Source: Erythrobacter sanguineus
GTDB taxonomy: Bacteria; Pseudomonadota; Alphaproteobacteria; Sphingomonadales; Sphingomonadaceae
Length of the DNA: 64,000 nucleotides
NCBI RefSeq assembly: GCF_900143235.1
Contig: NZ_FRDF01000002.1
Span: 1 to 64,000, forward strand
Direction: 5' to 3'
Shown: positions 1 through 64,000 of the stretch, one piece after another
Layout of the letters: every line of letters begins with the position of its first letter
Numbering within the stretch: position 1 is the first letter of the stretch
The notes under the pieces: generated by a model
What the model was told of the DNA's origin: nothing
Databases searched by the model: none
Seen by the model: the letters and a program-made list of their open reading frames with translations, nothing else
Made by a program: the position numbers and the translations under genes

Positions 1-259
1 CGTTCAGCCGCGAGCGAGGGCCGGGCGCCTTGCCGTCCAGAAGTCCGTCGGGCCCGCGGGCATTGAACCGCAGCACCCAGTCGCGCACGATCTGCAGCCC
101 CACACCGCCGATCCGCGCCGCCGCACTCCGACTGCCGCCGTCATAAATCTCGGCCAGGGCCAACAGCCTCCGCGCCTGGTTCGCGCTCCTCGTCATCCGC
201 GACAATCGTCGCAGCGCAGCGCCGTCAAAATCTTCCCGCAAGCCAATCGCTTTTCCCAT
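1..259 (-). CDS. IS630-type transposase, N-terminal part (cut by window edge)
   Basis: Translating the minus strand from the ATG at 257-259 gives MGKAIGLREDFDG, followed by a helix-turn-helix region containing GGSRSAAARIGGVGLQ and ending near GPDGLLDGKAPGP. This is the N-terminal DNA-binding part typical of IS630/Tc1-type transposases in alphaproteobacteria. About 86 residues are present. The DDE catalytic domain would lie to the left of base 1, so intactness cannot be judged. The 206 bases between this start and mutL hold no gene. They carry two copies of the 9-mer TGAGTCAGA (near 288 and 321), possibly part of the element end. The family call rests on recognised sequence. Confidence 0.8.
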   Translation of the reverse strand, partial: MGKAIGLREDFDGAALRRLSRMTRSANQARRLLALAEIYDGGSRSAAARIGGVGLQIVRDWVLRFNARGPDGLLDGKAPGPRSRLN

Positions 260-465
260 GGCGCCGATCTCCAATGTCACAGCGCCATTGAGTCAGATTT
301 CCGCAGCCTTGGGAATCCCCGTGAGTCAGAAATTATGCAGGTTGGTATTACCTGAGCACAGACCTCATCTGGTGTTTACAATATCGGTAGTGGCACCTCT
401 CGGCATATTCGAGCAACCAGCGCCGTAAAGTTGATTGAAATCGGCTGCAGGCTAGCAACCACCCC

Positions 466-2334
466 TCAATGCCGCCCAAACAGCTTCTCGACGTCTTCCA
501 TGCTCAGCTTCACCCATGTCGGCCGTCCGTGATTGCACTGGCCTGACCGCGGGGTTGCCTCCATCTCGCGCAACAGCGCGTTCATTTCCGCCACGCTCAG
601 CACCCGCCCTGCCCGCACCGATCCGTGGCAGGCCATGGTCGCCAGCACCAGTTCGAGCCGTTCGGCCAGCAGCAGCGCGCCGCTGTCTTCCTGGGCCCCG
701 TGCTTGGCAATATCGTCGGCCAGATCGCGCAGCAGTTTCGCGCTGTCGGCCTTGGCAATCGCTGCCGGAACCGCGCGCACCAACATTGCTGCAATGCCGA
801 AGCGTTCGATGACAAGGCCGTAACGCGCCAGCCCTTCGGCGGCGTCTTCCAACCGGTCACAATCGACCTCGTCCAGTTCAACCACATCGGGGACCAGCAG
901 CACCTGTGAACGGCGGTTGGCCTCCCCTGCCCCGGCAGCGCGCAGGCGTTCGAGCACGAGCCGTTCATGCGCGGCGTGCTGATCGACCAGCACCAGCCCA
1001 TCGGCGGATTCGGCGACGATATAGGTGTTCGCCACCTGCCCGCGCGCGATGCCGAGGGGGTATTGCGCCGCCTGGTCCGGCAAGGGCGCAGCTTCCTCGG
1101 CGCGGCCTTGCGGTGAGGCTGCGACCGGCGCATTCCAATCGGCACGCGCGTCGCCAAGACGCGCGTGCGGGGCCGTCCAGTCGCGACCCGAAAAAATGCT
1201 GGCGAGTGCCGCTGGAGGCGGTGCGAGGGAAGAAACCGGCTCTGCCTGCCACCGCGCCATCGCCCCGCGATCCGGCCCCTGCGCAGACCGGCGATCCCCC
1301 GTCGCCAGCGCCTGCCGCAGACCCGAAACGATGAACCCGCGCACGCCCGCACTGTCGCGGAAGCGCACCTCGGTCTTGGCCGGGTGCACGTTCACGTCGA
1401 CATCTTGCGGCGGCAGGTCGAGGAAGAGCGCCAGCACTGCGTGGCGATCGCGCGCCAGCATGTCGGCATAGGCCCCGCGCACCGCCCCCACCAGCAGCCG
1501 GTCTTTCACCGGGCGGCCATTGACGAACAGATACTGGTGATCGGCCACGCCGCGATTATAGGTCGGCAGGCCTGCGATCCCGGTCAGCTGCATCGTGCCG
1601 TGGGGCGTATCGAGCGTGAGTGCGATGGGAACCGAATTGTCCTTCAATTCATGCGCGATGATCCGCGCCACGCGGGTCGCCAGCTCCTCGCCCGCCTGCA
1701 GGCTGAGCACCGTGCGCCTGAACTCTTTGCCGCCCGCGTCGCCAACCGTCTCCAGCGTAAAGCCCACATCCGCCCGCGCCATCGCGAGCCGCCGCACCAC
1801 GTCAAGGCAGGCGGCATATTCGCTGCGCGCGGTGCGCAGGAACTTGCGGCGCGCGGGCACCTTGTCGAACAATTCCTCCACCCGCACCCGCGTGCCGGGC
1901 GGCAGCGCCGCCGGTTCATCCGTCAGCACCGCCCCATGATCGATCACCCGCCGCCAGCCTTCAGCGGCGCCCGTCTCGCGGCTTTCGATGGTCAGGCGCG
2001 CAACGCTGGCGATGGAGGGCAAGGCCTCGCCGCGAAAGCCCAGCGTGGTGACCAGTTCGATCGCGCCATCCGGGCCGATCAGCGAATCGGGCAGTTTCGA
2101 TGTGGCGTGCCGTTCCAGCGCCAAAGCCATCGCCTCGGGCCCCATGCCGCAGCCGTCATCGACTACCTCGATCCGCTGCAAACCGCCGTCTGCCAGCGTC
2201 ACGCCGATTCGCCGCGCGCCTGCATCAATCGCGTTTTCGATCAGTTCTTTCAGCGCTGCAGCCGGGCGTTCAACCACCTCGCCCGCGGCAATGCGGTTCA
2301 CCAAGGCGGACGGGAGGCGGCGGATTTCGGGCAT
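466..2334 (-). CDS. mutL: DNA mismatch repair protein MutL (endonuclease type)
   Basis: MutL couples MutS mismatch recognition to strand removal. The frame is open further upstream, but I chose the ATG at 2332-2334 because the family's MPEIRRLP start and the first conserved block follow it directly; this gives 622 aa. The N-terminal GHKL ATPase shows ENAIDA (about 33-38), DDGCGM and TLGFRGEAL. The C-terminal dimerisation domain has DQHAAHERLVLE (from about 451), which fits the DQHA(X)2E(X)4E endonuclease motif, plus ACHGSVRAG and GQCNHGRPT. Family knowledge links that motif to species that lack MutH and nick DNA with MutL itself. It ends about 200 bp from the IS630 gene and is divergent from mreB. 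Confidence 0.96.
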   Translation of the reverse strand: MPEIRRLPSALVNRIAAGEVVERPAAALKELIENAIDAGARRIGVTLADGGLQRIEVVDDGCGMGPEAMALALERHATSKLPDSLIGPDGAIELVTTLGFRGEALPSIASVARLTIESRETGAAEGWRRVIDHGAVLTDEPAALPPGTRVRVEELFDKVPARRKFLRTARSEYAACLDVVRRLAMARADVGFTLETVGDAGGKEFRRTVLSLQAGEELATRVARIIAHELKDNSVPIALTLDTPHGTMQLTGIAGLPTYNRGVADHQYLFVNGRPVKDRLLVGAVRGAYADMLARDRHAVLALFLDLPPQDVDVNVHPAKTEVRFRDSAGVRGFIVSGLRQALATGDRRSAQGPDRGAMARWQAEPVSSLAPPPAALASIFSGRDWTAPHARLGDARADWNAPVAASPQGRAEEAAPLPDQAAQYPLGIARGQVANTYIVAESADGLVLVDQHAAHERLVLERLRAAGAGEANRRSQVLLVPDVVELDEVDCDRLEDAAEGLARYGLVIERFGIAAMLVRAVPAAIAKADSAKLLRDLADDIAKHGAQEDSGALLLAERLELVLATMACHGSVRAGRVLSVAEMNALLREMEATPRSGQCNHGRPTWVKLSMEDVEKLFGRH

Positions 2335-2459
2335 TTGTCGCACGCTAGCGGGCAGTGGTCGCAAATTCGAGGGCAAGTGCGCAGAAATCACCAAACGCGT
2401 GGACAATTATTTTGGCGTTTTGCGCAGGGATTCGCTAGGCGCGTGAGGTCATGTCATAA

Positions 2460-3581
<1,122 letters not shown>

Positions 3582-3628
3582 GGCGCCCCAGCTTGAGCCG
3601 GAGGATCTGGCAGAAGGGACTATAAGCC

Positions 3629-4570
3629 ATGGCTCCGCCATCATCGCGACGGTCAGGCTTCTCGAAGAAGGCACAATTCTCGCTGTTCACCGGCTACCTG
3701 CTGGCCGGCGCGGGGGCGTTGCTGGGCTTCGCGTTGCTGCTGTTGTCGCTATGGCAGCCTGCTGCCTTTGCGCCCGTGCGCGGGGTAGCGAGCGATGCAG
3801 TGGCACCAGCAGGAGAAGTCACCGCCGCGGCTCGCTCCGGCAGCCAGGGCCTGTTCGATGGCATCACGGGCTATTTGCGCATCGGACGCCAGAACGCTGC
3901 CTTGCGTGAAGAGGTCGAACTGGCGCGCATCCGGCTTGCCGAAGCCGATGCGATCGCGGCGGAAAACCGCAGGCTCAAATCGCTGCTGGCGCTGGAGGAA
4001 GGCGAGGCGACACCCGTGGCAACCGCGCGGCTGGTCGGTTCGACTGCGACCAGCGGCCGACGCATGGCCTTTCTTGGCGTCGGACGCAGCGATGGTGTTG
4101 TTCCGGGAATGCCGGTCGTCTCGGAACGCGGGGTGATTGGCAGGGTGCTGGAAACAGGGCGCAACTCGGCCCGGGTGCTGTTGCTGACCGACAGCGAAAG
4201 CGTGCTGCCGGTGCGCCGCGCCAAGGATGACGTGGTCGCCTTTGCAGAAGGCCGCGGCGATGGCCTGCTGCGAGTGCGGCTGATCAATCTCGGTATCAAC
4301 CCGCTTGAAGTGGGCGATCTGATGGTGACCAGCGGCGCTGGCGGCTATTACCGCTCAGGCGTGGCGGTGGCGCTGATTACGAAAATCACCCCTGATGGGG
4401 GCATGGCGCGGCTGCTGGCCGAACCTTCCGCCACCAATTATGTGGTGGTCGAGCCGATTTACCAGCCTGACGCGGTGCGCGCGCTGCGCAGACCGCGCGA
4501 TCCGCTTGACCCCGCACCGGAAACGTCGCCGCAGCCGGGCGGGAACGCTTCCGAACAGGACGGCGAGTGA
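3629..4570 (+). CDS. mreC: Rod-shape protein MreC
   Basis: MreC is a bitopic inner-membrane protein that links MreB to the PBP2-RodA synthase in the periplasm. The 313-aa product has a short cytoplasmic lead, one membrane segment near residues 20-40 (the GYLLAGAGALLGFALLLLS region), a coiled coil around residues 85-120 and then the MreC beta-domain core with VVPGMPVVSERGVIGRV. The C-terminus is Pro-rich and polar (PAPETSPQPGG). Its stop overlaps the mreD start by 4 bp (ATGA), indicating translational coupling. Confidence 0.94.
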   Translation: MAPPSSRRSGFSKKAQFSLFTGYLLAGAGALLGFALLLLSLWQPAAFAPVRGVASDAVAPAGEVTAAARSGSQGLFDGITGYLRIGRQNAALREEVELARIRLAEADAIAAENRRLKSLLALEEGEATPVATARLVGSTATSGRRMAFLGVGRSDGVVPGMPVVSERGVIGRVLETGRNSARVLLLTDSESVLPVRRAKDDVVAFAEGRGDGLLRVRLINLGINPLEVGDLMVTSGAGGYYRSGVAVALITKITPDGGMARLLAEPSATNYVVVEPIYQPDAVRALRRPRDPLDPAPETSPQPGGNASEQDGE

Positions 4571-5124
4571 TGGAGCGGCTCAACCCGCGGGCGCGTTCCG
4601 ACCATTATGGCAGCCGCATCAACCGCACCCAGTCACCCCTGCGCGCTGGCAGCGTGCCCTATCTTTCGATCATGCTCGGCTCGCTTGTGCCGGTGCTGCT
4701 GATCGCCGACGTGATGCCGTTGCTGCCGCCGCTCGGCTTTCTGACGCTGCTCGCGTGGCGGCTGATGCGTCCCGGCCTGTTGCCGTTGTGGGCCGGAGCG
4801 CCGCTGGGAGCCTTCGACGATCTCGTCAGCGGACAGCCGTTCGGCAGCGCGGTGCTGCTGTGGTCGCTCGCCATGATCGGCATCGAACTGATCGAGGCGC
4901 GCTTTCCCTGGCGCGGCTTCTGGCAGGATTGGTTCACCGCCGCGCTGGTCGCCATATTGTACTGGTTTGCGGCCTTGCTGGTATCGGGGGGCGAGCTCAC
5001 GTCGGAACTGCTGGTGGTCGCCTTGCCACAGGTCTTGCTGTCCGTGCTGCTCTACCCGATACTGGCACGCATGGTGGCCAGTCTGGACCGATTCCGGCTC
5101 GCCCGGGCACGGAGGATCGGGTGA
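4567..5124 (+). CDS. mreD: Rod-shape protein MreD
   Basis: MreD is a small polytopic membrane protein of the elongasome. The 185-aa product is strongly hydrophobic after a polar lead of about 35 residues, with roughly five membrane segments; FDDLVSGQPFGSA is the conserved central loop of the family. It overlaps mreC by 4 bp and mrdA by 4 bp (GTGA), so three consecutive genes are coupled. The identification rests on the mreC-X-mrdA position as much as on sequence, because MreD is poorly conserved. Confidence 0.9.
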   Translation: MMERLNPRARSDHYGSRINRTQSPLRAGSVPYLSIMLGSLVPVLLIADVMPLLPPLGFLTLLAWRLMRPGLLPLWAGAPLGAFDDLVSGQPFGSAVLLWSLAMIGIELIEARFPWRGFWQDWFTAALVAILYWFAALLVSGGELTSELLVVALPQVLLSVLLYPILARMVASLDRFRLARARRIG

Positions 5125-7310
5125 AATCGTTCCTCTCCGGCGGGAAGCGCCCACGGCGCCCCGCCAGAATCCTCAACGCCTCGATCCTGCGCAGTTCCTT
5201 CGAACGGCGGGCGGTGCTGATCGGCACGGTTCAGGGCGGCATCGGCGTGCTGCTGGCCGCGCGCATGGGCTATCTCGCGATTGCCGAGAACGAGAAATAC
5301 CGCCTCGAATCCGAAAGCAACCGGGTCAATCTTACCCTGATCCCGCCGCGCCGGGGATGGATCCTTGATCGCAATGGCGCCCCGCTAGCATCGAACCGGG
5401 CCGATTTCCGGGTCGACATCATTCCCGAACGGCTGGCCGATCCCGAAGGGACAATTGATCGGCTGGGCGAATTGCTGGGCCTTGCCGCCACGCGCATTGC
5501 CGATATCAAGGACAAGGTCGCCCAGTCGCGCGGGTTTCAGCCGGTCGAGGTGGCCAGCGGGCTTGAATATGAACAATTCGCCGCGTTGAGCGTGCGCCTG
5601 CCCGATCTGCAAGGGGTGGTGCCGCAGCGCGGGTTTTCGCGCTTCTACCCCACCGCCTCCAGCGTCGGCCACCTGATCGGCTATGTCGGCCCCGCTTCGG
5701 CCGAGGAATTTGAAAAAGACCCCAATCCGCTGCTCATCACGCCGGGTTACAAGATCGGCAAGGACGGGCTTGAAAAACAGTTCGAAAAGGAATTGCGCGG
5801 CATCCCGGGCGCGCGGCGGGTTGAGGTTACCGCACGCGGGCGGATCGTGCGCGATCTGGAAACCCGCGAGGATATTCAGGGCGCGCCCGTTCGCCTGTCC
5901 ATCGATGGCCCGTTGCAGGATTACGCCGCGCGCCGCATCGGGCTGGAAAGCGGATCGGTGGTGGTGATGGACTGCCTCACCGGCGACCTCTTGTGCATGG
6001 CCTCGATGCCCAGCTTCGATCCCAATTCCTTTTCCGACGGGATCGGCAGTGTCGAATATGCGATGCTGCGCGACGATGAACGCGTGCCGCTGCGCAACAA
6101 GGTTCTCAAAGGCCTCTATCCCCCCGGCTCCACGGTCAAGCCGATGGTGTCGATGGCGCTGATGCAGCAGGGCGTCGACCCTGAGGAAACCGTATATTGC
6201 GGCGGCGGATTGCGCGTCGGCAACCGCGTGTTCGGCTGCTGGAACCGGCGCGGCCACGGCGCGGTCAACATGGCCAAGGGCATCTATCAAAGCTGCGATG
6301 TCTATTTCTATGCGATGGCGCAGCGCGTCGGCATGGACCCGATCGCGGCGATGGCGCGGCGCTGCGGAATGGGGCAGGAATTCCCCCTCCCCGTCACCAG
6401 CCAGTTCTATGGCACCGTCCCCGACCCGGCGTGGAAAATGAACAAGTGGGGCCGCGAATGGCAGACCTTCGACACGGTCAATGCCACCATCGGGCAGGGT
6501 TACATGCTATCGAGCCCGCTGCAATTGGCGGTCATGGCTTCGCGCCTTGCAACCGGCCGCCACGTGATGCCGCGCCTCACACTCGACACCAAGCCCAAGG
6601 GCTTCGACACCATCGATTTTCCCGCCGATCAGGTCGAATATGTCCGGCAGGCGATGAGCGACGTGGTCAATGGCCCCGGCACCGCCGGACGCGCACGGCT
6701 GCCAATTGATGGTGTCCAGATCGCGGGCAAGACGGGCACGGCGCAGGTCGTCTCGCTCAGCATTTCCAACGGCAAGACCGGCCCATGGAAATATCGCGAC
6801 CACGGCTTGTTCATCTTCTTCGCCCCCTATGACAACCCGCGCTATGCCGGGGCGGTGGTGATCGAGCATGGCGGCGGATCGGGCGCCGCCTATCCGATTG
6901 CCCGCGATGTCACGACCTTCCTGTTCGACCCGGCCAAGGGGCTGGAGGCACTTGCCGCGCTGGAAAAACAGTGGGGCGGCACCGCGCAGCAACGGCTCGA
7001 AACGCGCTATGCTGCCTATGCTGCCGAGCGCGGGGCCGAAGTGCGCCGCCCGCCGCGCCGCGACGAGGAGATCTTCGACCGGGTCGAGGCCGAAGCCCGC
7101 GTCGCCGCCGAGCAATCGGAGGCGATTGCCGATGATGCAATCGCCCCGCGGCCAGAAGCCAATCCCTCAGGCACGCCGCCGGTATCACCGCCTTCGGAAT
7201 TGCCGGATGCGCCTGCGCAATCCCCAGCACCGCCTGCGCCAGAGCCAGCGGCTACGGCTGCGCCTGCCGCCGCGTCCGCCCCCTTGTCCGAGGGAGGCGT
7301 TGCAGAATGA
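5121..7310 (+). CDS. mrdA: Peptidoglycan transpeptidase PBP2 (MrdA)
   Basis: PBP2 is the class B transpeptidase of the elongasome, paired with RodA. The frame is open for 242 codons upstream, but that part is out-of-frame translation of mreC/mreD; the GTG at 5121, overlapping the mreD stop, gives 729 aa. Visible features are a membrane anchor (about 35-55), a PBP dimerisation domain beginning at PPRRGWILDRNG, and the transpeptidase motifs STVK (Ser337), SCD in YQSCDVYFY, and KTGT (Lys537). A Pro/Ala/Glu-rich tail of about 80 residues extends past the catalytic domain, making the protein longer than the E. coli enzyme. Its stop overlaps the rodA start. Confidence 0.95.
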   Translation: MKSFLSGGKRPRRPARILNASILRSSFERRAVLIGTVQGGIGVLLAARMGYLAIAENEKYRLESESNRVNLTLIPPRRGWILDRNGAPLASNRADFRVDIIPERLADPEGTIDRLGELLGLAATRIADIKDKVAQSRGFQPVEVASGLEYEQFAALSVRLPDLQGVVPQRGFSRFYPTASSVGHLIGYVGPASAEEFEKDPNPLLITPGYKIGKDGLEKQFEKELRGIPGARRVEVTARGRIVRDLETREDIQGAPVRLSIDGPLQDYAARRIGLESGSVVVMDCLTGDLLCMASMPSFDPNSFSDGIGSVEYAMLRDDERVPLRNKVLKGLYPPGSTVKPMVSMALMQQGVDPEETVYCGGGLRVGNRVFGCWNRRGHGAVNMAKGIYQSCDVYFYAMAQRVGMDPIAAMARRCGMGQEFPLPVTSQFYGTVPDPAWKMNKWGREWQTFDTVNATIGQGYMLSSPLQLAVMASRLATGRHVMPRLTLDTKPKGFDTIDFPADQVEYVRQAMSDVVNGPGTAGRARLPIDGVQIAGKTGTAQVVSLSISNGKTGPWKYRDHGLFIFFAPYDNPRYAGAVVIEHGGGSGAAYPIARDVTTFLFDPAKGLEALAALEKQWGGTAQQRLETRYAAYAAERGAEVRRPPRRDEEIFDRVEAEARVAAEQSEAIADDAIAPRPEANPSGTPPVSPPSELPDAPAQSPAPPAPEPAATAAPAAASAPLSEGGVAE

Positions 7311-8440
7311 ACACCGTGACCGTTTCGGGAATTGTTCCTGAACCCATTGCCCGCCAGCCCTGGGAAATGCTGATCCCGCTTTTCGCGCTGGTCGGTTTTG
7401 GTGCGGCGGTGCTCTATTCGGCTGCTGGCGGGGCGATGGTGCCCTTTGCGACGTCGCATCTGCTGCGTTTTGGCGCCTTCATGATCATGGCCATGATCAT
7501 CACCGCCTTCCCGCGCGACCTCGTGCGGATGCTGACCTATCCCGCCTATATCATCGTGCTGCTGATGCTGATCGCGGTCGAAGCAATGGGGGCATTGCGG
7601 GGGGGCAGCCAGCGCTGGCTCGATCTGGGCTTCATGGTGCTCCAGCCTTCGGAGCTGATGAAGCCGACCATCGTGGTGACGCTGGCGATGTTCTATTACA
7701 GCCTGCCGGTGGGCATGACCAATACCTGGCGCGCGCTGCTGATCCCCGGCGCGCTGGTGGCGATGCCGATGGGCCTAGTGCTGCTGCAGCCCGATCTCGG
7801 CACTGCTTTGGCGATCGGGTTCGGCGGGGCGATGGTGATGCTGCTGGCGGGTCTGCCGCTGCGCTGGTTCATCGCCGGCGGCGCGGCGGGAATGGTGATC
7901 GCACCGCTCGCCTTTTTTTACGGGCTCAAGGAATATCAACAGCGCCGGGTGCTGACGATGTTCGATCCCGAAGCCGATCCGCTGGGCGCAGGCTACCACA
8001 TCACCCAGTCGAAGATCGCGATCGGATCGGGCGGGATTTTCGGCAAGGGCTTCAACGAAGGGTCGCAAAGCCACCTCAACTACCTGCCAGAACCGCACAC
8101 GGACTTCGTGTTTGCCACCATGGCCGAGGAATGGGGCTTTGCCGGCGGGCTGTTCGTGCTGGCCGCCTTTGCCATCATCCTGCGCTGGGGGTGGAAGGTG
8201 GCGCAGGATTCGGATGATCGCTTTGCCAGCCTGCTGGCGGCAGGGATGGTGGTGACGATCTTCTTCTATGTCGCGGTCAACCTGCTGATGGTGATGGGCA
8301 TGGCGCCGGTGGTCGGCATCCCGCTGCCGTGGATGAGCCATGGCGGATCGTCGATGCTGACCAACATGATCTGCATCGGGGTACTGATGATGGTCAACCG
8401 CTGGAACCAGAACGCCCCGCGGCGCGGACTGGCGGGCTGA
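7307..8440 (+). CDS. rodA: SEDS peptidoglycan glycosyltransferase RodA
   Basis: RodA polymerises lipid II into glycan strands in the inner membrane. The 377-aa product is polytopic and shows SEDS motifs including GGSQRWLDLG, QPSELMKP, LLQPDLGTAL (with the catalytic-type Asp), LNYLPEPHTDFVFA and GIPLPWMSHGGSSM near the C-terminus. Length and motif order match RodA rather than FtsW, as does the position directly after mrdA with a 4-bp overlap. It closes the elongasome operon. No clear terminator follows before the tRNA. Confidence 0.95.
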   Translation: MNTVTVSGIVPEPIARQPWEMLIPLFALVGFGAAVLYSAAGGAMVPFATSHLLRFGAFMIMAMIITAFPRDLVRMLTYPAYIIVLLMLIAVEAMGALRGGSQRWLDLGFMVLQPSELMKPTIVVTLAMFYYSLPVGMTNTWRALLIPGALVAMPMGLVLLQPDLGTALAIGFGGAMVMLLAGLPLRWFIAGGAAGMVIAPLAFFYGLKEYQQRRVLTMFDPEADPLGAGYHITQSKIAIGSGGIFGKGFNEGSQSHLNYLPEPHTDFVFATMAEEWGFAGGLFVLAAFAIILRWGWKVAQDSDDRFASLLAAGMVVTIFFYVAVNLLMVMGMAPVVGIPLPWMSHGGSSMLTNMICIGVLMMVNRWNQNAPRRGLAG

Positions 8441-8570
8441 AGCAGGCGTTTCCCGCGATTATCCCCTTGTCATCGGCGCTGGCCGCGCTAAATGCAGCGC
8501 CTCACGCGAATCGAGCGGCATTTTGGCACTCGCATTCGCTGTCCGGCCCCCATGCGGGGAACGTCGGAAT

Positions 8571-8646
<76 letters not shown>

Positions 8647-9443
8647 AAGTTCTCAACGACTTAGGTGCAAAGATACACCCCTCCCAAGAGGCTGTCGAGA
8701 GCCACGTAATCGCCACGTAATCAACGGGTTTCGTAGGCTGGCGTAGAGGCTTGATTTCGATGTGCGGGAGGACGCTTCCTCCCTGGTCGAAGCCGCTGCG
8801 CGTCTTCTTCACACCCACCTCAGCGGGGACACCCCGCAACGCCCCGAAATGAGGAGCGGGGCTGCTGACGCGCTCTGTCCCGCAGGGCTGCCTGCCCTGC
8901 TCCTGAGGGCGCGGTGTCTGACGCATGGGGCCCCGCACGCACTCTGATCCGGCGGACATCGTCCGAAGCGCAGGCCGGGAAAGCCGCCAGGCCCCGGCTC
9001 TCCGCCTGCGCAAGCGATGGCACGATGCTCCGCCTCTTTCAGGGTGCGGCTTTTTACCATGGCGATCTCGCTGGTCGCTCGTGCAACTACAAGGCTTGAG
9101 AGTTGAGAGTGAGAGTTTGGCGGGCTTCGCCGTGACGGATTGAGGGTCGAGAGAAAGGCTCCCGGCCAGCCGTCATGGAGATTTCCCATGGATATGCAGG
9201 TTCTCGATACGCGCCGCGACTCGAAGCGCTATACAACAACCGAAGACAATGCACGGTTACCTACGCTCCACCGGGCTTATGAGCGGTGTGACAATACAAT
9301 GAGTTCGCCAAACGCTCGCCTAGCCTGGAATGACGGTTTGGTTGGCATCTATTTCACAGCGGCGGGATCGATAGCCAAAAAAAATACGTTTTTGGAAATG
9401 GTACTTTGGATGTCCGCTCATACTTCGGGGCGCAGCCAGATCG
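8647..9443. other. Non-coding, degraded island DNA between tRNA-Lys and the toxin-antitoxin pair
   Basis: About 800 bp without a gene I can support. The first part is GC-rich with short imperfect repeats, for example CACGTAATC twice near 8705-8720. From about 9190 to 9440 the sequence becomes clearly more AT-rich than the rest of the window. A frame on the plus strand (9140-9496) is open but resembles nothing I recognise and runs into the antitoxin gene on the other strand. I read this as a scar of the integrative element whose integrase remnant lies at 10132-10662. Confidence 0.5.
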
Positions 9444-9767
9444 TCAGGCAGCCTCAATACCACGTGCTTCGAAGGCCACGCCGAGTATTTTGCTGACCAC
9501 CCTAAAGATCGCCGCGAGATTGTCCATGCTGGGATTGCCCCTTTCCGAGAGCATCCGGTGCAGGCTCTTGCTCGGCTTATTGGTTTGAGTTGCAAGATCC
9601 TCGAACCCAACCGAGGCATTGACGAGATCGCGCAGGATCAGGCGTGCAACATGTGGCTCGCCATTGAGGAAGGCGGTCGCGGCTTCGTCGAGCATCGCTT
9701 TGGCAAAGGAAGGATCGCGCGCAGCCCGCCCCTTCACCGTTTCCTTGAAATCGCGTGTCAGCGCCAC
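9444..9767 (-). CDS. HTH-type antitoxin of a RelE/HigB-like toxin-antitoxin pair
   Basis: The 107-aa product begins at a GTG (9765-9767), 5 bp after the toxin stop. The C-terminal half looks like a helix-turn-helix of the addiction-module antidote family: VGFEDLATQTNKPSKSLHRM followed by SERGNPSMDNLAAIFRVVS. The N-terminal half (DFKETVKGRAARDPSFAKAML) resembles the DNA-binding antitoxins that accompany HigB/RelE-type toxins. Antitoxins of this layout usually repress their own operon; that role is inferred here. The toxin-first order is typical of higBA-type modules. Confidence 0.78.
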   Translation of the reverse strand: MALTRDFKETVKGRAARDPSFAKAMLDEAATAFLNGEPHVARLILRDLVNASVGFEDLATQTNKPSKSLHRMLSERGNPSMDNLAAIFRVVSKILGVAFEARGIEAA

Positions 9768-9772
9768 TTTGC

Positions 9773-10096
9773 CTAATTCCTTGTCTTCTTCGCCTCGGCC
9801 TTCCGGCCCTTGTATTCATCGAGCAATGCGCCCGCCTGCCTGATATCCGCTTGCTGCCGCTTCTTGCCCCCGCCCACGAACAGGATGATCAACTGATCGC
9901 CTTCCTTTGTCAGATAGAGCCGATATCCCGGGCCCCAATCGATCCGATACTCGCCAAGTCCCCCGCCAATCCATTTGACGTTCGATAGATTGCCCAGTTC
10001 CATGCGGATAATGGCGGTTGCCACCTTGGCCGCAGCCTGGACATCGAGATCGTCAAACCAGCTCCGAAACGGGCATGTGCCATCCTCGCCGGACAT
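9773..10096 (-). CDS. RelE/ParE-superfamily toxin (HigB-like)
   Basis: The product from the ATG at 10094-10096 is 107 aa. Blocks typical of addiction-module killer proteins are present: CPFRSWFDDLD, the Gly-Asn motif MELGNLSNVK, YRIDWGPGYRLYL, and LIILFVGGGKKRQQ near the C-terminus. Such toxins are generally ribosome-dependent mRNA interferases. The usual first beta strand before CPF seems short or missing. In the neighbouring frame upstream, ATG ATT GTG CAA GAA TAT encodes MIVQEY, which resembles that strand, so a small frame change at the tandem repeat may have removed it. Activity is therefore uncertain. Confidence 0.75.
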   Translation of the reverse strand: MSGEDGTCPFRSWFDDLDVQAAAKVATAIIRMELGNLSNVKWIGGGLGEYRIDWGPGYRLYLTKEGDQLIILFVGGGKKRQQADIRQAGALLDEYKGRKAEAKKTRN

Positions 10097-10097
10097 A

Positions 10098-10143
10098 TTC
10101 TTGCACAATCATAATACATGTTCTTGCACAATCATAATACATG
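10098..10143. repeat. Perfect tandem 23-bp repeat at the toxin start
   Basis: Two adjacent identical 23-mers (10098-10120 and 10121-10143), each reading TTCTTGCACAATCATAATAC then ATG on the plus strand. On the minus strand each copy supplies ATG and TTATGATTG elements directly before the toxin gene, so the repeat lies in its promoter or translation-start region. The second copy also contains the stop codon of the integrase remnant. Confidence 0.85.
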
Positions 10144-10662
10144 GGTATTGTATATGTTACCATTGGTCAATCGGCCTGATGCAGGCACAGCGGTGTTACG
10201 CAGCATTTCCTGCAATCGTGCATCCCAATCCGCCAGTGCAGCACGCTTTTCGGGGTCATATCGATAGCGGTTGTAAATGCCCGCCACCCCTGCCCTCGTC
10301 CCGCTGATATGATTGAGTACGGCCTCGGTCACCTCGATCGGAATACCAAGCGCTTGGAGATTGGTTGCACCCGTCCTGCGGATATCGTGGAACCGCCAAT
10401 CAGGGATCACGACCGGCGAGGGTTCTGGGCTGAAATGGCCAAGCCGCTCGGTCATGATGCGAAGCATGTGCGCGTCGAGCGCGAACGGCGATAGTGGGAC
10501 GACATGGGCCTCGTCATTCTTGGCGCGCTCGGCAGGAAGGGGCCAGGTCTGGGCGTCGAAGTCGATCTCGCTCCAATCCATTTCGGCAACCTCCTGCCGC
10601 CGCTGCATCGTCAGGATCAGCAGGCGCACATCCGCTGCTCCGACCTCCAGGGCCTCGTCGCC
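10132..10662 (-). pseudogene. Tyrosine recombinase/phage integrase, C-terminal remnant
   Basis: The open frame encodes only the catalytic half of a P4-type tyrosine integrase. The first Arg lies in TMQRRQEVAEMDWSEID, the HxxR motif in FHDIRRTGATNLQ, the second His in LNHISG and the tyrosine in AGIYNRYRY. An in-frame TAG at 10663-10665 sits directly upstream, and no N-terminal arm-binding or core-binding domain can be read beyond it. The cut lies about 45 bp from ribB. I infer the remains of an element that used the nearby tRNA-Lys, but no second copy of the tRNA 3' end is visible in the window. Confidence 0.82.
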
Positions 10663-10681
10663 CTAGGCACGCCCCCTTGCA

Positions 10682-10699
10682 ATCACATTTTGCTGTGAT
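10682..10699. promoter_or_regulatory. Perfect palindrome before ribB (candidate operator)
   Basis: ATCACA-N6-TGTGAT, a perfect 6-bp inverted repeat ending 11 bp before the ribB ATG. The half-site order is opposite to that of a CRP site. A possible -35 (TTGCAA, 10677-10682) overlaps its left arm. No ribosome-binding site is evident between the palindrome and the ATG, so the transcript could be nearly leaderless. Because the gene product carries an N-terminal HTH, self-repression is a reasonable guess. Confidence 0.4.
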
Positions 10700-10710
10700 A
10701 GTGCAGACCT

Positions 10711-11958
10711 ATGAGCACATCACCTATCACACGCGTTCGCGAACTGGTCACATCGGGCGGCATGACCCGCGCTGGTCTTGCCCGGGCTGCCGGTCTCCAC
10801 GCCAACACCTTGCGCGATTGCGCCGAGGTCAGCTGGAACCCGACGGCTGAAACCCTCGCCAAGCTTGAGGCCTTTCTGGATGCCAATGATGATCGCCCGG
10901 TGCTCGCCAGCATCGACGAGATCATCGACGAGGCGCGCAACGGACGGATGTATATCCTGGTCGATGACGAGGACCGCGAAAACGAAGGCGATCTTATCAT
11001 TCCGGCGCAAATGGCGACCCCGCAAGCCATCAACTTCATGGCCACCCATGGCCGCGGCCTGATCTGCCTCGCGCTGGCCAAGGACCGGGTCGACACCCTC
11101 GGCCTGCAACCGATGAGCCGCAACAACAAGGAATCGATGCAGACCGCCTTCACCATCTCGATCGAGGCCAAGGAAGGCGTGACCACCGGCATTTCCGCGG
11201 CTGACCGCGCGCGCACCATTTCGGTCGCGATTGACGCCACCAAGAGCGCAGACGATCTGGTCACCCCCGGCCACGTCTTCCCGCTGATGGCGCGCGATGG
11301 CGGGACACTGGTGCGCGCCGGCCATACCGAGGCCGCGGTCGACATCTCGCGCCTTGCCGGACTCAACCCTTCGGGCGTGATCTGCGAGATCATGAACGAG
11401 GACGGCACCATGGCCCGGCTTGATGATCTGGTGACCTTCGCGAGGCGGCACGACCTCAAGATCGGCACGATCCGCGACCTCATCGCCTACCGGATGCGCA
11501 ATGATCATCTGGTCGAGCGGCTGAACGAGCGCAGCTTCGAAAGCGATTATGGTGGCCAGTGGCGGATGATCACCTATCGCAACCGGGTCGAAGGCAACGA
11601 GGCCTATGTCCTGCAAAAAGGCCATGTCATCCCCGGCGAGCCCACCCTCGCCCGCGTCCATCCGATTTCGGTGTTCGACGATGTGCTGGGCCAACCCGGC
11701 CCGCGCAAGCGCACGCTGCAACGCGCGATGCAAGCGATTGGCGAGCATGGATCGGGCGTGATCGTGATCCTGACCGGGCGCGTCGGCACCGGTGAATGGC
11801 GTCCGGACGAGGAATTGCGCAATATCGGCATCGGCTCCCAGATACTGGTCGATCTGGGCGTATCGGACATGGTGCTGCTGTCAAACAGCCGCCCCGATCT
11901 GGTCGCGCTTGAGGGCTATGGCCTGACCATTACCAGCTTTCACCCCATTCCGGAGTAA
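10711..11958 (+). CDS. ribB: HTH-RibB-degenerate RibA fusion (3,4-dihydroxy-2-butanone 4-phosphate synthase)
   Basis: The 415-aa protein has three parts. Residues about 5-57 ([20 protein letters not shown]) look like a small helix-turn-helix. Residues about 65-270 are DHBP synthase, with [27 protein letters not shown] and GHTEAAVDI; this enzyme makes the four-carbon riboflavin precursor from ribulose 5-phosphate. Residues about 280-415 resemble GTP cyclohydrolase II but lack its zinc cysteines: the segment after RVH reads [10 protein letters not shown], with no C-x10-C-x-C, so that activity is probably lost. ribH follows 4 bp later. The link between the HTH and the upstream palindrome is inference. 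Confidence 0.9.
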
Positions 11959-11962
11959 CCCA

Positions 11963-12385
11963 ATGGCCCGCATCCTGATTGTCGAAGCGCGTTTCTACGC
12001 CCATCTCAACGACATGCTGATCGCCGGCGCGCGCGCCGCGCTGGCAGCGGAGGGGCACGAAGCCGAGGTGCTGACTGTGCCCGGCGCGCTGGAAATCCCC
12101 GGCGCCATCGCGCTCGCGGCTGAAAGCGACCAATATGATGGCTTTGTCGCGATCGGAGTCGTCATTCGCGGCGAGACCTATCACTTCGAGATCGTCGCCG
12201 GCGAGAGCGCACGCGCGATCATGGCATTGACGATGGACGGCATCGCCATCGGCAACGGCATCCTGACGGTCGAAAACGAGGATCAGGCGCTGGTGCGCGC
12301 GGATCCGGGGCAGAAGGACAAGGGCGGCGAGGCGGCAAAAGCGGCGCTGGCACTGCACGCGCTGCAGCACCGTTTCGGGCGTTGA
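11963..12385 (+). CDS. ribH: 6,7-dimethyl-8-ribityllumazine synthase
   Basis: Lumazine synthase condenses the RibB product with the pyrimidine intermediate, the penultimate step of riboflavin synthesis. The 140-aa protein has the short length of the family and the blocks [46 protein letters not shown] (with the conserved His) and [13 protein letters not shown]. The ATG lies 4 bp after the ribB stop, so the pair is co-transcribed and probably coupled. Confidence 0.95.
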
Positions 12386-12410
12386 CTGGCGGAGACAAAG
12401 CCGTTCCATT

Positions 12411-12438
12411 TTGACACCCGACCGCAATTAGGTAGTTT
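12411..12438 (+). promoter_or_regulatory. Candidate sigma-70 promoter
   Basis: TTGACA (12411-12416), a 16-bp spacer and TAGTTT (12433-12438), in the gap after ribH and before the 70-aa gene at 12548. The -35 is perfect and the -10 is weak. It was found by eye only. Confidence 0.35.
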
Positions 12439-12547
12439 CCCTGTGTAGATTTCCGTAGGCCGTTAACGCGATATCCGATCAGCTTCTGCTGTTGCTCGCC
12501 GGTCGCACGGGTTAGCAGCTTCGTGCAGCCAGCTTCGGGATTTAACC

Positions 12548-12760
12548 TTGGAAAACGCTACCCCACCGGCATTGGATCTTTCCAACTTGTCTTGCATCAT
12601 CGGAACGCTCGAACAGCAGCTTGCCGAACTTGACCGGATGGGTTTGCATATTGGTGCGGCTCATCTGGATGCGTCAATCCAGCAATTGCGGCTTGAACTG
12701 GCCGATGCCACGTCCGCTCCCGAGACATTCCAGCCAGACCCAGGCCGACCAGAGGCGTAG
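12548..12760 (+). CDS. Small hypothetical protein
   Basis: A 70-codon frame starting at a TTG (LENATPPALDL). The middle (IIGTLEQQLAELDRMGLHIGAAHLDASIQQLRLEL) is predicted helical with heptad-like Leu/Ile spacing, suggesting a short coiled coil, and the tail is Pro-rich. A promoter-like sequence lies upstream and a MarR-like gene downstream. I do not recognise the family; codon use is like that of neighbouring genes. Confidence 0.5.
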   Translation: MENATPPALDLSNLSCIIGTLEQQLAELDRMGLHIGAAHLDASIQQLRLELADATSAPETFQPDPGRPEA

Positions 12761-12890
12761 GAAATTTCCTAAGTAAAAATAAATACATACGTATTTACCC
12801 TTAAAGCCAAAACCCCTACGCGTGGTTAGATCCCATAAGTGGCACAGCGTAGATTCACGATCGAGCAGAGCTTGGTACAGGAGCGGAAAG

Positions 12891-15494
<2,604 letters not shown>

Positions 15495-15530
15495 TCGGGC
15501 CTGAGACCCTGACCCTTGCAGGACCCGCCA

Positions 15531-15971
15531 ATGGAGGACACTGAACACGGCCATCCCGAGCCGCCGGTCGATGCGGCCGGCGCGTGCGACGGCGCGACCG
15601 ATAGCGGTTTCGCCGCCGCCGAGGACGCGCTTGCCGCGCTGCGCGAGGAAATCACCGTCCTGGCAGAAGATGCGCGCACCTATGCCGAGGCCGAGATTGC
15701 CTTTCAGAAAACCCGCGCGGCCATCGCTGGCAAGACCGCTGGCCGCGCGCTGGTGCTGCTGGTGCTGGCGCTGGTGCTGCTGCACATCGCGCTGATCGCG
15801 CTGGCGGTGGGCGCGGTGATTGCGCTGGCACCGCTGGTCACGATCTGGGGCGCAATTGCGATCGTGGTCGGGGTGATGCTTGTGGGTGTGGCAGGGCTGG
15901 TGCTGGCCGCGCGCAAGGATGCAGGTCTGCTCGCCGTGCTGTTCGGCAATGGCGGGGGTGACAGCGCATGA
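15531..15971 (+). CDS. Phage-holin-family/YqjE-like membrane protein
   Basis: Starting at the ATG at 15531 (AGGA seven bases upstream) the product has 146 aa: an acidic N-terminus, an amphipathic helix around AALREEITVLAEDARTYAEA, then two adjacent membrane segments (LVLLVLALVLLHIALIALAV and IWGAIAIVVGVMLVGVAGL). This is the architecture of the holin-X/YqjE superfamily, which commonly sits next to DUF883/YqjD genes. It overlaps the next gene by 4 bp (ATGA). The exact role is unknown. Confidence 0.65.
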   Translation: MEDTEHGHPEPPVDAAGACDGATDSGFAAAEDALAALREEITVLAEDARTYAEAEIAFQKTRAAIAGKTAGRALVLLVLALVLLHIALIALAVGAVIALAPLVTIWGAIAIVVGVMLVGVAGLVLAARKDAGLLAVLFGNGGGDSA

Positions 15972-16354
15972 CCGCCCTGCCCCCCCGCTTCATCGAGGAT
16001 CGCGCCTTGCGCGATGCCGCCCGCGCGGTGCTGGAGGATGACGTCGCCCGCCTGCGCGCCAGCCTGGGCGAACAGGGCGTGGCGAGCCGCGTTTCATCCA
16101 GCGTCGGTTCCACCATCACCTCGCGCGTCCGCAATGGAGCAGGTGACGTGCTTGAACAGGCCCGTCAGCGTGCCGGCGACAATCCCGGCGTGCTCGCCTT
16201 GCTGATGGGTGCGATTATGCTGTGGCTGATGCGCGGGCCGATCTTGGCGCTGATCGATACGGATGATGGCGACGATATGATCGAGGAAAATACCGGTGAG
16301 GACGGGCCACGCGAAAACGCCGAAGCGCCCGCCGCCGAAGGAGAAACACCATGA
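15968..16354 (+). CDS. Hypothetical single-pass membrane protein (YqjK/DUF3618-like position)
   Basis: The 128-aa product has a basic helical N-terminus (RALRDAARAVLEDDVARLRA), one membrane segment (PGVLALLMGAIMLWLM) and an acidic tail (DTDDGDDMIEENTGEDG). It overlaps the genes on both sides by 4 bp, so the three are translationally coupled. I cannot place it in a family with confidence; the position is one often taken by YqjK-like or DUF3618 proteins. Confidence 0.6.
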   Translation: MTALPPRFIEDRALRDAARAVLEDDVARLRASLGEQGVASRVSSSVGSTITSRVRNGAGDVLEQARQRAGDNPGVLALLMGAIMLWLMRGPILALIDTDDGDDMIEENTGEDGPRENAEAPAAEGETP

Positions 16355-16929
16355 ATGACAAGGCCGCACTTACCACCATCGACAAACGCGATGCCCTGCG
16401 CGCAAAGATCGAGGCGAGCGAGCGCCGCAATGCCGAGCGAACGCTGGCCGATCAGGCGCGCGAGGCGGCGGAGGCAGCGACCGAATATACCCGCGCTCAC
16501 CCGTTGACCGTGATCGGCGGCGCGGTGGTGATCGGCCTGCTGGTCGGCCTTGCCACCCGTCCGGGACGGCGCGTTGCCACCCGGGCTGCTGGCGCCGTCG
16601 GCACCGCAGCCTCGGGCGCAGCGAGCAGCGCAGCCGCCGGGGTCAAGGGCGTGGCCGCGCGCGGCGGGACGCAACTCGGCACGCTGATCGGCGATGCGGC
16701 GCTAGCCTGGATCATGAAGCTGGTGGACGAATTGCTCGAAACCGCGCGCGCCGGGCAGGACAAGGTCGAAGATCTTGGCGACGATGCCGGGTCCGCCGCC
16801 CGCCGCGTCCGCCGCGATGCAACCCAAGTGGTCGAAGCCGCCACCGACAGCGCCCGCCACACGGCCCGCAAGGCAAGGCGCAAGGCCACCCGCGCCGTGC
16901 GTGACACAGTCAGCAAAATCAAAAGCTGA
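16351..16929 (+). CDS. DUF883-like glycine/alanine-rich membrane protein
   Basis: The 192-aa product has a charged N-terminal helix, then PLTVIGGAVVIGLLVGLATRPGRR, the glycine-zipper membrane segment followed by Arg residues that is characteristic of DUF883. A long Ala/Gly-rich stretch and a basic C-terminal helix (HTARKARRKATRAVRDTV) follow. The basic tail could bind nucleic acid or lipid; this is inference. It is the last gene of the coupled set; 68 bp separate it from the DUF4170 gene. Confidence 0.62.
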   Translation: MNDKAALTTIDKRDALRAKIEASERRNAERTLADQAREAAEAATEYTRAHPLTVIGGAVVIGLLVGLATRPGRRVATRAAGAVGTAASGAASSAAAGVKGVAARGGTQLGTLIGDAALAWIMKLVDELLETARAGQDKVEDLGDDAGSAARRVRRDATQVVEAATDSARHTARKARRKATRAVRDTVSKIKS

Positions 16930-16997
16930 CACAGGCTTGCCCTTGCCGCGAGAGCCGCTAAAGCCCCGCGCATCCTTTCTCCCCAGGGACAAGCAAC

Positions 16998-17228
16998 ATG
17001 GCAGAAACCACCCCCACCCAGCGGCTCCATCTCGTGATGGGTGGCCGCGTCAAGGATCCGCGCGGGATTGAATTCCAGGACCCGGAAAGCATCCACGTCG
17101 TCGGCGTTTACAGCTCCTACGAATCCGCCGCCGATGCGTGGCGCGCACAGGCACAGCGCACGGTCGATGATGCCGAGATGAAATATGTCGTGGTGCACAT
17201 CCACAAGCTGCTGACCCCGGAAGAATAG
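16998..17228 (+). CDS. DUF4170 family protein
   Basis: The 76-aa product matches the DUF4170 pattern I know from alphaproteobacteria: LHLVMGGRVKDPRGIEFQDP, then IHVVGVYSSYESAADAWRA, then QRTVDDAEMKYVVVHIHKLL. It is soluble, with no signal or membrane segment. The function of this family is unknown. A GNAT gene follows 11 bp downstream on the same strand. Confidence 0.85.
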   Translation: MAETTPTQRLHLVMGGRVKDPRGIEFQDPESIHVVGVYSSYESAADAWRAQAQRTVDDAEMKYVVVHIHKLLTPEE

Positions 17229-17239
17229 GGCGCTTGCGC

Positions 17240-17728
17240 GTGGCCGGCGTCATCCGCCTGATGCGCGAAGATGATGCCGGAGCACTCGCGGTGCTGACCG
17301 GGGCGGCGATCCGCACGACCGGCGCGCGCGCCTATGCACCTGCGCAGGTCGCCGCGTGGGTCGCACGCCATCCGGGGCCGGAGCGGTTCGTTGCCAGCGC
17401 GGCCAAGGGGGACATCATCCTTGTCGCAACCGATGCGGCCGATGAACCAGTGGCCTATGTGCTGCTGGAGCCCGGTGGCCATATCGACATGCTCTATTGC
17501 CACCCCGATCACACGGGACGCGGGCTGGCCCGGCAATTGCTGGCCGAGGCCGAAACGCGTTCACTGGCGGCAGGCATGACCCGGCTGTTCACCGAAGCGA
17601 GCGAACTGGCCCGCCCGGTATTCGCCCGCGCCGGCTTTCGGCTGGTTCAGCGCAACGATTTCACGGTGGCTCACGCGGGACGGAACGTCGCGATCCACAA
17701 TTACGCGATGAACAAGCCGCTGTCCTGA
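17240..17728 (+). CDS. GNAT-family N-acetyltransferase
   Basis: The 162-aa product (GTG start at 17240; a TTG two codons earlier is possible) has the GNAT fold order. An N-terminal strand is VIRLMREDDAGALAVL, the core beta-4 is HIDMLYCHPDHTGRGLARQL with the acetyl-CoA loop RGLARQL, and beta-5/alpha-4 is LFTEASELARPVFARAGF. The FARAGF ending and length resemble YafP-type enzymes. The substrate cannot be told from sequence. It converges on greA with a 32-bp gap. Confidence 0.85.
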   Translation: MAGVIRLMREDDAGALAVLTGAAIRTTGARAYAPAQVAAWVARHPGPERFVASAAKGDIILVATDAADEPVAYVLLEPGGHIDMLYCHPDHTGRGLARQLLAEAETRSLAAGMTRLFTEASELARPVFARAGFRLVQRNDFTVAHAGRNVAIHNYAMNKPLS

Positions 17729-17760
17729 TCCGGCGCTGCGCCGCGAACAACGCCCCAGCG

Positions 17761-18237
17761 TCAGATGAACTCGATCTTGTCGACGAGGTAGAACTTCTCG
17801 CCCGAAGGCACCGTCACCTCGATCTCGTCACCCACCTGCTTGCCGATCAGCGCGCGGGCCAGCGGCGAGTTGTAGGAAATGCGGCCCCGACCGACATCGG
17901 CCTCGGTCTGGCCAACGATCTGGTAACGCACCGGCTTGTCGCTTTCATCAAGCAGGGTCACGGTCGCGCCAAAGATGATCTTGTCACCCGACAGCGTGGT
18001 CGGATCGATGATCTGCGCGCGGCTGACCATGCCTTCGATATCGCCGATCATGGCTTCGACCTGACCCTGCCGTTCCTTGGCAGCGTGATATTCGGCATTT
18101 TCCGAAAGGTCGCCGTGGGCGCGCGCCTCCTCGATTGCCTCGACGATCCTCGGGCGCTCCTCGCGCAGCACCTTGAGGTCGGCGGTCAGCCGCTCGTAAC
18201 CTTCGGCCAGCATCGGGACCTTTTCCATGGTTGCCAT
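17761..18237 (-). CDS. greA: Transcription elongation factor GreA
   Basis: GreA rescues backtracked RNA polymerase by stimulating transcript cleavage through its coiled-coil tip. The chosen start ([20 protein letters not shown] at 18235-18237) gives 158 aa, the family length. The coiled coil carries [20 protein letters not shown], whose acidic tip contributes the Mg-binding residues, and the C-terminal FKBP-like domain has [19 protein letters not shown]. It lies downstream of carB on the same strand with a 123-bp gap. Confidence 0.95.
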
Positions 18238-18360
18238 CGCCTTTGTCTCTTCCTGTGTGCTCTTGGCCCTGCCCGGCAAAAAATAAACCCATTGGTGGAA
18301 GACCGCATTTTACGAAAACGCGGCCACGACGGATCAGAATGTCGGGGAGGGCGAGGTCAG

Positions 18361-21300
18361 TCAGACATCATAATAGTCCTGCAATGACCGGACTTCAAGC
18401 TGCTCCGGCCCGACCGTGGCAATTGCCGCCGCCGCCGCCACCGAAGCAGTGGCGGTGGTGTAGTAGGGCACCTTGCCCGCCAGCGCCGCCTGACGGATCG
18501 ATTTGCTGTCCATCAGCGACTGCCAGCCTTCGGTGCTGTTGAAGATCAGCGCGATGTCGCCATCGATGATCCGGTCGACGATGTGCGGCTGGCCTTCGGC
18601 GACCTTGTTGACCCGTTCCACGGCAAGGCCCTGTTCGGCCAGCCAGGTTTGCGTGCCGCCGGTGGCGATGGCGGTAAAGCCATGCTCGATCAGGCGCCGC
18701 ACCGCCGGCAGGATTGCCGGCTTGTCGGTATCCTTGACCGAAACGAACAGCGTGCCCGCGCGCGGCAGGTTCATGCCCGCCCCGATCTGCGACTTGAGGA
18801 AGGCCGCCTCGAAGCTTTCATCAATGCCCATCACTTCGCCGGTCGATTTCATTTCCGGGCTCAGCACCGGGTCACAGCCGGGGAAGCGGGCAAAGGGGAA
18901 CACCGCTTCTTTCACCGACATGTAGGGCAGATCACGCTTGAACGGCTCGAAGCTCGACAGCGGCTCGCCCGCCATGACGCGCGCGGCGATCTTGGCCACT
19001 GGCTGCCCGGTCGCCTTGGCGACGAACGGCACGGTGCGGCTGGCGCGCGGGTTGACCTCGATCAGGAAGACGACCCCATCCTTCACCGCGAACTGCACAT
19101 TCATCAGCCCCTTCACGCCGAGCGCAAAGGCCAGCGCTTCGGTCTGTCGCTCCATTTCGGCGATGATTTCGGCGGGCAGAGAATAGGGCGGCAGGGTGCA
19201 GGCAGAATCACCCGAATGGACCCCGGCTTCCTCGATATGCTGCATCACGGCGGCCACCCGCACTTCGGTGCCATCGCACACCGCATCGACATCGCATTCG
19301 ATCGCATCGCGCAGATATTGATCGATCAGCACCGGACTGTCGCCCGACACATTGACCGCGGTGGCGATGTAATCATCGAGCTGCGCTTCGGAATCGACGA
19401 TCTCCATCGCCCGTCCGCCCAGCACATAGGACGGGCGCAGCAGCACCGGATAACCGATACGGGCGGCCACCGCCGCTGCCTCGTCACGGCTGCGGGCAAT
19501 CCCGTTTTCGGGCTGCTGGAGCTTCAGCTTGGCTACCAGCTTGGCAAAGCGTTCGCGGTCTTCGGCAAGATCGATCGCGTCGGGCGAGGTGCCGAGAATG
19601 GGGATGCCCGCATCCTCGAGCGCCTGCGCCAGCTTGAGCGGCGTCTGCCCGCCGAACTGCACGATCACGCCCACAAGCTCGCCGCTCTGCTGTTCCACCC
19701 GCAGGATTTCGAGCACGTCTTCAGCCGTCAGCGGCTCGAAATAAAGCCGGTCGGAGGTGTCGTAATCGGTCGAGACGGTTTCCGGGTTGCAGTTGACCAT
19801 GATCGTCTCGAAGGCCGGGCCATGCCATTCCTCACCCAGCGCGAAACAGGCATGGACGCAGCAGTAATCGAACTCGATCCCCTGCCCGATCCGGTTCGGC
19901 CCGCCGCCGAGGATGACGATCTTGCGCCGGTCGGACGGATTGGCCTCGCATTCAGGCCCAAAAGAACCGGAAACGCCAAAGCTGGGGGCTTCATAGGTCG
20001 AATACATATAGGGCGTGATCGCCTCGAACTCGGCGGCGCAGCTATCGATCCGCTTGAACACCGGGAAGACGCCGAGCTTGTGGCGCAGCGCCCTCACCTC
20101 GTCCTCACTGGTGGCCCCGGCCATGGCGACCAGTGCATCATGCAGCAGGCCAGACCGCTTGGCCTGCGTCTCGCCCATACCGCCCGCCACGCCGACAGAG
20201 CGCACCGCCAGCGTGGCGAGCCGCCGGTCGGAAAAGCCCATCGCCTTCAACCGCCGCAGCCCTTGCGCATCGCGTGGCAGCCCATCCTTCTGCACCTCGC
20301 GCTCGGCAGCGATGATGGCCTCGATCTGGCGCAGGAACCACGGATCGTAGAAGGTGACCGCGGCGATGTCCTCCAACGTAAGCCCCTCGCGGAAGGCCTG
20401 CCCGACCTTCAGCAACCGATCAGGCGTGCGGCGCGACAGGGCGGCATTGATGACATCGCGGCTTGCACCCTCCAGCTCGGGCACGCGGTTGAAGCCATCA
20501 AGGCCCGTCTCCAGCCCGCGCAGCGCCTTCTGCATCGATTCGGCGAAATTGCGGCCGATCGCCATGACCTCGCCGACCGATTTCATCGCGGTCGAAAGGT
20601 CATTGGCCGCGCCCTTGAACTTCTCGAAGGCAAAGCGCGGGATCTTGGTAACGACGTAATCGATGGTGGGTTCGAAACTGGCAGGTGTCGCCCCGGTGAT
20701 TTCGTTGGTCAGTTCGTCCAGCGTATATCCTACCGCCAGTTTCGCCGCGACGCGGGCGATGGGGAAGCCGGTCGCCTTGGATGCCAGCGCGGAAGACCGC
20801 GACACGCGCGGGTTCATCTCGATCACTATCAACCGGCCATCCTTGGGATTGACCGCGAACTGGACGTTGGAACCCCCTGTTTCGACACCGATTTCGCGCA
20901 GGCAAGCAATGCTCGCATTGCGCATGATCTGGTATTCCTTGTCGGTCAGCGTCAGCGCCGGAGCGACGGTGATGGAGTCCCCGGTGTGCACGCCCATCGG
21001 ATCGACGTTTTCGATGGCGCAGATGATGATCGCGTTATCCTTGCGGTCGCGCACCACCTCCATCTCGAACTCTTTCCACCCGAGCAGCGATTCCTCGATC
21101 AGCACTTCGGTGGTGGGCGAGGCATCGAGGCCTTCGCGCACGATCTGGTCGAATTCCGCCTTGTTGTAAGCGATCCCGCCGCCCGTGCCGCCAAGCGTGA
21201 AGCTGGGGCGGATGATCGAGGGCAAGCCCGTGCGCTCAAGGATCACACGCGCTTCTTCGAGCGTGTTGGCGATGCCCGACCGCGCGCTTTCGAGGCCGAT

Positions 21301-21714
21301 GCCGGTCATCGCATCGCGGAAACGCATCCGGTTTTCCGCCTTGTCGATGGCGTCGGCCTTGGCCCCGATCATCTCCACGCCGTATTTCGCCAGCGTGCCA
21401 TCGGCATCCAGCGCCAGCGCGCAGTTCAGCGCCGTCTGCCCGCCCATGGTGGGCAGCAACGCATCGGGCCGTTCCCTGGCGATGATCTTGGCGACGATAT
21501 CGGGCGTGATCGGCTCGATATAGGTCGCGTCGGCGAATTCCGGATCGGTCATGATCGTCGCCGGGTTGGAATTGACAAGGATGACGCGGTAGCCCTCCTC
21601 CTTCAACGCCTTGATCGCCTGCGTGCCGGAATAATCGAACTCGCACGCCTGCCCGATGATGATAGGGCCAGCGCCAATGACGAGGATCGAGGAAATGTCG
21701 GTTCTTTTGGGCAT
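18361..21714 (-). CDS. carB: Carbamoyl-phosphate synthase large subunit
   Basis: CarB makes carbamoyl phosphate for pyrimidine and arginine synthesis using ammonia from CarA. The start [17 protein letters not shown] (ATG at 21712-21714) gives 1117 aa, slightly above the E. coli length. Two homologous ATP-grasp halves are visible, each beginning with a nucleotide-binding strand ([19 protein letters not shown] and [19 protein letters not shown]). The C-terminal MGS-like regulatory domain contains [17 protein letters not shown]. Its ATG overlaps the stop of the preceding 99-aa gene (TAATG), so translation depends on the small gene upstream. The usual neighbour carA is separated from it by two small genes. 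Confidence 0.97.
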
Positions 21715-22013
21715 TATTGAGCACTCGGCAAAGAAGGAAGCTGGCCGGAATTGATCCAATTCCAAATGCTTTGATCCTGAGCGCCACCCATATTGTGGGG
21801 TTCAACTTCACTCAAAATGAATGGAGCACCATTCAGCATTGCCCGGAATGACGGGGCCAAGGTGTGAATCCCGACTTCAGATTTGAAGATACAGGTTCCA
21901 GCAAACGGAAAATACCAGTTAATTATATATCTGTTATTTCTGACAATTTCTTGGACTTGGTTAGGTGAAATCTTGGGATCGAAGGGATCATGAGAAAGGG
22001 AAAATGTCCTCAC
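21714..22013 (-). CDS. Hypothetical 99-aa protein coupled to carB
   Basis: The frame starts at ATG 22011-22013, overlapping the stop of the 123-aa gene by 4 bp, and stops at TAATG with the carB start. The product has no membrane segment or signal. It begins [13 protein letters not shown] and has an aromatic, Pro-rich centre ([14 protein letters not shown]) and a C-terminal block ending SIWNWINSG. Base composition is visibly lower in GC than that of carA or carB, suggesting later acquisition. I do not recognise the family. Tight coupling on both sides shows it is a real, translated gene. Confidence 0.75.
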
Positions 22014-22381
22014 TGCACATCTCCTGCGTCCAATTTTGGATTTTCAATCAATATCGGCTGACTGGAGACTTCAGCCTCGACCACTCCATCATCGGATTTA
22101 TAGCCAATACGTCCGACAATCTGCCGTTCAATAAGATACCGTTCAGATTGAAGCCGGTCGGGATCTTTTTTCATCCAGAAGTCATAAGCTCTGATCGAGT
22201 AGGCAATCGGCACGAAGGCAAGAACAGCGAAAAAATACTGCATTGGCCCATCACTCATGGCCGCCGCGCCAATTGCGAATGGAGTGGTCAGACCGGAAAT
22301 CCAGAGCATCGGGTTCATGGCACTTTTTGTGGCCACTTGGCGCGTTGTCTCAGCAATTCGGTCTATCTGCGGAAACATCAC
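22010..22381 (-). CDS. Hypothetical two-helix membrane protein coupled to carA
   Basis: The 123-aa product starts at ATG 22379-22381, overlapping the carA stop by 4 bp, and ends overlapping the next small gene by 4 bp. It has two adjacent membrane segments (MLWISGLTTPFAIGAAAM and YFFAVLAFVPIAYSIRAY), then a cytoplasmic-looking tail with FWMKKDPDRLQSERYLIER. The DPDRLQSE signature occurs, as I recall, in small two-TM hypothetical proteins of other Proteobacteria, but I know no function. Like its partner it is lower in GC than carA and carB. Confidence 0.75.
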   Translation of the reverse strand: MMFPQIDRIAETTRQVATKSAMNPMLWISGLTTPFAIGAAAMSDGPMQYFFAVLAFVPIAYSIRAYDFWMKKDPDRLQSERYLIERQIVGRIGYKSDDGVVEAEVSSQPILIENPKLDAGDVQ

Positions 22382-23556
22382 AGCCCCCCCACAAACTTCG
22401 AGAACAGGTAGAATGAATCCTGCGGCCCCGGCGATGCCTCAGGGTGATACTGCACCGCGAAGGCCCGTTTGCCCTTGATCGCAATCCCGCAATTCGTCCC
22501 GTCGAACAGCGAAACATGGGTCTGCTCGACATTCTCCGGCAGCGTGTCGACATCCACCGCGAAGCCGTGGTTCATCGAGGTGATCTCGACCAGCCCAGAC
22601 GTCTCCCCCCAGCCCTCGCCCACGCGCTGCACCGGATGGTTCGCGCCGCGGTGGCCCTGGTGCATCTTGATCGTCTTCGCGCCCGCGGCCAGTGCGAGGA
22701 GCTGGTGCCCCAGACAGATGCCGAACAGCGGCACGTCGGCCTCCAGCAGCGCGGCGATTACCGGCACCGCGTATTCCCCCGTAGCCGCCGGATCGCCGGG
22801 GCCGTTGGAGAGGAACACGCCATCAGGAGCCAGCGCCATGATCTCGTCAAACGAGGTTTTCACAGGCACCACCGTCACCCGCGCGCCGGCCTTCACCAGA
22901 TTGCGGAAGATATTGTCCTTCGCGCCGTAATCCACCGCGACCACATGCGGGGTCGCGTCACGCGCGGCGCGGCCGTAACCATGGCCGAGCCGCCAATATC
23001 CGCCCTCCCAGCTTTCCTGACTGTCGCGGGTGACGCGGATGGCCAGATCCATCCCCTCCAGCCCGGCCCAGCCCTGCGCGCGCGCTATCAAGGCAGGAAT
23101 GTCGAACTTGCCGTCCGGCGCATGGGCGATCACCGCATTGGGCGCGCCCGATTGGCGGATGCGGCGGGTGAGCGCGCGGGTATCGACGCCCGAAAGACCG
23201 ATCTTGCCCGCCTTTGCCATCCATTCGACAAAGCGTTCCGTGCTGCGGAAATTGCTCGGCTCGGTCACGTCCTCGCGCACCACGCAGCCAACCGCGCCTT
23301 CGACCCGGCTTTCGAAATCTTCCGGATTCGCGCCGACATTGCCGATATGCGGGAAGGTGAAGGTGACGATCTGCGCAGCGTAGCTGGGATCGGTCATCAC
23401 CTCCTGATAGCCGGTCATCGCGGTGTTGAAGCACACCTCGCCCACCGCAGAGCCAACCGCACCGAACCCGCGGCCCCAGATCACCGTGCCATCGGCCAGG
23501 ACAAGGCAACCGGTCGCGCCGGAAGGTTGCGCGCGGAAAGATGCGGGGTCGGCCAT
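22378..23556 (-). CDS. carA: Carbamoyl-phosphate synthase small (glutaminase) subunit
   Basis: CarA hydrolyses glutamine and channels ammonia to CarB. The start MADPASFRAQPSGATG (ATG at 23554-23556) gives 392 aa. The N-terminal domain contains FGAVGSAVGEVCFNTAMTGY. The class I glutamine amidotransferase domain has the nucleophile Cys in FGICLGHQLLALA and the His-Glu pair in YHPEASPGPQD. Four bases of its stop region are shared with the next small gene. The promoter should lie in the 140 bp shared with divergent yqeY. Confidence 0.96.
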   Translation of the reverse strand: MADPASFRAQPSGATGCLVLADGTVIWGRGFGAVGSAVGEVCFNTAMTGYQEVMTDPSYAAQIVTFTFPHIGNVGANPEDFESRVEGAVGCVVREDVTEPSNFRSTERFVEWMAKAGKIGLSGVDTRALTRRIRQSGAPNAVIAHAPDGKFDIPALIARAQGWAGLEGMDLAIRVTRDSQESWEGGYWRLGHGYGRAARDATPHVVAVDYGAKDNIFRNLVKAGARVTVVPVKTSFDEIMALAPDGVFLSNGPGDPAATGEYAVPVIAALLEADVPLFGICLGHQLLALAAGAKTIKMHQGHRGANHPVQRVGEGWGETSGLVEITSMNHGFAVDVDTLPENVEQTHVSLFDGTNCGIAIKGKRAFAVQYHPEASPGPQDSFYLFSKFVGGL

Positions 23557-23696
23557 GGGGCGCTCCGTTGCAGATAAAGCCAGCGATGTTGCTAAGTTTC
23601 GTCCGCTAGGCTCCATGGCCCCGCGCGTCAACCTAGGCTTGGGCCGATAATTGCGTTAGAGGCGCGCGCCAAAGTTCCATCCACAGGAAACACGTC

Positions 23697-24149
23697 ATGA
23701 TCCGTGATGATATCAAATCCGCCACCATCACCGCAATGAAAGCGGGCGAAAAAGACCGCACCGCCGCGCTCCGCCAGATCAGCGCCAAGATCAAGGACCG
23801 CGATATCGAGGAACGGACCTCGGCAAAGGCGATTCCGGACGATGAACTGGTGGTCAGCGTGCTCCAGAAGATGGCCAAGCAGCGCCGCGAATCGATTGAG
23901 ATGTATGACGCTGGCGGGCGCGCAGAACTGGCGGCGGTGGAACGCGCCGAACTCACCGTGATCGAGGAATTCCTGCCGCAAATGCTGAGCGAGGCGGAAA
24001 CGGTCGCCGCAATCGAAGCGATCAAGGCGGAAACCGGCGCGTCCAGCATGAAGGACATGGGCACGGTGATGGGAGAACTGAAGGCCCGCCATGGCGCGGT
24101 GCTTGACGGCAAGCTGGCGAGCACGCTGGTCAAGGCGGCGCTTTCGTAA
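23697..24149 (+). CDS. yqeY: GatB/YqeY domain protein
   Basis: The 150-aa protein matches the free-standing YqeY domain, which is also found at the C-terminus of GatB and is thought to contact tRNA. Blocks include MIRDDIKSATITAMKAGEKDRT, IKDRDIEERTSAKAIPDDEL and EEFLPQMLSEAETVAAI. Such genes typically sit next to dnaG and rpoD, as here. It is divergent from carA. Confidence 0.92.
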   Translation: MIRDDIKSATITAMKAGEKDRTAALRQISAKIKDRDIEERTSAKAIPDDELVVSVLQKMAKQRRESIEMYDAGGRAELAAVERAELTVIEEFLPQMLSEAETVAAIEAIKAETGASSMKDMGTVMGELKARHGAVLDGKLASTLVKAALS

Positions 24150-24211
24150 GTCACAGACACATCCACAGGGGACGCTTGAACCCGCAGGCGTTCGGGCGCA
24201 CCTAACCACTC

Positions 24212-26098
24212 ATGGCCATCACCCCGCAATGGAAGGACGAACTGCGCGCGCGGATCACGCTGTCTTCGCTCGTCATGCGGTCGGTCAAGCTGACGCGTGC
24301 CGGGCGCGAGTGGAAGGGATGCTGCCCGTTCCATGATGAAAAGACACCAAGCTTCTACGTCAACGACCAGAAACAGTTCTACCACTGCTTTGGCTGCGGG
24401 GCGCACGGCGATGCGATCAGCTGGATGGTGGATCATGCCGGGCTGCAATTCATGGACGCGGTCAAGGAACTGGCCGCCGAAGCCGGAATGGAAGTCCCCG
24501 CCCCCGATCCGCAAATGGCAAGGCGCGCCGAACAGCGCGCCAGCCTGATCGATGTGACCGATGCAGCGCAGGCGTTCTTTGTCGATAGCCTCGGCGGTGC
24601 CAGCGGCAAGGCAGCGCGCGATTACCTCGAACGGCGAGGCTTCAGCCCGGCGATCATGCGCCAATTCGGCTTCGGATGGGCGCCGGATGACCGGCAGGCG
24701 CTGCCCAAAGCACTGACCCAGTTTGGCGAGGATATGCTCGAAGGCGCCGGAATGCGCGCCGCCAACGAAGCGGGTGAACGCTATGACCGGTTCCGGGGCC
24801 GGGTGATGCTGCCGATTCAGGACGCGCGCGGGCGGGTGATCGCCTTTGGCGGGCGCATCCTCGACAAGCGCGAAGGCGTGGCGAAATATCTCAACTCGCC
24901 AGACACCGAATTGTTCGACAAGGGCCGCACGCTCTACAACCTCCACCGCGCCGCCCCGGCATCACGCCAGAGCGGGCGGGTGATCGTGGTCGAAGGCTAT
25001 ATGGACGTGATCGCGCTCGCCAATGCGGGGATCGCCGATGCGGTCGCCCCGCTCGGCACGGCGCTCACCGAAATGCAGCTCGAACTGCTGTGGCGCATGG
25101 TTGATGCGCCGGTCTTGTGCTTTGATGGCGATGCGGCAGGCCAGCGCGCGGCGATGCGGGCGATCACGCGCGCCCTCCCCCTGCTTGCCCCGATGCGCTC
25201 GCTCAGCATCGTGCGCCTGCCCGCCGGGCTTGATCCCGATGATCTGATCAAGGCGCAGGGCAAGGGCGCGATGGAGCAGCTGCTCGCCAGTCCCGCCAGC
25301 CTCGTGGACACGCTGTGGCAGGCCGAACGCGATGCGCAGCCGCTTTCCACGCCCGAGGCCAAGGCCGGGCTGAAAGCGCGGCTGATGGCGCATGTCGACA
25401 CAATCGGCGATCCCGAGATCAAGGCGCTGTATCGCCGCGAACTTGGTGATCGTTTTTCCGCCTTCGCCTATCCGCCCCGTCCAGCGCGCCCTGCCTTTGC
25501 ACCGCAGCCGCGCGGTCAGCGCCCGGACTGGCGCGGCGCACCAACGGCGCCGCCGCGACTATCCGAGGATGCGCGCGCGCGGCTTTCGGGAATCATGGCG
25601 GGCGGCCAGCGGCAGGGGTTGCTGGCGGCGGTCGCGGCCGGCCTTACCCGCTTTCCGCAGGAGATCACCCGGCATGCCGAGGCGCTTTCTGCCCTCGCCC
25701 GGCATGACCACAAAGCCGCGCCTCTGGTCGAATCGCTGTTCGAGCTTGCAGAAATGCTTGATTCGCGGCCCCCAAGCGCCATATGCGATTCGCTAGGTCA
25801 TCCTGCCCCGCCGGCAGACATCCGTTACGCCTTCCTTGATGAAGGCACATCCACCGGCGCTGCGTGCGAGGAACTGGCCGAAGCTGTGTCGCTGCTGGTC
25901 GAACGGCCGGCGCTTGAGGCTGCGCTTGCGGCCACGATAGCCCGTTTCGACAGCGATCCCGAAGGATCGTTTGCCGAACAGACCAGGCTGCGCGCACAGC
26001 TCATGACAGTTGACGAGCGTCTCAAGGCATTTGGGCGCAGAAAGGCTGCTCCGGCGGCCACGGGTGACGACTCCGCTCCGGCGGAAGACATGGGATAA
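24212..26098 (+). CDS. dnaG: DNA primase DnaG
   Basis: DnaG synthesises RNA primers at the replication fork. The 628-aa product has the N-terminal CHC2 zinc finger (CCPFHDEKTPSF ... QFYHCFGCGAHGDA). The TOPRIM polymerase core has VVEGYMDVIAL (catalytic Glu) and LCFDGDAAGQRA (acidic pair), and a C-terminal helicase-binding region begins after about residue 430. A Pro/Arg-rich linker (about 415-450) precedes that region. Together with rpoD and yqeY it forms a macromolecular-synthesis-type cluster without rpsU. Confidence 0.97.
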   Translation: MAITPQWKDELRARITLSSLVMRSVKLTRAGREWKGCCPFHDEKTPSFYVNDQKQFYHCFGCGAHGDAISWMVDHAGLQFMDAVKELAAEAGMEVPAPDPQMARRAEQRASLIDVTDAAQAFFVDSLGGASGKAARDYLERRGFSPAIMRQFGFGWAPDDRQALPKALTQFGEDMLEGAGMRAANEAGERYDRFRGRVMLPIQDARGRVIAFGGRILDKREGVAKYLNSPDTELFDKGRTLYNLHRAAPASRQSGRVIVVEGYMDVIALANAGIADAVAPLGTALTEMQLELLWRMVDAPVLCFDGDAAGQRAAMRAITRALPLLAPMRSLSIVRLPAGLDPDDLIKAQGKGAMEQLLASPASLVDTLWQAERDAQPLSTPEAKAGLKARLMAHVDTIGDPEIKALYRRELGDRFSAFAYPPRPARPAFAPQPRGQRPDWRGAPTAPPRLSEDARARLSGIMAGGQRQGLLAAVAAGLTRFPQEITRHAEALSALARHDHKAAPLVESLFELAEMLDSRPPSAICDSLGHPAPPADIRYAFLDEGTSTGAACEELAEAVSLLVERPALEAALAATIARFDSDPEGSFAEQTRLRAQLMTVDERLKAFGRRKAAPAATGDDSAPAEDMG

Positions 26099-26161
26099 AC
26101 TGGCCGCAGGCTCCGGCGCACAGCAGGAACCGGCAGCCCGGCAACGGATTGATTGAACAAT

Positions 26162-28195
26162 ATGGCCGAAAAAGAAGATGCCCCGCTGATCGATCTCAAC
26201 GAGGCTTCCATCAAGAAGCTGATCAGCAAGGCCAAGAAGCGCGGCTATGTCACCTATGACGAGCTCAACGAAGCGCTGCCTTCGGGCGAGATGAGCCCCG
26301 ACCAGATCGAGGACGTGCAGACCGCGCTGTCCGAAATGGGCGTGCAGATCGTCGAGAACGACGAGGAAGCCGAAGCCGAAACCGAAGATGACGGCGAAAA
26401 GGTTGAACCGCTGGTCGCCGAGGACGACGAGGACGACGAGGACGACGACGAGAAGAAAGGCCCGAGCAAGGACGCCCGCGCCGGCAACAAGAAGCTCGTC
26501 ACCGGCGAACGCACCGATGATCCGGTGCGGATGTATCTGCGCGAGATGGGCGCTGTCGAACTGCTCAGCCGCGAAGGCGAGATCGCCATCGCCAAGCGGA
26601 TCGAGGCTGGCCGCGACATGATGATCATCGGCCTGTGCGAAAGCCCGATCACCTTCCACGCCATCATCCACTGGTCCGAAGCGCTCAATAATGGCGACAT
26701 GCAGCTGCGCGAGATCCTCGATCTCGATGCGATGCTGTCGAAGGAGCCGCCGGCCGATAAGATGGCCGATGGCGCCGAGGATGATGACGACGACGGCGAA
26801 ATCTCCGAAGCCACCGCCGGCCCGACGATCCGCGAGGATGACGAGGTCAAGGACGAGCCCGAAGCGGATGATGATGACGAGGACGGCGAAGGCCAGCCCA
26901 AGCGCGAAGAGGAAGAGGAGGAAGACAACACCCTCAGCCTCGCGCAGATGGAAGCCGCACTGAAGCCTGAAGCGCTCGAAACCTTTGCCCGCATCACCAC
27001 ACTGTTCCACGCGTTCGAAAAACTGCAGGGTGACCGGGTCGACACGCTGGCGGCGGGCAATGAGTTTCCCGCAGCGAAGGAAAAGAAATACGAAGCGCTG
27101 CGCGAAGAACTGACCGCCGAGGTCGAAAGCGTGCAGTTCCACGCGACCAAGATCGAATTTCTGGTCGACAATCTCTATGCCTTCAACCGCCGTTTGACGA
27201 CGCTGGGCGGGCAGATGCTGCGCCTTGCGGAACGCCACAAGATCAAGCGTATCGACTTCCTCAATTCCTATCTCGGCAACGAGATGGACGACGCGTGGAT
27301 CAAGGAACGCGCGAAGAAGGACAAGAAATGGGCCGCCTTCGCTGAGCGCGAGGAAGCCGCGATTGAACGCATCCGTGCCGAAATCGCCGACATCGCCGCG
27401 CAAACCGGCATGAGCCTGACCGAATTCCGCCGCATCGTGAACATGGTGCAAAAAGGCGAGCGCGAGGCGCGCATCGCCAAGAAGGAAATGGTCGAGGCGA
27501 ACCTGCGTCTGGTGATTTCCATCGCCAAGAAATACACCAACCGCGGCCTGCAATTCCTTGATCTTATTCAGGAAGGCAACATCGGGCTGATGAAGGCGGT
27601 CGACAAGTTCGAATACCGCCGGGGCTACAAGTTCAGCACCTACGCGACGTGGTGGATCCGGCAGGCGATCACGCGTTCGATCGCCGATCAGGCCCGCACC
27701 ATCCGCATTCCGGTGCACATGATCGAAACGATCAACAAGCTGGTGCGCACCTCCCGCCAGTTCCTCCACGAGGAAGGCCGCGAGCCGACCCCTGAGGAAA
27801 TGGCGCAGCGCCTTTCCATGCCGCTCGAAAAGGTGCGCAAGGTGATGAAGATCGCCAAGGAGCCGATCTCCCTCGAAACCCCCATCGGGGACGAGGAAGA
27901 CAGCCACCTCGGCGATTTCATCGAGGACAAGAACGCGATCATCCCGGTGGACGCCGCAATTCAGGCGAACCTCAAGGAAACCGTCACCCGCGTGCTGGCC
28001 TCACTGACGCCGCGCGAAGAGCGCGTGCTGCGGATGCGCTTCGGCATCGGCATGAACACCGATCACACGCTGGAAGAAGTCGGCCAGCAGTTCTCGGTGA
28101 CGCGCGAACGTATCCGCCAGATCGAGGCGAAGGCGCTGCGCAAGCTCAAGCACCCGAGCCGGTCACGCAAGATGCGGTCATTCCTCGATCAGTGA
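26162..28195 (+). CDS. rpoD: Primary sigma factor RpoD (sigma-70)
   Basis: The product from the ATG at 26162 is 677 aa (a TTG three codons earlier is less likely). Region 1.1 is seen as [21 protein letters not shown] very acidic insert (runs of Asp/Glu at about 70-100 and 195-260) marks the non-conserved region typical of alphaproteobacterial RpoD. Regions 2.1-2.4 read [40 protein letters not shown]. Region 3 contains [13 protein letters not shown], and region 4.2 is the [26 protein letters not shown] strong terminator follows. Confidence 0.98.
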
Positions 28196-28204
28196 GTTGT
28201 GAAA

Positions 28205-28227
28205 GGCCCCGCTTCGGCGGGGTTTTT
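28205..28227. terminator. Intrinsic terminator after rpoD (bidirectional)
   Basis: CCCCGC-TTCG-GCGGGG followed by TTTTT, starting 10 bp after the rpoD stop. On the minus strand the same hairpin lies directly after the hydroxylase stop, with a poorer U-tract, so it may serve both convergent genes. Confidence 0.9.
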
Positions 28228-29378
28228 CATGCTTTGCGTTCGAACGGCCAAACCAACTGCCGCACCCAGCCCTCCGGCGCATGCTCGCCCGCAATCCCGT
28301 AGCCCTCGGGCCAGCGCCCTTCCGGCAGGTAATAGGTCCCGAACCAGCGGTCGATCATCGGCAGATGCACCGCAAAGTTCACGTCCCGCGCCTCAGCCTC
28401 CACCCCGTGGTGCCAGTGGTGGAAGCGGGGCATCGCCACCCACCGCTCCAGCCAGCCCCAGCGCGGCGCAAAATTCGCGTGGATGAACACCGCGTGGAAA
28501 CTCACCAGCGCGAGGTAGGCGTAGACCGCGACAGGATCGAACCCCATCACCACCAGCGGCAGCAGCACCAGCCCGCGCGTCACGACAACATCGACCAGAT
28601 GCAGCCGCGAACCGGCGAGCCAGTCCATCGCTTCGACCGAGTGGTGCACCTTGTGGAAGCGCCACAGAAACGGGACGGCATGGAAGGCGCGGTGCACGCC
28701 ATATTGTGCCAGATCGGCGACCAGCACCGCGAGGGCGAATTGCACCACCACCGGAAGGCTCTGCCCGGCGGCTTGCGCTGATGGCACCGCCAGCACCTCT
28801 CCAACTGCCACAGCAGGCGCCAACACCGCGACACTCATTACCTGCGCCAACACATGGCTGGCGAAGAAATACTGCGTGTCGGTGAGCCAGCCCCGCCGGA
28901 AGGCGCCCTGCTCGCGCTGCAGCGCAAAGGCGCGCTCCAGCGGGACGAACACCGCCGCCGTGGTCAGCACCCCCAGCACAAACCAATCGAGCCCAAGATA
29001 GATGGTGCTCACATCTCCGCGCGGAATTTCGACGCCACCCGCTCCCAGCGCCAGCGCCACCCCGGCCAGCGCAAGGCCTGCAATCCCCAGCGCCTTCCTG
29101 CGCCGCAGCAGCATCGAAAGCCCCGCCAGCGCAAGCGCCGCCAGCAGCCCGACATCAATCGCAAGCCGCACCAGCCCCAGCGGATATCGCTCCCGCAGCT
29201 CCGGCAAGGTCAGATATTGCGGGAAATGCAGGCACAACACCGCCAGCAGCGCCAGCAGCGCCAGCACGATGCCCAGCACCCCGCTGATCCAGCCCGTGCC
29301 GAAATGGCGCGGCGCAGCGTCCGCAAAAACGCGCGCCAGCCATTGTTCGGCGGTGGGGCGAGGCACGGGATGCTCCAT
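28227..29378 (-). CDS. Fatty-acid hydroxylase/sterol desaturase superfamily membrane protein
   Basis: The chosen start (MEHPVPRPTAEQW, ATG at 29376-29378) gives 383 aa. After about five membrane segments come the His-box motifs of the superfamily: HRAFH (in GVHRAFHAVPF), HKVHH, and HHWHH with a later NFAVHLP, which would bind a di-iron centre. These enzymes hydroxylate or desaturate lipids, including carotenoids, sterols and fatty acids; the substrate is not evident. The N-terminal 150 residues form an additional membrane domain not present in the shortest family members. Confidence 0.88.
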   Translation of the reverse strand: MEHPVPRPTAEQWLARVFADAAPRHFGTGWISGVLGIVLALLALLAVLCLHFPQYLTLPELRERYPLGLVRLAIDVGLLAALALAGLSMLLRRRKALGIAGLALAGVALALGAGGVEIPRGDVSTIYLGLDWFVLGVLTTAAVFVPLERAFALQREQGAFRRGWLTDTQYFFASHVLAQVMSVAVLAPAVAVGEVLAVPSAQAAGQSLPVVVQFALAVLVADLAQYGVHRAFHAVPFLWRFHKVHHSVEAMDWLAGSRLHLVDVVVTRGLVLLPLVVMGFDPVAVYAYLALVSFHAVFIHANFAPRWGWLERWVAMPRFHHWHHGVEAEARDVNFAVHLPMIDRWFGTYYLPEGRWPEGYGIAGEHAPEGWVRQLVWPFERKA

Positions 29379-29494
29379 CCGCTGGGCATTATCAGCCCCT
29401 CCCTTTCCACGCCGTAAAGGATAAGCTGCGCGGTCCGTCGAAAAGCGTGTTCTACGGGGTGGAGAATCGCCGCCCCAACGACTATGGCAGCGCC

Positions 29495-29974
29495 ATGCGT
29501 ATCGCCATTGCATCAGATCATGCCGCCACCAGCCTGAAAGCCGAACTCGCCGAATGGCTTGTAGAGGAAGGGCACGAAGTTGCCGATCTCGGCTGCGCGC
29601 CGGGCGACAGCGTCGATTATCCCGATTACGGCTACCGGCTCGCCGAAGTCGTCGCCGAAGGCACAGCCGAATTCGGCATCGGCCTGTGCGGCAGCGGCAT
29701 CGGCATTTCGATGAGCGCGAACCGCCACCCGCAAGTGCGCTGCGCGCTGGTGTCCGAACCGCTTTCTGCCGCGCTCGCCCGCAAGCATAATGATGCCAAT
29801 TGCATCGCAATGGGCGCGCGTCTCGTAGGGATAGAGATGGCCAAGAGCTGCATCGCCACCTTCCTGGACACCGAATTCGCCGATGCCGGCGATCCTGCCG
29901 GGCGCCATCAGCGCCGGGTGGGCAAGCTTGGCAAGCCCCCGTTCCTGCCCGATCATATCGAGACCCATCAATGA
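29495..29974 (+). CDS. rpiB: Ribose-5-phosphate isomerase B
   Basis: RpiB interconverts ribose 5-phosphate and ribulose 5-phosphate in the pentose phosphate pathway. The start [15 protein letters not shown] (ATG at 29495) gives 159 aa, the family length. Key blocks are [32 protein letters not shown] (active-site Cys in LCGSG) and [13 protein letters not shown]. Its stop overlaps the glyA start by 4 bp, a pairing seen widely in alphaproteobacteria. Confidence 0.95.
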
Positions 29975-31293
29975 GCACTGCCCCGATTGATTTTGCCGCC
30001 CGCACCCAAACCCCGATGGATGGGTTCTGGCATGACGACCTCGCCCACGCCGACCCTGAAATCGCCGCAGCGGTCGCCAGCGAACTCGCCCGCCAGCGCG
30101 ACAAGATCGAACTGATCGCGAGCGAGAACATCGCAAGCCGTGCCGTGCTCGAAGCCGCCGGTTCGGTCTTCACCAACAAATATGCCGAGGGCTATCCGGG
30201 CAAGCGGTATTACGGCGGCTGCGACTATGCCGACGTGGTCGAAACGCTGGCGATTGATCGTGCCAAGCAGTTGTTTGGCTGCAATTTTGCCAATGTTCAG
30301 CCCAATTCCGGCAGCCAGATGAACCAGGCGGTGTTTCTCGCCCTGCTCAATCCGGGCGACACCTTCATGGGGCTGGATCTGAACTCCGGCGGCCACCTCA
30401 CCCATGGATCGCCCGTCAATATGAGCGGCAAGTGGTTCAATCCTGTCTCCTACGGCGTGCGGCAGGATGACGAGCGGATCGACATGGAAGCCGTCGCCGC
30501 CACCGCGCGCGAGCACAAGCCCAAGCTGATCATCTGCGGCGGCACGGCCTATTCGCGGCAGTGGGATTTCCCGGCCTTCCGCGCCATCGCGGATGAAGTG
30601 GGCGCGATTTTGCTGTGCGACATGAGCCACATTTCCGGCCTTGTGGCTGGCGGCGCGCACCCTTCGCCCTTCCCGCATTGCGACATCGTCACCTCGACCA
30701 CCCACAAATCGCTGCGCGGTCCACGTTCGGGCATCATCCTGTGGAATGACGAAAAATACACCAAGCCGCTCAACATGGCGGTGTTCCCCGGCCTGCAGGG
30801 CGGCCCGTTGATGCATATCGTCGCGGCCAAGGCGGTCGCGTTCAAGGAGGCTCTCGATCCGTCGTTCCGCGATTACGCCCACCGCATCGTCGAAAATTCG
30901 CATGCGCTGGCAGCCAGCCTTGAAGAGCACGGGTTGCGGATCGTCAGCGGCGGCACCGACAATCACTCGATGCTGGTCGATCTCACCGCGAAAGACGTGA
31001 CCGGCAAGGACGCCGAAAAGGGTCTCGATCGGGCATGGCTCACCTGCAACAAGAACGGCATCCCGTTCGACACGCGCTCGCCCTTCGTCACCAGCGGAAT
31101 CCGTCTGGGCACGCCCGCAGGCACCACCCGCGGTTTCGGCCCGGAAGAGTTCGCAGTGATTGGCAAGCTCATCGCTGAAGTGGTTGAAGGGCTTTCGAAA
31201 AATGGCCCCGAGGGCGACGCGCAGATCGAAGAAAGCGTACGCCAGCGGGTCAGCGCCCTTTGTGCGGCATTTCCTGTTTATCCCGGAATGTGA
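29971..31293 (+). CDS. glyA: Serine hydroxymethyltransferase
   Basis: GlyA converts serine and tetrahydrofolate to glycine and methylene-THF using PLP. The ATG overlapping the rpiB stop gives 440 aa. Motifs include [41 protein letters not shown] and the PLP-binding [14 protein letters not shown] (Lys about 246). The last 15 residues are short and hydrophobic. No riboswitch is visible upstream because the gene starts inside the rpiB end. Confidence 0.97.
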
Positions 31294-31315
31294 TGGCGCA
31301 AAGGAGCGAACGACC

Positions 31316-31531
31316 ATGAAAGAACCGAAGAACGGCGGATCGGACTGGACAGCTGAGGCGAAGGATGAGCTTTCCGGCATGGCCAAAGAAGGCCTGAACC
31401 ATCCCTCGACCAAACCGGTATTGCTGGGTGCAGGCATCGGCGCGGTGGCCGGAGCGCTGATCATTGGCGGCCCGATCCTCGGCGGCCTTGCCGGTGCGGG
31501 TTTCGCACTATATCAGAGGATCAGGAAGTAA
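31316..31531 (+). CDS. Small glycine-zipper membrane protein
   Basis: A 71-aa protein from the ATG at 31316 with AAGGAG upstream. A polar N-terminus (MKEPKNGGSDWTAEAKDEL) precedes one glycine-rich membrane helix (LLGAGIGAVAGALIIGGPIL, continuing into GGLAGAGFAL) and a basic end (YQRIRK). It lies 22 bp after glyA and 8 bp before nrdR. The family is not recognised beyond glycine-zipper type. Confidence 0.75.
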   Translation: MKEPKNGGSDWTAEAKDELSGMAKEGLNHPSTKPVLLGAGIGAVAGALIIGGPILGGLAGAGFALYQRIRK

Positions 31532-31539
31532 CCTTCTGA

Positions 31540-32016
31540 ATGCGCTGTCCATTCTGTGCCCATGATGATACGCAAGTAAAGGATAGCCGCCCGACCGAGG
31601 ATAATGCCTCGATCCGGCGGCGGCGTCAGTGTTCGTCCTGCGGGGCGCGCTTTACCACCTTCGAACGCGTGCAGCTTCGCGAAGTGGTTGTGGTTAAATC
31701 GGGCATCAATGGCGAAGACGGACGGCGCGAACCGTTTGAACGCTCCAAGCTTGAACAATCCGTGGCGCTCGCGTGCCGCAAGCGGGCGATCGAGCAGGAG
31801 CGGCTGGATCAGCTGATTTCGGGCATCCAGCGGCAGGTCGAAACCTCGGGCGAGGCCGAGGTGCCGTCCTCGCGTATTGGCGAGCTGGTGATGGAGGGGC
31901 TGCGCCAGATCGATTCGGTCGCCTATATCCGCTTTGCATCGGTCTATCGCGATTTCTCCGAAGCGCGCGACTTCGAGGAATTTGCCAGCACTGTGCAACA
32001 AGCGGCTAAGGAATAA
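31540..32016 (+). CDS. nrdR: Transcriptional repressor NrdR
   Basis: NrdR represses ribonucleotide reductase operons according to ATP/dATP level. The 158-aa product has the N-terminal zinc ribbon [18 protein letters not shown] with [13 protein letters not shown], and an ATP-cone beginning [20 protein letters not shown]. Length and order match the family. It sits in a glyA-nrdR-trmJ string on the plus strand. No NrdR box was recognised in the window. Confidence 0.96.
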
Positions 32017-32025
32017 GCGCAAAAC

Positions 32026-32772
32026 ATGACCGAACCCAACAGGCCGGTGATTGTGCTGGTGCGTCCGCAACTGGGCGAAAACATTGGCAAGGCGGCGCGC
32101 GCGATGCTCAATTTCGGGCTTGCCGAGATGCGGCTGGTAGCCCCGCGTGATGGCTGGCCCAACCCTTCTGCCGGGCCTGCTGCGGCAGGGGCCGACATGG
32201 TGCTCGAACAGGCAAAGGTCTATGCCACCACCGCCGAAGCGGTCGCCGATTGCGCCCATGTCCATGCCACCACGGTCAGAAAGCGCGGCGTCACAAAGCC
32301 GGTGATCGGGGCCGACGAGGCCGGGCGGCAGGTGCATTCGCTCGCAGGGCGGCACGCGATCCTGTTCGGCCCGGAACGTTCGGGGCTGGAGACAGAGGAC
32401 GTGGCGCTGGCCCGCAATATAATCACCATTCCGATCAATCCCGAATTCGGATCGCTCAATCTCGCCCAGGCGGTGATCCTAGTGGCCTATGAATGGTCGC
32501 GGATCGGGCGTGAGACGGCGGGCGTTGATCCGGTGCTGGTGCAGCCCACGCTTGAGGATACGCTGCCCCCCGCCCCGCAGGACGAGCTTGACGGACTGGT
32601 CGCCCATTTCGAAAAGCTGCTGGAACCGCGCGGTTATTTCCTGCCTGAGGGCCGCGCCGAAGCGACGCGCCGCACCTTGCGCGGGGTGCTGACAAAGCCA
32701 GGCTGGAATCATCTTGAAGTGCGCACCTTGCGCGGTGTTCTCACCACACTCGATCGCAAGATCCGCGACTGA
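32026..32772 (+). CDS. trmJ: tRNA (cytidine/uridine-2'-O-)-methyltransferase TrmJ
   Basis: The 248-aa product is a SPOUT-family methyltransferase: an N-terminal VIVLVRPQLGENIGKAARAM, and the knot region with LFGPERSGLETEDVALA and INPEFGSLNLAQAVILVAYE. A C-terminal extension ends in an RRTLRGVLTKPGW-type segment. TrmJ methylates the ribose of position 32 in several tRNAs. The similar TrmL/TrmH enzymes are less likely given the sequence FGSLNLAQA and the C-terminal arm. It starts 9 bp after nrdR. Confidence 0.88.
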   Translation: MTEPNRPVIVLVRPQLGENIGKAARAMLNFGLAEMRLVAPRDGWPNPSAGPAAAGADMVLEQAKVYATTAEAVADCAHVHATTVRKRGVTKPVIGADEAGRQVHSLAGRHAILFGPERSGLETEDVALARNIITIPINPEFGSLNLAQAVILVAYEWSRIGRETAGVDPVLVQPTLEDTLPPAPQDELDGLVAHFEKLLEPRGYFLPEGRAEATRRTLRGVLTKPGWNHLEVRTLRGVLTTLDRKIRD

Positions 32773-32950
32773 GCGCAACGCGCCGCTCCTGCAAGGCTTG
32801 ACCTTGCGCCCCATCCTGCTATGCGCGCGCCTTCGCAATTGGCCCTGCACCCCGGTGAAGCAGTGGCCGCATCAGGCGGTTCGGCCTGATGGTGCGATGC
32901 CGGGTTGAATGTCCACCAACGGGGTGGATCAGCAATTTGAAGGAAGACAT

Positions 32951-33565
32951 ATGTCGAAGCGCAAAAGCGCCAAGTACAAGCTTGACCGCCGGATGGGCGA
33001 AAACATCTGGGGTCGCCCCAATTCCCCGGTGAACAAGCGTTCCTACGGCCCCGGCCAGCACGGTCAGCGCCGCAAGGGCAAGATGAGCGACTTCGGCCTG
33101 CAGCTGCGCGCCAAGCAGAAGCTCAAGGGCTATTACGGCGACGTCACCGAAAAGCAGTTCAAGCGCACCTATGCCGAAGCTTCGCGCATGAAGGGCGATA
33201 CCAGCCAGAACCTGATCGGCCTGCTTGAGCGCCGTCTGGACATGGTGGTCTACCGCGCCAAGTTTGCGCCGACCATCTTCTCCGCGCGTCAGGTCGTCAG
33301 CCATGGTCACATCTATGTGAACGGCGTGAAGTGCAACATCGCCTCGCGCCGGATCGATGTGGGTGATGTCATCAGCCTCGGCAGCAAGGCCAAGGAAATG
33401 GCGCTGGTGATCGAGGCGCAGAGCCTCGCCGAGCGTGACATTCCCGACTACGTCGCGCCCGACGGCAACGACAAGGTGGCCTTCACCCGCGTGCCGAAGC
33501 TCGACGAAGTACCCTATCCAGTGACGATGGAACCGAACCTGGTGGTCGAATTCTACTCGCGCTGA
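32951..33565 (+). CDS. rpsD: 30S ribosomal protein S4
   Basis: S4 nucleates 30S assembly on 16S rRNA. The start [20 protein letters not shown] (ATG at 32951, AGGAAG upstream) gives 204 aa. [20 protein letters not shown] and the S4 RNA-binding fold [20 protein letters not shown] are clear. Alphaproteobacterial S4 proteins lack the N-terminal zinc cysteines, as here. A strong terminator follows. Confidence 0.97.
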
Positions 33566-33592
33566 TCGGCGCACACCGACGACACACGAATG

Positions 33593-33624
33593 GGGCGGCT
33601 CCGCTGGAGCCGCCCTTTTCTTTT
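33593..33624 (+). terminator. Intrinsic terminator after rpsD
   Basis: A perfect 10-bp stem GGGCGGCTCC/GGAGCCGCCC with loop GCT, followed by TTTTCTTTT, 27 bp after the rpsD stop. Confidence 0.92.
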
Positions 33625-33674
33625 GGGGCGCGCGTTGCGATGATCGGCCTGCTGTTGAGGGAGGCCATGCGATC

Positions 33675-34312
33675 ATGAAAGTGCTGCTGCTGGATGGGCA
33701 TCCGGATGAAGGCCGCCTGACAACGCATCTGCTGGATGCCTATGCTGCCGCCCTGCCCGAAACCGCAGAGGTCACCCGCATTGCCGTGCGCGATCTCGCC
33801 TTCACCCCGGTGCTGCGCCACGGCTACCGGCAGCGCACCGAGTGGGAGCCGGATATCCTTCGGCTCGCCGAGCAGCTCGATGCCTGCGATCATCTGGTGA
33901 TCGCCTTCCCGATGTGGTGGGGGGCCGAGCCTGCCCAGCTCAAGGGCCTCATCGACCGGCTGTTCCTGCCCGGGTTCACCTTCGCCTATCACCTCGGCGA
34001 TCCGTGGTGGGACAAGCTGATGCAGGGCCGGTCAGCCGATCTGATCGCGACGATGGACACCCCCCCTTCGTGCTGCGCTGGTATTACGGCAATCCGCTGA
34101 TCCGCCGCTGGAAGGGGCAGGTGCTCGGGTTTTGCGGCTTTGCCCCGGTGCGCACGCTGTCGCTCGGCCCGGTGGGCGAAACCACCCCGCCGCGCAATAT
34201 CGCGAAGTGGGAGCAGCGGGTCGCCAGGCTGGCGCGCTCGATCCGGCAGAAGGCGCCCGAGAAGAAGCAGCCGAGCCTCGCTGCCTTCCTGAACCGCGAA
34301 GTCAGTCCCTGA
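33675..34312 (+). pseudogene. Flavodoxin-fold NAD(P)H dehydrogenase (quinone), frameshifted
   Basis: The first frame (from ATG 33675) encodes a KefF/MdaB-type flavodoxin-2 protein: MKVLLLDGHPDEGRLTTHLL, FPMWWGAEPAQLKGLIDRLF, then stops at 34098-34100. The rest of the fold continues in another frame (WYYGNPLIRRWKGQVLGFCG to the stop at 34310-34312). The switch lies in a run of seven C at 34060-34066, and eight C would restore the frame (MDTPPFVLRWYY). So the gene is broken by a 1-base slip, or the run is a sequencing error or a phase-variable tract. Its end overlaps the convergent chorismate mutase gene by 11 bp. Confidence 0.85.
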
Positions 34313-34613
34313 TCCGGTCCCATTCGGTGAATTCATAGGCGATCGAGCCTTCGACAAGGCGTTCCCAGATGTCGCCAACGACATTGCCGGGGATGCCCTG
34401 CGCCTCGGCCGCAGCAACGGCGGCGGCGATGACGCTAGCCTTGCGGTCTTCGTCACGCACCGCATCGCGGTTCGATTTGATCCGGGCGGCCGCGCGCATA
34501 TAGCCAAAGCGGGTTGCCAGCAGTGCCACCAGTTCACGGTCAAGCGCATCGACCCCGGCGCGCACCTCGGCCATGGTGGTGCAATTCTCAGGGCTCAGGG
34601 GAATGTCGTTCAT
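34302..34613 (-). CDS. Chorismate mutase (AroQ type)
   Basis: The 103-aa product is a short all-helical AroQ chorismate mutase, which converts chorismate to prephenate for Phe/Tyr synthesis. The helix-1 pattern is VRAGVDALDRELVALLATRFG, where the early Arg and the ALLATR arginine are the expected ligand residues; RIKSNRDAVRDEDRKASVI (the K and RDEDR region) follows. It resembles PchB-sized stand-alone enzymes. It lies downstream of the S9 peptidase gene on the same strand. Confidence 0.88.
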   Translation of the reverse strand: MNDIPLSPENCTTMAEVRAGVDALDRELVALLATRFGYMRAAARIKSNRDAVRDEDRKASVIAAAVAAAEAQGIPGNVVGDIWERLVEGSIAYEFTEWDRIRD

Positions 34614-34664
34614 GGCCTTCGCCCTAGGCGTTCAATGCCGGATTTGTCGAGTGCCTTCCCGCGC

Positions 34665-36689
34665 TTACCCGCCCCGACCCAGCGCCTCGTCAAGAAAGCG
34701 GCCAATGATCGCAAGCATGTCGGTGCGGGCCTTGCTGTCGCCGAGGCCATGCTGGAGGTCTTCATATTCGTGATAGATCACCGGCTTGCCCGCATCCTTC
34801 AGCGCCTTTTCCATCGAGCGCGCATGGCGCACATCGACGTTGAGATCGCGGGTGCCGTGGAACAGCGCGACCGGCGCGGCGAATTGATCGGCATGGCGGC
34901 GCGGACTGCCGGCATCGACATGAGGCCCCTGCCCGATAAAATCGCGCACCAGACGAAAGCTGGTATAGCCGCGCTTGTCCTCAGCCAGATAGGCCAGATC
35001 GGTGACCGGGGCGATTCCCACCACCGCCTTGAACAGGGCAGGATCAAGCACCTGTGATTGCAGCGCGGCATAACCGCCATAGGACCATCCGACGATGGCA
35101 AGCTGATCGGGCCGGGCAACACCTTCGCTCACCAGCCAGCGCCCGGCATCGTTCACGTCGCCGATTGCCACGTCCCACGCCTTGAACCCGTTGCGCCCGT
35201 ACCAGTCCGCGCCGTAACCCGATGATCCGCGGTAATTCGGCTGGAGCACGGCAAACCCGCGCGCGGTGAAGAACTGCACCAGCCAGTCGAACCCCCATTC
35301 ATCGCGCGCCGATGGCCCGCCGTGCGGCATCACGATGGCGGGAAGGTTCTTCCCGTCCGAACCCGGTGGCAGCGTGAGATAGGCCGGGATCTGCGTCCCG
35401 TCCGCCGCGGGATAGGTGACCGGTTGCATCCGGCCCATTTCCCGCTCGGCAAGTTCGGCGCGCACCGGCAGGATTGGTTCGAGCGTGCGTTTGCCTTTAT
35501 CGAACAGGTAGACCATGCCCAGCTGGGTGTCGCTTGAGGCGATGAGCAACAATTGCTGTTCGTTGCTGCTCGCTCCGACGATGTTGATCATCGGCTGATC
35601 GGGCAACGCCTTTCCCAGATCTTCCGCCAGCTTCGCGAGTTCGGGGCTGAAATAGGCGATGGCGCGCTTTTCGGTGGCGTAGCTCGCCCCGACCACGCGG
35701 CGCTGGCGACCTATCCTGATAAGTGTATCGACATCGACATCCTCGCGCGCCATCAGAAGGGCGCCCGTGCCGCTGCCATCAAGCGCGAATTCGGCAATCG
35801 CATCATAACCGCCCTTGCGGATGAATCCGATTGCGACATTGCGCGTACTATTGACCGATACCGGCGTAAACCACGGCACTTCCCGCCCTTCGATCGAGAG
35901 GTTGTCCAGCGTCTTCCAGCCCCAGCTGCCGATTGCGCGGTAGAAGTAATTGTAGTCACCGGTCAGCCGGCCATTACGGTCATACTTGGCGCGCACCTTG
36001 ATCCGCACCTGCCCGGCCTCGTCCGCGACAAAACGCTGCGCCGCCGGATCGGCACTTTCGAGCACCTTGCGCCTGGCCGAGGCGGCATCAATCATATCGA
36101 CCCCGAGGCCCTCAGCATCACTGGAAATCCGGCCAGCGCCGCCGCGTTCGGGTACATAATCGCGCGAGACGAGAATCTGCCCGGCCTCGCCGCCCACATC
36201 GAGCGCGAGTACATCGCCCCCTTGCTGGGCAAACCCGATCGCTCTGGCCGACTGGCGCTTGCTCAGTTCGGTGACCTCGCCGCTGTCCACATTTATCGAA
36301 AACAACCGGTCAAACGGGATCAGCATCCCGTCACCGCCATCGGCCATGCCTGCAACCTGACATACCAATCGCGCGTCGCTGGCCCATTCGCACCAGTCGA
36401 GATCAGCGATCTTTTCGGAATTACCGAGAATCGGCCTGATGGTCGCGTCGCCGGCAAGGTCGATCACATTGAGGCCCTCGGCATGCTCCGGCCCTGCGCC
36501 AATAAAAGCGACCTTTGTGCCCGAAGGCGACAGCGAAATGTCGAGCACGGTCTCCCGCACACCGAACAGGGCGGCGGCGGTTTCAAGATCGCTCTCCTGC
36601 GCGGCAGCAGGGGCGGCCAGCATGGCGATGGCCCCCGTCATCATGGCGGCGGCCAAAGCAGTGCCGCTGCCATTTCGCGCGAATTTCAC
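34665..36689 (-). CDS. Secreted S9-family (prolyl oligopeptidase-like) peptidase
   Basis: The 674-aa product has an N-terminal signal peptide ending near AAPAAAQE, a beta-propeller-type middle region and a C-terminal alpha/beta-hydrolase domain. The catalytic Ser is in GWSYGGYA (about residue 536), preceded by NYRGSSGYG; the Asp is probably in FHGTRDLNVD and the His in DLQHGL. The family cleaves short peptides in the periplasm. Several such enzymes are usual in sphingomonads. Specificity is not deducible. Confidence 0.9.
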   Translation of the reverse strand: MKFARNGSGTALAAAMMTGAIAMLAAPAAAQESDLETAAALFGVRETVLDISLSPSGTKVAFIGAGPEHAEGLNVIDLAGDATIRPILGNSEKIADLDWCEWASDARLVCQVAGMADGGDGMLIPFDRLFSINVDSGEVTELSKRQSARAIGFAQQGGDVLALDVGGEAGQILVSRDYVPERGGAGRISSDAEGLGVDMIDAASARRKVLESADPAAQRFVADEAGQVRIKVRAKYDRNGRLTGDYNYFYRAIGSWGWKTLDNLSIEGREVPWFTPVSVNSTRNVAIGFIRKGGYDAIAEFALDGSGTGALLMAREDVDVDTLIRIGRQRRVVGASYATEKRAIAYFSPELAKLAEDLGKALPDQPMINIVGASSNEQQLLLIASSDTQLGMVYLFDKGKRTLEPILPVRAELAEREMGRMQPVTYPAADGTQIPAYLTLPPGSDGKNLPAIVMPHGGPSARDEWGFDWLVQFFTARGFAVLQPNYRGSSGYGADWYGRNGFKAWDVAIGDVNDAGRWLVSEGVARPDQLAIVGWSYGGYAALQSQVLDPALFKAVVGIAPVTDLAYLAEDKRGYTSFRLVRDFIGQGPHVDAGSPRRHADQFAAPVALFHGTRDLNVDVRHARSMEKALKDAGKPVIYHEYEDLQHGLGDSKARTDMLAIIGRFLDEALGRGG

Positions 36690-36743
36690 GACCCCTTGCC
36701 CCCTCGCTGCAAGAGCATCAGGCTATCCCAAGCCGCGCTGCAA

Positions 36744-37892
<1,149 letters not shown>

Positions 37893-37938
37893 CTAGCGCT
37901 GCTTGCGCGCGCTGTCACGCCTTCGCGAGAGGAGCAGC

Positions 37939-37973
37939 AAAAAGGCCGGAGCAGCGCGGGGGCTGCTCCGGCC
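37939..37973 (-). terminator. Intrinsic terminator after the outer-membrane protein gene
   Basis: On the minus strand a perfect 12-bp stem GGCCGGAGCAGC/GCTGCTCCGGCC with a 6-base loop, followed by TTTTT (37943-37939). It lies about 25 bp after the stop at 37998. Confidence 0.92.
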
Positions 37974-37997
37974 GTGAATCTGGTGGGTGGCTCAGCC

Positions 37998-38534
37998 TCA
38001 GAAGGCGAAGAGCAGGCCCACCGTCGCGCGGGTGGTGTCAAATGCGATGGTGTCGATCCCGGCGCGGAAACGCACCGGGCTTTCACCCAGACCGAATTCG
38101 ACACCGGCACCGACGAGATAATCGCCGTCCGAACTGTCAAAGCCCACCAGCGGGTTGACGCCCAGCAGGTTGCCAAGATCCAGATCGACTTTCTGGTAAC
38201 CGCCGCGCACGAAGATCTTGCCGCTTTCGCCGACGCGCACACCGGCGCGCGCGGCAATGCCGTATTCATTATCGATCGCGCCATCGCCAATGTGGAAATT
38301 GCCTTCGGCACCGACGAAGAAGGTCTGGCCGACCGGCACATCGACACCGGCGACGATGCCGTAGATGCCGCCATTATCATCGGGCAGTCCCAGCCCGAGA
38401 TCGTGGATCCCGGCAGATGCGCCAACATAGACTTCAGGTCCATCATTCGACTGCGCGTGGGCGGCTGCCGGAAGCGCGATCATGGCAATCGCGGCGCCGA
38501 TGACTGCGGGCGTGGTGATTGCGATTTTCCTCAT
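37998..38534 (-). CDS. Outer-membrane beta-barrel protein (opacity/porin-like)
   Basis: From the ATG at 38532-38534 (MRKIAITT) the product is 178 aa, with a signal peptide ending ALPAAAHAQS. The rest is made of alternating beta strands such as EVYVGASAGIHDLGLG and IFVRGGYQKVDLDL, and ends GLLFAF, with the terminal Phe recognised by the Bam complex. It resembles the 8-stranded outer-membrane protein family. Its role is unknown. It has its own strong terminator. Confidence 0.82.
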   Translation of the reverse strand: MRKIAITTPAVIGAAIAMIALPAAAHAQSNDGPEVYVGASAGIHDLGLGLPDDNGGIYGIVAGVDVPVGQTFFVGAEGNFHIGDGAIDNEYGIAARAGVRVGESGKIFVRGGYQKVDLDLGNLLGVNPLVGFDSSDGDYLVGAGVEFGLGESPVRFRAGIDTIAFDTTRATVGLLFAF

Positions 38535-38696
38535 GCGTTTATATCCTTTTTTCTTGCCTGCCGCAGGGGGTGCGGTAGCCAGCAAGCGATTAGGATTCGG
38601 TCACTTTCTGTCACATGAACGGGACGACCAATTGCCGCCAGGGTCAGACGGATGGTGCTTGCCGTTCGACCAGAGGCGCAGGCCCGATGGCCTGCT

Positions 38697-39464
38697 TCAT
38701 TCGCGCAGGCGCCATCCGGTGCGGAAGATCACCGCGATGATCACGACGCACAGCACAAGGAAACCGAGCGTGAGCCCCAGCGAAACCGCAATCGGCACAT
38801 CCGATGTGCCGTAGAACGTCCAGCGCAGCCCGCTCACCAGAAAGGCAATCGGATTGGCAAGCGCCACCGCATCCCACGGGGCGGGCAGATCGCGGATCGA
38901 ATAGAAGGTGCCGCCAAGGAAGGTCAGCGGGGTGAGGATCAGCAGCGGGATGATGCCCAACTTTTCGAACGAATCCGCCCAGATGCCCAGGATGAAGCCG
39001 AACAGCGCAAAACTTGCTGCCACCAGCATGATGTAGAGCGCAGCAAAGATCGGATGGGCGATCTGGTAATCGACGAAGAAGGTCGCCGTGCCAAGGATGA
39101 TCGCCGCCAGTATCAGCCCCTTCGTGGCCGCCGCGCCGACAAACCCGGCAAGCGTTTCGGCCACGCCCACAGGGGCTGACAGCAATTCGTAGATCGTGCC
39201 GGTAAAGCGCGGCATGTAGATGCCGAAACTGGCATTGCTGGTGGTTTCGCCCAGCAGGGTCAGCATCAGCAGGCCGGGGATGATGAAGGCCCCGTAGGGC
39301 ACGCCGCCGATCGGCTCCATCCGCGCGCCGATCACCGATCCGAACACCACGAAATAGAGCGAGGTGGTGAGCACCGGCGATAGGATCGACTGGAATGCGG
39401 TGCGGAACGCGCGGCTCATTTCGCGGCGATAAATGGAGAGCGCGCTGCGCAGGTTGAAATGCAT
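38697..39464 (-). CDS. ABC-2 type transporter permease (YadH-like)
   Basis: The 255-aa product (ATG at 39462-39464; a GTG one codon earlier is possible) has six membrane segments and the ABC-2 signature [17 protein letters not shown] region, typical of NodJ/YadH-type exporters. It overlaps the stop of the ATPase gene (TGATG). With the ATPase it should form an exporter; the substrate is unknown. Confidence 0.9.
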
Positions 39465-40408
39465 CACGCCGGCTCCCCTTCGCCCAGCAGGCCGACAAAA
39501 ATGTCTTCAAGCGAGCTGTCGTGGATGTCGAGGGTGGTATAGGCGATGCCCGCGCGGGTCAGCGCCTGCGTCAATTGCGCCACCTCCGCCCGGCCACCAC
39601 CTTCACCGGCGCTGCCGCCGCGATAGATCAGCCGCCTGCCGCCCTCGCCCAGTTCAACCGGGAACGCGGCAATATCCGGTGGCAGCGCGGCCAGCGGCGC
39701 GGCCAGATCGATCACCGCTTCGGTGGTGCCGAGCCGTTCCATCATCGCGTGTTTTTCGTCCACCATCAGGATGCGCCCGCTGCGGATGATCCCCACGCGA
39801 TCGGCCATTTCCTCGGCTTCCTCGATGTAATGGGTGGTGAGGATGATGGTCACGCCGCGTTCCTTGAGCGCGGCGATCTGCTGCCACATGCCCTTGCGCA
39901 GTTCCACATCCACACCGGCGGTGGGTTCATCAAGGAACAGCAATTCGGGATCATGCGCCAGCGCCTTGGCGATCAGAACGCGGCGCTTCATCCCGCCCGA
40001 AAGCGCACGGATCTGCGCGTCCTTCTTGTCCCACAGCGACAGGCTTTTGAGGATCTCCTCAAGCCGCGCGGCATCGTAAGGCTTGCCGAACAGGCCTTGC
40101 GAATAGGTGACAGCGCGCCACACGGTTTCAAACATGTCGGTGGCAAGCTCCTGCGGCACCAACCCGATCCGCGCCCGCGCGGCCCGCCAGTCGCGCGCCA
40201 GATCATGCCCGAAAGCGGTCATCGTGCCGCCCGTGGGCCGCACCAACCCGCAAACCGCACCGATCAGCGTCGTCTTGCCCGCCCCGTTCGGCCCGAGCAG
40301 TGCGAAGATCTCTCCGGCGCGGATATCCAGATCAACCTTGTCGAGCGCCCGGATGCCGCCCTTATAGGTCTTGGTCAGGCCGCGGATCGAAAGGATGGGT
40401 TCGCTCAT
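39464..40408 (-). CDS. ABC transporter ATP-binding protein (YadG-like)
   Basis: From [18 protein letters not shown] (ATG at 40406-40408) the product is 314 aa. Walker A is [10 protein letters not shown], the Q-loop is [10 protein letters not shown], the signature is [10 protein letters not shown], Walker B is [12 protein letters not shown] and the switch His is in [12 protein letters not shown]. The C-terminal 70 residues are the extra domain found in drug/polysaccharide-type exporters. It lies 10 bp after queA and is coupled to the permease, so an ATPase-permease pair ends this operon. Confidence 0.94.
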
Positions 40409-40418
40409 CCCGCCAGCG

Positions 40419-41456
40419 CTAGGGCAGCAGCAACGATGAGTCACCATACGAATAGAACCGGTATTCATTGGCGATGGCATGGGCATAGGCCGCCATCATC
40501 CGGTCGCGCCCCATCAAGGCGCTGACCAGCATCATCAGAGTCGATTTGGGCAGGTGGAAATTGGTCATCAACCCATCGACCGCACGCAATCTGTAGCCCG
40601 GCGTGATGAAGATCGCAGTGTCCCCGGCGAAGGGCTGGATGATGCCGTTTTCATCGACCGCGCTTTCAAGCAGGCGCAGAGATGTGGTGCCAACGGCGAT
40701 GATCCTGCCCCCCTTGGCGCGAGCTTCATTGAGCTGATCGGCAGTGGTCTGCGAAATGCGCCCGAATTCGGCGTGCATCTGGTGATCGTCGGTATCGTCC
40801 GCCTTGACCGGCAGGAAGGTGCCTGCCCCGACATGCAGCGTCAGCATCGCCCGCCCAATCCCGGCGGCGTCCAGCGCATCGACCAGCCTCGGGGTAAAAT
40901 GCAGCGATGCCGTGGGCGCGGCCACAGCGCCTTTTTCGGCGGCGAACATGGTCTGATAATCTTCCAGATCCTGTGCATCGACCCCGCGTTTTGACGCGAT
41001 ATAGGGCGGCAGCGGCATGGTGCCTGCACGATCAAGCAGGACTTCGACCGGCTCCTCACCCTCGAACAACAGCGTGATCGAACCATCGCCAAGCCGTTCC
41101 TCGGCCAGCGCCGTCACCCCGCCGCCGAAGATGATCTGATCGCCTTGCCGGACCCGCTTGGCATTGCGGATGAAGGCCTGCCAGCGGCGCAGGTCGATCC
41201 GCTTGTGCAAAGTCGCGCCGATCTTCGCCTCACCATCGGCACGGCGGCCTTCAAGCTGGGCGGGAATCACGCGGGTATCGTTGAACACCAGCACATCGCC
41301 GGGATTGAGAAGCGCGGGCAAATCACGCACGCCCCGATCCTCGAAGGGGGCATCGCTGCCCTGCACCACCAGCATCCGCGCCGCATCGCGCGGGCGCACC
41401 GGGCGCAGCGCAATGCGTGACTGCGGAAGATCGAAATCGAACAGGTCTACTTTCAT
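40419..41456 (-). CDS. queA: S-adenosylmethionine:tRNA ribosyltransferase-isomerase
   Basis: QueA transfers the ribosyl moiety of SAM to preQ1 in tRNA, forming epoxyqueuosine. The 345-aa product starts [20 protein letters not shown] and contains [44 protein letters not shown] and [12 protein letters not shown], all diagnostic. It lies 42 bp after the cyclophilin gene and 10 bp before the ABC ATPase. Confidence 0.97.
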
Positions 41457-41498
41457 CGCCGCCGCGCATAATGCGCTGACAGGGCGCAGGAAAGAACT

Positions 41499-42239
41499 TT
41501 AACCCAGCGGCCCGCTCAGCATGTCGATAGTGACTGGCGCATCATCCCTGGGCGCGGGCGGCGGTGGCGGCGGTAGATTGTCGCTCGCCAGCGAGGCTTG
41601 CAGGATATAGCTCGGATCGGCGGGGGGCTCACCCCGGTTGATCGTGTCGACCGCATCCATGTTTTCGATCACGCGACCAAAATTGGTGTAGCGCTTGTCA
41701 AGGCTGAAACGCGGGTAGAAGACGATGAAGAACTGGCTGTTGGCGCTGTCTTCCTCGGAGGCGCGGGCCATTGCCACGGTCCCGCGCACATGCGGCATCG
41801 GGTTGAATTCAGCCTTGAGATCAGGCAGTTCGCTGCCGCCCTGCCCGGTGCCGGTCGGATCGCCGCTTTGCGCCATGAAACCATCGATCACGCGGTGAAA
41901 AATCACCCCGTTGTAAAAGCCGCTGCGGGTCAGTGTCTTGATCCGCTCGATATGTTCGGGCGCCCATTCGGGCATCAGGCGGATCTTCACCCGTTCGCCA
42001 TTCGACAGGTCGATCACCCAGACATTCTCGGGCTCGACCGCCGGATCATAATTGATCGGGGCATAGTTGAAGGACGGAATGGCGGCTTCTGCCCCGTCCC
42101 CGTCCCCGTCCTGATCCCCATCCTCGGCGGAGGTTCCCGCAGATGACGTTGCGTCGCCATCCTGGGCAAGCGACGGGGTGCCCGCAGCAAGCAGGAAGAG
42201 CGCACCAAGCGCGGAGGTGAACGTGGCTTTGATCATCAT
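41499..42239 (-). CDS. Exported cyclophilin-type peptidyl-prolyl isomerase
   Basis: The 246-aa product (two tandem ATGs; either may be used) has a signal peptide ending TPSLAQDG and then an Asp/Gly-rich linker (EDGDQDGDGDGAE). The cyclophilin core has FYNGVIFHRVIDGFMAQSGD with the catalytic Arg, NSQFFIVFYPRFSLDKRYT, and FGRVIENMDAVDTI. It probably acts in the periplasm, helping fold exported proteins. The acidic linker is unusual but could be a species feature. Confidence 0.92.
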   Translation of the reverse strand: MMIKATFTSALGALFLLAAGTPSLAQDGDATSSAGTSAEDGDQDGDGDGAEAAIPSFNYAPINYDPAVEPENVWVIDLSNGERVKIRLMPEWAPEHIERIKTLTRSGFYNGVIFHRVIDGFMAQSGDPTGTGQGGSELPDLKAEFNPMPHVRGTVAMARASEEDSANSQFFIVFYPRFSLDKRYTNFGRVIENMDAVDTINRGEPPADPSYILQASLASDNLPPPPPPAPRDDAPVTIDMLSGPLG

Positions 42240-42320
42240 TTCATCCGTATCAGACGCGCCCTTTAGCCATGCCCGGCTGACACTTCAATGAATGAAGCCA
42301 GACCTGTCGACATTGCGTGC

Positions 42321-42833
42321 CTAATAATCGCCCTTGGTCCCGGTTTCGCGCACCCGCGCCTCGACTTCGGCGCGTACCGGGGGGCTGACGAACCGGGTGA
42401 TGTCCCCGCCATAGATCGCGATTTCCTTGACCAGTTTGGACGCGATCGGTTGCAGCGAGACATCGGCCATCAGGAACACGGTTTCGATATTGTCGTCGAG
42501 CTGCTGGTTCATGCCGGCCATCTGATATTCATATTCGAAATCGGCGACCGCGCGCAGCCCCCGGATGATGACGGACGCCCTCTGTTTCTGCGCGAATTTC
42601 ACCAGCAAGGCGTTGAAACCCACCACCCTGACATTGTCCAGCCCCATCCGGGCGACTTCGCGTTCGACCATGGCGAAGCGCTCCTCGGTGGAGAACATCG
42701 GGTTCTTGGAAGGGTTGGTCGTCACCCCGATGATGAGGTCATCCACCAGCTTGGCACCGCGCCGGATGATATCGGCATGGCCCAGCGTGATCGGGTCGAA
42801 GGTTCCGGGATAAATCCCGACGCGGCATGTCAT
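42321..42833 (-). CDS. coaD: Phosphopantetheine adenylyltransferase
   Basis: CoaD adenylates 4'-phosphopantetheine, the penultimate step of CoA synthesis. The start MTCRVGIYPGTFDPITLGH (ATG at 42831-42833) gives 170 aa. The nucleotidyltransferase motif PGTFDPITLGH, RGLRAVADFEYEYQMA and LMADVSLQPIASKLVKE match the family. It lies 25 bp after ispA. Confidence 0.97.
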   Translation of the reverse strand: MTCRVGIYPGTFDPITLGHADIIRRGAKLVDDLIIGVTTNPSKNPMFSTEERFAMVEREVARMGLDNVRVVGFNALLVKFAQKQRASVIIRGLRAVADFEYEYQMAGMNQQLDDNIETVFLMADVSLQPIASKLVKEIAIYGGDITRFVSPPVRAEVEARVRETGTKGDY

Positions 42834-42858
42834 GGTGATTGTCCTTGTGACTTGCAGA

Positions 42859-43782
42859 TTAGCGGTCGCGATCGACGATGAATCGGGCGAGCGCGCGCAG
42901 GATATCGGCTTCGGGGCCATAGGAGGCGAGCCGCAGGACCGCCTGATCCACCAGCGCGCGCGCCTGTTCGCGGGCCTTGTCCACGCCCATCAGGGTGACG
43001 AAGGTCTGCTTGCCCTGCCCTTCATCCTTGCGCAGCGCCTTGCCGGCCTTGTCCGCATCGCCCGTCACATCGAGCAGGTCGTCGGCGATCTGGAAGGCCA
43101 GCCCGATATCGCGGGCATAGGCACGCAGATGCGCCCGGCCCTGCGGCGCCACCTTGCCGAGAATCGCGCCCATTTCGACACTGGCGGCCAGCAGCGCGCC
43201 GGTTTTGAGCTGTTGCAGCCGGGTGATGGTGTGAAGGTCATAGGTCACGCCTTCCTCGTCCGCGACCATGTCCATCATTTGTCCGCCGGCCATGCCGTGC
43301 ATTCCGGAAGCCTGCCCCAGTGTCGCGATCAGCTCGCTGCGGACGAAGGGATCGGCGCTGGTTTCGCTGTGGCTGAGAATCTCGAAGGCAAGCGCGTGAA
43401 GCGCATCGCCTGCCAGCACCGCGGTCGCCTCGTCATAGACCTTGTGCAGCGTCGGCTTGCCGTGGCGCAGATCATCATTGTCCATGCAGGGCAGATCATC
43501 GTGGATCAGCGAATAGACATGGATCGCCTCGATCGCCGCGCCTGCGCGCAAGGCGGCATCGCGCGACACGCCGAACAGGCTGGCGGTGCTGACGACGAGC
43601 AACGGGCGCACCCGCTTGCCCCCGCCGATCGCGGCATAACGCATCGCCTCGATCAGGCGGGCGCTGGTATCCTCCGGCACCGGCAGCAGCGCATCGAACA
43701 GCGAATCGATATCGGCCTGAACGCGTTTCAGCCCGTGTCCGAGAATATCGGTCTCCACCCCCGCAAGCATCGGCTCAGCCAT
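42859..43782 (-). CDS. ispA: Polyprenyl (farnesyl) diphosphate synthase
   Basis: IspA-type enzymes condense IPP with allylic diphosphates to make FPP/GPP for quinones, carotenoids and hopanoids. The 307-aa product has GGGKRVRPLLV, the first Asp-rich motif DDLPCMDNDD, GMAGGQMMDM, and the second motif FQIADDLLDVTGD. Length and linkage to xseB (8-bp overlap) match the bacterial ispA locus, which often also carries dxs; dxs is not in this window. Confidence 0.95.
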   Translation of the reverse strand: MAEPMLAGVETDILGHGLKRVQADIDSLFDALLPVPEDTSARLIEAMRYAAIGGGKRVRPLLVVSTASLFGVSRDAALRAGAAIEAIHVYSLIHDDLPCMDNDDLRHGKPTLHKVYDEATAVLAGDALHALAFEILSHSETSADPFVRSELIATLGQASGMHGMAGGQMMDMVADEEGVTYDLHTITRLQQLKTGALLAASVEMGAILGKVAPQGRAHLRAYARDIGLAFQIADDLLDVTGDADKAGKALRKDEGQGKQTFVTLMGVDKAREQARALVDQAVLRLASYGPEADILRALARFIVDRDR

Positions 43783-44044
43783 CCGAATCGAGCGGGCGCG
43801 TGCCGCCTACCCGTCCATCGGCGCCGGTAACGATCTTCTCGATCCGCGCCTGCGCCGCATCCAGCCGCTGCTGGCACGCGGCCCGCAACGCCTCGCCACG
43901 TTCGTACAGGCTGATCGAATGATCAAGCGGCACGTCGCCGCGTTCCAACTGCTGCACGATCGTCTCGAGCGCGGCGAGCGCCTGCTCGAAGCTCATCTGC
44001 GAAATGTCCTGCGCCGACCCGGCGGCGTTATTGCCCTCATCCAT
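43775..44044 (-). CDS. xseB: Exodeoxyribonuclease VII small subunit
   Basis: From MDEGNNAAGSAQDIS (ATG at 44042-44044) the product is 89 aa. The conserved block SFEQALAALETIVQQLERGD followed by LDHSISLYERGEALRAACQQ is diagnostic of XseB, which binds XseA to form an exonuclease processing single-stranded ends. It overlaps ispA by 8 bp. Starts slightly upstream are possible. Confidence 0.95.
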   Translation of the reverse strand: MDEGNNAAGSAQDISQMSFEQALAALETIVQQLERGDVPLDHSISLYERGEALRAACQQRLDAAQARIEKIVTGADGRVGGTRPLDSDG

Positions 44045-44125
44045 GGGTGCGAGCATTGACGCGGCCACCCTGTCCGGTCAAGGCTGGCGCGCATCAGGGC
44101 GGGACAAACCGGGACAGAAACGAAC

Positions 44126-44539
44126 ATGACCAAATGGATCATCGCCTATGGCACCGCCGCGCTCGCCTTTGGCGTGCTGGATGCGATCTGGCTGCGCTGG
44201 GCGGCGGGCAATCTCTATCGCCCGGTGATCGGCGATATCATGGCCAAGGATTTCAACATGGCCGCCGCCGGCGTGTTCTATCTGATCTATCTTGCGGGGA
44301 TGACATGGTTCGCCATCAAACCCGGCATCGAAACCGGCACGGTGCAGGCCGCGCTGCTCAACGGCATCCTGCTGGGCGCGCTGTGTTATGCTACCTTCGA
44401 CCTGACATCGCAGGCCGTGTTCAAGGTGTGGGCGACCCATATCAGCGTGCTCGACATCCTATGGGGCGCGTTTGCGACCGGCACGGCGAGCGCGGTGGCG
44501 ACCTGGGTGGCCTTGCGTTTCGCCCCGGCTGCGGCCTGA
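44126..44539 (+). CDS. DUF2177 family membrane protein
   Basis: The 137-aa product has four membrane segments and the DUF2177 pattern AFGVLDAIWLRWAAGNLYRP, then VFYLIYLAGMTWFAI and LGALCYATFDLTSQAVFK. The family is widespread and of unknown function. It is divergent from xseB and followed 9 bp later by another membrane-protein gene, so the two probably form an operon. Confidence 0.9.
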   Translation: MTKWIIAYGTAALAFGVLDAIWLRWAAGNLYRPVIGDIMAKDFNMAAAGVFYLIYLAGMTWFAIKPGIETGTVQAALLNGILLGALCYATFDLTSQAVFKVWATHISVLDILWGAFATGTASAVATWVALRFAPAAA

Positions 44540-44548
44540 CCGTCCGCA

Positions 44549-45223
44549 ATGTTCATCGGCCACTTTGCCCCGGCTTTCATCGCGGCAGCCATCAGCCCGC
44601 AAAGCCCGCGCCTCGGCACGCTGTTCGTGGCTGCGCAACTGGTCGACTGGGGATTTTTCGCGCTCGCGCTGATCGGGGTTGAGAAACTGCGGGTCGATCC
44701 GGCGGCAAGCGTGATGGTCCCGCTCGATCTTTATCACATGCCCTATACCCACAGCCTGATCGGGACGGGAGTATGGGCGATCGCCTGCCTTGCCGTGGTG
44801 GCGCTGGGACGGCGCAGCCTGTTTGCCGGGATGCTGGCCGGTCTGGTGGTGCTTTCGCACTGGCCGCTTGACTGGGTGGTGCATGTGCCTGACCTGACGA
44901 TCGACGGCGATCCGCCCAGACTGGGGCTCGGCCTGTGGAATTACCCGGCGATCGCCATGCCGCTGGAACTGGCGCTGACGGGGGCGGCCTTTGCCTATTA
45001 TGTCAGCAAGACGCGCGGCCCCGTCGGCCCGCCGCTGGTGCTGCTGGCGGTGATGCTGCTGCTTCAGGCGATCAACTGGTTCGGCCCCCATCCTGAACAA
45101 GCGGGCGCGTTCCTGTATCTTCAGGCGCTGTTCGCTTTCGCGATCCTGACGGCGATGGCGGTCTGGGTCGGGGAGAATCGCTGGTTCCACAAACGCGGCG
45201 GCTTGGCCTTCGGCGAGCAGTGA
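44549..45223 (+). CDS. Polytopic membrane protein, possibly YdjM-like metal-dependent hydrolase
   Basis: The 224-aa product begins MFIGHFAPAFIAAA and has about six membrane segments with His residues placed as in the LexA-regulated/YdjM membrane hydrolases (GHFAPA, YTHSLIGTG, LSHWPLDWVVH). Those residues could bind metal, but I cannot confirm activity. It ends 30 bp before purL on the same strand. Confidence 0.65.
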   Translation: MFIGHFAPAFIAAAISPQSPRLGTLFVAAQLVDWGFFALALIGVEKLRVDPAASVMVPLDLYHMPYTHSLIGTGVWAIACLAVVALGRRSLFAGMLAGLVVLSHWPLDWVVHVPDLTIDGDPPRLGLGLWNYPAIAMPLELALTGAAFAYYVSKTRGPVGPPLVLLAVMLLLQAINWFGPHPEQAGAFLYLQALFAFAILTAMAVWVGENRWFHKRGGLAFGEQ

Positions 45224-45253
45224 TTTAGGGGGCGAGCCAAGGAGCCGACCCGC

Positions 45254-47518
45254 ATGACTGAATCTTCCGCCATCACCGCCGAAATCGTCGAACAGCACGG
45301 CCTTTCCGCCGAGGAATACGAGCGCGTCCTGCACGCGCTGGGCCGCGAGCCGAACCTTGTGGAACTCGGCATCTTTTCGGTCATGTGGTCAGAGCATTGC
45401 AGCTACAAATCGTCGCGCCTGCATCTGAAAAAGCTGCCCACAGAAGCCCCGTGGGTAATCTGCGGCCCGGGCGAGAATGCGGGCGTGATCGACATTGGCG
45501 ATGGACCAGATGGGACGAAACTGGCGGCCATTTTCAAGATGGAGAGCCACAACCACCCGAGTTACATCGAACCCTATCAGGGCGCGGCGACCGGCGTGGG
45601 CGGGATCTTGCGCGACGTCTTCACCATGGGCGCGCGCCCCATCGCCAACGCCAATGCGCTGCGGTTCGGACGGCCCGAGCACCCCAGGATGAAGCATCTG
45701 GTGCAGGGCGTGGTCGCAGGCATCGGCGGCTACGGCAATTGCGTCGGCGTGCCGACCGTGGCGGGCGAAACCAATTTTCACCCGGCCTATGATGGCAATA
45801 TCCTCGTCAACGCGATGACCGTGGGCGTCGCGGATCAGGACAAGATCTTCTATTCCGCCGCCACCGGCATCGGCAACCCGATCGTCTATGTCGGCAGCAA
45901 GACCGGGCGCGACGGGATCCACGGCGCGACCATGGCCAGCGCCGACTTTGGCGAGGATGCCGAGGCCAAGCGCCCCACCGTGCAGGTCGGCGATCCCTTT
46001 ACCGAAAAGCTGCTGATCGAGGCCTGTCTCGAACTGATGGCGACCGACGCCATCGTTGCCATTCAGGATATGGGCGCGGCGGGGCTGACCTCCTCCAGCG
46101 TCGAAATGGCATCAAAGGGCGGCGCGGGTATCCGGCTCGACATGAACAAGGTGCCCTGCCGCGAGGACGGCATGACGCCCTATGAAATGATGCTGTCCGA
46201 AAGCCAGGAGCGGATGCTCATGGTGCTCAAGCCGGGCAAGGAGGCGATGGCCGAGGCGATCTTCACCAAGTGGGAGCTGGATTTCGCGGTGATCGGCGAA
46301 GTCACCGATACCGGGCACATGGTTCTGGAATTCAATGGCGAGGTGGTGTGCGACATTCCGCTGGCCCCGCTCGCCGATGATGCGCCGCTCTATGACCGGC
46401 CTTACCTGTCGAAAGAGGACTACAAGGTCTGGGCCAAGGTCACGCCGCTCGCCGAAGTTCCGGTGAGCGACGATATCGCGGCCGATCTGCTGGCCATGAT
46501 AGCCTCACCCGATCTCGCCTCGCGCCGGTGGATTGCGGAACAGTACGATTCGCAGGTCGGCGCGGACACGCTCCAGACCGGGGGTGATGCGGGCGTGGTG
46601 CGGGTGCACGGGACGGGCAAGGCGCTCGCCATCACCACCGATTGCACCCCGCGCTATGTCTTTGCCGATCCCTATGAAGGCGGCAAGCAAGCCATCGCAG
46701 AGGCTTACCGCAACCTCTGCGCCGTGGGCGCGCGACCGCTCGCGGTGACCAATTGCCTCAACTTCGCCAACCCCCAACGCCCCGAGATCATGGCGCAGAT
46801 CGTCCACGCGCTCGAAGGCATGGGCGATGCCTGCCGCGCGCTCGATTTCCCGATCGTGTCGGGGAACGTGTCGCTTTATAACGAGAGCAAGGCGACCGGC
46901 GGCGGTTCTGCGATCCTGCCCACCCCGGCGATTGGCGGGGTGGGCATCATCAATGACCTCACCAAGATGATGACAATGCATTTCAAGCAGGCAGGGGACG
47001 CAATCTACCTCGTCGGGCCGGAGTTCTGGGCTAAGCCCGATCCGACCCGCTCGCACCTCGGCCAGTCGCTGTGGCTGCGCGTGGTCAAGGGCATGGAAGC
47101 CGGCCGCACCCCGCCGACCGACCTCACCGTGGAACGCAGCGCAGGCGAAATCATCCACGAACTGATCGCCGATGGGCTGGTCAATGCGGTGCATGACCTT
47201 TCCGATGGCGGCCTTGCCGTGGCGCTGGCGGAAATGGCGCTGGCGGGGGGCATCGGCGCGGAAGCCGATCTGACGGGCAATCCCGATTACACCCCGGCAC
47301 AATGGTGGTTTGGTGAGGATCAGGGCCGCTATCTGGTGACGGTGCCCGATGTGGAAGCCCTTAACGCCGCGCTCGCCAAGGGCACCCGTGACGAGGATAC
47401 GGCGCAGATCGGATTCCAGCGCGTCGGCACGGTCGGCGGGGATAGCGTGCTGGGCGTGCCGCTTGGCGAATTGCGCGCGGCGAACCAGCGGTTCTTCGAT
47501 GAATGGATGGAGGGGTAA
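45254..47518 (+). CDS. purL: Phosphoribosylformylglycinamidine synthase, large (small-type PurL)
   Basis: PurL carries out the ATP-dependent amidation of FGAR to FGAM in purine synthesis. The 754-aa product is the short PurL form that works with separate PurQ and PurS. It shows [52 protein letters not shown] and [14 protein letters not shown]. PurQ and PurS are not in this window. It converges on a coq4-like gene with a 6-bp gap. Confidence 0.97.
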
Positions 47519-47524
47519 CGCGGC

Positions 47525-48322
47525 TCAGGCCGCCTGCGCCCCTGCCCCGCCGAGTGTCAGCCGTTCGCGCGCGATGCCTTCGCTTTCGAGGATCGCAAGA
47601 CACTGGCGGTACATTTCGGGCTGACCGATATTCAGCCGCACCCGCGCCGCGCCGATATCCTCGCGCATCAGCGCTTCGATATCCTGATGCGAAATCTTGG
47701 CCGCGGCCTTGCCCAGCCTGCGCCCTTCCCTGATCACGGCGAACATTGGCGCCTTGGTGCCGCTCACCTTCCCGATCTGGCGCGCGCCGGCATAGGCGAT
47801 GAACAGCAGTCCGAAATTGTGGTTCTGCTGGTAGCTGAAGGCCAGCAGGCTCGCCTCGCCCAGCGCATCGCGGCCATAGCCGGTCAGCACATGGAACAGA
47901 TCATGCGTGTCGCGCAGCCGCTCGAAATACCATTCGGTGAGATCCTTGTGGCGCTGTTCGGGCGGTGCCCACTTGTGGCTTTCCGCCACCAGCCCGGCCG
48001 CCGACAGGCCTTCGCGCTTCATGAAGGCGATGTAGTGCGCCGCAACGCTGTTCGGCCCGCAATCGGCCCAGCGGGCGTGATCATCCAGCATCGCCGGGAT
48101 ATCAACCTCGCCGCGCAGGTAGCGCTGGCCTTCGGGCGACTGGATAAAATCCCACGCCTGCCGGTGACTGCGCTTGCCCTTGGTCGCCTCGATAATGTGG
48201 AACACCTGTTCGGTGTCCTCCTTGTCCTCGACCAGCTTGCCGAAATGGTGCAGCACCTTGAACGGGCGAAACCCCGCCATCTTGCGATCGGGGGCAACCA
48301 GCGGAAGATCGATCAGCGCCAT
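47525..48322 (-). CDS. Coq4-family protein (paralogue A)
   Basis: From the ATG at 48320-48322 (AAAGGACG upstream) the product is 265 aa. The diagnostic Coq4 motif HDLFHVLTGYGRDALGE (HDxxH-x11-E) is intact, preceded by TEWYFERLRDT. Coq4 is required for ubiquinone synthesis in eukaryotes and has recently been tied to C1 decarboxylation/hydroxylation of the ring. In bacteria its role is less settled. A palindrome lies 49 bp upstream, shared with the divergent nitroreductase gene. A second Coq4 paralogue lies 0.8 kb away. Confidence 0.9.
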   Translation of the reverse strand: MALIDLPLVAPDRKMAGFRPFKVLHHFGKLVEDKEDTEQVFHIIEATKGKRSHRQAWDFIQSPEGQRYLRGEVDIPAMLDDHARWADCGPNSVAAHYIAFMKREGLSAAGLVAESHKWAPPEQRHKDLTEWYFERLRDTHDLFHVLTGYGRDALGEASLLAFSYQQNHNFGLLFIAYAGARQIGKVSGTKAPMFAVIREGRRLGKAAAKISHQDIEALMREDIGAARVRLNIGQPEMYRQCLAILESEGIARERLTLGGAGAQAA

Positions 48323-48370
48323 GGTGTAACGTCCTTTGTGCGAGTCGCGAACTAGGTTCAGCATATGCCA

Positions 48371-48388
48371 CTTACATTAATGTCAGTA
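48371..48388. promoter_or_regulatory. Candidate operator between coq4 A and the nitroreductase gene
   Basis: CTTACATTAATGTCAGTA plus a following A, containing the perfect palindrome ACATTAATGT. It matches the element before coq4 B (50018-50037) at 14 of 18 positions when both are read from the TTACA half. TetR-family regulators often use such TTACA-N4-TGTAA sites; no TetR gene is in the window. Confidence 0.5.
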
Positions 48389-48429
48389 AAGTCTTTGTCA
48401 CGCCGTTGATCGAGGTCCAAAGTCCGCCA

Positions 48430-49116
48430 ATGCCAGACCATAAGACGCTTCCCTACACCCTGCCCCGCCTTGCCGATGACACGGCCATCGCTCGCGCCCG
48501 GTCGATGGCCGAAAGATTGCGGCAGCGCAGAACGTGCCGCTGCTTTTCTGACGAAGCGGTCCCGCGCGAAGTGATCGAGGCGGCTATTCTGGCGGCGGGC
48601 AGCGCGCCATCGGGGGCCAATCACCAGCCCTGGCATTTTGCGGTGATCGCCTCGCCCGAAAGCAAACGCGCTATCCGCGAAGCGGCCGAGGCGGAGGAAC
48701 GGAGGTTCTACGGCGCGGATGGTGATGATCCCAAGGCCAGTGCGGAATGGCTCGCGGCGCTGAATGATCTCGGGACAGATGCGGACAAGCCCTTCCTCGA
48801 AACCGCGCCCTACCTGATCGTGGTGTTCGCCCAGCGCAAGGGCGGGATCGCCGAGGACGGGCAGACGCAGAATTACTACGTCAATGAAAGCGTCGGGATT
48901 GCCTGCGGAATGCTGCTGGCGACCCTGCACGAAGCGGGGCTGGCAACGCTGACCCACACGCCATCGCCGATGGGGTTCCTGCGCGACATTTGCGGGCGGC
49001 CCGAATGGGAAAAGCCGCTGATGATCGTGGTCACCGGCCACCCGGCAGCCGATGCGACCGTGCCGGCCAAGGCGCTGATCAAGAAGCCGCTCGAACAGAT
49101 TGCGAGCTGGCGATAG
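48430..49116 (+). CDS. Nitroreductase-family flavoprotein (iodotyrosine-deiodinase-like)
   Basis: The product from the ATG at 48430 is 228 aa. Flavin-binding RLRQRRTCRCFSDEAVP and SAPSGANHQPWHFAVI are followed by NYYVNESVGIACGMLLATLH and LATLTHTPSPMGFLRDICGR. These segments match the iodotyrosine-deiodinase-like subgroup of nitroreductases, which reductively remove halogens or act on other aromatic substrates. It stands between the two coq4-like genes on the opposite strand. A link to quinone or aromatic-ring chemistry is inference from that position. Confidence 0.85.
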   Translation: MPDHKTLPYTLPRLADDTAIARARSMAERLRQRRTCRCFSDEAVPREVIEAAILAAGSAPSGANHQPWHFAVIASPESKRAIREAAEAEERRFYGADGDDPKASAEWLAALNDLGTDADKPFLETAPYLIVVFAQRKGGIAEDGQTQNYYVNESVGIACGMLLATLHEAGLATLTHTPSPMGFLRDICGRPEWEKPLMIVVTGHPAADATVPAKALIKKPLEQIASWR

Positions 49117-49125
49117 CCGCGCAGA

Positions 49126-49962
49126 TTATGCCGCTGCCATTTCCTGCGGCGCATTCTCGCTGGCGAGCAGGTTGTAAGGGTCGATCCCCTCGGCTTTCCA
49201 GATGCGGTGACATTCGCGGTATTTGGTTGGCGCGGGGATGTTCATCTGCGCGCGCACCGCGTCGAGCGGCTGGGCAAGCAGTTCGCGGATCGGTTGTTCG
49301 ATCAGCCGCGGCGCGCCCTTGCCGGTGCGATGCGCCTGCCGCACGGCGCCCAGCACCGGCGCCTTGCTGCCCTTGATCATCTTCTTGATATTGGCCGCCC
49401 CGGCATAACCGATCAGCAGGTGGCCATGACTGGGTGACTGGCCGTGGGTGAACAGCAACACGCATTGTTCACCCAGCGCATCGCGGCCATAACCGGTCAG
49501 CACATGAAACAGATCATGCGTATCGCGCGAACGCTCCATGAACCATTGCACCAGATCGGGATATTTGGGTCGCCCCAGGCTCTCCGCTTCGGCCACAAGG
49601 CCCGCCGCGCTCAAACCTTCGGCCTCCATGAAATCGCAATAGGCGTGGGCAAGGCTGCCCTTGGGGGTCCGGCGCAAGGCGGCGTGATCATCCAGAATTT
49701 CGGGCAGGCGCGGTTCGCTGCGGCGCAGTTCTTCGCCGTGCGGGGACAGCGCCAGTTCCTCAACCCGCGGCAGGAACGTGCGCGAGGGGAGCGATTCGAA
49801 GATCTTGAAGACCAGACTGGTGTCTTCCTTGTCCGCGATCAGCAGGCGGAAATTCTTCCACGCACGCAAGGGGCGATAACGCGGCGGGACGCGGTCGGGA
49901 TGACGCAGGATGGTGCCATCGGCGGCGAACATCCGGCTGGAATCATGGGCGGCGGTGGTCAT
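49126..49962 (-). CDS. Coq4-family protein (paralogue B)
   Basis: The 278-aa product carries the same intact HDLFHVLTGYGRDALGE motif, with MERSRDT before it and GYAGAANIKKMIKGSKAPVL after it. Outside this region it differs substantially from paralogue A, so the two are not a recent duplication. Upstream lies TTACATCAGTGTAA within an element very like that before coq4 A. It converges on the nitroreductase gene with a 9-bp gap. Confidence 0.88.
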   Translation of the reverse strand: MTTAAHDSSRMFAADGTILRHPDRVPPRYRPLRAWKNFRLLIADKEDTSLVFKIFESLPSRTFLPRVEELALSPHGEELRRSEPRLPEILDDHAALRRTPKGSLAHAYCDFMEAEGLSAAGLVAEAESLGRPKYPDLVQWFMERSRDTHDLFHVLTGYGRDALGEQCVLLFTHGQSPSHGHLLIGYAGAANIKKMIKGSKAPVLGAVRQAHRTGKGAPRLIEQPIRELLAQPLDAVRAQMNIPAPTKYRECHRIWKAEGIDPYNLLASENAPQEMAAA

Positions 49963-50017
49963 CGGCGTCGATCCTCAAGTGGCAAAGGCGAAGTACGGGG
50001 GGAAATGCCATACAATG

Positions 50018-50037
50018 CTTACATCAGTGTAAATAAG
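50018..50037. promoter_or_regulatory. Candidate operator upstream of coq4 B
   Basis: CTTACATCAGTGTAAATAAG, containing the perfect inverted repeat TTACA-N4-TGTAA. It sits 55 bp upstream of the coq4 B start and matches the coq4 A/nitroreductase site. It also lies upstream of nothing else transcribed away from it, since serB ends at 50103 on the same strand. Confidence 0.5.
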
Positions 50038-50102
50038 CGATTCGCAGCCCGAATCAAACCCCTTTCTGCGATGAACCATTGCCCGGCTGAGTCAGGAAAC
50101 GA

Positions 50103-50975
50103 TCAGGCGCCCCGCCAGTCCTTGCGCGGAATGCCCAGCAGGCTGAGCACCGCGGTCAGATCACCGCGATCGACCCGGCCATTGGCGGCCGCCCGCGCCT
50201 TGGGCTTGGCGCGATAGGCAAAGCCATAGGTCGCCGCCTCGATCATCGGGATGTCATTTGCCCCGTCTCCTGTGGCGAGGCTGACCTGCCGCTCGCCCGC
50301 TTCCTCGCGCAGTACGGCCGCCTTCACCGCACTATCGGTGATCGCACCGACAAGACCGCCGGTCAGCTTTCCCCCGCTGACTTCCAGCCGGTTGCCCACC
50401 ACCCGATCAAACCCGAGCATCGCGCCGACCGAATCGGCAAAGTGATGGAAGCCCCCCGTTACCAGCACGCTGCGCGCACCCATCGCCGCCAGCGTCGCCA
50501 CCAGCGTGCGCGCGCCCGGCATGGGGGTAATGCGGTCTGCCAGACAATCGCTGATCGCCGATTCCCCAAGCCCTTTGAGCAGCGCGACGCGTTCCCGCAG
50601 CGCGGCGACGAAATCGAGTTCGCCCTGCATCGCGCGTTCGGTGATGGCGGCGATCTGCGGTTTCAGTCCGGCGTAATCGGCCAGCTCGTCGATGCATTCC
50701 TGCCCGATCATGGTCGAATCCATGTCCGATACGAACACCTGCGGCACGGCGATGGTGTCGCGGCTTACCAGCATGTCGGCAGGCGCGAAGTGGCGATCAA
50801 TCGCGGCCAGCACCGTGGCAGGCTCACCTTGTGCAAAGCGCAGTTCAAGCACTTCCTCGCCCGCCAGCATCGCCGCCGAGGCCAGCGCCGCCCCTTCGCC
50901 CTTCAGCGCATCGACCAGCGCATCAAGGCGTGTTTCCCTTGTCGCTGTGTCTGCTATCAGCCGGGCAATGAGCAT
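50103..50975 (-). CDS. serB: Phosphoserine phosphatase
   Basis: SerB dephosphorylates phosphoserine in the last step of serine synthesis. The start MLIARLIADTATRETR (ATG at 50973-50975) gives 290 aa: an N-terminal ACT-like region, then the HAD domain with VSDMDSTMIGQECIDELAD (DxDST nucleophile), VLVTGGFHHFADSV and LATGDGANDIPMIEAA. Its ATG overlaps the divergent miaA ATG region (50968-50975), so both start codons share an 8-bp window. Confidence 0.95.
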   Translation of the reverse strand: MLIARLIADTATRETRLDALVDALKGEGAALASAAMLAGEEVLELRFAQGEPATVLAAIDRHFAPADMLVSRDTIAVPQVFVSDMDSTMIGQECIDELADYAGLKPQIAAITERAMQGELDFVAALRERVALLKGLGESAISDCLADRITPMPGARTLVATLAAMGARSVLVTGGFHHFADSVGAMLGFDRVVGNRLEVSGGKLTGGLVGAITDSAVKAAVLREEAGERQVSLATGDGANDIPMIEAATYGFAYRAKPKARAAANGRVDRGDLTAVLSLLGIPRKDWRGA

Positions 50976-51924
50976 CGTTTCTTCTCCAACCTTACCGGTC
51001 GCGCTCATTGCAGGGCCGACCGCCAGCGGCAAGAGCGCGGTTGCGCTTGATCTGGCGCACCGGCTGGCCGATGCCGGTCGCACGGGCGTGATCGTCAATG
51101 CCGACAGCGCGCAGGTCTATGCCGATCTGCGCGTGCTTTCCGCCCGCCCTGCGGATGATGAGATGGAGGGCATCGAACACCGCTTGTTCGGCGCATGGGA
51201 CGGATCGCAGCCCTGTTCGGCCGCCGCATGGGCAAGCAGCGCGAAGGCGGAAATCGCCGATATCCATGCGGGCGGCGGCGTGCCGATCCTTGTCGGCGGC
51301 ACCGGGCTGTATCTCAAGGTGCTGCTTGAAGGGATTGCGCCGATTCCCGAAATCGATCCCGAGGTGCGGGCCATGGTGCGCGCCCTGCCCGAAGATGGCG
51401 CCTACAAGCTGCTGCAAATGGAAGACCCGCTGCGCGCAGCAGAGCTTGATCCGGGCGATCGGCAGCGGATCGCCCGCGCGCTTGAGGTCAAACGTTCGAC
51501 CGGGGTGACGCTGGGCGACTGGCAATTGGCCAAGGCGGGCGGGATTGCCGAGGAGGTGGCGCTTCACCCGCTGCTGCTGCTGCCCGACCGCGCATGGCTG
51601 TATGAACGCTGCGACCGGCGCTTCGCGGCGATGATGGAGGCGGGCGCGGTGACCGAGGTCGAGGCGCTGATTGCGCGCGGGCTTGACCCCGATCTGCCGG
51701 TAATGCGCGCCATCGGCGTGCCGGAGATCGCGGCCTTGCTTGACGGGGATCTCACCCGCGAGGCCGTGATTGCGGCCGGAAGCCAGGCAACCCGCAACTA
51801 TGCCAAGCGCCAATACACATGGTTCCGGCGCCAGACACCGGCGGATTGGGCGCGGATCGCGCCCGGCACCCAGTCTGAAAATATCGACATTGGCAGTCAT
51901 TTTGCATCATTATTACGTAATTAA
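50968..51924 (+). CDS. miaA: tRNA dimethylallyltransferase MiaA
   Basis: MiaA adds a dimethylallyl group to A37 of tRNAs that read UNN codons. The start MSIVSSPTLPVALIAGPT (ATG at 50968-50970) gives 318 aa. The P-loop GPTASGKSAVA, NADSAQVYADLRVLSARP, LVGGTGLYLKVLLEGI and RNYAKRQYTWFRRQ are diagnostic. It is divergent from serB with overlapping start codons, so each upstream region lies within the other gene. Confidence 0.95.
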   Translation: MSIVSSPTLPVALIAGPTASGKSAVALDLAHRLADAGRTGVIVNADSAQVYADLRVLSARPADDEMEGIEHRLFGAWDGSQPCSAAAWASSAKAEIADIHAGGGVPILVGGTGLYLKVLLEGIAPIPEIDPEVRAMVRALPEDGAYKLLQMEDPLRAAELDPGDRQRIARALEVKRSTGVTLGDWQLAKAGGIAEEVALHPLLLLPDRAWLYERCDRRFAAMMEAGAVTEVEALIARGLDPDLPVMRAIGVPEIAALLDGDLTREAVIAAGSQATRNYAKRQYTWFRRQTPADWARIAPGTQSENIDIGSHFASLLRN

Positions 51925-51966
51925 AGGTTGACCTGTCACATTATAACCTATAGCAGCGTGGCGACT

Positions 51967-52005
51967 CGGTCCGAAGCGGATAATCCCTGCCTCGGGCCGG
52001 TTTTT
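51967..52005 (+). terminator. Intrinsic terminator or attenuator between miaA and ilvB
   Basis: An 8-bp stem CGGTCCGA/TCGGGCCG (one G-U pair) with a 17-base loop, followed by GTTTTTGTTG. It lies 42 bp after miaA and 50 bp before ilvB. A possible promoter (TTGACC at 51928) lies upstream of it, so it may terminate a short leader and control ilvB, or simply end miaA. Confidence 0.55.
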
Positions 52006-52057
52006 GTTGTTTAGCGCGGCGCGCGTGAGGCGTGCCGCCCAGCCCTGATCACATGGA

Positions 52058-53857
52058 ATGGAGTTTCTCGTGCCCGGCCAGCCGGATCCTGCCCGACCCG
52101 ACAACCCCGCCAGCAGCGGGGCGGCGATCCTTGTGCAAAGCCTGATCGAACAGGGGGTCGAATTCGTGTTCGGCTACCCCGGCGGCGCGGTGCTGCCGAT
52201 CTATGATGAATTGTTCGGGGATGAGCGCATCCGCCACATACTGGTGCGGCACGAAGCCGGCGCGGCCCATGCGGCGGAAGGCTATGCCCGCGCCACCGGC
52301 AAGCCCGGCGTGGTGCTGGTGACCTCCGGACCCGGCGCGACCAATGCGATCACCGGCATCGCCGATGCGTGGATGGATTCGATCCCGCTGGTGGTGATCA
52401 CCGGACAGGTGCCGACCGCGCTGATCGGCACCGATGCCTTTCAGGAAGCTGACACCATCGGCATCACCCGCCACTGCACCAAGCATAATTATCTGGTCAA
52501 AGACCCGGCAGATCTCGCCGCCACCATTTCCGAGGCCTTCCGCATCGCCACCACCGGGCGTCCCGGCCCGGTCGTGATCGACATTCCCAAGGACGTGCAG
52601 ATCGCCATCCCGTCGACAAACCGCGCTTTCCTGCGCGCGGGGTCGCATCGCTACGCCCCGCAGATGGTCGCCCCTGCCGATCAGATCATCGAGGCGATCG
52701 AGATGATCGCTGCTGCCGAACGGCCAATCCTTTACACCGGCGGCGGGGTGATCAATTCCGGCCCACATGCAAGCGAGCTGTTGCGCCAGCTTCAGGACAT
52801 TACCGGTGCGCCGGTAACCTCGACCCTGATGGGCCTTGGCGCCTTTCCGAGCGTGCATCCCGATTGGCTCGGGATGCTGGGGATGCACGGCACTTTTGAA
52901 GCCAACATGGCGATGAACAAGGCCGACGTGATGGTCTGCATCGGCGCGCGCTTTGATGATCGGGTGACGGGCAGGCTTGATGCCTTCTCGCCGGATTCGC
53001 GCAAGATCCACATTGATATCGACCGTTCCTCGATCAACAAGACCGTTGCTGTCGAACTGGGGATTGTCGGCGATTGCGGCACGGTGCTGGGCCAGATGCT
53101 TGAGGCATGGGGAACCCGCAAACCCCGCGATCTGGGCGAATGGAAGGCGCGGATCGCGGGCTGGCGCGCGCGCGAATGCCTCGCCTATCCGGAACGTTCG
53201 GTAAAGCACCCGAACATGATAATGCCGCAGAAGGCGATCGAGCGGCTTTATGCCCTGACGCATTCGGTCAAGCCGATCATCTCGACCGAGGTCGGCCAGC
53301 ACCAGATGTGGGCGGCGCAATATTTCCACTTTGACGATCCGAACAAGTGGCTGACCAGCGGCGGGCTCGGCACGATGGGTTACGGCCTTCCCGCTGCCAT
53401 TGGCGCGCAATTGGGCCACCCCGATGCGCTGGTGATCGATATTGCGGGCGAAGCGTCGATTCAGATGAACATTCAGGAACTCGGCACCGCGTCGCAATAC
53501 CGCCTGCCGGTCAAGGTGTTCATCCTCAACAATGAATATATGGGCATGGTTCGCCAGTGGCAGGAACTGACCTATGAAAGCCGCTATTCGAACTCCTATT
53601 CCGACAGCCTGCCCGATTTCGTCCGGCTGGCCGAGGCTTACGGCTGGAAGGGCATCCGCATCCATGACGAAAGCGAGCTGGATGAAGGCATCGCCGCGAT
53701 GCTCGCCCATGATGGCCCGGTTATGGTTGATTGCCTTGTCGCGCAGGATGCCAACTGCCTGCCGATGATCCCGTCAGGCGCGGCGCACACCGACATGATC
53801 CTCTACGGAGACAAGGTCGACGGGACGATGGACGACGAAGCCAAGGCGCTCGTCTAG
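52058..53857 (+). CDS. ilvB: Acetolactate synthase, large (catalytic) subunit
   Basis: This TPP enzyme makes acetolactate or acetohydroxybutyrate, the first committed step of Val/Leu/Ile synthesis. The 599-aa product has [16 protein letters not shown], the catalytic-Glu region [21 protein letters not shown], a central FAD-type domain and the C-terminal TPP domain. In the Mg/TPP motif the usual GD(G/A)S reads GEAS (Glu465), followed by [14 protein letters not shown] and [15 protein letters not shown]. The Asp-to-Glu change at a metal ligand is notable. ilvN follows 27 bp later. Confidence 0.95.
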
Positions 53858-53884
53858 GGCGCTGTTTCGGGGAAGACCGCAAAA

Positions 53885-55550
<1,666 letters not shown>

Positions 55551-55617
55551 CGCCGGCGCGCACAAGGCGCAGCGCATCGGGCTTGCCCCGCGCTGCGCCT
55601 TGCGCGACAGCACCGCC

Positions 55618-56766
55618 ATGCGCCTTTCCGATTGCCACAATATCGACGATTTCCGCAAGCTGGCGAAGGCCCGCCTGCCCTTCCCCGTGTTCGATTACAT
55701 CGACGGTGCGGCCGATGACGAACTGACCAAGGCGCGCAATACCGCCGCCTTCGCGGGCGTCGATCTGGTCCCCGATGTGCTGGCGGGGGTGGAGACGATC
55801 GACACCTCCTGCACCATCCTCGGGCGCAAATCGGCGCTGCCGCTGATGCTTTCGCCGACAGCAGTGCAGCGCGCCTTCCACTGGCAAGGTGAAACGGCAG
55901 TCGCCAAGGCTGCGGAGACATACGGGCTGTGGTTCGGCATCTCCAGCCTTGCGACCCGCTCTATCGAGGATATCGCCGCCCTGACCAGCGGGCCGAAGCT
56001 GTTCCAGCTTTATGTCCACAAGGACAAGGGGCTCAACACCCACATGATCGAGCGTTGTCAGGCAGCGAAGTTCGATGCGCTGGCGCTGACGGTGGACACG
56101 ATTGTTTCGGGCAAGCGCGAACGCTGCCTGCGTTCAGGCTTCACCACCCCACCGCGCTTCACCCCGGCCAGCGTGCTGAGCTATGCTACCCGTCCGCGCT
56201 GGACGATGGACTATCTGCTGCGCGAGAAATTCCGGCTGCCCAATCTCGATACCCATGTCAGCGAGGGCACCAACAAGGCGGTGAGTATCGCGGAATATTT
56301 CAACACCATGCTCGACACCGCGATGGATTGGAGCACGGCGGCGGCAATTCGCGAACAATGGGGCGGTACCTTCGTGCTGAAAGGGGTGATGAGCGCCGGT
56401 GATGCGCGCCGCGCGGTTGAGATCGGGGCGGACGCGATCATGATCTCCAACCATGGCGGGCGGCAACTCGATGGCAGCCGCGCGCCCTTCGACCAGTTGC
56501 CCGAGATCGTGGACGCCGTGGGCGGCGAGATCGAGATCATCTGCGACGGCGGCGTGCGGCGCGGCACCCATGTGATGAAGGCGCTGTGTTCGGGCGCAAC
56601 CGCTGCTTCGGGCGGGCGGCTTTACCTCTATGCGCTGGCGGCAGCCGGGCAGGACGGGGTCGAACGCGCGCTCGGCATCCTGAAGGACGAGATCGAGCGC
56701 GGCATGCGGCTGATGGGGGTCACGCGGGTGGATCAGTTGACGCACGAAAGGTTGCGTCAAGGATAA
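55618..56766 (+). CDS. lldD: FMN-dependent alpha-hydroxy-acid dehydrogenase/oxidase (LldD-like)
   Basis: From MRLSDCHNIDDFRKLAKARL (ATG at 55618) the product is 382 aa. FDYIDGAADDELT, LPLMLSPTAVQRAFHWQGE, LYVHKDKG, VLKGVMSAGDA and the active-site SNHGGRQLDGSRAP (base His and substrate Arg) match L-lactate dehydrogenase/glycolate-oxidase enzymes. Lactate or another 2-hydroxy acid is the likely substrate, with electrons passing to quinone if it is membrane-bound. It follows ilvC by about 65 bp. Confidence 0.85.
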   Translation: MRLSDCHNIDDFRKLAKARLPFPVFDYIDGAADDELTKARNTAAFAGVDLVPDVLAGVETIDTSCTILGRKSALPLMLSPTAVQRAFHWQGETAVAKAAETYGLWFGISSLATRSIEDIAALTSGPKLFQLYVHKDKGLNTHMIERCQAAKFDALALTVDTIVSGKRERCLRSGFTTPPRFTPASVLSYATRPRWTMDYLLREKFRLPNLDTHVSEGTNKAVSIAEYFNTMLDTAMDWSTAAAIREQWGGTFVLKGVMSAGDARRAVEIGADAIMISNHGGRQLDGSRAPFDQLPEIVDAVGGEIEIICDGGVRRGTHVMKALCSGATAASGGRLYLYALAAAGQDGVERALGILKDEIERGMRLMGVTRVDQLTHERLRQG

Positions 56767-56768
56767 CC

Positions 56769-56876
56769 GGCCTCAAGCAACGCAAGTGTTGGGCCGAAAA
56801 GCCCGCCCTCAAGCAGCGAAAGCGGTAGGCCGAGAAACCCGGCCTGAAGCAGCGAAAGCGGTAGGCCAGACAGGAA
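56769..56876. repeat. Three tandem 36-bp hairpin repeats after lldD
   Basis: Units 56769-56804, 56805-56840 and 56841-56876. The second and third share GAAGCGGTAGGCC-type sequence (CAGCGAAAGCGGTAGGCC), and the first is more divergent. Each unit is an imperfect hairpin with GGCCT...AGGCC (or close) arms. They start 2 bp after the lldD stop. Confidence 0.8.
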
Positions 56877-56938
56877 TGTCATAATCCGGTAACGCAAGCC
56901 GGGCTTGAGGCGATCAGACCAGCAAACGGACAGCTATC

Positions 56939-57391
56939 ATGACCCTGCTTTCGCGCCATTTCGTCACGCTCCCCCTTGCTATCGCCGCGCTGGTGCTGAC
57001 CGGCTGCGGCAGCGAACCTGATCCGGCCGCCAATGACGCGGCCAGCTTTGCTGCGCGCATCAAGCAGAATGACGAGACCCCCGCGCCGCAAGGCACCGTC
57101 GCGCCCAGGCTGGCCGAACCCATACCCGGCGCAGCGCCCGGCCCCTATGCCCCCGGCACGCTGACCGATCCGGCCTCGGCCACCTGCGGCGCGAACCTGA
57201 TGGGGCCGTTTATCGGCAAGCTTGCCGACGATGCCACCCGCGCCGAGATCGTCGCCGCGCTGGGCCGCAGCGACAACCTGCGCTTTGTTGCCTTTGGCAC
57301 GCCCGGCTATATCAATCCCGATCCCACCAATCCGCGCCTCAGCCTGATGCTCGATAGGCAGAACATCATCCGTGACGCGCGTTGCGGGTAG
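56939..57391 (+). CDS. Putative lipoprotein with peptidase-inhibitor I78-like domain
   Basis: The 150-aa product has a signal peptide with lipobox LVLTGCG (Cys about 23), a Pro-rich linker (residues about 40-75), and a C-terminal domain starting CGANLMGPFIGKLADDATRA and ending RLSLMLDRQNIIRDARCG. The paired Cys, the G-K-x-A segment and the RL-x-x-x-x-D ... CG end match the I78 (elastase-inhibitor-like) family. It is therefore probably an envelope-anchored protease inhibitor; this is inference. Confidence 0.68.
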   Translation: MTLLSRHFVTLPLAIAALVLTGCGSEPDPAANDAASFAARIKQNDETPAPQGTVAPRLAEPIPGAAPGPYAPGTLTDPASATCGANLMGPFIGKLADDATRAEIVAALGRSDNLRFVAFGTPGYINPDPTNPRLSLMLDRQNIIRDARCG

Positions 57392-57460
57392 GATTGTGCG
57401 GGCGACAGGGGATGAATCCCGGCTTGCGCGCGCCGGGATAATCGGCAAAGACGGATCGCA

Positions 57461-57511
57461 ATGACGCGGAACGGACTCCTGCTGCTTCGACTTATGCGCC
57501 CTTGGGCGTAG
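57461..57511 (+). promoter_or_regulatory. leuA leader peptide (leucine-rich attenuator ORF)
   Basis: A 16-codon frame, MTRNGLLLLRLMRPWA, with CTC CTG CTG CTT CGA CTT giving five Leu codons in six. It stops at 57509-57511, 89 bp before leuA. Leucine-codon runs in a short frame just upstream of leuA are the hallmark of leader-peptide attenuation. The last codons lie in one arm of the stem-loop described at 57499-57552. Confidence 0.7.
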
Positions 57512-57570
57512 GGCTTCGCGCGCAAGGATCGCCGCGGCCCCGCTCCCAAGGGTGACCAGCCGCCAGCCTT
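57499..57570 (+). promoter_or_regulatory. leuA leader stem-loop, probable antiterminator/terminator region
   Basis: 57499-57514 (CCCTTGGGCGTAGGGC) can pair with 57537-57552 (GCCCCGCTCCCAAGGG) over 16 positions with two mismatches. The left arm covers the leader stop codon. An alternative weaker hairpin (AAGGGTG at 57548-57554 with CCAGCCTT at 57563-57570) is followed by a pyrimidine-rich tract with TTTT. A ribosome stalled on Leu codons (57476-57493) would leave the first stem free to form, and one that reaches the stop would block it. This is inference from base pairing only. Confidence 0.5.
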
Positions 57571-57600
57571 CCTTTCCCTTTTCCGCGACGAGCTTTTCCC

Positions 57601-59289
57601 ATGCCCATGCTCAAGAACCCTTCTGCCAAATATCGCCCCTTTGGCCAGATCGATCTGCCTGACCGCCAGTGGCCCAGCCGCCTGATTACCCATGCCCCGC
57701 GCTGGCTTTCGACCGATCTGCGCGACGGCAACCAGTCGATCATCGATCCGATGGACGCGGTGAAAAAGCGCCGCTTTTTCGATCTGCTGATCGAAATCGG
57801 GGTCAAGGAAATCGAAGTCGGCTTCCCCAGCGCAGGCGCGACCGAGTTCGACTTTATCTCCGGCCTCGTGCGTTCGGGCGACATCCCTGACGATGTCACC
57901 GTGCAGGTGCTCACACAGAGCCGCGAAGACCTGATCCGCACCTCTTTCGACAGCCTCGAAGGCGCGCGGGCGGCGATCGTGCACCTGTATAATGCGGTCA
58001 GCCCGGCGTGGCGCGACATCGTGTTCCGGATGAGCAAGGACGAAGTGAAAGCCATCGCCATCGCCGGTGCCAAGGTGATGCGCGACGAGGCGGCCAAGCG
58101 CCCCGGCACCGACTGGCATTTCCAGTATTCGCCCGAAACCTTCTCCACCGCCGAACTGGATTTCAGCATCGAGGTGTGCGCGGCGGTGATGGAGGTGCTT
58201 CAGCCAACACCCGACCATCCGATCATCCTCAACCTGCCTGCCACCATCGAGGCGGCGACGCCCAATATCTACGCCGACCAGATCGAATATTTCGCCCGCC
58301 ACCTGCCCAATCGCGAAGCTGCGATCCTGAGCCTCCACACCCACAACGACCGCGGCACCGGGGTCGCGGCAGCGGAACTGGGGCTGATGGCGGGCGCCGA
58401 CCGGGTCGAAGGCTGCCTGTTCGGCAATGGCGAACGCACCGGCAATTGCTGCCTCGTGACGATGGGTCTCAATCTCTACACCCAGGGGGTGGATCCGGGC
58501 CTCGATTTCTCCGACATCGACCGGGTGATCGAAACGGTCACCTATTGCAACGACCTGCCCGTGCACCAGCGCCACCCCTATGGCGGGGAACTGGTCTACA
58601 CGGCGTTCTCCGGCAGCCATCAGGACGCGATCAAGAAGGGTTTCGAAGCGCGCGACACGCAGAATGACGAATATTGGCGCGTGCCCTATCTGCCGATCGA
58701 TCCGGCCGATCTGGGCCGTTCATACGAGGCCGTGATCCGGGTCAATTCGCAATCCGGCAAGGGCGGTTTCGCCTGGGTGCTGGAAAAGGATCAGGGCCTT
58801 AAACTGCCCAAGAAGATGCAGGCCGATTTCAGCCGTCATGTTCAAGCCATGGCCGATGATCTGGGCCGCGAACTGGGCGCCGCCGATATCTGGGAGGCGT
58901 TCCGCCGTGCCTACCATGTCAAGACCCACCCCAAGCATTTCCAACTGGTGCGCTACGAGGAAAGCCGCGCTGCCGATGGCACGCGCATCTTTGCCGGGAC
59001 GATTGCCGTGCAGGGTCACGAGCAGAGCGTCTCGGGGCGCGGCAACGGCCTCATCTCCAGCGTGATGGGGACCTTGCGCGAAGCTTTCGGGGTCGATTTG
59101 GAGGTGGCGGATTATACCGAGCATGCGCTTGGACAGGGCACGGATGCACGCGCGGCGGCCTATCTCGAATGCCGCACCGGTGATGGCCGCACCATCTGGG
59201 GCTGCGGGATCGACGAGGATATCGCCACCGCCAGCGTGCGTGCGGTGCTTTCGGCGGCGAATGTGGCGGTTTCACAAAGCGCCCGATAG
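57601..59289 (+). CDS. leuA: 2-isopropylmalate synthase (LeuA2-type)
   Basis: LeuA condenses acetyl-CoA with 2-oxoisovalerate, the first step of leucine synthesis. The 562-aa product is the long form: a DRE-TIM barrel with WLSTDLRDGNQSIIDPMD, IEVGFPSAGATEFDF, LSLHTHNDRGTGVAAAELG (metal ligands) and GERTGNCCLVTMGLNL. A C-terminal regulatory domain with GRGNGLISSVMGTLREAFGV follows, which usually binds leucine. Control therefore probably acts both on transcription (leader) and by feedback. Confidence 0.95.
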   Translation: MPMLKNPSAKYRPFGQIDLPDRQWPSRLITHAPRWLSTDLRDGNQSIIDPMDAVKKRRFFDLLIEIGVKEIEVGFPSAGATEFDFISGLVRSGDIPDDVTVQVLTQSREDLIRTSFDSLEGARAAIVHLYNAVSPAWRDIVFRMSKDEVKAIAIAGAKVMRDEAAKRPGTDWHFQYSPETFSTAELDFSIEVCAAVMEVLQPTPDHPIILNLPATIEAATPNIYADQIEYFARHLPNREAAILSLHTHNDRGTGVAAAELGLMAGADRVEGCLFGNGERTGNCCLVTMGLNLYTQGVDPGLDFSDIDRVIETVTYCNDLPVHQRHPYGGELVYTAFSGSHQDAIKKGFEARDTQNDEYWRVPYLPIDPADLGRSYEAVIRVNSQSGKGGFAWVLEKDQGLKLPKKMQADFSRHVQAMADDLGRELGAADIWEAFRRAYHVKTHPKHFQLVRYEESRAADGTRIFAGTIAVQGHEQSVSGRGNGLISSVMGTLREAFGVDLEVADYTEHALGQGTDARAAAYLECRTGDGRTIWGCGIDEDIATASVRAVLSAANVAVSQSAR

Positions 59290-59380
59290 CCCCTCTGCCC
59301 GCGCTTGCATGGCTGCCGATTTGCGCGCAATCTCGCCAACCATGCAATGATGGCGCAAAGTTGGGAGAGGCAGGTCGCTC

Positions 59381-60160
59381 ATGGAAGTGCTGGAACCGGA
59401 TCCTGCAATCCCGCTGCCGCCGCCGCAGGTGGCCGCCGATCTGGCGTTCGGCGATCTTGGCAGGGCGCTGGCGGCGGGCTGGCGTGATTTCCTCGGCCTT
59501 GCGCAATTCGGGATGTTCTTTGGCGGGTTCTATGTGCTGGCGGGCCTGCTGATCGGCTTGGCGGCGATCAACGGGGGTGAGCCGACCTGGCTGATCCCGG
59601 CGATGGCAGGCTTTCCGCTGGTCGCGCCCTTCGTGGCGGTCGGCCTTTACGAGGCAAGCCGCAGGCGCGAAGCAGGCCTTGCCCTGTCGTGGCGCGCGGT
59701 GCTTGGCGCGCTGAAAGGACATGATGATGACCAGATCCTGTCGATGGGGGTGATCGTGTTCGTGGCCTTTTCGTTCTGGATGATCGTGGCCCATGCGATC
59801 TTTGCCGTGTTCATGGCCGAAAGCGGGATGGGAGGCGAATCCATCGCGGCCCTGCTCACCCCGGCAGGCCTGATGATGCTGGCAGTGGGCAGTGCGGTGG
59901 GCGCGGTGATGGCGTTTGCGTTCTATGCCATGACTGTCATCAGCCTGCCGATGCTGGTGGAACGCAAGGTCGATTTCCTCACCGCGATCATCACCAGCTT
60001 TAAGGTGGTGCGCACCAATTTCGCGGTGATGCTTGGTTGGGCGGCGATCATTGCGATGCTGCTGTTCGTGGCGATGCTGCCGGCGTTCCTGGGCCTGATC
60101 GTCGCGCTGCCGGTGCTGGGCCATGCGACCTGGCATCTCTATCGCCGTGCGGTGGTATAG
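59381..60160 (+). CDS. DUF2189 family membrane protein
   Basis: The 259-aa product has six predicted membrane segments and the DUF2189 pattern LAFGDLGRALAAGWRDFLG, then FPLVAPFVAVGLYEASRRRE and WRAVLGALKGHDDDQILSMG, then FYAMTVISLPMLVERKVDFL. The function is unknown. It stands alone between leuA and the amidohydrolase. Confidence 0.9.
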   Translation: MEVLEPDPAIPLPPPQVAADLAFGDLGRALAAGWRDFLGLAQFGMFFGGFYVLAGLLIGLAAINGGEPTWLIPAMAGFPLVAPFVAVGLYEASRRREAGLALSWRAVLGALKGHDDDQILSMGVIVFVAFSFWMIVAHAIFAVFMAESGMGGESIAALLTPAGLMMLAVGSAVGAVMAFAFYAMTVISLPMLVERKVDFLTAIITSFKVVRTNFAVMLGWAAIIAMLLFVAMLPAFLGLIVALPVLGHATWHLYRRAVV

Positions 60161-60321
60161 ACGATTTCCTACTGCGCGTGCCGCCTCTATCAAAAGAGGC
60201 ATGACGCTCGCCCATCCTGCCATTAGTGCTGTTGCATCAACAGGCGGCGCGGAGGCCGGGTTTCTGTCTCTGGACAGTGTCTCATGTGTCTCCAACACGC
60301 AGGCTCACGAGGGAGAGAGCG

Positions 60322-61380
60322 ATGACCACCAGCCACACGCCCGAAGCGATTCTCGAACCGGAATTGCCGATCATCGATCCGCACCACCATCTGTGGGATT
60401 TGCGGGCAATGATCCCGATGTTCCCGGAACCGCGGCACCACTTCATCGCGGGCATCGTGGACAATGCGCATTACACCTTCGATCAGTTGCACACGCATCT
60501 GACCAGCGGCCACAACGTCATCGCCACGGTGTTCATGGAATGCGGCGCGTTCTACAATGCGTCCTATGGCGAGGCGCTCAAACCCGTGGGCGAGGTCGAA
60601 TTCGTCAATGGTGTCGCTGCGCAGGCAGCCAGCGGGCTGTATGGGCCGGGTCAGCATTGCGCCGGCATCGTCGGCCATGCCGATCTGATGCTGGGCAGCA
60701 AGGCGGGCGAAGTGCTCGATGCTCTCCACGCCGCCGCCCCGCGCCGGTTCAAGGGCATTCGCCATCAGGGCGCATGGGATGCCGATCCGCAGGTGCTCGG
60801 CGCCCCGTTCCATGCGCCCGAAGGCCTCTACCGCGATACCACCTTCCGCGCAGGCTTTGCCGAACTGGGCAAGCGGGGGATGACCTTCGACGCCTGGGTG
60901 CTGGAGCCGCAAATTCCTGATGTCATCGACCTTGCGCAGCGCTTTCCCGATCAGCCGATCTGCCTTGACCATTGCGGCACGCCTTTGGGGGTCGCCGCTT
61001 ACAAGGGCCGCTTGCACGAACGCTTCGACGTCTGGCGGCACAACATCAAGGAACTTGCCGCGTGCGAGAACGTGGTGGTCAAGCTGGGCGGGCTGGCGAT
61101 GGCCTTCTGCGCCCTGCCCGAAGATGGCCCGGCGGCGGGGCATGGATCGGAACATCTCGCCGCCTTGTGGCGCCCCTATATCGAAACCTGCATCGAAGCC
61201 TTCGGGCCGGAGCGCGCCATGTTCGAAAGCAATTATCCGGTCGATTACTGGGGCGCGGATTACGCGGTGCTGTGGAACGCCTTCAAGCGCCTCACCCGCT
61301 CGGCCAGCGCGGAGGAGAAAGCCGCGCTCTATGCCGGAACCGCGGCGCGGTTTTACGGGCTGGAGGGATTGGCGGGATGA
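60322..61380 (+). CDS. Amidohydrolase-2 family metal-dependent hydrolase
   Basis: From MTTSHTPEAILEPELP (ATG at 60322, GGGAGAGAG upstream) the product is 352 aa. DPHHHLWDL contributes the metal-binding HxH, GIRHQGAWD a further His, DHCGTPLG a later ligand region, and AMFESNYPVDYWGADY the C-terminal Asp-type region. The closest known relatives include 2-pyrone-4,6-dicarboxylate and other lactone hydrolases; the substrate is not deducible. A nitronate monooxygenase follows. Confidence 0.88.
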   Translation: MTTSHTPEAILEPELPIIDPHHHLWDLRAMIPMFPEPRHHFIAGIVDNAHYTFDQLHTHLTSGHNVIATVFMECGAFYNASYGEALKPVGEVEFVNGVAAQAASGLYGPGQHCAGIVGHADLMLGSKAGEVLDALHAAAPRRFKGIRHQGAWDADPQVLGAPFHAPEGLYRDTTFRAGFAELGKRGMTFDAWVLEPQIPDVIDLAQRFPDQPICLDHCGTPLGVAAYKGRLHERFDVWRHNIKELAACENVVVKLGGLAMAFCALPEDGPAAGHGSEHLAALWRPYIETCIEAFGPERAMFESNYPVDYWGADYAVLWNAFKRLTRSASAEEKAALYAGTAARFYGLEGLAG

Positions 61381-61470
61381 TGCGGCGTGCCCCGCAAAAT
61401 CACGCTTGGCAGGTCAGGAACCACCGCTAGAGATGCGGGTTGATGCCGAATACGTTTTAAGGAGAAACCA

Positions 61471-62475
61471 ATGCCCCTTCCCGCCCCCTTTGATCGCCTG
61501 CGCCTGCCGCTGATCGGATCGCCGCTGTTCATCGTTTCCGGCCCCGAACTCGTCATCGCGCAGTGCAAGGCGGGGATCATCGGCAGCTTTCCGGCGCTGA
61601 ATGCGCGCCCGCAGACACTGCTGGATGAATGGCTGCACCAGATCACCGAGGAACTCAGCGCGCATAATCGCGCCCATCCCGATCGCCCGGCCGCACCGTT
61701 CGCGGTCAACCAGATCATCCACAAGACCAATGACCGGGTCGAAGCCGACATGGCGACCTGCGAGAAGTGGCAGGTGCCGATGATCATCACGTCACTGGGC
61801 GCGCGCACCGAGGTGTTCGATGCAGTGCGGAACTGGGGCGGGATCACCATGCATGACGTGATCAACAACCGCTTTGCGATGAAGGCGATCGAAAAGGGTG
61901 CCGATGGCCTGATCCCAGTTGCTGCCGGTGCGGGCGGGCACGCCGGGGCGCTTTCGCCCTTCGCCTTGATGCAGGAAATCCGCGAATGGTTCGATGGGCT
62001 GGTGGCGCTGTCGGGGTCGATCGCGCATGGAGCCTCGATCCTTGCCGCGCAGGCGCTGCGGGCCGATTTTGCCTATGCGGGCAGCGCCTTCATCGCGACA
62101 AAGGAAGCCAACGCCGATGCCGCCTACAAGCAGGGCATTGTCGAAGGATCTTCGGAAGGCATCGTCTATACCAACCTGTTCACCGGGGTGCATGGCAATT
62201 ACCTGCGTTCCTCGATCGAACAGGCGGGGCTTGATCCCGACAACCTGCCGGTCAGCGACCCTTCCAAGATGAACTTCGGCAGCGGCGGCAACACCAAGGC
62301 CAAGGCGTGGAAGGACATCTGGGGTTCGGGTCAGGGTGTTGGCGCGGTCAAGGAAGTGGGCAGCGTGGAAGATCTGGTGGCGCGGATGGAGCGTGAATAT
62401 CACGCGGCCAAGGCCCGGATGCTGGCTAATTCGGGCTATACCTCGTGGGGCGCGATGGCCGAGGCGGCCGAGTAA
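61471..62475 (+). CDS. Nitronate monooxygenase (2-nitropropane dioxygenase family)
   Basis: The 334-aa product has the FMN-binding TIM-barrel pattern. The N-terminal LPLIGSPLFIVSGPELVIAQ and GIIGSFPALNARP are followed by VPMIITSLGA, GADGLIPVAAGAGGHAGALS (phosphate and active-site region with His) and ALRADFAYAGSAFIATKEA. These enzymes oxidise propionate-3-nitronate or alkyl nitronates. It lies 90 bp after the amidohydrolase on the same strand, suggesting but not proving a joint catabolic role. Confidence 0.92.
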   Translation: MPLPAPFDRLRLPLIGSPLFIVSGPELVIAQCKAGIIGSFPALNARPQTLLDEWLHQITEELSAHNRAHPDRPAAPFAVNQIIHKTNDRVEADMATCEKWQVPMIITSLGARTEVFDAVRNWGGITMHDVINNRFAMKAIEKGADGLIPVAAGAGGHAGALSPFALMQEIREWFDGLVALSGSIAHGASILAAQALRADFAYAGSAFIATKEANADAAYKQGIVEGSSEGIVYTNLFTGVHGNYLRSSIEQAGLDPDNLPVSDPSKMNFGSGGNTKAKAWKDIWGSGQGVGAVKEVGSVEDLVARMEREYHAAKARMLANSGYTSWGAMAEAAE

Positions 62476-62482
62476 CCGGGGC

Positions 62483-63001
62483 TTAATGCGCCGACCACAG
62501 CGACCCGGCCATCGCGTCGAGATCGCTGAAGTCGAAGCCGATGCCGAGCGGGTCCTTGCGATTGAGCAGCACCCGCCGGCGCTCGGCCAGAAGCTGGCGG
62601 CGCAGTGCATCCTGCAGCAGTTGCAGCCGCATCAACGCCTCGGCCAGGGCGGCATCGGGATCATGGTTGCGGGCCAGCGCCCAGCGTTCCTCGATCCGTC
62701 CGACCCGGGCGATGACGACTTCGTTGTAGCGCTGGTGAGGCCCGCGGTGCAGCGGCATCCCGGTGCGGATGGTCGCCTGCTCGTTTGCCGGCAGCAGCAA
62801 GCCGTTGGCGCGGAAATTATCGAACCCCACCCGATCACGCCCGATCGCGGCGAACATGGTTCCGAAGCAGCGGCGCGAAAGCAGTTGCCGGGGGAGCAGG
62901 TGATGGCGCTGAAGCGACGGGCCATAACCGGGGGTGCCGCGGCGGTTGACCGAGCGAAAGGCAATGGCAATGCGGAAAGCGGTGCGCCCCGGATAGGACA
63001 T
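62483..63001 (-). CDS. AHH-family HNH/Endonuclease VII-type nuclease domain protein
   Basis: The 172-aa product centres on HHLLPRQLLSRRCFGTMF, the His-His start of the AHH nuclease domain, followed by DNFRANGLLLPANEQAT (the Asn/Leu strand typical of the HNH finger) and MPLHRGPHQRYNEVVIARV (His-containing second part). AHH nucleases occur mostly as C-terminal toxin domains of polymorphic toxins, but here the protein is small, lacks a signal and is intracellular in appearance. Its ATG abuts the stop of the upstream gene (TAG-ATG), indicating coupling. Confidence 0.78.
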   Translation of the reverse strand: MSYPGRTAFRIAIAFRSVNRRGTPGYGPSLQRHHLLPRQLLSRRCFGTMFAAIGRDRVGFDNFRANGLLLPANEQATIRTGMPLHRGPHQRYNEVVIARVGRIEERWALARNHDPDAALAEALMRLQLLQDALRRQLLAERRRVLLNRKDPLGIGFDFSDLDAMAGSLWSAH

Positions 63002-63895
63002 CTACTCGCGCCTCACTCTGACGAACCGGCTGTTGCGCGAGGCCTGCATGACAAGCCGCGTGCCATCCGGCGCGATGATCCGTTCGCTTTCGCCAATCCC
63101 GCCAACGATCACCAACTGGTTGATGAGGCGCACGCCAAGCCTTGTCGCGGCGACCTTGTCGATCGAGAGCGGCGGTTCGATCCGCAATTCCTGGCCGATC
63201 CAGAACGCAAGGCCGACGCTTTGCAGCGCGCCATCATCGCTCTCCTCGAAGGCGGTCAGACCGAGCGCCGGAAAGGCCCCGCCATCGAGCCACGCGGTGA
63301 TGACCGATTCAAAGAACCGCCGCCCGATCGCGCTGCGCGAGGGGCCCCAGTACACCGCTGCCAGATCGGGGAAATGCAAGCTCAGGTCGCGGGCGAGTGC
63401 CAGCATGGCCCGCAGCACCGGAACGCTGCGCCCTCCCCCGGCAAGATGCGGGCCCGGAGCGATCACGAGCGATTCGAAACAGTCCCCATCTGGCGTCGTG
63501 GCAAGATCAAAACGATGGGCAATGTCAGGCGTGCCGCAGGCGGCCCCCGGGGCCAGCCCGTGCAGATCGAAAGTCAATCCGTCGCGCAAAAGCTCAACCC
63601 ACAGCGGGGCAGCATCAGCCTCGGTCGCGCGCAAGTGTTCGCCATCTGCGACGACCAGCGAAAGCGCCGCATCCTCGGTCGGATCATGGCTGAGCGATAC
63701 CGCATGCTGGCGCGAAACAAAGCTCCGGATCGCATCGCACGTGGGACGCATGCCCGGCGCGAACAGCAAGTGCAGCTCTGCGGAATCAGCATGCTGCGAC
63801 TGTGAAATGGCCGATATCCCCTTCTTTTGTGCCTGGCCGGGCCGCGATCCGGCAGGCAACATTGGCCTTTTTGCCTGCCATCGTCGAGTCCCCAA
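63002..63895 (-). CDS. Unknown protein, partner of the AHH nuclease gene
   Basis: The frame is open from a TTG at 63893-63895 (297 aa). An ATG at 63860-63862 is also possible (286 aa), and the start is uncertain. The product lacks signal and membrane segments. Its parts include LHLLFAPGMRPTCDAIRSFV, VLRAMLALARDLSLHFPDLA and AVYWGPSRSAIGRRFFESV, ending SRNSRFVRVRRE. I do not recognise the family. Because it is directly coupled to the AHH nuclease gene it could be a regulator, immunity factor or partner; this is inference. Confidence 0.7.
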   Translation of the reverse strand: MGTRRWQAKRPMLPAGSRPGQAQKKGISAISQSQHADSAELHLLFAPGMRPTCDAIRSFVSRQHAVSLSHDPTEDAALSLVVADGEHLRATEADAAPLWVELLRDGLTFDLHGLAPGAACGTPDIAHRFDLATTPDGDCFESLVIAPGPHLAGGGRSVPVLRAMLALARDLSLHFPDLAAVYWGPSRSAIGRRFFESVITAWLDGGAFPALGLTAFEESDDGALQSVGLAFWIGQELRIEPPLSIDKVAATRLGVRLINQLVIVGGIGESERIIAPDGTRLVMQASRNSRFVRVRRE

Positions 63896-63927
63896 TCAGC
63901 CTCCCTGTCCCGATAAGGGTCATACCC

Positions 63928-64000
63928 TAGATGATGCCGAGACGCAGCCCCTCGGCCAGCGCTTGTCCGAGTTCCTTGCATTCTTTCAGAACCTTGTCCG
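63928..64000 (-). CDS. C-terminal end of an unknown gene (cut by window edge)
   Basis: The minus-strand frame reads DKVLKECKELGQALAEGLRLG then II and a TAG at 63928-63930. Only about 23 residues are present, too few for a family call. It lies 32 bp upstream of the partner gene of the AHH nuclease and may be in the same operon. Confidence 0.5.

Follow-up and report, generated by a model that had tools for sequence, protein, structure and literature searches.

The interval between carA and carB of Erythrobacter sanguineus holds two small overlapping genes that form a mobile cassette, and the interval itself is a hypervariable cargo slot within an essential operon. Taken as a whole, the locus is best explained as a mobile cassette in a variable coupled slot, with that of a small conflict module as the likeliest role of the cassette, and we lean slightly toward this account. 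The DNA analyzed is a stretch of 64,000 nucleotides of contig NZ_FRDF01000002.1 (the window).

The carA-carB locus in the window

All four genes lie on the minus strand in the order carA, gene 1, gene 2, and carB, with an overlap at each junction. carA (22378..23631) encodes the small (glutaminase) subunit of carbamoyl phosphate synthase (Pfam GATase, E 3.7e-52; CPSase_sm_chain, E 7.6e-49) and carB (18361..21714) encodes the large subunit (Pfam CPSase_L_D2, E 4.6e-102, and others). The slot between them measures 663 bp (21715..22377, minus strand) and is filled by gene 1 (22010..22378), which encodes a 122-aa protein with two hydrophobic segments and the motif DPDRLQSE after the second, and gene 2 (21714..22013), which encodes a 99-aa soluble protein with a predicted ferredoxin-like fold resembling Cas2/VapD. 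The assignment of gene 1 draws on phrog_27377, relatives in 40 loci, hydropathy, and motif conservation, and that of gene 2 on an AlphaFold2 model, a VIA-align match to BPSL1038, and its relatives. The junction of carA and gene 1 (22376..22381, minus strand) reads GTGATG and offers two starts for gene 1, an ATG at 22378 (122 aa; TGATG, 1-nt overlap) or a GTG at 22381 (123 aa; GTGA, 4-nt overlap). Gene 1 and gene 2 overlap by 4 nt in GTGA (22010..22013, minus strand), with GTG as the start codon of gene 2, and gene 2 meets carB in TAATG (21712..21716, minus strand), a 1-nt overlap. The first-pass annotation had placed two small genes here with the correct sizes (123 and 99 aa), order, and coordinates; its overlap at each junction and its TAATG before carB also stand, whereas the ATGA that it read at the first two junctions is GTGATG and GTGA. 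The lower GC content that it reported is likewise found, with 49.3% for gene 1 and 44.0% for gene 2 compared with 65.4% for carA and 63.5% for carB, and GC3 values of 0.50 and 0.44 compared with 0.80 and 0.82.

A simple hydropathy scan positions the hydrophobic segments of gene 1 at residues 24-40 and 46-62, separated by a short loop, in agreement with the two-helix membrane protein proposed earlier. The tail after DPDRLQSE is ~43 residues long in the window. The profile phrog_27377, of unknown function, matches residues 6-115 of gene 1 (E 4.2e-17). Pfam and NCBIfam profile searches with both cassette proteins gave nothing usable, nor did tblastn of these proteins against plasmid records, a PDB sequence search, or single-protein scans of the genome-contig and viral-contig collections, one of which recovered only its own locus. 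PADLOC-DB 2.0.0 returned no family for either gene at E values up to 10, and tblastn with three queries gave no match among 50,697 phage records. A match of gene 2 to phrog_20469 was disregarded as weak (E 0.31).

A conserved two-gene family

Relatives of both genes, in the same order, are present in many genomes, so that the case in which the first-pass annotation would have called the frames spurious, a lack of any homologue, does not apply and the genes are genuine. A profile search with phrog_27377 on 396 genomes of the order gave matches in eight, of which five hold up, with six copies; the matches in G436, G427, and G259 (L136-L138) were set aside as frames without the pair. Four of the six copies lie between carA and carB (the window, L132, L134, and L135), and all six have a second gene of ~100-120 aa directly downstream. 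A scan for the conserved motif in the genomes of 84,980 species yielded 31 confirmed loci, most of the labels being Alpha-, Beta-, or Gammaproteobacteria, with a small number from further phyla. Three more loci came from IMG/VR. L143, which contains a stop codon, was set aside, as was a weak gene 2 match in L003, from a genome of another bacterial family, which has three stops and overlaps a long reverse gene.

Gene 2 follows gene 1 in 37 of the 40 loci (36 by profile, together with L163), the membrane gene is first in all 37, and the overlap between the two is 4 bp in 27 of these pairs. Gene 1 is without a partner in L147 and L168, L161 ends at a contig edge, and in L178 gene 1 is split over two frames. 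L172 and L174 are near-identical, so the count of 40 loci slightly overstates their independence. The partner genes were first recognized from frame position, and the cassette profiles were built from most of the same loci and therefore confirm rather than discover. Conservation in gene 1 is strongest in the stretch around DPDRLQSE, directly after the second hydrophobic segment, and the simple scan finds at least two hydropathy peaks in 28 of 35 family members and one in the other 7. That the two genes constitute a real two-gene cassette is practically certain.

Two loci depart from the usual arrangement. In genome G803 the cassettes stand in tandem (L142/L144), the second membrane gene being shortened and without a partner. 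The membrane gene of L168 (2259-3585), which has no Cas2-like partner, adjoins an HTH gene and a Panacea (DUF4065) antitoxin-like gene (by eye), possibly a partner swap.

Within the genus the pair was detected only in the window genome, which is the only one of 114 matched by the phrog_27377 profile and by the gene 2 profile. The gene 1 profile matches two of the 114, the second (L278, E 3.7e-4 in a 460-aa frame) being doubtful. Single-sequence searches of 80 relatives, 49 of them from the genus, revealed no other genus genome with the cassette, and profiles of neither gene matched at E 0.05 in 164 other carA-carB loci (97 from the genus and 67 from the order sample, three of the latter being genus repeats). 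Capture, which the first-pass annotation had only hinted at, is well supported by the low GC, the lack of a clear genus relative elsewhere, and the relatives in phage contigs and other places. The cassette is an unnamed two-gene family; the open-licence PMC literature holds no report of this gene pair among the matches listed.

The predicted fold of the gene 2 protein

An AlphaFold2 model of the gene 2 protein made with 36 sequences (pLDDT 90.1, pTM 0.80) has its strands and helices in ferredoxin order. The best VIA-align match is 7vxr (BPSL1038, Cas2/VapD sub-family) with 83 residues aligned, an rmsd of 3.0, and a Z of 9.0, a value that is modest by the tool's own note and in a middling range that can reflect merely a common arrangement. 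The next rows are Cas2 chains (7mi4/7mid, Z 7.0; 6jhz, Z 6.7), two units below BPSL1038. With a shallower first model BPSL1038 again ranked first (Z 9.0), the next rows being metallochaperones (Z 8.3-8.1) and not Cas2. Foldseek alone gave weak generic ferredoxin-type matches, none with E below 0.001, and a search of the viral structure library also gave none below 0.001. No Cas2 family is present among the Pfam and NCBIfam matches of the 36 gene 2 members at E up to 0.1, and a PDB sequence-profile search gave no Cas2/VapD match; scattered weak Pfam and NCBIfam matches of single members were taken as chance. As modelled, the gene 2 protein appears to resemble Cas2/VapD proteins, a link that rests on fold.

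In the text available from PMC10491678, BPSL1038 is defined by the motif D(X20)SST, whose aspartate is used by Cas2, VapD, and BPSL1038. The equivalent column of the gene 2 family, at the end of strand 1, holds Asp in 13 of 35 members, including D9 of the window protein, and otherwise S, N, Q, or others. The turn between strands 2 and 3 reads A38-G39-T40 in the window, and the columns of the SST and catalytic Ser vary over the 35 members. With Asp in 13 of 35 and no conserved SST turn, this would be a family of Cas2-like proteins that are not necessarily nucleases. The cassette is like the BPSL1038/Cas2-VapD nuclease sub-family, as far as the excerpted account of it goes, in predicted fold order and best structural match. 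It differs in that D(X20)SST is not conserved, that there is no sequence-level match, and that in 37 of 40 loci gene 2 is preceded by a gene for a membrane protein.

The described antitoxins of VapD are SH3-fold proteins or inactive VapD copies, according to the accessible part of PMC11980593. The cassette shares with such VapD-type toxin-antitoxin pairs two small neighboring genes, one with a Cas2-like ferredoxin fold, but its partner is a membrane protein and not VapX/VapY (SH3 fold) or VapW; in 37 loci the place of the antitoxin-type partner of VapXD, VapYD, or VapWD is taken by a gene matching the gene 1 membrane profile. Panoptes optSE is a two-gene operon that restrains a membrane effector with two transmembrane helices (PMC12657218, in the sections available), and the cassette likewise consists of two genes, for a small soluble protein and a protein with two transmembrane helices. 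In Panoptes, as far as those sections describe it, the mCpol synthase comes first and the S-2TM β-barrel effector second, whereas the cassette has the reverse order, with the membrane gene first in 37 of 37 pairs. By length, the tail of gene 1 is short (~43 residues after the motif in the window) and may lack the β-barrel of the S-2TM effector, and no Asp is conserved at 90% or more in gene 2. By the features compared, the cassette belongs to neither the Panoptes nor the VapD pairs, the likeness being one of logic to the former and of fold to the latter.

Genomic settings and history of the cassette

The cassette is mobile. Its 40 loci comprise 5 between carA and carB, 11 after hisA, 4 in phage-like DNA, and 20 in varied places. 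The carA-carB copies are those of the window, L153 (the same as L132), L134, L135, and L159, and gene 2 meets carB by a 1-nt overlap in all five. In L135 and L159 an RraB-like gene (by eye) is located between carA and the pair and so precedes two distantly related cassettes in the same slot, like stacked cargo. The 11 his copies directly follow hisA, with hisF as the next gene in 10 and a contig edge in the remaining one; 10 of the 11 come from what we take to be Hyphomicrobiales-type organisms, the eleventh carrying the label Rhodovulum sp. PH10. In 7 of the 11, hisA and gene 1 share 4 nt, and in the 10 copies with hisF this gene starts at -4 to +3 nt relative to the end of gene 2. Of 28 hisA-hisF gaps measured in the best 30 HisF loci, 23 lie at -11 to +29 and the others at 70, 193, 207, and 873, with one mis-hit; by profiles, the cassette is absent from those best loci, and the hisA-hisF junction seems not to serve as a cargo slot in general. 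The long gaps without a cassette are those of L252 (873 bp), L257 (207 bp), and L263 (193 bp).

In phage-like DNA, the neighbors identified by PHROGs are a transcriptional regulator/repressor and a primase (L145), a portal and a major head protein (L146), a tail assembly protein (L158), and NinB and RusA (L166). Genome G430 (Sphingomonas sp. HITSZ_GF) has one carAB copy and a second copy in the phage-like L158 region. Some of the 20 other loci adjoin genes that by eye resemble toxin-antitoxin, restriction, or recombinase genes; the labels Panacea-like, SIR2-like, HigBA-like, DsbB-like, type I RM, and RraB-like (L135, L159) were all given by eye.

In a tree of 35 of the 40 loci, the window copy forms a group with L164 and two phage-like copies, L158 and L146 (support 99/96), the carAB copies L153, L134, and L159 group together (100) apart from the window, and L135 lies elsewhere again. 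At least three changes of site are required on the tree. A single clade of all five carAB copies is rejected (AU p 0.022), a result weakened by the fact that L135 was recognized as a carAB copy only after the tree had been seen; a single clade of the four first-recognized copies is not rejected (p 0.18). Judging from this tree, the cassette is likely to have entered the carAB slot independently more than once. Of the ten his copies included in the tree, nine fall into a single clade (100% support) with L160 outside it, and a clade of all ten is not rejected (p 0.23). The nine-copy clade looks like long vertical maintenance, which would also fit a housekeeping role.

The carA-carB interval as a cargo slot

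The genus sample contains 114 genomes, with a carB match in 112. The region upstream of carB was taken for 97 besides the window, the 14 others left out having a partial match or one at a contig edge, and 2 of the 97 stretches are without carA, which leaves 95 and the window, or 96 measured genomes. The carA-carB gap in these ranges from 103 to 3653 bp (median 721.5) and is below 50 in none; the first-pass premise that carA and carB are normally adjacent is wrong for this genus. Same-strand ORFs of at least 70 aa cover at least 90% of the gap in 91 of the 96. In 90 genomes an ORF can begin between -20 and +5 nt relative to the carA stop. In 81 the end of an ORF lies between -3 and +20 nt relative to the carB start, 60 of these showing exactly the 1-nt overlap (TAATG or TGATG), and both sides fit in 79. 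The divergent carA-yqeY gap serves as a local control and does not exceed 124 bp in 92 of 94 genus genomes. At the neighboring yqeY-dnaG junction the gap is at most 221 bp in 70 of 93 and 446-858 bp in the remaining 23, compared with only 2 of 96 carA-carB gaps at or below 221 bp. Since the yqeY-dnaG gap is also variable, part of the slot variability is local. The yqeY-dnaG junction beside carA takes insertions too.

Beyond the genus, gaps of at least 200 bp occur in 38 of the 43 genomes measured within the same family vs 8 of 20 in the other families of the order, and the slot is common to the whole family. Empty sites in the relatives L197 and L211 join carA directly to carB through TAATG, which indicates that an occupied junction mostly keeps the coupling that an empty site has. 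The interval is a hypervariable, translationally coupled cargo slot within an essential operon, a description in which we have high confidence. Among the matches listed, the open-licence PMC literature contains no report of a hypervariable coupled carA-carB slot in sphingomonads.

The genus and another 63 measured genomes from the order together have 223 slot ORFs of at least 40 aa. These group into 61 clusters, of which 19 contain at least two members; the clusters include some spurious short frames, e.g. K3 and K11, which are recurring frames overlapping carB. Slot content turns over quickly: at 90-95% identity (carA plus the start of carB), 16 of 32 genome pairs share any occupant family and 8 of 32 have an identical set. 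In the flanks, taken as the final 120 columns of carA and the initial 100 of carB, divergence is no greater in pairs with different occupants than in pairs with the same occupants, with a difference of ~1 point at both 90-95% and 87-90% identity, and hence no exchange footprint was found there. A Pfam family above the curated cut-off is matched by 4 of 20 scanned occupants (RraB, DUF6680, DUF1508, and a Tse3-like muramidase in L098), and one further occupant matches phrog_13799. The 3653-bp interval of L098 (genome G139) holds the T6SS_Tse3_cat muramidase effector (Pfam E 1e-46) and downstream ORFs; such a type VI secretion effector in the slot indicates that effector genes can dock in carA-carB too. 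The occupants of L188, L202, L229, L088, and L101 combine a soluble N-terminal part (winged-helix-like by eye) with a C-terminal hydrophobic helix and otherwise look unrelated, and those of L188, L229, L088, and L101 match no Pfam family above the curated cut-off.

Variable carA-carB intervals have precedents. A large, variable, and repeat-rich spacer without coupled ORFs is said to have been described in Neisseria by Lawson in 1995; it is similar in size and variability to the slot, which differs in having coupled ORFs in place of repeats. Pseudomonas aeruginosa and Xanthomonas citri carry an extra co-directional ORF between carA and carB, that of X. citri overlapping carA by one base and being co-transcribed (PMC4619228, whose available text also cites earlier work, Lu 1997 and Kwon 1994). 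The two ORFs are reported as dissimilar, with the data not shown there. The window likewise has co-directional ORFs at this position, but the known operons, in that partial account, have one ORF per species, whereas here the interval varies over 96 genus genomes with exact coupling and the window occupant is a mobile two-gene cassette. The presence of "alien" and "ORFan" genes in operons is itself already a known idea, as the accessible part of PMC10138114 indicates.

Discussion

The first-pass annotation tied both genes to the output of carbamoyl phosphate synthase. A pair that regulates CarAB, or anchors it to the membrane, and so tunes carbamoyl phosphate output would be consistent with the exact coupling at this site. 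Glutamine amidotransferase pairs are formed by CarA-CarB as well as by HisH-HisF, and the cassette lies directly upstream of the synthase gene in both operons (carB and hisF), a curious coincidence that would also fit such a role. However, numerous unrelated families occupy the slot (223 ORFs in 61 clusters, some spurious), the gene 2 profile has no copy in 113 of 114 genus genomes, and neither profile matches in the 164 other carA-carB loci. The pair also occurs after hisA (11 loci) and in phage-like DNA, and its carAB copies do not form one clade, which argues against a CarAB-specific regulator and makes this role very unlikely. With the pair in these other settings and dozens of unrelated clusters in the slot, interest shifts from CarAB to the mobile family and the family-wide slot. 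A pair of benefit to phages that was captured by the host, such as a superinfection exclusion system or a lysogenic-conversion moron in which a membrane hairpin tuned by its partner prevents DNA from entering, is rather unlikely; phage genes close to the cassette in L145, L146, L158, and L166 and the match to phrog_27377 favor it, but 16 of the 40 loci are in biosynthetic operons and the three queries had no match among 50,697 phage records.

The fold match to BPSL1038 and Cas2, together with Asp9 at the end of the first strand in the window protein, would suit a toxin-antitoxin system of the VapD kind, with the ferredoxin-fold protein as nuclease toxin and the membrane protein as tether or antitoxin. 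Given that this Asp is found in 13 of 35 members, that the SST-type turn is not conserved, and that the antitoxins described in the consulted part of PMC11980593 are SH3-fold proteins or inactive VapD copies, we consider it improbable. The slot might instead gather near-neutral hitchhikers, the pair having no conflict role and being tolerated for keeping carB translation coupled, as its fast turnover and many occupant families of unknown function could suggest. The gene order, usual overlap, motif, and aligned fold positions are nevertheless kept in loci from several phyla, indicating that both proteins are under selection somewhere, and we regard this explanation as unlikely. That both frames are spurious, as their absence from Pfam and NCBIfam might suggest, has virtually no probability and is refuted by the conservation that both genes show at the protein level across dozens of loci.

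The earlier description of a selfish or defence-like pair that uses an essential operon as host appears to fit the anatomy best. Whether the cassette has a conflict or phage-related function, anti-phage or addiction, is in our judgment an even question on the sequence evidence, action on phages being inferred from the phage-like neighborhoods and the mobility; against such a role, the commonest occupants of the slot in the genus look non-defence, resembling lipoproteins or secreted proteins by eye. An effector-plus-restrainer mechanism is a tentative proposal, though the best supported of the models considered. The gene 1 protein would be a two-helix hairpin with both ends inside, the C-terminal tail with DPDRLQSE facing the cytosol, and its role would be that of a membrane effector or exclusion factor. 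Its ferredoxin-fold partner could bind this tail and restrain it, or could sense a trigger such as phage infection or nucleic acid. The coupled junction of an essential biosynthetic operon, of the TAATG/ATGA type, would serve as an expression dock: a cassette placed there would be expressed constantly without a promoter of its own, in step with a housekeeping enzyme, and its loss would be difficult without harming translation of the downstream gene. A bolder proposal, and a doubtful one, is that the coupled carA-carB junction serves sphingomonads as a permanent docking site for exchangeable accessory genes, the cargo stop overlapping the carB start so that cargo would be expressed together with an essential enzyme and not readily lost. 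The pair in the window would then be an immune or addiction system not described before, in which a Cas2-like protein with its catalytic site largely lost restrains a membrane effector, and it would have entered carAB on at least three occasions and hisA-hisF in a separate event.

Hotspots of accessory genes are usually pictured beside tRNAs or phages or between operons, whereas here the hotspot is inside a translationally coupled essential operon, with cargo spliced in at single-codon precision. The slot opens a new location in which to search for small genes of defence, toxins, and secreted proteins, and it suggests a strategy, the scanning of coupled core-gene pairs for occupied junctions. 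It also makes it possible to test concretely how cargo is protected from loss by coupling, and the membrane/Cas2-like pair, a conserved unnamed family, is directly testable in E. coli.
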